From contig JAJZYR010000010.1 of the NCBI GenBank assembly GCA_021797995.1, forward strand, positions 1 to 32,782: a DNA stretch of 32,782 nucleotides, given 5' to 3'. Under the pieces are notes generated by a model. It searched no databases, was not told the DNA's origin, and was given only the letters and a program-made list of their open reading frames with translations. Shown here one piece after another: positions 1 through 32,782 of the stretch (its first letter is position 1; every line of letters begins with the position of its first letter). The DNA is from Microcaldota archaeon. GTDB lineage: Archaea > Micrarchaeota > Micrarchaeia > Micrarchaeales > CABMGC01. The position numbers and the translations under genes are program-made.

Positions 1-2
1 GC

Positions 3-197
3 GGCCTCCGGATCGACAGGGATATAAATGCTGCGAGGAATATACTGCACAAGAGTACCGCAGGGCATGCGGGAATTGAAGCTCGTGGAGATCCTGCCTC
101 TTTGCACCCGGAAACGGATGCGAAAGCAGGACCGTCGAAGCGAGAACATACCTTTGGATCGGGAAGTCTTGGTCCGATGGGAAGCCCCGGGCTTTAG
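3..197 (+). CDS. tnpB: TnpB (IS200/IS605 family) C-terminal end, cut by window edge
   Basis: The real frame is frame 3, not the 83-aa ORF listed at 28..279. It reads through the window edge with IDRDINAARNIL followed by TAGHAGIEARGD and stops at the TAG in 195-197. The D-R-D-x-N-A-A-x-N-I-L stretch is the conserved RuvC-III segment near the C-terminus of TnpB, the RNA-guided endonuclease of IS200/IS605 elements, and it carries the last catalytic Asp. The stop codon lies inside the right-end hairpin, as is usual for TnpB, where the 3' end of the gene also encodes the omegaRNA scaffold. Only about 64 codons are visible, so whether the gene is intact upstream cannot be judged. Confidence 0.85.
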   Translation, partial: GLRIDRDINAARNILHKSTAGHAGIEARGDPASLHPETDAKAGPSKREHTFGSGSLGPMGSPGL

Positions 198-216
198 CCC
201 GGGGAGGATGTCACAT
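185..216 (+). mobile_element. IS605-type right end with perfect hairpin
   Basis: CCCCGGGC-TTTA-GCCCGGGG forms a perfect 8-bp stem with a 4-nt loop at 185-204, followed by AGGATGTCACAT. It sits at the 3' end of the tnpB frame, where the right-end hairpin and omegaRNA terminus belong. The 28 nt from 189 to 216 recur exactly, inverted, at 13035-13062. Identity stops after CACAT at both places, which suggests the element boundary lies there. The nucleotides from 217 onward would be the guide region if an omegaRNA is made. Confidence 0.75.
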
Positions 217-306
217 ACCTGGCCACGCATGTATGCACCAATCAATACATATGCATGCCCGAATTCACCAACAGTCTGAGCCGCGGGCTTCCTTCAAGGT
301 AAATCT

Positions 307-1143
307 ATGATAGAGGTCAGGGATCTTACCAAAAGATACGGCGATGGTACCGTCGCCATTGCCAGACTTTCCCTCAGGCTTGACAGGAGGATCACGACGG
401 TGCTTGGAAGAAACGGGGCCGGAAAGACGACGCTTATCAGGATACTGTCCACGCAGCTTCTTCCGTCATCGGGGACTGCGAGGATAGGCGAGCTCGACGT
501 GGTCAAGGATGTGAATCTCGTGCGGGACATGATCTCAAGCATACCGCAGGATGCCAAGGTGCTGGGGATCGCAAGTCCGATGGACCACGTGATGATGTAT
601 CTGAATGCCAGGGGGCTGCCTCCTGCGGAAATAGACGGGCTTGCCGAGAAGGCACTGAGGGAGCTTGGTCTGTGGCACGTCAGGGATAAGCCGGCCGCAG
701 ACCTCTCCGGAGGGATGCGCAGAAAGATCTTCGTTGCGATGGCCATCGCGTCAAAGGCAGAGGTAATCTTCCTTGACGAACCCACCACAGGACTTGATCC
801 AATCTCAAGAATCGAGGTCTGGTCTGCAATAAAGAAGCTGAGGAGCAGCAGCATTATAATAACGACGCACTACATGGAAGAGGCAAAGGAGCTCTCTGAC
901 GAAGTGGTCCTTCTGGCCGGCGGAAGGAAGGTTGTACAGGGATCGGTTGATACTCTGCTGGGCAGGTTCGGCGGGAGGCTGAGGGTGGAAGGCCCAAGGG
1001 GCAGGTATAGGGTCGGCGCAACACACATCTCGTACCTGCAGCCAAGCGAGGCCAGGGCGCTTATAGGGAAGGGATACTCAGTGAAGGAGATAAGCCTTGA
1101 GGACCTGTTCATCATACACGGGGGCGGTGCGATTGAATCTTAG
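307..1143 (+). CDS. ABC transporter ATP-binding protein (ABC-2/drug exporter type)
   Basis: A 278-aa nucleotide-binding subunit that would power an exporter at the cytoplasmic membrane. It has a Walker A (GRNGAGKTT, about residue 34), a Q-loop (SSIPQDAK), the ABC signature LSGGMRRK, Walker B VIFLDEPTTGLD and a switch His in TTHYMEEA. The short C-terminal extension is typical of the DRA/CcmA-like group that pairs with ABC-2 permeases. The ATG at 307 gives the usual family N-terminus (MIEVRDLTKRYG). Its 3' end overlaps the next gene, a predicted permease, so the two probably form a translationally coupled exporter operon. The substrate cannot be read from the sequence. Confidence 0.93.
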   Translation: MIEVRDLTKRYGDGTVAIARLSLRLDRRITTVLGRNGAGKTTLIRILSTQLLPSSGTARIGELDVVKDVNLVRDMISSIPQDAKVLGIASPMDHVMMYLNARGLPPAEIDGLAEKALRELGLWHVRDKPAADLSGGMRRKIFVAMAIASKAEVIFLDEPTTGLDPISRIEVWSAIKKLRSSSIIITTHYMEEAKELSDEVVLLAGGRKVVQGSVDTLLGRFGGRLRVEGPRGRYRVGATHISYLQPSEARALIGKGYSVKEISLEDLFIIHGGGAIES

Positions 1144-1855
1144 ATTCGTATGGGCGTTTGCGAAGTTCAATGGAATCTCCTGGATAAGGAGAAGCCCGGC
1201 AAATATACTTTCGCCTGTCGTTACATCCTTGTGCCTGCTTTTCATCATATATTTCTTATCCGGTGGTAGGCTGGTGGACTATGCAGTAGTTGGGGGAGTA
1301 ATAGCAATAATGGCGTCGACCTCCATGATGAACACAGGGCAGACGGCCATGATGAGGCTTGAATACAGGATACATGACCTTATAGTTGCAACCAAGGCAA
1401 CGGCGCTGGAGTACGTAGTTGCACTTTCCACGTCCGACCTTGTCTTCTCCGTTCCCGGCATTGCCATCTTCACGCTCCTCAGTCTGATATTCGGCCTTTT
1501 CACGCTTCAGAGATTTGCAGCCACGGTGGCGGTGCTGCTGCTTCTCGCGCTTGGTACAACCTCCATAGCATTCTCTTTCGGATCAAGAATCAGGCGCACC
1601 ATAGGGATGTGGGCGATATCAGGGATACTCTCTGCGCTCCTTACGCTCCTTTCTCCGACCTTTTATCCCTACACGGCGCTTCCGCAGCCGATCCTCTATG
1701 TACTTGCACTCTCGCCAGTTACCCCGGCAGCTGTCGTGCTCCAGGGCGTATATGGGCTTGCTCCAATGAACTACCCGATGGTCCTTCTGCTGGTTGCAGA
1801 GGTCGCTGCCTATACGATGATTGCAATGCGCTTTGCAAGGTGGGCTGAACACTAG
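1127..1855 (+). CDS. ABC-2 type permease
   Basis: About 242 aa with some six hydrophobic segments (for example VVTSLCLLFIIYFLSG and FAATVAVLLLLALG), the layout of an ABC-2 family membrane subunit. The ORF track begins at TTG 1097. The GTG at 1127 gives a better N-terminus (MRLNLRFVWAFAKF) and a 17-nt overlap with the ATPase gene, consistent with coupling. It is the membrane half of the exporter encoded with the preceding ATPase. The transported substrate is unknown. A TTG at 1133 is an alternative start. Confidence 0.85.
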   Translation: MRLNLRFVWAFAKFNGISWIRRSPANILSPVVTSLCLLFIIYFLSGGRLVDYAVVGGVIAIMASTSMMNTGQTAMMRLEYRIHDLIVATKATALEYVVALSTSDLVFSVPGIAIFTLLSLIFGLFTLQRFAATVAVLLLLALGTTSIAFSFGSRIRRTIGMWAISGILSALLTLLSPTFYPYTALPQPILYVLALSPVTPAAVVLQGVYGLAPMNYPMVLLLVAEVAAYTMIAMRFARWAEH

Positions 1856-1897
1856 CGCGCGGACCGTGGGCAGCAAACGGCAGGGGCTTTTCTGCAC

Positions 1898-1933
1898 TGC
1901 CAGGCAAGCCCGTATTGGCATTTTCCCCTGGCA
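1898..1933 (+). terminator. Inverted repeat after the ABC operon
   Basis: TGCCAGG at 1898-1904 is matched by CCTGGCA at 1927-1933, and a nested GGGCTT/AAGCCC pair overlaps it. It lies in the 143-nt gap between the permease and the sulfatase-like gene. It could end the ABC transcript or be a processing site. There is no clear T-run directly after it, so the terminator call is weak. Confidence 0.3.
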
Positions 1934-1968
1934 GCCATGCAGTCCGAGACACGAAGCGTGTGTTATTG

Positions 1969-1976
1969 TTTTTATA
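1969..1976 (+). promoter_or_regulatory. TATA box for sulfatase-like gene
   Basis: TTTTTATA lies about 26 nt upstream of the ATG at 1999. This is archaeal TATA spacing for a leaderless transcript and supports ATG 1999 over the TTG at 1915 used by the ORF track. Confidence 0.6.
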
Positions 1977-1998
1977 CAGTTACGCAGAAACAGTTATC

Positions 1999-3450
1999 AT
2001 GCCGGCAGGCCCACCTAACATAATCTTTGTGATGCTTGACACCGCAAGGGCGGACTACTTCGGGAGTTATGGGGGGAGGCTGCGCCTTGATAATATAGAT
2101 GGCATCTGGAAGAACGGTGTTGTGTACGAGAATGCCATTTCCCCCGGCACTTATACGCTGCCTTCGCATGTCTCGCTCTTTTTGGGCAAGCAGGTTTCCC
2201 GGATCCCGGGGCTGATGGAGGACAAGATGAAGCATTATGATCGCAACACGGACCCGTTTCTTTTAAGGTCACGGGTGATAAAGCCCGGAAGCATGACGCT
2301 TGCGAAAAGGCTTTCTTACCTTGGGTATGGCACGGCCATCTTTTCCAACAACCCGCTGGTCAGCGAGTATACAGGCATTGCCGAAGGCTTCTCATACCGC
2401 TCTTATACCGATAGCATCGCGATTGCATCGGCGAACAAGATGAATAGGATTGTGATAAGGGGCCCGCTCAGCCTTGTAGGAAACGGGGCTCTCAGGAAAG
2501 GGCTTGTGAACCTTGCCTATCTGGTCACAAGGGCAATGCCTGCGGGCACTCTCGACGCAGTCTATCTCGGCCTGAGGGAAAGGCTCAATAGGATATATGC
2601 AGATGAGGCCAGATACAATGACATAGACCAGGGGGCGCGGGATACAAACAGGAGGGTGGAGGCATACTGCAACGATGCAAGCGGCAGGCGCAACTTCATG
2701 TTCATAAATTACATGGAGGCGCACGAAGGATATCCGACAAGCGCAGTCACTGATACGCGCGTAGAGCAGGACAAATGGCTTTACATGAGCGGCATTGCTG
2801 ACGCTTCCGGGGTGCTGGACATCATAAAGGAGGCACGCGACAGGAGGCTGCTGTACCTTGACAGGCAGATTGGCAGGCTTATGTCTATCCTGAAATCCTG
2901 CGGTATGCTTGACAATGCAGTGCTGATCTTCGGAGGAGACCACGGGCAGGGCTTCATGGAACACGGGCAGATGTACCATGGCGTGTTGCCGTACAATGAG
3001 ATAGTGCACGTGCCCCTCGTCTGCACAAGATTCGTAAATGGCCATCAGGTCAGGGCTGGGGAGCGCGTGGCCAGGCCGGTAAGCCTTACCGCACTACACG
3101 ACGCTGTCCTTGACATAGGCTATGGAGCGTATGATGCCATAGACGGAAATCTTAAGGGAGACAGGTTTGTCTTCTCCGAGCATACAGGGATAACGGAGGT
3201 ATGGGATACGCACCTTCTGAGACTTATAAGGGGCAGATCCAGATATGCGGATGCAATATACAGGGCGAAGCTGAGGCATAATGCCTTTGCGACCGCCGTA
3301 TACTGCGGACGCTATAAGCTCATACATTACAAGGACAGGAAGAAAACAGATGAGCTCTACAATATACACGAGGACGAAAGGGAACTTGAAAATCTTATCT
3401 TCAAGGAGAGGGATGTAGCCCGCAGGCTTCTTGGCTCGATATCCGGGTAG
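1999..3450 (+). CDS. Sulfatase/alkaline phosphatase superfamily hydrolase or transferase
   Basis: A 483-aa protein. Its N-terminus NIIFVMLDTARADYFGSYGG carries the metal-binding Asp (about D14). ISPGTYTLPSHVSLFLGK is the nucleophile loop and GGDHGQGFMEHG (about residues 311-322) is the second metal site. In true sulfatases the nucleophile is a Cys or Ser converted to formylglycine in C/S-x-P-x-R. Here the equivalent position is Thr53 in TLPSH, so formylglycine chemistry is unlikely. A phosphotransferase or phosphodiesterase role, such as head-group or glycan modification, is equally possible. No signal peptide is seen. The ATG at 1999 is chosen because a TATA box lies about 26 nt upstream. 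It stands alone between the exporter and rpoK. Confidence 0.85.
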   Translation: MPAGPPNIIFVMLDTARADYFGSYGGRLRLDNIDGIWKNGVVYENAISPGTYTLPSHVSLFLGKQVSRIPGLMEDKMKHYDRNTDPFLLRSRVIKPGSMTLAKRLSYLGYGTAIFSNNPLVSEYTGIAEGFSYRSYTDSIAIASANKMNRIVIRGPLSLVGNGALRKGLVNLAYLVTRAMPAGTLDAVYLGLRERLNRIYADEARYNDIDQGARDTNRRVEAYCNDASGRRNFMFINYMEAHEGYPTSAVTDTRVEQDKWLYMSGIADASGVLDIIKEARDRRLLYLDRQIGRLMSILKSCGMLDNAVLIFGGDHGQGFMEHGQMYHGVLPYNEIVHVPLVCTRFVNGHQVRAGERVARPVSLTALHDAVLDIGYGAYDAIDGNLKGDRFVFSEHTGITEVWDTHLLRLIRGRSRYADAIYRAKLRHNAFATAVYCGRYKLIHYKDRKKTDELYNIHEDERELENLIFKERDVARRLLGSISG

Positions 3451-3552
3451 TGCTGGTCAATGGCTTCGGCACGGGCTGAAACGCTGCTGGCATGGCGATG
3501 GAAAAGCAGGCCGGTATGCAGTGAAGCATAGCAAGCGTTTGGGGCACAGGAA

Positions 3553-3594
3553 CCTTTAAAATGTTATGCGTACACAATAGTACTGTTTGTACGC
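3553..3594 (+). promoter_or_regulatory. Candidate rpoK promoter with operator-like inverted repeat
   Basis: CTTTAAAAT (3553-3561) resembles a TATA box. Directly downstream, GCGTACA (3568-3574) pairs with TGTACGC (3588-3594), a perfect 7-bp inverted repeat around a 13-nt centre containing AGTACT. The repeat spans the expected transcription start near 3580, as a repressor operator would. A second AT-rich stretch (CATATATC, about 3610-3617) lies too close to the ATG to be its promoter. Confidence 0.4.
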
Positions 3595-3627
3595 CCTTAC
3601 GGCTAGGGGCATATATCTCGTGTTTTT

Positions 3628-3795
3628 ATGGAGTATACAAGATTTGAGAAGGCGAGGATTATAGGAGCAAGGGCCTTGCAGCTGGCATACGGTGCGCCGC
3701 CGCTGATAAAGGTACCGCAGGGGATGTCTGACCCTCTCGCTCTGGCCGAGGCGGAATTCGCCGAAGATGCAATCCCGATAGTCGTAATAAGGTAG
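3628..3795 (+). CDS. rpoK: DNA-directed RNA polymerase subunit Rpo6 (RpoK/omega homologue)
   Basis: A 55-aa protein too short for the ORF track. It reads MEYTRFEKARIIGARALQLA, then YGAPPLIKVP, and ends EDAIPIVVIR. This is the conserved core of archaeal subunit K: the TRFEKARIIGARALQL helix, the GAPP(L/I) turn, and a C-terminal acidic helix ending IPI-V-VIR. The subunit corresponds to bacterial omega and eukaryotic RPB6 and stabilises the largest-subunit assembly of RNA polymerase. Length is normal for the archaeal family. It lies 18 nt upstream of the geranylgeranyl reductase gene, so the two are probably co-transcribed. Confidence 0.93.
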   Translation: MEYTRFEKARIIGARALQLAYGAPPLIKVPQGMSDPLALAEAEFAEDAIPIVVIR

Positions 3796-3813
3796 GCAAA
3801 GCTAGGTTTTATC

Positions 3814-5247
3814 TTGGAAGATCCAGATATAATTGTTGCAGGGGCAGGCATGGCTGGTTCGCTTGCTGCCGCCGCCGCAGCGAGAGGTGGGGCAGCGGTG
3901 CTGCTTCTTGATAGGAACGATAATACAGTAGTCGGAAAGAAGACTAACTGGGGCTGGGTCTGCGGCGACGCGGTTGCAAAGAGCCACACAGACTTCATCG
4001 AGAAGGAGCTTGGGATTAAACTTGGCGAGCCGGTGCTCGACGTCAAGGTTGACGGGGTGCAGGTCCTGAGCCCTGACATGCAGAACAAGTTCCCGTTCGA
4101 GGGCGAGGGATACAGCCTGAACAGGCCAAAAGCAGCACAGTACTTTGCTGGGCTTGCGGTAAAGAACGGAGCAGAATACAGGCCGCATTACGAGGTTGGC
4201 GGGCCTCTTCTTGAGGGAAACCGTGTCGTCGGGATATACGGGAGGGACGAGAAAGGAGGGCAGGTTGAGATAAAGGCCAAGATAGTCATCGATACGCTCG
4301 GAATTGCGAGCACCTTGAGAAGGAAGCTGCCGCCAAATGATTATATAGAGAGCACGGTCAGCACTGACGATATCGAGTCTACGGGGAGATACATCGCTGG
4401 TTTCGAGCAGGACGGCGAGGACCCTAACTACTATGACCCAAAGAACGCGCTTATACACTTGAACCAGGTGCTTGCCCCAGGAGGCTACGGATGGGTCTTC
4501 CCGAAGAGCGGGAAAAGGGTAAACATAGGCCTGGGAGTGGAGAAGAAGAGCCTGGAGGTAAGGAATTCGAAGCTCGGGAAGAAGGATACGCTCCACTCGC
4601 TGATCGACGATTATGTAAAGTGGAATCATGTCATAAAGGGCATAAGGATCGATACGGAGGACGGGAACGGAAAGGGCTACTGGTCCGTTACTGTGAGGAG
4701 GCAGTTCGATAGCCTGGTCTATCCAGGATACATGGGGGCCGGGGACAGCATGGCGATGCCAAATCCGATAAGCGCCGGCGGGATAGGCCCGGCGATGGTT
4801 GCCGGAGTGCTCGCCGGGGAGGTCGCGGCTGAGGCAATTGCCGCAAATGACGCAAGCATGGAGTTCCTTTGGAAATACAATGTAAGGTACAACGACCTTT
4901 ACGGTAACAAGACTGCAGCGCTTGAGGCATTCAGGATATACCTCCAGTCGTTAAACAATGACCTGATAAACTACGGGATGAGCCACTTCCTCACGAAACA
5001 GGAGGCCGAGGAAATAAGCTATGGGAGGATTCCGAAGATAACGATTGCAGGGACATTCAACAAGGTGCTCAGCGGCATCTCGAACATAAACGCCTTCAGG
5101 AATCTCATCTTTACAGTCAACAAGATGAAAAGGATGAACGAGCTCTACGGAAAGTATCCGGGGATGAGCGGTTTTCTTGACTGGAAGAAGGCCGTCAATG
5201 CGGAGATGCGGGAGGTAAAAGAGAGATTTCCCCCTAATCCTATCTGA
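3814..5247 (+). CDS. Geranylgeranyl reductase family protein (archaeal lipid saturation)
   Basis: A 477-aa FAD-dependent oxidoreductase. The N-terminal dinucleotide-binding motif is GAGMAG (residues 10-15). It is followed by NWGWVCGDAV, the substrate-cavity PGGYGWVFPK, and the second FAD motif GAGDSMAMPNPISAGGIGPA. These are the hallmarks of archaeal digeranylgeranylglycerophospholipid reductase, which saturates the isoprenoid chains of membrane lipids at the membrane surface. The start is TTG 3814, since no other start places the FAD motif correctly. It follows rpoK by 18 nt. The next gene is convergent, with a 3-nt gap between the stops. Confidence 0.92.
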   Translation: MEDPDIIVAGAGMAGSLAAAAAARGGAAVLLLDRNDNTVVGKKTNWGWVCGDAVAKSHTDFIEKELGIKLGEPVLDVKVDGVQVLSPDMQNKFPFEGEGYSLNRPKAAQYFAGLAVKNGAEYRPHYEVGGPLLEGNRVVGIYGRDEKGGQVEIKAKIVIDTLGIASTLRRKLPPNDYIESTVSTDDIESTGRYIAGFEQDGEDPNYYDPKNALIHLNQVLAPGGYGWVFPKSGKRVNIGLGVEKKSLEVRNSKLGKKDTLHSLIDDYVKWNHVIKGIRIDTEDGNGKGYWSVTVRRQFDSLVYPGYMGAGDSMAMPNPISAGGIGPAMVAGVLAGEVAAEAIAANDASMEFLWKYNVRYNDLYGNKTAALEAFRIYLQSLNNDLINYGMSHFLTKQEAEEISYGRIPKITIAGTFNKVLSGISNINAFRNLIFTVNKMKRMNELYGKYPGMSGFLDWKKAVNAEMREVKERFPPNPI

Positions 5248-5250
5248 CAG

Positions 5251-5982
5251 CTATTCATGACGCGTGGCGGCAAGCGCCACTTCATTGCCGTCCAGGTCGT
5301 ACATCCTCGCGCTTTCTTCGTCGAATATTCCGTTCCTGAAGAGCGGCAGCGATGAACCGGTGCCCGAGCTTGCGCTTACTCCGGTTATCAACGGGCTGAA
5401 CGCGGGCATGACGATGAGCTTTATCTTTTTATTGCAGGTACTGTACCGCCTCCGCGCCTGGGGGCCTATCCCTGCAACCAGCCACCCTTTTTCTATCCTG
5501 CCGGCGACGCTGATGGCTGTATGGGAGTGGGCTGATATTATATAGTCCATTCCCATGGCCTGGTCTGACGGCATAGCGTTGCCGTGTATGAAGGCAATCC
5601 GCTTCAGGAGCAGCTCCGCTACAGGAGGCCGATTCATGCCGATCCTCCCGAGGATCTCCGCAAGATGCGCATCGTGGTTACCCCTTACTACCGTAATCTT
5701 TATCCCTCTGAGCAGGTGGAAGAACGCTGCTATTGCCTCCAGCTCTTCCCTTGGAGGGTATCCTATGCTCTCCTTCACATCTCCCAGCATTATGATTTCA
5801 TGCGCCCCGCTCTTCCTGTAGAGCGCGAGGAGCTGCTCCGCCATCCTCTGCGAGGCATTCGGAAAGTGGATTCCTGCCTTTGCAAGCTTGAACTCCTTCC
5901 CTATATGCATATCGCCGATGACGAGGAGGTGCCATCTGCGCACGGCCAGCGCCGGGCTACCTTTGACAAAAGATGCCAGCAT
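5251..5982 (-). CDS. Metallophosphoesterase, archaeal SbcD/Mre11-related
   Basis: A 243-aa calcineurin-like phosphoesterase. Its metal-binding motifs appear in order: GDMHIG (about 23), GDVKE (about 79), GNHDAH (about 112), HGN (about 147) and SAHSHT (about 164). Length and motif layout match the small archaeal SbcD-related phosphoesterases, not full Mre11. The substrate is not known for this group and could be nucleic acid or a small phosphoester. A TATA-like element sits about 26 nt upstream of the ATG, consistent with leaderless initiation. The gene is convergent with the reductase and divergent from the site-2 protease. Confidence 0.88.
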   Translation of the reverse strand: MLASFVKGSPALAVRRWHLLVIGDMHIGKEFKLAKAGIHFPNASQRMAEQLLALYRKSGAHEIIMLGDVKESIGYPPREELEAIAAFFHLLRGIKITVVRGNHDAHLAEILGRIGMNRPPVAELLLKRIAFIHGNAMPSDQAMGMDYIISAHSHTAISVAGRIEKGWLVAGIGPQARRRYSTCNKKIKLIVMPAFSPLITGVSASSGTGSSLPLFRNGIFDEESARMYDLDGNEVALAATRHE

Positions 5983-6002
5983 GATACAGAAGGGGCGGCA
6001 TA

Positions 6003-6012
6003 TGCTTATAAT
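6003..6012. promoter_or_regulatory. Shared bidirectional TATA element
   Basis: GCTTATAATG lies about 26 nt from the phosphoesterase ATG (5982, minus) and about 30-40 nt from the protease starts (TTG 6037 or ATG 6046, plus). Only 63 nt separate the two ATG codons, so one AT-rich element may serve both directions. Confidence 0.45.
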
Positions 6013-6045
6013 GGTTTATGGGCATAGAGACTTGGATTGAACGCA

Positions 6046-7134
6046 ATGGCAACGACAGCTTCTCCAGGATCGGTGCGCATAGGCAGCATTTATGGAATAA
6101 GCATCGAGCTGAACTGGATATTCATCTTGATGATCCTTGTCTTCGTAGCCATCGATCCGTACCTTGGACTGCTCTGGGTGCTCCTCTTTGCCTGCGTCCT
6201 GATACACGAACTTGCGCATTCTGTCACTGCCCTGAGGAACAAGATAAGCGTCAGCAGGATTGTCCTGCTTCCATTCGGCGGCGCGTCGGTCATGGATACC
6301 TCGAAGGCAGACCCGCGGACGGAGTTCAATATCGCCATCGTCGGTCCGCTGATGAGCTTTTTCCTTGGAGGGGTCTTTGGAATCATTACATTGGTGCTTC
6401 CGGCAGGTTTTGTGGAGCAGTTGGTCCAGCTCCTGTTCGTGTTGAACATGCTTCTTGGAGTATTCAACATAATACCTGCCTTCCCCATGGACGGTGGCAG
6501 GATCTTCAGGAGCTACCTTGAGAGAAAGCGCAGCCTCTACGATGCCACGGCCATTACTGCAAGAGTCACAAAGGTGGTCCTTGTGCTTATCATGATTGCC
6601 ACTGTTGGGTTCATACTCTCCGTGCCGCAGGATCCGCTGTCGTACAAGCTCTTTGTCTTTATCTTTGACCTGATAATCGTGGTCTTCATATACGGAGGCA
6701 TGAAGGCTGAGGAGAGCAGCGTGATGATAAGGAAGGAAACGGAGGGAGTGAGGATCGCTGAAGTTGCCAGTAGGCACTATGCACTCATTGATTTCGATGC
6801 GGCGCCGTCGGAGCTCTACAGCCTTGTAAAGTCTACCGGCAAGCATGTGATACTGACAAGGAACGGCAGGGACTATGCAGTCGTGAATTTCGGGAATGGG
6901 ATAAAGGCATCCAGGGCTTCCAGGGTAGGCGACATCTCGATACAGATTCCAAGGATAAAGGCATCGGCTGGGATTGCGGAGGGGCTAGATGCTGTCTCTA
7001 ACAGCCCGGTCGGTGTTGCAGCAGTCGAGAAGAATGGCAGGCTTGCAGGAATAATAACCCTAGCGCAGGTGCAGTCATTCATCTCCCTCTACTTAATGAA
7101 AAAGGGGGTGGGGAAGGCGGCAGTGCAACAGTGA
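6046..7134 (+). CDS. Site-2 protease family (M50) zinc metalloprotease with CBS-like C-terminus
   Basis: About 362 aa. An N-terminal membrane core contains HELAH (about residues 54-58), the zinc and catalytic motif of intramembrane S2P proteases. PAFPMDGGR (about 146) supplies the third zinc ligand. The HELAH, NIIPAFPMDGG and hydrophobic-helix order matches the SpoIVFB-like group. The soluble C-terminal ~140 residues resemble a CBS-domain pair (VGVAAVEKNGRLAGIITLAQVQ), often found in this group as a ligand or ATP sensor. ATG 6046 is preferred to the TTG at 6037 in the track, but the latter is possible. It probably cleaves membrane-bound substrates for regulation. The target is unknown. Confidence 0.9.
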   Translation: MATTASPGSVRIGSIYGISIELNWIFILMILVFVAIDPYLGLLWVLLFACVLIHELAHSVTALRNKISVSRIVLLPFGGASVMDTSKADPRTEFNIAIVGPLMSFFLGGVFGIITLVLPAGFVEQLVQLLFVLNMLLGVFNIIPAFPMDGGRIFRSYLERKRSLYDATAITARVTKVVLVLIMIATVGFILSVPQDPLSYKLFVFIFDLIIVVFIYGGMKAEESSVMIRKETEGVRIAEVASRHYALIDFDAAPSELYSLVKSTGKHVILTRNGRDYAVVNFGNGIKASRASRVGDISIQIPRIKASAGIAEGLDAVSNSPVGVAAVEKNGRLAGIITLAQVQSFISLYLMKKGVGKAAVQQ

Positions 7135-7264
7135 CTTCCTCCAGCCGCTGAAGTGCATGGGATTTCCCGCTTATATTATTAGGCTAGCCGGGGCCTCACC
7201 GAGAACCCGCGGACCATGGGAATGGGCGTGCTCTAGCCTTGCAGCCCGCAACGTCAACGAAAGG

Positions 7265-7273
7265 GTTTTATAC
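7265..7273 (+). promoter_or_regulatory. TATA box for smc operon
   Basis: GTTTTATAC lies about 47 nt upstream of the SMC start, so the transcript would carry a leader of about 20-25 nt. The rest of the gap 7135-7264 holds only a loose AGGCTAG/CTAGCCT inverted repeat. Confidence 0.4.
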
Positions 7274-7317
7274 ATTGATGGTGCGTTTGTATGTGCAGTT
7301 TCGACCGGTTGATGTGA

Positions 7318-10300
7318 TTGCTGTACCTGAAATCGCTTACGTTGGACAGGTTCAAGTCGTTCAGGCACTCTGAGATCCTGATCAGCAGGGGTTTCACCTG
7401 CGTCGTAGGGCCTAACGGAAGCGGAAAGTCAAACATATGCGATGCCCTTCTTTTCGGCCTTGGTGAGAATTCCCTCAGCCGACTCAGGATAAGCAGATTC
7501 GAGGAGCTCATAAATTTCGGGATGAAGAGGAAGAAGGGCGAGATTGCAAAGGCCCACGTGAAGCTCGAATTCGGGGGGGACGAAGAGTATGCCATCGTCA
7601 GGACGGCAAGATCCGACGGCAAGACCGAGTACAGAGTGAACGGGAAGCGCATGACCAGGGGGGAAGTCCTTGAGATACTGCATGCCAACAGGATAAAGGC
7701 AGACGAGACGAGCACGATAACTCAAGGCGAGATCGGCAGGATTATCTCACTGAGCCCGAAGGAGCACAGGGAGCTCATCGACATAGCTGCAGGGATAAAG
7801 GAGTTCGAGGCGAAGAAGGCAGATGCCTTAAGGGAGCTTGAGAAGGTAAGCCAGAGGATTTCCGAGGCGCAGGGAATGCTCAACGAGAAGGTGGGCTTCC
7901 TCAGGGAGCTTGAGAAGGAAAAGGAGGCTGCAGAGCACTATGCTGCGCTTACCGCAAAGCTGAGGACCCTCAGATACAGCATACTCATGGCCAGGAAGGA
8001 AGCCCTTGTGATGGCGCTTGACGGCTACACGAAGGAGATGGCCGTGGTGGACTCAAAGAGGAATGAGACTGAGGTCGAGAGGAGTGGAATCGCAAAGAGG
8101 ATAAACGACCTTGAGACCGAGAGGCAGGGGATAACAAATGAGCTTGCGGCTAACTCGGCTGAGGCAGGCAAGGTGAACTCAAGGTTCGAGGCGGTCAACA
8201 CCGAGCTGGCTACGCTCGGTGCCGAGATAAACGGGCACAGGAGCTCACTGATAGAGATAGGATCGTTCGTCGAGGATGCGGAGAAGGAGATTGCAGGGAT
8301 AAACAAGACCGTAGAAGCCGGGAAGAGGAGCATTGCAGAGCTTGAGGCAAAGCTCAAGAAGCTTGAGGCTGAGGCCGGAGCCACGGTGCTTGGTGGCGGA
8401 AAGGGCGAGGATGAAAAGGAGATCGAAGCGATAAACAGAAAGATCCAGGAGCTTGAAAGGCGGATTGCGGAGGGCCAGGATGCCCTCATTAAATTGAGGA
8501 CGGAAGCGTCCATAACGGAAAAGGCGGCGAAGGAGGCAGGGGCATCCAAGGCAAGGTTAGCCGCGCTGCTAAACGTGAGAAAGGCAGAGGGCTCTAAGCT
8601 GGCAGAGGAACTTGAGAGGCTCAGGAAGGGAGCCAAGGATGCCGCGGAAGGATTGGGGAGGATGGACTCGGCGCACAAAAGGGCCGGGCAGGAGATGGAT
8701 CGCATCGATGAAAGGCTCATCACACTTAAGGAGCAGAGATCCGAGGCCTCGGCAAGGACAGGAGGCCTTCTTGAAAGGATAAGTACAAACTTTTCAGAGG
8801 CCGATGGCTTCTATGGCAGGGTGTCGCAGCTTTGCACATACGACAGTGCAGATGCCCTCGCTGTGGAATCTGCTGCAGGCAGCAGATTCGAGTACTTCGT
8901 AGTCGACACGATAAGCACGGCTGACAGGATAATCGAGTACCTGAAGAAGAACCAGCTCGGCAGGGCCACGTTCATTCCGGTCAGGGATGTGAACGTTGAC
9001 GGCAGGGAGGAGGGCGACACCACGGCAGGACTTCGCCCGGTGCTCGGCCTCATAAAATACGACAGCAGGTTTGACCGCGCCTTCAGGTACGTCTTCGGCA
9101 ACTCCTATGTGATAAAAGGCATAGGGGATGCCAGGAAGGCAGGGGTGGGAAGGCACAGATACGTCACGCTTGACGGCGACCTGGTGGAGCTGTCCGGGAC
9201 CGTTTCAGGGGGGTCGCCGAAAAGGAAGCTCTCGCTCTCATCGATAGAGAACCAGATACGCACCCTTGAGGAACAGAAGAAAAAGCTCCATTCAGAGATT
9301 GAGAAAGCAGAGGGGGAGGCCTTTGCTGCAAGGAAAGCGCAGGCTTCCCTGGAGATGTCGATCGAGGCAATGGAGAAAAGGCTGCCAACTGCACTGGCCG
9401 AGATGGGCGATGCAGAAAGATCAATGGCTCTCGCTGAAAATGAGGAGAGGGGATTGGTAAAGAGGCTTGGGGAGCTGAAGCAGGAGTCCGCGAGGCAGGA
9501 GAGCCAGCTTGATGCTGCCGGAAAGGAGCTCTCCGTGGCGAGGGAGAAGCTCAGGAAGGCTTACAGCGAGGCCATTGCCGCGACAAAGGAGCTGGCAAGG
9601 AGCGGAAGCAGCAAGGCCGAGAAGGAGAGGGCTGAGAGGGCCAGGAAGGAAGCTGAGGGACTGATGATCTCCATTGCAGGGACAAGGAAGGAGATGGAGC
9701 TCCTTGGGGCAAGGAAAGCCGAGATTGAGAGGCAGATTGATGAGAAGAGGCTGGCTGGAAAGAGCATAAATGCCTCGATATTGCAGAAGAGCGGCAGGAT
9801 TGCGTTGCTCGAGGCGGAGAGAAAAGAGGTCGAATCCGGCATAAAGAGGAGCAGCAATGCAAACTCCAAGTCCGTGGAGAGGCTCAACAGGATAACCGAC
9901 GAGCTGGCCAGGCTTGGAGAGGACAATGGCAGGATAAACGCACAGCTGAACGAGGTGGACAGGCAGCTTGCCGACGCAAGGGTGAAGAGGAGCCAGACGG
10001 AGACGAGGCTTAACGACGTTGCTGCCGAGCTTGCGGCGTATGTGGCAAAGCCTGAGCTCATAAAGGGCGACGCCGAGGTGATGTCCAGGGAGGCCGACGT
10101 GGTGCAGGCGAGGCTCAATGACCTCGGAACCGTGAATATGAAGGCTCCGGAGGTATACGCGGAGAGGAGGAAGGACGTCGATGACGCGCTTCAGAAATCG
10201 AACACGCTTGAGGCTGAAAAGCAGGCTGTCATACGCATGATAGAGGAGATAGACTCAAAGAAGCTGCAGATATTCATGAGCACGTTCAACGATGTGAACA

Positions 10301-10725
10301 AGAATTTCTCGCGGCTCTATAAGTACATCTTCCCAGGAGACGCGCATATAGAGCTAGACAATCCAAGTGAGCCTTTCAGCGGCGGAATCGAGATAAAAAT
10401 AACCGATGCGAGCCTCAGCAAGGCCCTGAAGTCGATGTCGGGAGGCCAGAAGTCGCTCATCCTGCTCATGATGCTCTTTGCGATACACCTCTGCAAGCCC
10501 TCATCGCTCTATGTCTTCGACGAGGTGGATGCCTCGCTGGATAGGGAGAATTCGAAGAAGCTCTCGCAGCTCATAAAGGAGATGAGCAGCGAGGCGCAGT
10601 TCGCGGTTGTAAGCCATAACGACTCGCTCATAATCAATGCGGATGCGGCGATAGGAGTGGTAATGTCAGGCGGGGAGTCCAAGACAGTCGGGCTGGAGGT
10701 ATCAAGCATTACGAAGAGGGCATAG
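7318..10725 (+). CDS. smc: Chromosome segregation protein SMC
   Basis: 1135 aa, normal for a full-length SMC. The N-terminal head has Walker A GPNGSGKSN (31-39). Two long charged coiled-coil arms, rich in E, K, R and A heptads, flank a hinge at roughly residues 495-635 (containing ATFIPVRDV and SGTVSGGSPKR). The C-terminal head has signature LKSMSGGQKS (about 1038) and Walker B LYVFDEVDASLD (about 1066). SMC dimers organise and segregate chromosomes using ATP. The start is TTG 7318, the only start that keeps the first beta-strand (LYLKSLTLDRFKSF). It is followed after 8 nt by the signal peptidase gene. No ScpA or ScpB is visible beside it. Confidence 0.96.
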   Translation: MLYLKSLTLDRFKSFRHSEILISRGFTCVVGPNGSGKSNICDALLFGLGENSLSRLRISRFEELINFGMKRKKGEIAKAHVKLEFGGDEEYAIVRTARSDGKTEYRVNGKRMTRGEVLEILHANRIKADETSTITQGEIGRIISLSPKEHRELIDIAAGIKEFEAKKADALRELEKVSQRISEAQGMLNEKVGFLRELEKEKEAAEHYAALTAKLRTLRYSILMARKEALVMALDGYTKEMAVVDSKRNETEVERSGIAKRINDLETERQGITNELAANSAEAGKVNSRFEAVNTELATLGAEINGHRSSLIEIGSFVEDAEKEIAGINKTVEAGKRSIAELEAKLKKLEAEAGATVLGGGKGEDEKEIEAINRKIQELERRIAEGQDALIKLRTEASITEKAAKEAGASKARLAALLNVRKAEGSKLAEELERLRKGAKDAAEGLGRMDSAHKRAGQEMDRIDERLITLKEQRSEASARTGGLLERISTNFSEADGFYGRVSQLCTYDSADALAVESAAGSRFEYFVVDTISTADRIIEYLKKNQLGRATFIPVRDVNVDGREEGDTTAGLRPVLGLIKYDSRFDRAFRYVFGNSYVIKGIGDARKAGVGRHRYVTLDGDLVELSGTVSGGSPKRKLSLSSIENQIRTLEEQKKKLHSEIEKAEGEAFAARKAQASLEMSIEAMEKRLPTALAEMGDAERSMALAENEERGLVKRLGELKQESARQESQLDAAGKELSVAREKLRKAYSEAIAATKELARSGSSKAEKERAERARKEAEGLMISIAGTRKEMELLGARKAEIERQIDEKRLAGKSINASILQKSGRIALLEAERKEVESGIKRSSNANSKSVERLNRITDELARLGEDNGRINAQLNEVDRQLADARVKRSQTETRLNDVAAELAAYVAKPELIKGDAEVMSREADVVQARLNDLGTVNMKAPEVYAERRKDVDDALQKSNTLEAEKQAVIRMIEEIDSKKLQIFMSTFNDVNKNFSRLYKYIFPGDAHIELDNPSEPFSGGIEIKITDASLSKALKSMSGGQKSLILLMMLFAIHLCKPSSLYVFDEVDASLDRENSKKLSQLIKEMSSEAQFAVVSHNDSLIINADAAIGVVMSGGESKTVGLEVSSITKRA

Positions 10726-10733
10726 GTGGGCGA

Positions 10734-11756
10734 ATGGCAAGGATGAAGGAGCGGGGGGCACAGAAGAGGAAGGCATCGGATAAGTTAGTATGGCTTCTCT
10801 ATGCGGCGCTCCTTCTCCTGATTGTGGTCTACGCGCTCCACAACAGCATAATAATAGGAATTGCTGTCTTCGCCCTCATTGTCATCATCCTTGCAATAGA
10901 GCTCAAGCACAGCATCAGCAAGGAGGGCATCAGGAAGAGCGTGATCGACATAGCCATAGCGCTCGGGGCCGTCGCCGCATTCTATGTCGCTGCTGCCATT
11001 ATCCTCCAGACTCCGTCTCCGATAGACGTGGTCTCCAGCTGCAGCATGCTCCCTGTCCTGCAGCGCGGTGACATGGTGCTGATCCACGGAATAGGGAACA
11101 TGAGCAGCTTCCTTGCAAGCCACAAGGTGCCTGTAGTCAACGTGAGCAGCGCCGCCTTCAACTCGTTCATAGGGAACATTAGCAGCGAGTTCCTCGCGTT
11201 CTACTCGTATGTTCCTGGAGACAGGTCCATGATAAGCCAGTTCGCTGGGAGCAATTCTCCGATAGGCCTGTACAACATGGAATGCCTAAGCAGATATTCG
11301 GAACTTGGGCAGCCGGGCAACTATTACCGATGCTATGCCTCCGGGGCTGCTCAAAGGGGGAACCTGATACGGTACAATTACAGCATAGGGAACATGAGCA
11401 TCAACAATACGGTGCGTGAGATCGTTTACACCTCGTCTATAACAATCGCGAATACTGTGATATCGGAGAACTACTCTAATCCGATAGTAGTGTACAGGAC
11501 AAACGGCAGCGATGTCTTCACCGGGGACATAATACACAGGGTGTATGCGGCCATCGATTCCGGAGGCAGATACTTCCTGCTTACGAAGGGGGACAACAAT
11601 CCAGTCCTTGACATACAGGACGAGAACTATCCGCCCTCGGCGAACGGCATAGTCGGATATTACATGGGCGGCATCCCGTATGTTGGATACCTGAAGCTTA
11701 TAATAAGCGGACAGATTGCACCAATTCCCCAGTGCGGCCAGGTAATACAGCATTAG
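10734..11756 (+). CDS. Signal peptidase I-like protease with large extracellular insertion
   Basis: 340 aa. Three hydrophobic segments (about 18-36, 38-57 and 70-92) precede SSCSMLPVLQRGDMV, where Ser104 matches the catalytic Ser of the S26 S-M-x-P motif. VFTGDIIHRV places His268 at the second catalytic position of the archaeal/ER type (S26B). LLTKGDNNP (about 283) is the next conserved box. Between Ser and His boxes lie about 135 extra residues (120-255) containing several N-x-S/T sequons (for example at N122, N136, N148, N220 and N246), consistent with an outside location. Archaeal signal peptidases normally have a much shorter spacing. It is co-directional with smc, 8 nt apart. It would remove signal peptides from exported proteins. 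Confidence 0.82.
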   Translation: MARMKERGAQKRKASDKLVWLLYAALLLLIVVYALHNSIIIGIAVFALIVIILAIELKHSISKEGIRKSVIDIAIALGAVAAFYVAAAIILQTPSPIDVVSSCSMLPVLQRGDMVLIHGIGNMSSFLASHKVPVVNVSSAAFNSFIGNISSEFLAFYSYVPGDRSMISQFAGSNSPIGLYNMECLSRYSELGQPGNYYRCYASGAAQRGNLIRYNYSIGNMSINNTVREIVYTSSITIANTVISENYSNPIVVYRTNGSDVFTGDIIHRVYAAIDSGGRYFLLTKGDNNPVLDIQDENYPPSANGIVGYYMGGIPYVGYLKLIISGQIAPIPQCGQVIQH

Positions 11757-11820
11757 CAACGTGGGCGGTGAATCCAACGCCGCTTGCTGGTTGGGAGAAT
11801 GCCACCTCCTTATTATCGCG

Positions 11821-11862
11821 CAGGTATGCATGCCTGGCAGAGCCCAGACTGGCACAGCCAGT
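11821..11862. terminator. Two hairpins between convergent genes
   Basis: CAGGTATG/CATGCCTG (11821-11836, one G-U pair) and ACTGGC-ACA-GCCAGT (11848-11862, perfect 6-bp stem, 3-nt loop) lie in the 165-nt gap between the signal peptidase and speD stops. Their position suits transcript ends or processing from either side. No T-tract is present, so function is inferred from location. Confidence 0.35.
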
Positions 11863-11921
11863 ATCCTGCGGCATGGCTTCAGAAGTCATGGCATTTTACG
11901 GCTTACCTGAGGACCGAAGAA

Positions 11922-12365
11922 TCAGCTGCTCCTGTCTGCGAAGAATTTCTTGTGCCTCTTTGGCTTCAGCGCCCCGACTATATAGTCAAATGCGGCATTT
12001 GGATTTGACTTCTCTCCGCATGTGTAGATGTCGAGCGTCGCGTACTTGTATTCATTCCACGTGTGAAGCACCACATGGCTCTCGGTTATGAGTGCCATGA
12101 CCGTCACCCCGCCCTTCTTCCCACCGAATGACCATGCCTTGTGCTCTACAAGGGTCATGTTTGCGACCTCGACGGCCTTGAGCACAGTCTGCCTCAGGAA
12201 TTCCTTGTCTTGCATGAGCTTTGGATCAAGCTCGTAAAGATTTCCGAAGACGTGCATGCCTACGATGCGCTCCCTAGGTTTTGCGTCTTCAATCTGAGGA
12301 ATAGCCTCTTTCTTAAGTTGAAGGACCTGCTGTGCTGCACCGTTTTGTCTCGAAGTGGTTCCCAT
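11922..12365 (-). CDS. speD: S-adenosylmethionine decarboxylase-like proenzyme (SpeD family)
   Basis: 147 aa. [10 protein letters not shown] is the family N-terminal strand. [27 protein letters not shown] contains the Glu-Ser-His site where the chain self-cleaves at Ser to form the pyruvoyl cofactor, plus the conserved HTWPE-like and D-Y-x-CG motifs. The product donates aminopropyl groups for polyamines. In some archaea a SpeD paralogue instead decarboxylates arginine, so the substrate is not fixed by sequence alone. The N-terminus is about 35 residues longer than the core ([13 protein letters not shown]...), so an internal start is possible. It is transcribed divergently from the next small gene. 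Confidence 0.88.
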
Positions 12366-12427
12366 TTAATATGCGCGCCTATTTTGCTGCAGATACCTCA
12401 TTGCCTTCTGTGTGATTATGGATGAAA

Positions 12428-12484
12428 GTATTAACTATTTAAATATATCCCCTGCAATCTTATTAGCGAATATCAGTTTATTTA
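12428..12484. promoter_or_regulatory. AT-rich divergent promoter region
   Basis: The 143-nt gap between speD (minus) and the 114-aa gene (plus) contains ACTATTTAAATATA (about 12434-12447) and GTTTATTTA (about 12475-12483). The second lies about 30 nt upstream of ATG 12509 and fits a leaderless plus-strand promoter. The first could serve either strand. Confidence 0.4.
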
Positions 12485-12508
12485 CGGCCATAATAATTCA
12501 TATACATT

Positions 12509-12853
12509 ATGTTGCAGTCGGGCAATAAGACGCGGCGCATGACTCCGCGGCCGGCTGCTGATAGCCGGAAAGCTGCTGGTGGGTTTCTGGAGTTGTCTGG
12601 TAAAGCTAAGGGCATAGTAAGGAATGGTTCTGTTAAGCTGCGGGTCGTAAGAAGCGGGATGTACCAGCAGCTTACCTTCACAGTAAGGAAGGTCTCTCTC
12701 GGCGGCATAAGCTACCTCGAACTGTATACCGACAGGACCGTTGATACTGCGGAGATAATAAGGGTTGCCGAGGAGGTGGGGCTGCCCGTAGAGGCGCAGA
12801 ATTGCAAGGCCTTTCCGAAAGGCACCTCCGCAAGCGATTTCCAGAACCTATGA
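12509..12853 (+). CDS. Conserved-looking small protein of unknown function
   Basis: 114 aa and not recognised. The first ~25 residues are basic and probably disordered (MLQSGNKTRRMTPRPAADSR). The middle predicts alternating beta-strands (GIVRNGSVKLRVVRSG, LTFTVRKVSLGGISYLELY). The C-terminus has a helix followed by AEEVGLPVEAQNCKAFPKG. Codon use is like the neighbouring core genes and the start has a plausible promoter, so it is probably real. Its stop overlaps the convergent zinc-finger gene by 6 nt. A nucleic-acid or ribosome-associated role would fit the charge but is a guess. Confidence 0.7.
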   Translation: MLQSGNKTRRMTPRPAADSRKAAGGFLELSGKAKGIVRNGSVKLRVVRSGMYQQLTFTVRKVSLGGISYLELYTDRTVDTAEIIRVAEEVGLPVEAQNCKAFPKGTSASDFQNL

Positions 12854-13006
12854 TCTTGCGTGGCGCATGTCTGACCCGGCTGTATGGGCAATGCACATAC
12901 CGGTCTTTTTGTCGAAGTGGCTGTCGCATACCGGCCTTCCACAGAGCTTGCATGCATGATTGGCCACAAGGCCGCATACATGGCACAGCGAACGGATTTC
13001 TGACAT
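12848..13006 (-). CDS. Small cross-brace zinc-finger protein
   Basis: 52 aa, absent from the ORF track. The sequence shows eight evenly arranged metal ligands: C8-x2-C11, C19-x2-C22, C27-x2-H30 and C38-x2-H41, with CGRPVC in the middle. This is the spacing of small archaeal HIT/B-box-like double zinc fingers. A TATA box (TTATAAAG on the minus strand, about 13028-13035) lies about 26 nt upstream of the ATG, so it is probably leaderless. Function is unknown; such domains usually bind protein or RNA. An orphan IS605-type end lies against its promoter. Confidence 0.85.
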   Translation of the reverse strand: MSEIRSLCHVCGLVANHACKLCGRPVCDSHFDKKTGMCIAHTAGSDMRHARS

Positions 13007-13025
13007 GGCTATAATTGGGGAGAAG

Positions 13026-13036
13026 GGCTTTATAAT
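13026..13036 (-). promoter_or_regulatory. TATA box for zinc-finger gene
   Basis: On the minus strand this reads CATTATAAAGC, centred about 26 nt upstream of ATG 13006. It begins exactly where the IS605-like repeat ends (13035), so repeat and promoter touch. Confidence 0.55.
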
Positions 13037-13062
13037 GTGACATCCTCCCCGGGCTAAAGCCC
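13035..13062 (-). mobile_element. Orphan copy of IS605-type right end
   Basis: The minus strand reads GGGCTTTAGCCCGGGGAGGA followed by TGTCACAT, identical over 28 nt to 189-216. The sequence beyond it on the gene side does not encode a TnpB C-terminus in any frame, unlike the copy at the left edge. The left half of the stem is changed, so only a short GGGC/GCCC stem remains. It may be a solo end, a non-autonomous derivative, or a remnant of an excised or decayed element. Confidence 0.6.
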
Positions 13063-13113
13063 CTTGTATTATGTGGTAAAGAGCCCAGGGGAAACAAGTG
13101 AAGTGTGGTGGGC

Positions 13114-13422
13114 ATGCAAGAGACAGGAGTCTTTCCTAACAGGCAACTTTTCTTCGAGCATGTAGCGTTCCTCTACCTAAGTGGCTGCCGCAGATGCGAA
13201 CCTTTCTTGAAGTCGCCAACAGTCAGTAAGTTTGAATCCAACGGCAGGAGCTTCTATAAGATTGTGCGAGCAAACGAAAAGCACTTTACCAATCCAAAAC
13301 AGAGCTGCCTAGAATGCAATGCAACGCTTTCAGGCATTGCGGAAAGGCACGAGAATGCCCTCGATTCCCCGCATAAGACCATGCTCGCATTCAGACCACA
13401 CCGTACGCTCAGCCCCGCCTGA
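13114..13422 (+). CDS. Doubtful hypothetical ORF with two CxxC pairs
   Basis: The ORF track starts at GTG 13105; ATG 13114 is the better start. The ~102-aa product is unrecognised. It has CRRC (C25/C28) and CLEC (C65/C68), a pair spacing that could hold one zinc, with otherwise unremarkable composition. Its end overlaps the stop of the convergent PEP-utiliser gene by 14 nt. No promoter or ribosome site is obvious. It fills the 345-nt stretch between the orphan IS end and the next gene, and could be a remnant or non-coding. Confidence 0.3.
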   Translation: MQETGVFPNRQLFFEHVAFLYLSGCRRCEPFLKSPTVSKFESNGRSFYKIVRANEKHFTNPKQSCLECNATLSGIAERHENALDSPHKTMLAFRPHRTLSPA

Positions 13423-13726
13423 GTATCCTGACTATTCCTCTGTCCGCATCGACCTCTACAAGGTCCCCGTCCTTAAGGCTTGACGTTGCTACCCTGGTCC
13501 CGACAATGCACGGTTTCTTGAACTCCCTGGAGATTATGGCCGCATGAGACGTTATGCCTCCCTCATCGGTTATTATCGCTCCGGAGTTTCTACAGGCCTG
13601 TATTATGTTGGGGCGCGTCATCTCTGTAACTACGATTGCACCTTTATGCATCTTCCTGAGCTTCTCCCTTACGCTATCTGCTAGATGCATCGTAGGCCAT
13701 CTCTGCACCTTTAGAATCAGCCCCAA
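13409..13726 (-). CDS. Stand-alone PEP-utilising enzyme mobile (phosphohistidine) domain
   Basis: About 105 aa from a TTG start. GAIITDEGGITSHAAIISRE with PCIVGT is the phosphohistidine loop of the swivelling domain found in PEP synthase, pyruvate phosphate dikinase and PTS enzyme I; the His in TSHA is the phosphorylated residue. The rest of those enzymes (ATP-grasp and TIM barrel) is absent, and the N-terminal part of the domain looks short. Upstream, in another frame, ATG 13827 opens a 36-aa ORF (MKKKKVTGLDIRLEELRTGK...) ending at 13717, so a frameshifted longer gene is possible. It may be a partial phosphotransfer module or a remnant. Confidence 0.7.
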   Translation of the reverse strand: MGLILKVQRWPTMHLADSVREKLRKMHKGAIVVTEMTRPNIIQACRNSGAIITDEGGITSHAAIISREFKKPCIVGTRVATSSLKDGDLVEVDADRGIVRILRRG

Positions 13727-13876
13727 ACGTCGCTTACGAGTACCTTTACGGACTTGTACTTATGCACCTTTCCAGTCCTAAGCTCCTCAAGCCTTATATC
13801 CAAGCCGGTAACCTTCTTTTTCTTCATGGCATTGACTAGAGAACTGAACCCGAGTTTGTCGTCGAAAATTTGGTTT

Positions 13877-13950
13877 GCTCCCACCGGGATTTGAACCCGG
13901 GTCGCAGCCGTGAGAGGGCTGCGTCCTTGACCGGACTAGACGATAGGAGC
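13877..13950 (-). tRNA. tRNA-Glu (anticodon CUC)
   Basis: Read on the minus strand, GCTCCTA pairs with TGGGAGC (one G-U). The D arm is GTCTAGTCCGGTCAAGGAC, typical of tRNA-Glu. Anticodon stem CAGCC/GGCTG encloses loop CTCTCAC with anticodon CTC, and the T arm CCGGGTTCAAATCCCGG is perfect. 74 nt, no intron, CCA not encoded. Confidence 0.95.
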
Positions 13951-13975
13951 ATGAGCATATCTGTTATGCCCCACA

Positions 13976-13986
13976 TATTCTTATAT
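13976..13986. promoter_or_regulatory. Shared TATA between tRNA-Glu and RFC-L
   Basis: ATTCTTATATC lies about 26-30 nt upstream of the tRNA 5' end (13950, minus) and about 32-37 nt upstream of ATG 14018 (plus). Only 67 nt separate the two genes, so one element may drive both. Confidence 0.45.
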
Positions 13987-14017
13987 CTCTTGGCATCCCA
14001 AGAGACTTGCCGATTTT

Positions 14018-15247
14018 ATGTTATGCGATAAGTACACTCCTTTCACATTAAATGGGCTTATCGGTAACAGGGACTCCGTGGCAGGGCTGCAGCAATTCGG
14101 GTTGGATGTGCTCTCAGGTAAGATATCAAGGCCTGTCATGATCTATGGTCCTCCAGGCACGGGCAAGACGGCTGCAGCAAGGGCGATAGCCTACTCAAAC
14201 GGCTTCGAGCTTCTGGAGCTGAACTCAAGCGACTACAGGGATGCGGAGACCATAAAGAGGAAGGTGCTCCCGGCAAGCCGCACGTGCGGTCTCTTCAACA
14301 AGAGGATACTTATCGTCTTCGACGAGATAGACGAATTGTCGGCAAAGTTCGACCAGGGGGCCGAAAGAGCGATAGTACAGCTGATCAACAGCTCAAAGCA
14401 GCCCGTGATCTTTACGGCAAACGATTATTGGAATAGGAAGATCGCCTTTCTGAGGAATTATGTTGAGAAATCCGAATTCAAGAGGGTGAACAGGTATGAG
14501 GTGGCCGAACTGCTGCACAAGATTGCTGGCAAGGAGGGGAAGGAAGTGGCCAGTGAGGTAATAGACGAGATAGCTAGAAGGTGCAACGGAGACGTCCGCG
14601 CGGCGCTAAATGACCTTGAGATGATGTTCGATGCAAAGCCCGAGATGATCGGCTCGCTTTCAATGCGCGACAGGAAGATGGAAATATTCTCGGTGCTTGA
14701 CAAGATATTCCTCTCCGCGAATTTTGACACCCCAAGATACGCGGCGATAAGCAGCGATGTGGACATGGGCATGCTGATAAACTGGATAGACGAGAATATA
14801 CCGACCAGGTATAGGTCAGTCGCAGAGATCAGCAATTCCTATTCCGCGCTGTCCAAGGCGAGCATGTTTTACGAGAACGCCTCAAGGACGGGGTACTACG
14901 GCTACATGAGATACGCGTCAGCGCTTATGTCCTCCGGAGTCTCCATATCCAATACAGGGGATGTCAGCATGATAAACAGGTACAGCTTCCCGGCAAACAT
15001 ACAGTATATGAGCAGGGTAAAGAAGGGCAAGGAGGCGATAACTGCCGTGGCTGCCAAGCTGTCTGGAATACTCCATTCAAACAGGAAGGATATCGTGAGG
15101 GGGAGCCTGCCCCTTATATACGCCATGATGAAAGCCGCAAAGAAAGAGCTCGGCGAGAGCGAAGTGATGGCCTTTATGTCAAGGAGCTTCAATCTCGGGG
15201 AGAAGGATATAGAATCGCTTTCCGAGTACTACAAATTCACGATGTGA
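14018..15247 (+). CDS. rfcL: Replication factor C large subunit
   Basis: A 409-aa AAA+ ATPase of the clamp loader that places PCNA on DNA. Walker A is GPPGTGKT (44-51). Walker B is VFDEIDELS (about 105); the large subunit characteristically carries DEID or DEVD here. Sensor 1 is IFTANDYWNRK, sensor 2 is NGDVRAALNDLEMM, and an alpha-helical collar domain follows. It is shorter than many RFC-L proteins and lacks a clear C-terminal PCNA-interaction tail. RFC-S is not in the window. It ends directly against the pheT stop with no spacer (TGA 15245-15247, then 15248). Confidence 0.93.
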   Translation: MLCDKYTPFTLNGLIGNRDSVAGLQQFGLDVLSGKISRPVMIYGPPGTGKTAAARAIAYSNGFELLELNSSDYRDAETIKRKVLPASRTCGLFNKRILIVFDEIDELSAKFDQGAERAIVQLINSSKQPVIFTANDYWNRKIAFLRNYVEKSEFKRVNRYEVAELLHKIAGKEGKEVASEVIDEIARRCNGDVRAALNDLEMMFDAKPEMIGSLSMRDRKMEIFSVLDKIFLSANFDTPRYAAISSDVDMGMLINWIDENIPTRYRSVAEISNSYSALSKASMFYENASRTGYYGYMRYASALMSSGVSISNTGDVSMINRYSFPANIQYMSRVKKGKEAITAVAAKLSGILHSNRKDIVRGSLPLIYAMMKAAKKELGESEVMAFMSRSFNLGEKDIESLSEYYKFTM

Positions 15248-16879
15248 CTATAGAATTATCTCCAGTGCAGCGGTTGCCTCCTCTATTCCAAAATTGTTAA
15301 GCACTTCCGGATGCAGCTCCCCGAGGAGTCCCGCTTCCTTTCCGCGGACGAGTATGCTAGCGCACCTTCCCGGTATGAAACTCCTGTGATCCAGCCTCTT
15401 CAGGCCGTATGCGATGCCGAGTTCGCCTGCCAGCGCCTCGAAGACCGACTTGATGCTGTTAAAGTTTGACTTCGGGTCGGTCGAGACCGCCGCCAGCCTG
15501 TATTCCTCAGAGGCTTTCCTGCCTTTCATCGCAAATGCCATGTCGAGCTCGAATGCCTCGAGTGGGCTCCTTTCATTAAGCGAGAGCGAGATGTTCTTTA
15601 GCAGCGAGGGCATTATCCATGTGCGCATGATCGTTATGGCCTCGGACTTAGGGTTCTTTATCCGCACCGCAGAGCCGTCTGGTTCAAGCCTCATTTTAGT
15701 AAAGTTGAGAGCGTCGTTGGAGAGGTATGAGTTCATCATCTGGGTGAATCCCAGCCCTATCATGCCTTCCTCGGCCCTCGACCTGAATATCGTCAGCGGA
15801 TCCAGGCTCCCCTGCTGAACCGACCTTACCGGAACAGGTCTTATATAATCGTAGCCGTAGGCTATCGCCAGGTCCTCTATGACATCCTGGTCGTTCAGCA
15901 CGTCGAATCTATATGCCGGCACGGTAAACTTCATGTAGCTTCCCGTATAGGAGACCGCGTAACCCATCTTGCCCCCGAGGGTTGCGGCGTTGTTCGCACC
16001 TATCTTTACCCCGAGGTCGCCCTCTATCGCGGCTATGGGAACAACGATATCATCCTGCGACATCTGCGGCGTGAGCACGGCCCTCTTGCCATAGTTGACC
16101 TGCACCCTGCTTATCTCGCCTCCCATGTCGATGAAGTTCGCCGCCAGGAGGTCTGCAGTCTTGTTTATCAGGTACTCCGACGTCCCAGTTACGTCAATAA
16201 GGAGGTCCTTGGTGGATTTGGTGACCCTGGTGCGCTCCGAGTTTATTATCGGTATAAAGGCAAGTGTGCCGTTCGAGTCCTTCAGTGCCGGATACTGGCG
16301 TTTCCCCGCTCCCGTAATGGCACCGGCGTACCTCCTTCCCTTTTCCGTATCCTCGAGTATCTCCTTATAGCTGAGCTCTTTATCGCATCCGAGGGGCCTG
16401 AATGCCTCATCCCCATAGGCGTCGTACTCAAGCTGCCCGGAGACGAAGTCGAGATTGTGCATGCCCACCGCTATCTTCCTCCTTGCCCTTCCAAAGGTAT
16501 CGCTGAATTTATCGACAGATGCAAGGAAATCGGCCAATGAGTCATCGTCGAGCTTAAGCCCCCGGGCCACAAGGCCGGCGATGTATGGCCTTACGCTGCC
16601 AACGCTGCTTCCGACGTTTATCGAGATTGCGGGATCGCCGCCCTTTACTGCGTACCTGACCTTCCTGGTTCTGTGCACGAAGTGCCTGATGGCCCTCGAC
16701 AGCCCGACAGTCCATATCAGGTCAGGGCGGTTTGAGGTTACCTCAACGCTTATCCGGCTGTCGTTTATGCTCTCCACATTGAGGCCAAGTTTGGAGAGCT
16801 GGGCCTCAAGGCTCTTGTCGGTTGTCTTTCCTTCCAGCAGCCTTGCGAGGTATCTTTTGTTAATCGTGATTACAGGCAT
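15248..16879 (-). CDS. pheT: Phenylalanine--tRNA ligase beta subunit
   Basis: 543 aa, the archaeal/eukaryotic beta-subunit length without the bacterial N-terminal tRNA-binding domain. Features are MPVITINKRYLARLLEG at the start, VEVTSNRPDLIWTVGLSRAI in the B1/B5 region, the DQDVIEDLAIAYGYDYIRP segment, and a C-terminal catalytic-like core ending GLLGELHPEVLNNFGI. It forms the alpha2beta2 enzyme with PheS, encoded 9 nt upstream on the same strand, so the two are co-expressed. The start is ATG 16879. Confidence 0.96.
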   Translation of the reverse strand: MPVITINKRYLARLLEGKTTDKSLEAQLSKLGLNVESINDSRISVEVTSNRPDLIWTVGLSRAIRHFVHRTRKVRYAVKGGDPAISINVGSSVGSVRPYIAGLVARGLKLDDDSLADFLASVDKFSDTFGRARRKIAVGMHNLDFVSGQLEYDAYGDEAFRPLGCDKELSYKEILEDTEKGRRYAGAITGAGKRQYPALKDSNGTLAFIPIINSERTRVTKSTKDLLIDVTGTSEYLINKTADLLAANFIDMGGEISRVQVNYGKRAVLTPQMSQDDIVVPIAAIEGDLGVKIGANNAATLGGKMGYAVSYTGSYMKFTVPAYRFDVLNDQDVIEDLAIAYGYDYIRPVPVRSVQQGSLDPLTIFRSRAEEGMIGLGFTQMMNSYLSNDALNFTKMRLEPDGSAVRIKNPKSEAITIMRTWIMPSLLKNISLSLNERSPLEAFELDMAFAMKGRKASEEYRLAAVSTDPKSNFNSIKSVFEALAGELGIAYGLKRLDHRSFIPGRCASILVRGKEAGLLGELHPEVLNNFGIEEATAALEIIL

Positions 16880-16888
16880 ATGACCAAC

Positions 16889-18376
16889 TTATACGATAGG
16901 CATCCTCCTGGCCCAACCCAGTCCGCCATTATAGAGCTCTGCTATGCTCTTCACCCCGGCGTTCCTTAAGAGCATGAGCCTCTCGACTCCGACGCCCCAC
17001 GCTAGGACATTGATGCCTCCGCGGCGCATTCCTGTTATCTCCCTCCTTACCATCCCGGCACCTCCGATCTCTACCCACTCGCCCAGCCGCTCTGCATACG
17101 CGTATATCTCGACCCCGGGCTCGACGAACGGGAAGTAGGAGGGCTTGAACCTCAGCTCGGCTCCGAGCCAGCTATAAAGTCTTATCAGCGTATCGAAGAG
17201 GTTTGCAAACGTAAGCCCGTTTCCTATGATTATTCCATCGCTCTGATAGAAGTCCGCAAGGTGCCTGTAGTCTATGTTCTCATTCCTGAAGATCCTACCA
17301 AGCGAGAAGAGTTTTATTGGGAGTTCGCGCTTGCTGCTCCCGGAGCCTATGCCTGAGAGGACGTCGTAGATATAACGCGCAGAAACGCTTGTCGTATGGG
17401 TTCTCAATACCGCCTCCTGGGCCGTATCCAGGTCCCACCTGTAATGCCAGCCTTCTGTATGCGCTTCCCTTACTCGCCTCACGTACTCCTTGTTTCCAAC
17501 TTCCATCTCCTCAAGTCCGGAAAGATAGAAGGTATCCTGTGCATCCCTTGCCGGATGATCCTGCGGCTGGAAGAGCGAGTCAAAGACCCAGAAGGCGGAG
17601 TCTATTACTGGACCGGCCACCTCCCTGAAGCCATTGGAGATATACGCCCTCCTTATGCTTTCTATGTTGCGGGCCAGCGGATGCCTTCTCGCGCCTATTG
17701 CCTCCTCCACCTGCACATCGGTGTCATAGGTCTTGAAGCTCTTTCCTTCCCACGCCCTACCCGCGATTATGCTCCTGTCAAGCGCTCCTATGCCCTCCTC
17801 GTCATTCATGTCCACGGCCCTCTCCCCAGCATCTGTCAGCGTGACCATGGAAATCCTCTGCCTTTCCTTTACCGACAACAGGCCCCTCTTAATCAGCTCC
17901 GAGACTACATTCCCGTTCTCTTTCCGGAGCCTGCCATATGAGCCTGAATCGCGGTTCAGCTCCCTGAGGACCCGCTCCCCATCAAGCCCCTTCTCCATGG
18001 CACTGACCCCCCGGTCTGAAAGCATCACCGCACCGTTGCTGATCCTTATCAGCTCTTTGCGTTTCGCCCACTGCATCCCTATCTGCCCGTCCTTCCCTGA
18101 GAGCTCTTTTACCAGGATAGTACCTTCCCTTAGCTTATCAAGCAGCCGTGTCTCTGGAAGCCCCTCCTTCGCATACTCCGCCCCTTCCTTGGTAAGTGTC
18201 ACTTCAGACACGCCGGTCCTCGAAATCCCGACATATCCCCGCCTGCCAAGATTCTCAAGCGCCCATAGCACCTCGTCAGTGCCGATTCCGCAGGCCTTTG
18301 TCAGCGAGTTCAAGTCTAAGGCTCCGCTCCCTTTCAGTGCACTAAGTACCAGTCTCTCGTATCTGTGCAAGGCCAT
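16889..18376 (-). CDS. pheS: Phenylalanine--tRNA ligase alpha subunit
   Basis: 495 aa. The N-terminal ~220 residues are tandem winged-helix modules of the archaeal/eukaryotic alpha subunit (for example LNSLTKACGIGTDEVLWALENL). The class II catalytic domain follows with motif 1 GFREVAGPVID, motif 2 around FSLGRIFRNENID, and motif 3 GINVLAWGVGVERLMLL. It attaches phenylalanine to tRNA-Phe with PheT. It sits second in a three-gene operon: membrane protein, pheS, pheT, with gaps of 4 and 9 nt. Confidence 0.96.
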   Translation of the reverse strand: MALHRYERLVLSALKGSGALDLNSLTKACGIGTDEVLWALENLGRRGYVGISRTGVSEVTLTKEGAEYAKEGLPETRLLDKLREGTILVKELSGKDGQIGMQWAKRKELIRISNGAVMLSDRGVSAMEKGLDGERVLRELNRDSGSYGRLRKENGNVVSELIKRGLLSVKERQRISMVTLTDAGERAVDMNDEEGIGALDRSIIAGRAWEGKSFKTYDTDVQVEEAIGARRHPLARNIESIRRAYISNGFREVAGPVIDSAFWVFDSLFQPQDHPARDAQDTFYLSGLEEMEVGNKEYVRRVREAHTEGWHYRWDLDTAQEAVLRTHTTSVSARYIYDVLSGIGSGSSKRELPIKLFSLGRIFRNENIDYRHLADFYQSDGIIIGNGLTFANLFDTLIRLYSWLGAELRFKPSYFPFVEPGVEIYAYAERLGEWVEIGGAGMVRREITGMRRGGINVLAWGVGVERLMLLRNAGVKSIAELYNGGLGWARRMPIV

Positions 18377-18380
18377 ACCC

Positions 18381-19157
18381 CTACTGGCGTATTATATACT
18401 TGAAGTAAATGTAAGCTACGAATAAAGCGATAACCAGCACTGCAGCCGCATAAAGTGCCGAGCGGTGCCTGCTGTAAAGCCCACCGAAGTATCCAAGCAC
18501 CTCTGCCTGCAGCGACTCCGTCAATGTGTAAGAGAAAGAAAAACTGGAGAGCGGCTCCTCTGTGTACCATGAGAAGACAGTCGCGTTTGCATAAGTTCCA
18601 AGGACGCTTGTCTGCGGGTAATCCGGCAGCGGATATATGGATACGATGTGCGCTCCATCCGGCACGATTATGTTGAGCCTGACGCCGCGCGGCAGCTCCT
18701 GCCCGCTGGCAGTATGCTGGAAGTTGAAGACAGTGCTGTTGAATACATACTCGAACTTTCTTGGGGCTATTTCAGTCACTGTCGTCACGTTTGACACCGA
18801 GTAGCTCATCGTCATGGTCGCCGATCCCCCGCCGCTCGCAGGAACCACCGGGCCAGGCAGGAAGGCAAAGTTATGAATGCTCCCGTGCGGATTGAGTATA
18901 TGCTCTGTGATAAGCGGGCTTCCGATGAGGGTCTGCCAGTGACTCAGCGTAAGGTTATATGCCCCCCTGGCGCTTTCATATTGGCTGATGGAGCTGTTGC
19001 TTATAAAGAGGCTCAAGATCTCCACAACCTTTGCGCTGCTGTTTGTGCTGTTGAGTATCACTGTCGTATTCAGGAATGTTACATTATACGAGGCGAAGGC
19101 CGCGCTAAAGGACACAGTTGCAAATATGCCGAATAGCAAGACAGAAAGCTTATTCAT
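18381..19157 (-). CDS. Exported, C-terminally membrane-anchored protein of unknown function
   Basis: 258 aa and not assigned to a family. An N-terminal signal peptide (MNKLSVLLFGIFATVSFSAAFA) is followed by a beta-rich Ser/Thr/Asn-rich ectodomain with many N-x-S/T sequons. A single C-terminal transmembrane helix (AALYAAAVLVIALFVAYIY) ends in a short basic tail. The topology is outside with a cytoplasmic tail, like a small surface protein. It is the first gene of the pheS-pheT operon (4-nt gap). A TATA-like TATTAAAAG on the minus strand (about 19186-19195) lies about 30 nt upstream. Linkage to PheRS looks transcriptional and not obviously functional. Confidence 0.8.
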   Translation of the reverse strand: MNKLSVLLFGIFATVSFSAAFASYNVTFLNTTVILNSTNSSAKVVEILSLFISNSSISQYESARGAYNLTLSHWQTLIGSPLITEHILNPHGSIHNFAFLPGPVVPASGGGSATMTMSYSVSNVTTVTEIAPRKFEYVFNSTVFNFQHTASGQELPRGVRLNIIVPDGAHIVSIYPLPDYPQTSVLGTYANATVFSWYTEEPLSSFSFSYTLTESLQAEVLGYFGGLYSRHRSALYAAAVLVIALFVAYIYFKYIIRQ

Positions 19158-19253
19158 GCGATCTATTTACTCCATCGCCAAACATACTTTTAATACCTTC
19201 TGTGGTGGTGGCGGCCAATCTGAATAAGCAGCCGAACGCATGCAGGATCCGCA

Positions 19254-19272
19254 GCCTGCCTAATTGGCAGGC
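19254..19272. other. Perfect hairpin in intergenic region
   Basis: GCCTGCC-TAATT-GGCAGGC is a perfect 7-bp stem with 5-nt loop, downstream of the 19383 gene on the minus strand and upstream of the membrane-protein promoter. It could end that transcript. The rest of 19158-19382 shows no coding signal I trust. Confidence 0.4.
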
Positions 19273-19382
19273 GCTCCTCAGAGCCCTGCGGCCAGACTGC
19301 CATCCTCCCTGCCCAGGCAAATGGCGCAAGAGGCAGCGGCGCAGCAAGAGCAGTATGCGGGCATGCGCGCCTGGCCAGTCTG

Positions 19383-19940
19383 TTATCGCAGGAGGCGCTT
19401 TATAGGTTCCTGAGTCATGGACTTCGGGGCATAGTACGCAACCCATGAATTGCCTATGCCAATAAGCTCGACAGCACGCATGCTGGCCTCTGAGAGCGGT
19501 TGGTCGATGAAGAATTTGCCTTTAAATCCCCATCTGCTTGTTACAAGTAGGGGGTCAGTGTAGGTCATTACCCCGAGGTGCAAGGTGAGGGTGAAACTAT
19601 TGTCCCGTACTATCTCCTCGTATTTCTCCGCATCGCTGCCATAGAAGCGTAATACACTCGCATCGTATCTGACTATTGGTCTTACCTCCTCCTGCCATGC
19701 TACAAGGCAGCCCAGTTCAGGTCGCTCGACGGTCTCCATTCCCATTAAGTATTCCTGGGCAAGATGCGGCTCGATATGCCTGTCTTCCTCTATCTCGCCG
19801 ACAATGTACAGTGCGGTGCCTATGCAGTTTGACCTCCTGCTGCCGCGGCACTCTTCTATCCTTGCCGCCATATCGTCGAGCGCCTGCGCCCTCCCTGACC
19901 GCGCTCGCCTTCCCGTATTGCTTCTGACTCCAAAAGGCAT
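19383..19940 (-). CDS. Hypothetical protein, possibly NlpC/P60-like (papain fold)
   Basis: The track's 239-aa ORF begins upstream of the likely promoter. ATG 19940 has a TATA-like CCTTAAAG about 26 nt upstream and gives 185 aa. SNCIGTALYIVGEIE places Cys39 at the start of a helix. About 80 residues later comes LTLHLGVMTYTDPLLVTSRWG with His121 in a strand. A helix-initiating Cys and a strand His in this order recall NlpC/P60-type papain-fold hydrolases, but the match is by pattern only. No signal peptide or membrane segment is seen. It is divergent from the uL30-uL15 operon. Function is unknown; an amidase or peptidase role is conjecture. Confidence 0.65.
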   Translation of the reverse strand: MPFGVRSNTGRRARSGRAQALDDMAARIEECRGSRRSNCIGTALYIVGEIEEDRHIEPHLAQEYLMGMETVERPELGCLVAWQEEVRPIVRYDASVLRFYGSDAEKYEEIVRDNSFTLTLHLGVMTYTDPLLVTSRWGFKGKFFIDQPLSEASMRAVELIGIGNSWVAYYAPKSMTQEPIKRLLR

Positions 19941-20009
19941 AAGCTGGTATTGCCCCAATGCCTCTTTAAGGTTTCCTAATATGCAAGCCTCCGCAGGACT
20001 CCAGCCATA

Positions 20010-20079
20010 TACGCTTATATACCTTATCGCTGATAATAAAACCTGCATAGGCCAACGGTGCCAATGTTGCAACATGGCC
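20010..20079 (+). promoter_or_regulatory. Promoter and palindromic 5' leader of uL30-uL15 operon
   Basis: CGCTTATATACCTTA (20010-20024) is a good TATA element and puts the transcript start near 20040, leaving a leader of about 70 nt, unusual among the mostly leaderless genes here. The leader holds ATGTTGCAACAT (20064-20075), a perfect 12-nt palindrome within the larger GCCAATGTTG/CAACATGGC stem (20061-20079, one bulge). It may be an autoregulatory ribosomal-protein site. Confidence 0.4.
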
Positions 20080-20113
20080 GTAGTGCAGGAGCAGACAGGC
20101 AAGGTCGTATTTT

Positions 20114-20539
20114 ATGGCTGCCGAACTTAACAACAAACTACTCGCAGTGGTAAGAGTCCGCGGCACGATTGGCGTGAGAAGGGACATAAGCGAGACGCTC
20201 TCAAGGCTCAGGCTGAAGAGGGTAAACAACATGATATTCATATTCGGGACAAGATCGAACCTTGGCATGATAAAGAAGTGCAACGACTTCATAACGTACG
20301 GCGAGGTCGACCAGGCACTTGTAGAGAAGGTGCTGTCAAAGAAGCTCGTCAAGGTGGGCAGGGAGGACCTCTTGGCCATGGCCTCTGGGAAGAAAGTCGT
20401 TAAGGACGTGGTGGCGCTGCCGATAAGGCTGCATCCGCCAACCCATGGCTACGAGAGCACAAAGCGCGCATACAGCGTAAAAGGGTCATTGGGATACAGG
20501 GGCGCGGCAATCGGCAAGCTCATATCAAGGATGTCTTAG
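20114..20539 (+). CDS. rpl30: Large ribosomal subunit protein uL30
   Basis: About 141 aa, the extended archaeal/eukaryotic form. The N-terminal domain has LAVVRVRGTIGVRRDISETL with RLKRVNNMIFI. The C-terminal extension ends in RLHPPTHGYESTKRAYSVKG and GYRGAAIGKLISRM, typical of archaeal L30. It contacts 23S rRNA in the large subunit. uL15 follows after 11 nt, the ancestral order of the spc-type cluster, but uS5 does not precede it here. Confidence 0.95.
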   Translation: MAAELNNKLLAVVRVRGTIGVRRDISETLSRLRLKRVNNMIFIFGTRSNLGMIKKCNDFITYGEVDQALVEKVLSKKLVKVGREDLLAMASGKKVVKDVVALPIRLHPPTHGYESTKRAYSVKGSLGYRGAAIGKLISRMS

Positions 20540-20550
20540 CTGGTAATATT

Positions 20551-20952
20551 ATGGTAATAAGGATCAAGAAGAGGTCACGGAAATTCCTGGGCTCGCGGAG
20601 CTGGGGCGTTGGAAACATAAAGAACGGGAGGGGCTCGGGGGACAGGGGCGGGGTTGGCAGGGGGGGAAAAAAATCCAAGTTTACCTATACCGTAAAGTAC
20701 GACAAGGATAGGATACACATTCCTGGATTCACTCCTCCGAGGGCCGTGCCGCTTAAGGAGACTAACCTAAGCAGGATATCCGGCATTGCAGCAGGAATGA
20801 CCGGAGAAAAGCCCACGGTGGAGCTTAGGGGCTATAAGGTCCTGTCAGACGGTCTACTCAGCAAACCACTTGTCGTCAAGGCAACAAACTTCTCCGAGAA
20901 GGCGATAGAGAAGATAAAGCAGGCCGGTGGCGAGGCGGTAAAGCTGGAATGA
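20551..20952 (+). CDS. rpl15: Large ribosomal subunit protein uL15
   Basis: 133 aa. The glycine-rich N-terminal tail (SRSWGVGNIKNGRGSGDRGG) threads into 23S rRNA. The globular C-terminal part carries PTVELRGYKVLSDGLLSKP and a last strand with AGGEAVKLE. It pairs with uL30 in the classic ribosomal order. In many archaea secY follows; here a glycosyltransferase does, so the cluster has been broken. Confidence 0.95.
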   Translation: MVIRIKKRSRKFLGSRSWGVGNIKNGRGSGDRGGVGRGGKKSKFTYTVKYDKDRIHIPGFTPPRAVPLKETNLSRISGIAAGMTGEKPTVELRGYKVLSDGLLSKPLVVKATNFSEKAIEKIKQAGGEAVKLE

Positions 20953-20991
20953 AAGGGGCTGGCAGGCATTCTGAAGCCAAGACAGGATTTT

Positions 20992-22164
20992 ATGGAGAAA
21001 CTCAATATCGCCTTTTACACAGACACCTATCTTCCAGCTGTTGATGGCGTAGTGGCCTCAATGCTCAACTTCAAGGGAGAACTTGAGAGAAGGGGGCACA
21101 ACGTATACATATTTGCCAGCGGCCGGAAGGGCCAGAGGGGAGGCAGGAAGCTCTTCCTGTATCCTGGAGTGCCTCTCAGGCCGTATCCCCAGTACAACGT
21201 GGCGCTTTTCCCGTACAGCTCTGTCTCCAAGCTTGGCGACCTCAAGATAGACCTGATCCATGCCCAGACGCCGTTTGTCATGGGTTTCGCCGCGCTGATA
21301 GCGTCTAAGATTGGGAGATATCCGCTTGCAAGCACATTCCACACCCTGATAAACAACAGGAGCATCGTCGATGAGTACTATCCTAAAAGCAGCAGCCTGA
21401 AGGGATTTGCAAGGAAGTACCTGTGGCTGTACACGAAGTTCTTTTATAATCATTCAAACGTGACGATAGCTCCTACCGAATCGGTGCTGCGTATGCTTGC
21501 GAGATACGGGATAAGCAACACCGCCGTGGTGCCGAACAGCGTGGACACAAGGAAATACAGGCCAGGCATCGACGGCTCGGGGGTAAGGAAGCTCCTTCAG
21601 ATAGGCAGCAGGGAGAAGGTGATCCTGTATCTTGGCAGGATAAGCAAGGAGAAGAGGCTCAATGTCATGCTCAAGGCGTGCAAGAGGCTGAGGCTTTCGA
21701 AGACCAAGGAGAGGCTTAGGTTTGTGATAGGCGGGACCGGCCCTGCAGAAAGGTATTACAAGCTGATGGCAAGGCGCCTTGGCGTGCAGGACATGGTGCA
21801 GTTCATCGGATTTGTCGACAGCAAGATGCTTCCGGGCCTATATGCGGCAGCAGACGCCTTCTGCATGCCCTCAACATTCGAGACGCAGGGCATAGTCTGC
21901 CTTGAGGCGATGGCGTGCGGAAAACCAGTTGTCGGAGCGGACTACCTTGCGCTCAGCGAGCTCATAAAGAACGGGAAGAATGGCGAGAAGTTCGCCGCGG
22001 GAGATTACGCAGGGTGCGCGCGGAAGATAGAAAGGGTTTTAAATAACCCTGCAGCTTATACAAAGGCAGCCGTAAGCACTGCAAGTGAATTCTCAATAGG
22101 GAAGACCACGGACAGGCTTCTCGATATTTATAACAATGTCTTATCCGAGTGGGCGATTAACTGA
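20992..22164 (+). CDS. Glycosyltransferase family 4 (GT-B fold)
   Basis: 390 aa. The N-terminal Rossmann domain (LNIAFYTDTYLPAVDGVVASM, DLIHAQTPF) recognises the acceptor, often a lipid. The C-terminal nucleotide-sugar domain has ILYLGRISKEKRLNVML and the E-x7-E motif TFETQGIVCLEAMACGKPVVG. This matches GT4 retaining enzymes such as glycolipid or phosphoinositol mannosyl/glucosyltransferases. The exact sugar is not determined. It starts with ATG 39 nt after uL15 and its TGA stop overlaps the CTG start of the next gene, so it belongs to the same transcript as the two genes after it. Confidence 0.9.
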   Translation: MEKLNIAFYTDTYLPAVDGVVASMLNFKGELERRGHNVYIFASGRKGQRGGRKLFLYPGVPLRPYPQYNVALFPYSSVSKLGDLKIDLIHAQTPFVMGFAALIASKIGRYPLASTFHTLINNRSIVDEYYPKSSSLKGFARKYLWLYTKFFYNHSNVTIAPTESVLRMLARYGISNTAVVPNSVDTRKYRPGIDGSGVRKLLQIGSREKVILYLGRISKEKRLNVMLKACKRLRLSKTKERLRFVIGGTGPAERYYKLMARRLGVQDMVQFIGFVDSKMLPGLYAAADAFCMPSTFETQGIVCLEAMACGKPVVGADYLALSELIKNGKNGEKFAAGDYAGCARKIERVLNNPAAYTKAAVSTASEFSIGKTTDRLLDIYNNVLSEWAIN

Positions 22165-22814
22165 GCGACGAGGTCGTCAAGAACGGCGCAAATAACACAA
22201 CAACCGCAGCGCCAGCCGCAGCTCCCGCGGCCCCTCCGTCCAATCCGCAGGCCGACGAGATCAGGCGCCAGATCGACGAGGAGAAGAAGAAGATACACCA
22301 GCTCATCGATGGAATAAAGAGGAACAGGCACAGGCTCGCATACAAGCTCTCTGAGCAGGCCGCAATCGCAAAGCTTCCCCAGGCGCCAAAGGCACATCAC
22401 GGTGAGATAGGATACCTGAAAAGAAGGAAGGAGGCAATAGAGTTCAGGATAGCCACCGAGGCATTTTCGCTGCAGGCCGAGAAGGATCTGATAAGGAAGA
22501 AAGGCGAGATAGAAGAGCAGCTGAACGAGGCGCTCAAGAGCTACAGGATCAGAAAGAAGGCAGAATACATAAGCAATGACATCAAGGAAATAACAAAGGC
22601 GATAAGCGACATAGAGGCCGAGATAGACGAGGTAGACAAGAGGCTTGACGTGCTGTATGCGGCCCTCAGGAAGGTGATAAGCCAGTCACATAGAAGGCCC
22701 AGGCAGGACAGGAAGATCCCTGAACCAAAGCCGCAGGAGATAAGCCTTGCAGACATAGCGATAATAAAGGACAACACCAATCCTAAGCGCGCAGGCAATG
22801 AGGACGGTGAGTGA
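22161..22814 (+). CDS. Archaeal coiled-coil protein with probable CTG start
   Basis: A 217-aa frame missed by the ORF track because it has no ATG, GTG or TTG near its beginning. A TAA at 22158-22160 directly precedes CTG 22161, which overlaps the glycosyltransferase stop as CTGA. It begins (M)SDEVVKNGANN, runs through an Ala/Pro-rich linker (about 15-31), then long charged heptad helices (EIRRQIDEEKKKIHQLIDGI, EIGYLKRRKEAIEFRI, KEITKAISDIEAEIDEVD). A basic tail and SLADIAIIKDNTN close it. It resembles the widespread archaeal coiled-coil proteins of unknown function. It probably acts through protein or ribosome contacts; that is inference. Confidence 0.8.
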   Translation: MSDEVVKNGANNTTTAAPAAAPAAPPSNPQADEIRRQIDEEKKKIHQLIDGIKRNRHRLAYKLSEQAAIAKLPQAPKAHHGEIGYLKRRKEAIEFRIATEAFSLQAEKDLIRKKGEIEEQLNEALKSYRIRKKAEYISNDIKEITKAISDIEAEIDEVDKRLDVLYAALRKVISQSHRRPRQDRKIPEPKPQEISLADIAIIKDNTNPKRAGNEDGE

Positions 22815-24125
22815 CTGAAGATCACGTTTTTCGGAGCAGCAGGGGAGGTCGGCAGGAGCTGTATAATGCTTGAGTCGAAAGACACGCGCATACTCCTTGA
22901 CGCGGGGATAAAGCTAGGGGCCCAGGTTGAGTTTCCAATCATTCCTGACAGCGAGTTCAGGACGATCGACGGGATCGTGGTAAGTCATGCGCATCTTGAC
23001 CACTCCGGCTACCTTCCGCACATTTATACCGCCGGATATGAGGGCTATACATATACGCTGAAGCCCACGTTCGAGCTCACAAACGTGCTGATAAGCGATT
23101 ATATACGGATTTCAAACCCGGACAACATAAAGAAGGAAGGTATCGGAAAGATGTCGAGGAAGCACAAGCTCGTCGAATACCATCAGGAGTTTAAGATAAA
23201 GGACCTGACGCTAAAGCTTATACCTGCAGGCCATATCCTCGGAAGCGCGATGGTAGAGATAAGCGACGGCACGGAAAGGCTGATATACACCGGCGACTGC
23301 AATTTCAGGACCACAAAGCTTCTGGATCCCGCATATACCGAGAGCCTCCATGCTTCAACCCTGATAACAGAATCGACATATGCGGGCGACAACGACGTCT
23401 TTGAAGGCGAGAAGAAGACTGCAGACCTGATGGTGTCAAGCATAGGCGAAACGATAAAGCAGGGGGGCAAGGCCATAATCCCGGCATTTGCAGTGGGAAG
23501 GGCGCAGGAGACGCTGCTCCTGCTCGACGACTATATGAAGTCGGGGATACTTCAGAAGGTTCCGATATACATGGATGGGATGATAGGCAAGGCAATGAGG
23601 ATACACAGGCATAACGTGGTCTACTGTAGGGACGAGCTGCAGAAGCGCATACTCCTCAACGACGACGACCCTTTCAAGAGCAAGAACTTCTACAACGTCA
23701 CTACAAGGCAGCAAAGGGCGAAGATCATGGACGGCCACGAGTCAGGTATAATAGTCACAACCAGCGGCATGATCTCCGGAGGCCCGATCATGAGGTATCT
23801 GCAGCACTGCGGAAACGACCCTGCAAACAAGCTTATCATAGTAGGATACCAGGCCCATGGAACCCTTGGAAGACTCCTGCTCGAGGGGGCAAAGGAGGTC
23901 ATGATAGACGGAAGGAAGACAAAAATAAGCATGCCAGTTGAGAAGTACCACCTCTCCGCGCATGCTGACAGAAGGCAGCTCATGAGCTTTTTCGGCAGGA
24001 TACACGGCCTGAGAAACATACTGATCGTGCACGGCGAGCCAGGAAAGGCGAAGGAGCTTCAGGCCGCGCTTAAGAACAAATACAATGCAGTCCATCCTGC
24101 GCTCGGAAGCGATCATACGGTGTGA
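22815..24125 (+). CDS. Beta-CASP metallo-beta-lactamase RNase (aCPSF-type), probable CTG start
   Basis: About 436 aa. The track's ATG 22866 cuts off the first beta-strand. Upstream in frame, CTG 22815 gives KITFFGAAGEVGRSCIMLE, the conserved N-terminus of this family, and begins right after the previous TGA. Metal motif 2 is SHAHLDHSG, followed by PAGHILGSAMVEI, YTGDCNF and the C-terminal beta-CASP motifs (ESTYAGD, PAFAVGRAQE, TTSGMISGGP, KYHLSAHADRR). It would cut RNA, in transcript 3'-end formation or decay. It lacks the N-terminal KH domains of full aCPSF1, so it matches the shorter aCPSF2/RNase J-like archaeal group. Confidence 0.9.
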   Translation: MKITFFGAAGEVGRSCIMLESKDTRILLDAGIKLGAQVEFPIIPDSEFRTIDGIVVSHAHLDHSGYLPHIYTAGYEGYTYTLKPTFELTNVLISDYIRISNPDNIKKEGIGKMSRKHKLVEYHQEFKIKDLTLKLIPAGHILGSAMVEISDGTERLIYTGDCNFRTTKLLDPAYTESLHASTLITESTYAGDNDVFEGEKKTADLMVSSIGETIKQGGKAIIPAFAVGRAQETLLLLDDYMKSGILQKVPIYMDGMIGKAMRIHRHNVVYCRDELQKRILLNDDDPFKSKNFYNVTTRQQRAKIMDGHESGIIVTTSGMISGGPIMRYLQHCGNDPANKLIIVGYQAHGTLGRLLLEGAKEVMIDGRKTKISMPVEKYHLSAHADRRQLMSFFGRIHGLRNILIVHGEPGKAKELQAALKNKYNAVHPALGSDHTV

Positions 24126-24431
24126 TTAGCCGCGCTCCACTGCGAATCCCTGGTAATCCATGATGCCGCTTCTGGACTCTTCAGGGAATTCATCGTCATC
24201 CTCAGAGAACTGCTCAATGCGCCTTACCTGAGGTCCGCTTACAGTATCAACGTCTATCTCATTTCTGAAGGCAGCCAGGGCTTCAGGGCTTCCATCCGCA
24301 ATTATCCGCACGCTCCCGTCGCCGGAGTTCCATACAGCCCCCTTTATCCCGCATCTGCCGGCAGCGCCCCTGACGAAGGCCCTGTACCCGACACCCTGTA
24401 CGAATCCATGCACGACGAGCAAGACCCTCAT
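24126..24431 (-). CDS. acyP: Acylphosphatase
   Basis: 101 aa. VHGFVQGVGYRAFVRGAA contains the phosphate loop with the catalytic Arg. KGAVWNSGDGSVRIIADG holds the catalytic Asn. It hydrolyses acyl-phosphates such as carbamoyl phosphate. The family is normally about 90 aa, so a short acidic tail (SEDDDEFPEESRS) is extra. ATG 24431 is preferred over GTG 24452, which overlaps the aminotransferase stop. It is downstream of and co-directional with the aminotransferase (11-nt gap) and abuts the beta-CASP stop. Confidence 0.88.
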   Translation of the reverse strand: MRVLLVVHGFVQGVGYRAFVRGAAGRCGIKGAVWNSGDGSVRIIADGSPEALAAFRNEIDVDTVSGPQVRRIEQFSEDDDEFPEESRSGIMDYQGFAVERG

Positions 24432-24442
24432 CCGATTACCCG

Positions 24443-25612
24443 CTATACGCACTGTGAGATTATCCTGAGCCCCTCCTCTGCCGTCTTTTCGTCTATGTTA
24501 AGGGCAGGGAAGAGTGTGAAGGTATCATGGCCTGTATTAGACATGATGACACCATGTTTCAGCGCCCTCCCCACTATCCGCAGCGCATAGTCCCTGTGCC
24601 TGAATCCGACTCCGATTGCAAGGCCAACAGCCCGTATCTCAGGGCTGTGCCTGAACTGCATCCCCCTAAGCTGCTCTTCAAACCATCTGCCCATCGTTTC
24701 AGCCTTCTTCCACAGCTTGCCTTTCATTATGTACCTAATGTTCGCCATCGCTGCTTCCGTGGCGAGCGGCATCCAGCCAAACGTGGAGTAGGTGCTGAAG
24801 TCGAATTCCATGGAATCTGCAATCTCGTCCGTCACTACCGTTGCGCCGAGCCCCGCATGCCCGCCTGTGATGGCCTTGCCAAGGGTCATTATATCTGGTT
24901 TCAGATTGTAATGTTCCGAGGCAAAGAGCCTTCCTGTCCTTCCAAAGCCTGTTGCAACCTCGTCCATTATCAGGTCAGTGCCGTAGCTCCTGCACGCATC
25001 GCCCACAATTCCGAAGAACTCCCTGTCTGGCACTACGACCCCTAGATTGCACACAATCGGTTCAGAGATGTACGCTGCAATCTTTTCGGTCTTTAGGAGC
25101 TTCTCGACCGCCCTTCCTGCATCGGCGTCGAAAGGCGGGTTGATCCTATGGCAGCCAGGCAGTAAATTCTTCCAGTGCGCCCTGAAGCCAGGGCCGCCTA
25201 CACTCATAGCTCCGATGGAATGGCCGTGATAGCCTCCAAGCGAGACAAAGCCAGTCCTGCCTGTGTGCACCATGGCGGATTGAAGTGCGATTTCCACGGC
25301 CTCGGTCCCTCCCGTCGCCCTGAAGCTCTTTCTCAGCCGGCCTGGCGTGATTCTGGCAAGCGTCTCGGCTAGTTCCGCCCATGGCTTGTAAAGGAGATAC
25401 GGGTCTACATAGCCAGGGCCCCTGAACTTCCTCATCCGCCCAAGCACGTAATCGTTATTCCATCCTATGTTTCCGACGTTCCATCCCATTATGAGGTCTA
25501 TGTACCTCCTCTTTCCGGAATAAATGCAGCTGCCCCGCGCGCCGGTTACCTCCACTGGCAGGGCCTTCTCATCGCGAAACAGATATCTCGAGTCTTTGCC
25601 ACGCACATCCAT
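24443..25612 (-). CDS. Class III PLP-dependent aminotransferase
   Basis: About 389 aa from ATG 25612; the track's GTG 25681 adds about 23 residues that do not look like the fold. Motifs: ATGGTEAVEIALQSA (phosphate cup), GGYHGHS, LIMDEVATGFGRTG (Asp for the pyridine N), and ITLGKAITGGHAG with the PLP-binding Lys. This is the fold of 4-aminobutyrate, acetylornithine and glutamate-1-semialdehyde enzymes. Specificity cannot be read here. The acylphosphatase follows. A 38-aa ORF with its own TATA box immediately precedes it. Confidence 0.88.
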   Translation of the reverse strand: MDVRGKDSRYLFRDEKALPVEVTGARGSCIYSGKRRYIDLIMGWNVGNIGWNNDYVLGRMRKFRGPGYVDPYLLYKPWAELAETLARITPGRLRKSFRATGGTEAVEIALQSAMVHTGRTGFVSLGGYHGHSIGAMSVGGPGFRAHWKNLLPGCHRINPPFDADAGRAVEKLLKTEKIAAYISEPIVCNLGVVVPDREFFGIVGDACRSYGTDLIMDEVATGFGRTGRLFASEHYNLKPDIMTLGKAITGGHAGLGATVVTDEIADSMEFDFSTYSTFGWMPLATEAAMANIRYIMKGKLWKKAETMGRWFEEQLRGMQFRHSPEIRAVGLAIGVGFRHRDYALRIVGRALKHGVIMSNTGHDTFTLFPALNIDEKTAEEGLRIISQCV

Positions 25613-25613
25613 C

Positions 25614-25730
25614 CTACCACAACTCCATGCGATTCCGACCATTTGGATTATTATACTGCAGGAAGGCGAGTGAACAGACACTTCCGGCTACATCTGGTTC
25701 TAGCTCTTTTACGGACCAACTCAACTTCAT
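25614..25730 (-). CDS. Possible 38-aa leader ORF before the aminotransferase
   Basis: ATG 25730 lies about 22-26 nt downstream of a TATA box (CATATAAAAACGG on the minus strand, about 25744-25756), as expected for a leaderless start. It encodes MKLSWSVKELEPDVAGSVCS... and stops with TAG one nucleotide before the aminotransferase ATG. The tight stop-start spacing suggests translational coupling. It may be a leader peptide, or the aminotransferase may really start further upstream. Confidence 0.35.
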   Translation of the reverse strand: MKLSWSVKELEPDVAGSVCSLAFLQYNNPNGRNRMELW

Positions 25731-25819
25731 TGCGAGTTGTTTTCCGTTTTTATATGCCTCTTTCATGCCCTCAACTCGCCACTGGGGCGACGGGTCTGCG
25801 GAGCGGATCATCCATCATC

Positions 25820-26461
25820 TCAGACTCTTCTTGCAATAACACAGTAGCCATGATAATGTTTCCTCATTGCATGCATTCGGGCTATCTTGTACCCATTAAG
25901 GAGCCGTATTAGCTCTTCCTTGTCCAACGAATGATGCGGCACGCCCTTCTCAATCCCAGACAGCGGAACATAAGTATGCTTCTCGATCCAACGGTGCGTT
26001 ACAGGTCTTCCATATTCTACCAATGCCTTTTCGAGTTTTTGTGATCCCTCATAGCTGGGAATCTGTAAGAATAAATAACCCTTGGACTTAATCACCCTAT
26101 TGATTTCCCTGAATACCCTTTTCAGAGTACTTGCATTTGTATGATGAATAGATCTTGTTGCTATGATCAAATCAAAATAGTGATCTTGATACGGCAGGCC
26201 TTTTGTAAAGTCATGGCATTTAAGGTCTGCATGCAATTTGGCTTTTGCAAGACGTTTTTTTAACTGCTTCAGTATCTGTGGGTAGTTATCAATGCCGAAT
26301 ACATTATGTCCTTTGTCAGCGAAATAAAAGACATGCCTTCCGTGTCCGCAGCCGATGTCCAAGACTTTTGAATTGGCACAGAGATTTTTGTTTATGAATG
26401 GTATCTCTGGTTCTACCTTGTAGCCTTTACTCTTGTACCATGTGGTCCAGTTAGATGACAT
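25820..26461 (-). CDS. Class I SAM-dependent methyltransferase
   Basis: 213 aa. Motif I is VLDIGCGHGRHVFYF, the acidic residue of motif II is in VFGIDNYP, motif post-II is KCHDFTKGLPYQDHYFDLIIA, then RSIHHTN, and motif IV/V is VIKSKGYLFLQIP. The substrate is unknown; the fold is that of small-molecule or lipid methyltransferases (UbiE/methyltransf_11 type). A TATA box (TTTTATAAG, minus strand, 26484-26492) about 27 nt upstream fits a leaderless start. Base composition is clearly AT-richer than the genes to the left, so it marks the beginning of the accessory segment. Confidence 0.88.
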   Translation of the reverse strand: MSSNWTTWYKSKGYKVEPEIPFINKNLCANSKVLDIGCGHGRHVFYFADKGHNVFGIDNYPQILKQLKKRLAKAKLHADLKCHDFTKGLPYQDHYFDLIIATRSIHHTNASTLKRVFREINRVIKSKGYLFLQIPSYEGSQKLEKALVEYGRPVTHRWIEKHTYVPLSGIEKGVPHHSLDKEELIRLLNGYKIARMHAMRKHYHGYCVIARRV

Positions 26462-26483
26462 GAACTACAATGGGCTGAATAGT

Positions 26484-26492
26484 CTTATAAAA
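26484..26492 (-). promoter_or_regulatory. TATA box for methyltransferase
   Basis: The minus strand reads CTTTTATAAG about 27 nt upstream of ATG 26461. The divergent gene at 26678 has its own element (AAATATAAG, about 26648-26656). The 216-nt gap otherwise shows no gene. Confidence 0.5.
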
Positions 26493-26677
26493 GCTCCGCG
26501 ATGTTTCCTGAAAATATGCGGATCTTTACAATTCTGTTGTCGTAAGCAACCGTATGGAGTCACAGGGATGTCGATGTAAATGCGATTGCACCCATCGGTA
26601 AAAGATGTAAATGCTGGTTAATGCCTTCTTCTCCACTCTGAGATAGAAATATAAGAGAACACTGCGTAAACTACAAT

Positions 26678-27046
26678 ATGTATATCTTCATTGATGAGTC
26701 TGGCACCACGGACGAAACGAGCAAGCAGAAGTTCTTGGTGATAAGTTTTGTAATTTCTGAAAACAAGGCTTTTGTAGACAGACTAATCTTCAAGATAAGA
26801 CGCCAGTGCGAACTTAAGTGCAAGGCGATTAAAAGAAGAGAGTTGAGCTACCACGATTTGACGCCGTTTCAAAGAGAGATTGCAGTAAAACCAATGACCC
26901 TAATGTCGATAGGAATGTACCAAAATCCAAAAGAGGACGTACATGCCTTCGGTGCTATACTGGCCTGTGCTAACGGCCTTTGTTTTCATACCTCAGTCTC
27001 TGACCATAGGGTTCCAAACCATACCTTTTGCAATACTCGGTGGTGA
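26678..27046 (+). pseudogene. DUF3800 protein, probably 3'-truncated
   Basis: MYIFIDESGTTDE is the N-terminal strand and DESG motif of DUF3800, an RNase H-like-fold family of unknown function common in mobile and defence regions. Sequence typical of the fold continues to about residue 87. The last ~35 residues run through the antisense 3' end of the next gene and look unlike the family, and the acidic residues expected in the second half are missing. The intact family is usually well over 200 aa; this is 122. The promoter (AAATATAAG about 26 nt upstream) looks intact. I infer a deletion that joined two formerly separate genes. Confidence 0.65.
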
Positions 27047-27710
27047 CAGCCCTTACATGTTCAGAAATCAATATTGACTTCGAAAGAATAAAGAAGACAA
27101 CTTGATTGTCAGAAACCAAATAAACAGGAAAGTTTGTTGATATATTCCTGTTAAGGGCCGCTTTCATGCTCTTAAAATATCTCTTCCTTTTTACCCGCGG
27201 TATGTACTGGAATATCATGAGTACTGAATTATCGTTCATCCTAGAGTATATGCCGCATATCTCACCGTAAGTCACATGCCCGTCTGATGGTTTATGTGAA
27301 TTTAACGGCTCTATGCCTATATCAGGGTCCAGAAGTACAACGGCGCCGCCGAGCATGCTGTCGGGTATGCCTTCAAAATAGCTCTTCCTCTTTGCATTAG
27401 AAAAATACGTGTTGCCGGCGTATACATTAAATACCCGGCATCCGGAACCTGCAGTTCTGAAAAATCCCGAGAGTTCGACTATGTTCCGTTTGTCCTCATG
27501 CAAGCAATTCATTAGAAAACCTGCAAGAACTCTATTTTGTATGCCGACATGATTTCCTTTATACAGAATCTTGCTTCCATGGGTGCTTTTTGTGTCCGGC
27601 GTTAGCATCGGTATTAATGTTAAACTGCTTGGCCCTCCTTTGCATAGCAGGCTAAGCGCTAAATCATACTTAAACAGATCCCTGATATCTGCAAAATACT
27701 GGTTTTTCAT
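26970..27710 (-). CDS. Unrecognised protein (FKYDL/DPDIGIE family)
   Basis: 246 aa from ATG 27710, which has a TATA-like ATTTATTATAG about 26 nt upstream; the track's TTG 27731 would start upstream of that transcript. Conserved-looking stretches are NQYFADIRDLFKYDLAL, LTLIPMLTPD, AVVLLDPDIGIEPLN and HVTYGEICGIYSRM, ending in a beta-strand VVFFILSK. The layout (N-terminal KY motif, central DPD-G-E, late hydrophobic strands) recalls bacterial proteins beginning NRYVGDIGDFGKYGLLR and three-Cys-motif-partner-like, methyltransferase-shaped folds. I cannot name a function. It overlaps the DUF3800 remnant by 77 nt on the opposite strand and is divergent from the Nudix gene. Confidence 0.72.
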   Translation of the reverse strand: MKNQYFADIRDLFKYDLALSLLCKGGPSSLTLIPMLTPDTKSTHGSKILYKGNHVGIQNRVLAGFLMNCLHEDKRNIVELSGFFRTAGSGCRVFNVYAGNTYFSNAKRKSYFEGIPDSMLGGAVVLLDPDIGIEPLNSHKPSDGHVTYGEICGIYSRMNDNSVLMIFQYIPRVKRKRYFKSMKAALNRNISTNFPVYLVSDNQVVFFILSKSILISEHVRAVTTEYCKRYGLEPYGQRLRYENKGR

Positions 27711-27766
27711 AAGACCAATAGGACTTGGCAATGCTATAATAAATATTTTTAGGGAAAGACGATATT

Positions 27767-28321
27767 ATGGCGATAGAGGCAACAATATGTTACATTAGGG
27801 GTGGTGGCAGGGTCCTTCTTAAGACGTCAGTCAGGGGCATAAGCAAGGGATATTGGAATCTTCCCGGAGGTAAAATACAGCGACCCGAAACTCCACGGCA
27901 ATGCGTCGTGCGGGAGGTTCTCGAAGAAACCGGCCTGAGGATCAAAAACGTATCAAAAAACGGAACGATGCGTCTGTATGATGAGCCGGAGAGACTGTTT
28001 TATATAATTCATGTGTTCTCTTCAGGCAACTACGACGGTGTTTTGCATTCCACAGAGGAGGGGTGGGTGAAGTGGTTCGATATTAATGCAATGCCATTTG
28101 AAAAGATGTGGGGCACTGCCAGATATGTAATGCCACTAATCATCCAAGGCAAGAATATAAACGCCAGCTTCCTGATCGACAAGCGCAGGAATGTTATTGG
28201 CTACAGAACAGGAAAAGGCGGCCAGAGCGCCGGCCTTCGATGGAAACCTCTACCGCTTGAGGACCTTAAGTATGCCACCGGAGATGCCCGTCCAGCATCC
28301 GGGGGTAGGATCCAACAGTGA
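27767..28321 (+). CDS. Nudix hydrolase
   Basis: 184 aa. The Nudix box GGKIQRPETPRQCVVREVLEETGL matches G-x5-E-x7-R-E-U-x-E-E-x-G-U with all Mg-binding glutamates. It hydrolyses nucleoside diphosphates linked to another group; MutT-like sanitation or signal-nucleotide turnover are possible. The core ends near residue 130. The remaining ~50 residues (including RWKPLPLEDLKYATG) are an extension without recognisable motifs. ATG 27767 is close to the AT-rich region shared with the divergent gene at 27710, only 56 nt away. Confidence 0.87.
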   Translation: MAIEATICYIRGGGRVLLKTSVRGISKGYWNLPGGKIQRPETPRQCVVREVLEETGLRIKNVSKNGTMRLYDEPERLFYIIHVFSSGNYDGVLHSTEEGWVKWFDINAMPFEKMWGTARYVMPLIIQGKNINASFLIDKRRNVIGYRTGKGGQSAGLRWKPLPLEDLKYATGDARPASGGRIQQ

Positions 28322-28358
28322 GAAGTGACCGGTTTTAGGTATTTCTATCCGGCTGCGT

Positions 28359-28988
28359 CTACAGACTCTTCCTGATTATCTCAGCATACTTTCTCCTGAG
28401 CTTCGAGAAGCTCGCCTGGTTGAGGCTTAGGTACTTCAGGTCCTCCATTCTGAATTCGTCTAGGATTTTTCCGAGCAACCTGACATGGCCGACGAAGCCA
28501 TGCTCCGCTGCAATCCCCCTCAGCTTTCCCACGTCGGCACCGGAATAGAAGAGAAGTCCCAGAATGTCTATCGCATCCTTGGTACCCTTCTGGCTTGCAA
28601 GCCTGTCTGCTGCTGCGCCGAGCTTGAGGAGAAGGAGCGCCTCTGCTGTGGGGACCTTGAATCCCTCTATGTGCGTGGAGTACCTCCCGATCAGGTCCTT
28701 TGCAGGAAGCGACAGTTTCGAGTAACCTGGCAGGTAGATGTCGATGTCGAAGAGGTCGAGTTTTGCCTCATACTTGTGCAGGCGTTCGTTCTTCTCGAGC
28801 CTATAGGTGCCTTCAAGCTGCCTGAGCACGGGATAGTCCACCACCACGTCTATGTCCTTCGACTTCTGGAGCTTTGTGTACAGATAGACGGCCCACCCTC
28901 CGATGAGAGTGAACTTGAACTCCTTGTTGAGCTCCTGAAGCTTCTCCCAACTTGCACGAGTGATCTCGCTGTTCCAGAACTCGGTCAT
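28359..28988 (-). CDS. Nucleotidyltransferase, AbiEii-like toxin candidate
   Basis: 209 aa. LIGGWAVYLYTKLQKSKDIDVVV carries the GG loop and D-x-D of the DNA polymerase beta-type nucleotidyltransferase fold. KLDLFDIDIYLPG supplies the third acidic residue. TAEALLLLKLGAAADR resembles the K-x-A/D helix of AbiEii. In AbiE (type IV toxin-antitoxin) systems such an enzyme transfers nucleotides to tRNA and stops growth. Its start overlaps the stop of the upstream winged-helix gene by 4 nt (ATGA), as expected of a coupled antitoxin-toxin pair. Assignment rests on domain order, since AbiEii is a broad group. Confidence 0.78.
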   Translation of the reverse strand: MTEFWNSEITRASWEKLQELNKEFKFTLIGGWAVYLYTKLQKSKDIDVVVDYPVLRQLEGTYRLEKNERLHKYEAKLDLFDIDIYLPGYSKLSLPAKDLIGRYSTHIEGFKVPTAEALLLLKLGAAADRLASQKGTKDAIDILGLLFYSGADVGKLRGIAAEHGFVGHVRLLGKILDEFRMEDLKYLSLNQASFSKLRRKYAEIIRKSL

Positions 28989-29590
28989 ATTCCAAGCCTC
29001 TTCTCCAGGGCCGCGACAAAGTCCCTAGCATACCACTCCTTGAGGTTCCACAGGTCCACGAACATCTGAGCCGTACAGACCGAGGAGTGCTTTAGTTTGC
29101 CGTTCGCAATCTCTGCGTCGAGCCTCTCATCCGGTTTGAGCACGACCAAGTTTGGAGGACCGGCCTTTTGCCTGAACCTCCTTATTATCTCTTTTGTCCC
29201 TTCTGCTGTGGCATATGCATAGACCTCGCTGTAGTCTGCAGGCGCGTCCTTGAACATTAGCTTGTATGCAGTATAGCAGGTGAAGGCCACCTCATCAGGC
29301 ATGTTGCGCTCTATCTCCCTAACAGGCTCTTCCGCTCTTGTCCGGTAGAGCACGTCATTAGATACCTTCCTCTTTGTGGCCCAGTAGAGCAGCAGGCGGG
29401 ACAGCGATATCACCTCGAAGTGGCGCCGGCTCACGCTTACTGCATTTACCGCTTCGAGATTCGAGACTGCCCCGTTAATGGTGCTTAATGACAGGCCAAG
29501 CAGTCCGGATAACTCCAGCTGCGTAAACTTCCTCTTCCCGTCTATATACGCGCATCCGATCTCCCTGTATACGATCTCCTGCTTCTTCAT
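28985..29590 (-). CDS. Winged-helix regulator, AbiEi-like antitoxin candidate
   Basis: 201 aa. The N-terminal half is a winged helix (FTQLELSGLLGLSLSTINGAVSNLEAVNAV, then a wing with VSVSRRHFEVIS). The C-terminal half (FTCYTAYKLMFKDAP...VYAYATAEG...LVVLKPDER) matches the general architecture of AbiEi-type and related archaeal regulators, where the second domain contacts the toxin. It is the first gene of the pair, with the nucleotidyltransferase overlapping by 4 nt. AbiEi proteins repress their own operon by binding inverted repeats; candidate repeats lie just upstream at 29593-29643. Confidence 0.78.
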   Translation of the reverse strand: MKKQEIVYREIGCAYIDGKRKFTQLELSGLLGLSLSTINGAVSNLEAVNAVSVSRRHFEVISLSRLLLYWATKRKVSNDVLYRTRAEEPVREIERNMPDEVAFTCYTAYKLMFKDAPADYSEVYAYATAEGTKEIIRRFRQKAGPPNLVVLKPDERLDAEIANGKLKHSSVCTAQMFVDLWNLKEWYARDFVAALEKRLGI

Positions 29591-29592
29591 AT

Positions 29593-29643
29593 TTCAAATT
29601 TGAAGAGTCTTATATTTATATGTTTCTAAAATGATCGAAACAT
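29593..29643 (-). promoter_or_regulatory. Promoter and palindromic operators of the AbiE-like pair
   Basis: TTCAAATTTGAA (29593-29604) is a perfect 12-nt palindrome at the expected transcription start. ACATATAAATATAAG on the minus strand (about 29608-29622) is the TATA region. ATGTTTC/GAAACAT (29620-29643, 10-nt centre) is a second perfect 7-bp inverted repeat upstream of it. The flanking placement suits repressor binding. Confidence 0.5.
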
Positions 29644-29674
29644 TTATATATAAGGTTTTTATTTTCCGAAATAC

Positions 29675-30355
29675 TTATAGAGGTAGATAGAAGGTATCAG
29701 TCCTGATTCCGGAATGCCGGGCAGCGGCATGCTGGAATATTATATCTCTCGCACGTATAACGAATCTGGCTGTCTCCCTAGCCAGCTTGGAGGGCCAGCT
29801 TGCCTCTTCTATAAGCATTTTGAGCATCTTTCCCTGTAATCTGGCTTTCCTTGGGCTTGGCCTCAATTTCGGCAGATTCTAGCGGTTCTGGCATTATGTA
29901 ACTCTCTTCGTAGTCCTTGAAGCCCTGCATGTCCTGATTAATTCCTTGACTTGTGACTTGTCCTTTATCAAAAATGACATTCCCCATACAGGCTTGTCGC
30001 CATCAAGAAATATGGAGGAATAGATCTGTGGCCTTGGTTCATTGGAGTTCTTGAAATTATATATGGTGTTTGCATAGCTTCCGACTTCCCTGACAGTGGT
30101 CACGCCGTTATATACCAGCATCTTGTTGAAGTATTCGAAAAGCTTGATCTGGGGATAGTTCTGCGCGAACCTTACCAGATGCATGTGCATGTCTATCAAT
30201 CCCGACGAAAGGAACCGAGTATTTACCGCAGCACCTTTGAAATCCCCCGGCTTGCCTACTTTCAATATGACCCCGTTACTTATAAGCACTGAAGCATTGC
30301 TGACGAGAACATTACCGTCAAACATCGTCTCTGCATTTATTATCAGTTTTTGCAT
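29675..30355 (-). pseudogene. Decayed amidohydrolase (imidazolonepropionase/prolidase-like)
   Basis: From ATG 30355 the frame reads LIINAETMFDG, then the metal-binding strand SSGLIDMHMHLVRF and GVTTVREVGS, the N-terminal third of an amidohydrolase superfamily enzyme. The frame breaks near 29945. Homologous sequence continues in a second frame (GFKDYEESYIMPEPLESAEI, KESQITGK) and after about 29830 in a third (GKMLKMLIEEASWPSKLA), stopping at 29675. At least two frameshifts and loss of the C-terminal half, including later metal ligands, make this a pseudogene. The ORF-track entries at 29675, 29778 and 29894 are its three pieces. Confidence 0.82.
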
Positions 30356-30419
30356 GATATCAGTCAAACCTTTGATTTATTTAGGGAGCCAAAACCTATT
30401 ACATAGATTGGTAGCTCCT

Positions 30420-30563
30420 CCTTGTCAGGTCCAGAAGTTCCTCGATCTGAAAAGGGAAAAATACAGAAAAGTTGAAATCAGCCTCTTGGACGCCAAGAAT
30501 AGATGGAGGCACAAGGCATCCTGCGTAAAGTGCGACGGAGTTTGTGTGCTGAAAGTATACTAG
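30420..30563 (+). other. Possible C-terminal gene fragment
   Basis: The 3' part of the ORF listed at 30183 reads QKFLDLKREKYRKVEISLLD, then NRWRHKASCVKCDGVCVLKVY and stop. This basic, CxxC-containing tail looks protein-like, whereas the 5' part of that ORF is antisense to the amidohydrolase. It has no start of its own. It may be the tail of a lost gene. Confidence 0.3.
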
Positions 30564-30608
30564 CCGCATCAGAGTAGTATTTAATACTTATAATCCTTAC
30601 TTTTAGTT

Positions 30609-31232
30609 ATGGAAATTAAGTTCTCCAAAAACAGCATATCGCTTGACCAGAAGGAACTTACTACTCTCGATAAGTTAGTCATTAAATTCATTGAAGCAAT
30701 GGATGACATTGACTATGTAATCGTGAGCGGATACATAGCAATCTTTTTTGGCAGGATAAGAGGCACAGAGGACATCGACATACTGCTAAATAAAATGGAC
30801 ATGAAACAAATCGAAGAACTCCACAAAAAACTTCTCAAAAACAATTTTTACCCGGTAAACAATGTGGAAGATGCCAAAGACGCGTACGGACTCCTTTCTG
30901 AAGGGTCATCTCTAAGATATGCTGAGAAAGGAACCTGGGCGCCTAACTTTGAGTTAAAGTTCGTCAAGAAACCTCTTGATAGACATGCAATGGATAACAA
31001 AATGAAAGTTACGTTTAATGAAAAGTACGTGATGTTCATATCCCCTATCGAGTTGCAAATTGCGTTTAAGTTATGGTTAGGCAGCGATAAAGATTACGAA
31101 GATGCACGATACATTTATAATATCTTTAAAGCATATTTAGATATCAAAAGACTAAGAGTATTTATAGCAGAACTCCGTGTAAAGAAAGAAATTGTAACTA
31201 AAGTAATCGGCGAATTGAATGAGGGCAAATAG
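30609..31232 (+). CDS. Nucleotidyltransferase-fold protein (second toxin candidate)
   Basis: 207 aa. YVIVSGYIAIFFGRIRGTEDIDILLNKMD has the nucleotidyltransferase helix and D-x-D. The usual GG is replaced by SG. The third acidic residue probably lies in FELKFVKKPLDRHA. The C-terminal ELQIAFKLWLGSDKDYEDARY resembles the helical end of AbiEii/DUF-type nucleotidyltransferases. It is unlike the gene at 28359 in sequence and strand. The promoter is near 30578-30598 (TTTAATACTTATAATCC). It overlaps the following 63-aa gene by 14 nt, the organisation of a coupled two-gene module. Confidence 0.75.
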   Translation: MEIKFSKNSISLDQKELTTLDKLVIKFIEAMDDIDYVIVSGYIAIFFGRIRGTEDIDILLNKMDMKQIEELHKKLLKNNFYPVNNVEDAKDAYGLLSEGSSLRYAEKGTWAPNFELKFVKKPLDRHAMDNKMKVTFNEKYVMFISPIELQIAFKLWLGSDKDYEDARYIYNIFKAYLDIKRLRVFIAELRVKKEIVTKVIGELNEGK

Positions 31233-31410
31233 CATTCTTACTGGTCTTAAGGAGGCAAAAGCGCTTAACCTCAGAAATAACCTTGAGTACATAGATACAT
31301 ATTCTGACTATGTAAAGAGGACAGACAACAAGACTTGGAGCAGGGGGCAGAAGAGATTTCTAGATATCTTGTACGCCAAAAGGAGAAGATCAAAGAAAAC
31401 ACAACTTTAA
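31219..31410 (+). CDS. Small partner protein of the nucleotidyltransferase
   Basis: 63 aa, basic, starting at ATG 31219 inside the end of the previous gene (14-nt overlap). Its sequence has NLRNNLEYIDTYSDYVKRTD followed by TWSRGQKRFLDILYAKRRRS. It has no recognised domain, but the W-x-x-x-Q/E-K-x-F-I/L-x-x-x-x-x-A pattern is common in small proteins encoded beside archaeal nucleotidyltransferases. Size, overlap and charge make an antitoxin or cofactor role likely; that is inference. Confidence 0.68.
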   Translation: MRANSILTGLKEAKALNLRNNLEYIDTYSDYVKRTDNKTWSRGQKRFLDILYAKRRRSKKTQL

Positions 31411-31579
31411 TTCCATTAAACTGAAAAGGGAGGGTATTGAACCCAACAATTTTGTCGAGTATAACCGATTTTATGCAAAATCCTATCAGACGACTAATTT
31501 TGGTAATGGGGCACAGGGAATGCCTAAGTAGGTTCAGATTCCCTTTGTATATGGTCGTATAGCCTCGAATATGATTTAT

Positions 31580-31617
31580 ATGGCTACATAATTAGATAAT
31601 TATATAGATGTAGCCAT
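31580..31617. repeat. Palindromic operator unit 1 upstream of fic
   Basis: ATGGCTACA (31580-31588) and its exact complement TGTAGCCAT (31609-31617) surround a 20-nt AT-rich centre. It is the first of two tandem 38-bp units with the same arm and spacer lengths. Confidence 0.75.
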
Positions 31618-31618
31618 T

Positions 31619-31656
31619 ATGTCTACAATATTTAAATATGTATATAATGTAGACAT
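31619..31656. repeat. Palindromic operator unit 2 covering fic promoter
   Basis: ATGTCTACA (31619-31627) and TGTAGACAT (31648-31656) surround a 20-nt centre containing TTTAAATA, about 26 nt upstream of the fic ATG. The arms extend one more base pair (T/A). The unit begins one nucleotide after unit 1 and its half-site differs from that of unit 1 at one position (ATGGCTACA versus ATGTCTACA). Binding here would block TBP and the start site. Confidence 0.75.
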
Positions 31657-31659
31657 ATC

Positions 31660-32568
31660 ATGTCATTTATAGAAAAACAAAGGCATGGCAAGCATTCATA
31701 CTTCTATTTAGTCAAAAATGTAAGGATTGCTCCAAATAAGGTAAAAAAGCTCAGAGTATGGCTTGGTAGAGAAATCCCTAAGCATAGCGAACTGCAGAAA
31801 TATTTTGTAGAGTTAGAGAAAAGGACAATGGAGCAGTATGAAACTAAGTGGTTGCCAAAAGAACTTGTTGAAAAAGTTGACGACCTAAGTGCCTCTATAA
31901 CTGTATTTCATAAAACACCCATAAACGTATTGCCCAAGGACTTTCTAGTTCGATATACCTATAACACAAACGCAATAGAGGGTAACCATTTGACATTAAG
32001 ACAGACAGCTCTGGTACTTAGTGATAGAATAGCCCCAGAAGGCACAAGGGCAGATGATGTTATCGAAGCTCTTAACGCTTTAGACGCATGGAATTTTATC
32101 AAATCTTACAAAAATAGGATAAACAAGAAATATATCTGCAAAATACAATACGAATTGACAAAAAATACTTCATGCAGAATAAAGGGCGATTACAGAGATA
32201 GTGAAGTAAGAATCGCAGGCTCTGAACATATTCCACCAAAGCCAACTGATGTTCCAAAATTACTTGAAAGTCTGTTTGCAAAATTTTATAAAGAAAAAAA
32301 GACACTGCATCCCATAGAACTTGCGTCTTCGCTACATAATAAATTTGTAAATATACATCCATTTACAGATGGCAATGGAAGAACTGCCAGACTTCTAATA
32401 AACTGGATACTACTTAGAAATAAATTCCCACCAATTATAATTGAAGTTTCCAACAAGGAGCAGTACTACAAAGCAATAGAAGATGCCGATAAAGGAGACC
32501 AAAAGCCGTTTGCTGTTTTCTTAGCTAACCAATTACTCTCACAGTATACTCTACCTTTACCTACATAG
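31660..32568 (+). CDS. Fic domain protein (AMP transferase, self-inhibited class)
   Basis: 302 aa. HPFTDGNGRTARLLIN is the complete Fic motif H-P-F-x-D/E-G-N-G-R, with the catalytic His and phosphate-binding residues. TYNTNAIEGN upstream is the inhibitory-helix motif (S/T-x-x-x-E-G/N) of self-inhibited Fic enzymes, placed N-terminal to the core. The N-terminal ~90 residues (HGKHSYFYLVKNVRI, VKKLRVWLG) form a beta-rich region as in archaeal Fic proteins. It would transfer AMP to a protein Ser, Thr or Tyr. The gene is very AT-rich. A leaderless start at ATG 31660 is supported by the TATA in operator unit 2. No separate antitoxin gene is needed for this class. Confidence 0.92.
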   Translation: MSFIEKQRHGKHSYFYLVKNVRIAPNKVKKLRVWLGREIPKHSELQKYFVELEKRTMEQYETKWLPKELVEKVDDLSASITVFHKTPINVLPKDFLVRYTYNTNAIEGNHLTLRQTALVLSDRIAPEGTRADDVIEALNALDAWNFIKSYKNRINKKYICKIQYELTKNTSCRIKGDYRDSEVRIAGSEHIPPKPTDVPKLLESLFAKFYKEKKTLHPIELASSLHNKFVNIHPFTDGNGRTARLLINWILLRNKFPPIIIEVSNKEQYYKAIEDADKGDQKPFAVFLANQLLSQYTLPLPT

Positions 32569-32576
32569 GCCTTTTT

Positions 32577-32605
32577 GGTTCAATTCCATTCAAGGGAATT
32601 GAACT
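32577..32605 (+). terminator. Strong hairpin after fic
   Basis: GTTCAATTCC-ATTCAAG-GGAATTGAAC is a perfect 10-bp stem with a 7-nt loop, 9 nt after the fic stop and directly after a T-run (CCTTTTT). It probably ends or protects the fic transcript. Confidence 0.55.
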
Positions 32606-32661
32606 CAGCTCACAAATATGGAATTTATCAGACGACAAGACCTTTAAAAATAAGTTTCAAT

Positions 32662-32731
32662 GGAGGCACAGGGAGTCGAACCCAGACCTTCACCGTGTAA
32701 GGGTGACGTCCTACCGCTAGACGATGCCTCC
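32662..32731 (-). tRNA. tRNA-Val (anticodon UAC)
   Basis: On the minus strand, GGAGGCA pairs with TGCCTCC. D arm is GTCTAGCGGTAGGAC. Anticodon stem TCACC/GGTGA has loop CTTACAC, anticodon TAC. The T arm CTGGGTTCGACTCCCTG has a T-T mismatch and the variable loop is only 4 nt, slightly unusual. No CCA is encoded. It sits at the border of the AT-rich island. Confidence 0.92.
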
Positions 32732-32782
32732 TATCACTTAGAATGATTCTCGCAGAACTTATTTATCTTAGCTATTGCGTGC

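Follow-up and report, generated by a model that had tools for sequence, protein, structure and literature searches.

A conserved tandem array of inverted repeats at the promoter of a class II fic gene in Micrarchaeota, a putative operator for the N-terminal domain of Fic

A class II fic gene in a 32,782 nt stretch of Microcaldota archaeon DNA (termed the window; contig JAJZYR010000010.1 of a Micrarchaeota MAG) is preceded by a 77 bp array of inverted repeats. This array is most probably the operator of an autoregulated gene, where the N-terminal domain of Fic would bind and Fic would repress its own promoter. The control of class II Fic enzymes, which make up the majority of the family, is largely unknown (PMC9755527). 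Here the operator, the gene and a candidate binding domain can be named together, in archaea for which few regulators have been described, and recognition can readily be tested on the tens of natural variants whose half-sites differ.

Sequence and geometry of the array

The array consists of two 38 bp units that are 1 bp apart, each of the form ATGNCYACA-N20-TGTRGNCAT, and it ends 3 bp short of the fic start (Table 1). The half-sites of the window extend to 10 bp, i.e. TATGKCTACA, and the TATA box is framed by half-sites. The original prediction of two units with 9 bp arms, 20 bp spacers and a single bp between them proves exact in coordinates and geometry. When the window is scanned with three mismatches allowed, the two units are the sole matches (shuffled sequences give 0.02). 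A search of the 0.95 Mb genome for the unit pattern, which the original prediction had called for, displays effectively no match outside of the fic array; there is one further match with three mismatches, which is at the level of the reversed-pattern control. Because the TATA centre is approximately 25 bp ahead of the fic ATG, the fic transcript is expected to be leaderless, in which case the array would act as DNA and not as RNA.

Table 1. Positions in the window of the array, the promoter element, the fic gene and the N-terminal domain
Feature	Position (nt)	Strand	Details
Upstream operator unit (candidate)	31580–31617		Half-sites 31580–31588 and 31609–31617, N20 spacer; ATGGCTACA-N20-TGTAGCCAT
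Downstream operator unit (candidate)	31619–31656		Half-sites 31619–31627 and 31648–31656, N20 spacer; ATGTCTACA-N20-TGTAGACAT
1 bp link between units	31618		T
Inner 19 bp palindrome	31609–31627		TGTAGCCATTATGTCTACA; from the two middle half-sites, centre 31618
TATA box	31631–31638	+	TTTAAATA; within the N20 spacer of the downstream unit
fic gene	31660–32568	+	302 aa; PF02661, E = 9.8e-23
N-terminal domain, aa 1–57 (proposed to bind the operator)	31660–31830	+	AlphaFold pLDDT 92; no Pfam family

Conservation and genomic distribution

Orthologues with enough upstream sequence number 27 including the window, and their protein identities are 55–100%. All four half-sites are kept in every one of the 27, and no orthologue has more than two mismatches over the four. 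The 1 bp link and the downstream 20 bp spacer are invariant (27/27); 24 orthologues have an upstream spacer of 20 bp and the other three have one of 19 bp. In orthologues with 55–85% protein identity the array is found 3–5 bp ahead of the start codon and the DNA farther upstream is unrelated. The original prediction depended on conservation ahead of related fic genes, and this is borne out throughout the set. The mean top-base frequency is 0.90–0.93 in the half-sites, 0.54 in the upstream spacer and 0.51 in the flank; the downstream spacer reaches 0.81, mainly owing to the TATA box, TTTAAATA, which is nearly invariant. Within the half-site, positions 4 and 6 are variable (ATGNCYACA) and the remaining positions are nearly fixed, a pattern as would be expected for protein recognition. 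Almost all of the named contigs that contain the closest relatives come from Candidatus Micrarchaeota MAGs.

A pattern scan of 301 Micrarchaeota genomes finds the inner palindrome TGTRGNCATNATGNCYACA in 26 and the 38 bp unit in 37; the reversed-pattern control in these genomes gives 0. All 26 inner palindromes are directly upstream of a fic gene of the window's subfamily, and the array is present at the full-length subfamily fic genes from a protein search whose upstream DNA was examined. With spacing left free, N20 is overwhelmingly dominant, and the remainder consists of two N19 units (each the upstream unit of a fic array) and five stray matches with other spacings. Within 4.5 kb, no gene is common to more than two of the 26 orthologous loci, thus no conserved linked regulator or antitoxin is found, in agreement with the earlier statement that no neighbouring regulator gene is evident.

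Solitary 38 bp units are present in six assemblies (G080, G081, G096, G122, G211 and G285) where no subfamily Fic is found. Given how often other spacings occur, about one of the six may be a chance match. Solitary units may also have been left behind by fic genes that were since lost, or the cognate protein may be encoded in unassembled DNA. The inner 19 bp palindrome was considered as the basic unit and is rejected, as the solitary sites and the paralogues (see below) display the wide-spaced unit. The 38 bp unit of the original prediction is favoured because every inner palindrome belongs to a fic array (26/26), because the 38 bp unit is found alone in several genomes, and because one wide-spaced unit is what the majority of paralogues have.

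Solitary 38 bp units at position 3756 of L173 and position 1507 of L160 have a TGTAGTG-class palindrome within approximately 60 bp and no obvious gene. Positions 28359–29590 of the window contain a DUF6036 nucleotidyltransferase gene and a partner gene, and similar-looking pairs adjoin solitary units in L173 and L176.

The Fic protein and its N-terminal domain

The Fic protein displays the active motif HPFTDGNGRTAR (aa 233–244) and the class II inhibitory motif TNAIEG (aa 103–108), both of which are conserved in the alignment. The canonical active motif together with an N-terminal inhibitory motif places the protein in class II. The chain ends with the Fic core and has no C-terminal HTH; the extra domain sits N-terminally. 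Searches of the protein with Pfam, NCBIfam and PHROGs recognise nothing beyond the Fic core, and Pfam has no model for the N-terminal domain.

AlphaFold predicts strands at aa positions 2–9, 12–24 and 27–36 and a helix at positions 42–57, followed by a standard Fic core. This beta-beta-beta-alpha order is predicted with high confidence. In a comparison with solved structures, where known DNA-binding folds include AP2 and integrase Arm-binding domains, a Foldseek search with the domain gives no significant match (best PDB match E = 0.36), and a search of PDB sequences with the domain profile gives nothing significant; a DNA-binding fold is thus putative. The subfamily and paralogue Fics all start with a basic stretch of 35–40 residues, which is followed by a helix. 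Among the matches listed from viral contigs and plasmids, it is mainly the Fic core that is matched and not the N-terminal domain. Six viral Fics were examined, and two of these resemble the domain loosely at the N-terminus, without an obvious array.

tRNA genes are found less than 100 bp from several fic genes (at positions 32661–32731 in the window). Two paralogues lie between two copies of tRNA-Asp (192–265 and 1245–1318 in L018, 1330–1404 and 2423–2494 in L019), an arrangement that would result if single fic genes inserted next to tRNAs and duplicated the target.

Repeats at fic paralogues

Fic paralogues with 30–38% identity display different wide-spaced inverted repeats at the same place around the TATA box. 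The types are TACCCCTACA-N30-TGTAGGGGTA, TACCCTTACA/TGTAAGGGTA, TAACTCCACA/TGTGGAGTTA and TGTAGTGCCTAC/GTAGGCACTACA. The mean inverted-repeat arm score of 44 paralogue promoters is 9.5, compared with 5.6 in shuffles, and the weighted repeat score has a median of 11.5 in paralogue promoters and of 5.4 in a set of 136 others (p = 1e-19). The commonest paralogue spacing is 30 bp, which is one helical turn above that of the window subfamily. Most paralogues have a single wide-spaced unit, and some (L022, L026 and L167) have a second unit upstream, as read directly from the sequence. The window's genome has a second Fic (L156), with a CCCCTACA-type repeat.

The N-terminal domain on other proteins

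The profile of the Fic N-terminal domain matches DDE transposases (E = 1e-6 to 3e-5), and a joint alignment was made. The domain is also present on a Doc-like protein and a nucleotidyltransferase (both labels come from reading motifs), on a 579 aa protein of unknown function, and in stand-alone proteins of 51–61 aa.

The domain class MxFIRxKxxGxxxYYxLVESxRExGKVxQxVLxYxG, which is that of Fics with TGTAGTG-type repeats, was tested on proteins other than Fic. TAGTG or CACTA is found within 100 bp upstream in 17 of the 21 non-Fic carriers of this class (10% of random 100-mers) and at least two copies are found in 11 of the 21 (0.7% of random sequences); the effective number of carriers is smaller, approximately 15 groups by eye, because several are related to each other. 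Thirteen of the non-Fic carriers were fetched after the idea was formed, and here ten have the TAGTG core and five have at least two copies. Some of the core copies are direct and not inverted, e.g. two copies of GTAGTGCCTAACTTTTTCC in L228 and of GTAGTGTAGAC in L332. Among the Fics themselves, a partial Mantel comparison of half-site with N-terminal domain, with the Fic core held fixed, gives a partial r of 0.05 and is uninformative, because domain and core co-vary at r = 0.93. Since the Mantel comparison cannot split domain from core, it is the cross-family TAGTG result that carries the argument. The original prediction had put forward a multimeric DNA-binding protein, with Fic or its N-terminal domain as a candidate; this gains support from an operator that travels with fic, from the sharing of the domain with transposases, and from a half-site core that follows the domain on unrelated proteins.

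Stand-alone N-terminal domains with a basic tail, approximately 51–78 aa in length (L228 427–609, L227 398–550, L331 and L325), are candidate free repressors; the one in L228 displays perfect direct repeats, GTAGTGCCTAACTTTTTCC, around its TATA box. The domain is found on a minimal nucleotidyltransferase and on the 579 aa protein (L237 208–660; L233 94–1830; L239 385–1377), and these have the direct repeats TTGTGCCCCCC and GTGGACACAA, respectively.

In genome G286 (L172, positions 2752–5103), a GlgE maltosyltransferase carries the subfamily N-terminal domain, with 63% identity over 52 residues to one orthologue, and its gene is preceded by the window-type operator with extra half-sites. The join may be genuine or may have arisen in assembly. 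A fused fic 5′ end together with its promoter could also bring operator and domain without functional linkage.

On balance, we favour the N-terminal domain being an unrecognised portable archaeal DNA-binding module. Each carrier, whether a toxin (Fic, Doc, nucleotidyltransferase), a transposase, a small stand-alone protein or, in one or more cases, a metabolic enzyme, would thereby have a cognate operator at the TATA box of its own gene. Domain and half-site would diversify together into many distinct pairs, with half-sites that are inverted or direct and spacers that can differ by one helical turn (N20, N30). Were self-repression a general function of this module, the regulation of some archaeal transposases would also be accounted for, and a set of orthogonal repressor-operator pairs could be derived from it.

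Alternative explanations and proposed regulation

Many archaeal promoters are under the control of unlinked factors, and a separate Micrarchaeota transcription factor, not linked to fic, could bind the array and control fic in trans. The solitary units in a few genomes without a subfamily fic gene fit with this. Such a factor is nevertheless unlikely: the array occurs once per genome, at the subfamily fic, and is absent from most genomes without that gene. Each paralogue class has its own repeat, thus a separate co-evolving unlinked factor would be needed for each. In addition, the half-site core follows the N-terminal domain on transposases and stand-alone proteins.

The presence of the domain on DDE transposases, whose upstream regions carry repeats, and the position of some fic genes next to or between tRNA genes would be in keeping with transposase-type sites, where the array would serve as the end or the recombination site of a mobile element to which fic or its promoter belongs. 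However the units are upstream of fic only and not at both ends, their distance from the ATG is fixed and the TATA box is enclosed, and no transposase is linked, which makes this origin quite improbable. That the palindromes form RNA hairpins or DNA cruciforms without a specific protein, as the complementary arms of 9–10 bp might allow, is hardly credible, as the arms keep a specific sequence beyond complementarity, the spacer length is nearly fixed, and the location of the TATA box within the second unit puts the expected start downstream of the array, so that no leader transcript contains it.

In the autoregulation proposed here, the N-terminal domain of Fic, with its three-stranded sheet and helix, would read the 10 bp half-site TATGNCYACA. 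A Fic dimer would hold two such domains and could thus span one 38 bp unit, and the tandem array would be filled by two dimers or by one tetramer. Bound Fic would cover the TATA box and the start site and block TBP/TFB or the polymerase, and Fic would keep its own level low by negative autoregulation. We infer that Fic binds, that it does so as dimers or as a tetramer, and that the effect is repression and not activation; by analogy with CccR, the simplest reading would be that dimers of Fic exert negative autoregulation.

Comparison with known systems

Literature searches, which took in few of the subscription papers, give no report of the Fic N-terminal domain or of the array operator. As a precedent, CccR of Yersinia pseudotuberculosis comes closest; it is a class II Fic and T6SS effector with a C-terminal HTH, whose dimer represses its own promoter via an operator of two 10 bp inverted repeats, AGATAATCAT-N26-ATGATAATCT (PMC9755527). 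CccR and the window Fic have in common the class II type and wide-spaced 10 bp inverted repeats over the gene's own promoter. However, where CccR has the C-terminal HTH of a T6SS effector, a bacterial promoter and one N26 unit, the window Fic has an N-terminal, non-HTH candidate domain that is shared with transposases, an archaeal promoter and a doubled N20 unit. Kinch et al. (2009) listed Fic/HTH fusions and suggested that these regulate fic expression (PMC2686095). Those fusions have HTH or winged helix domains, whereas the window Fic has a predicted beta-beta-beta-alpha domain without a Pfam model.

The phd-doc type II toxin-antitoxin operons also have a Fido-fold toxin and an autoregulated promoter with palindromic operators, but their repressor is encoded by an antitoxin gene of its own within the operon. 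Unlike phd-doc and ficTA, the window fic has no conserved linked gene and its inhibitory helix is in the same chain. The DDE transposases (PF01609) that carry the N-terminal domain, which we take to be of the IS1634/IS4 type, have in common with the Fics both this domain and upstream TAGTG-core repeats, and differ in that the catalytic domain is DDE and not Fic.
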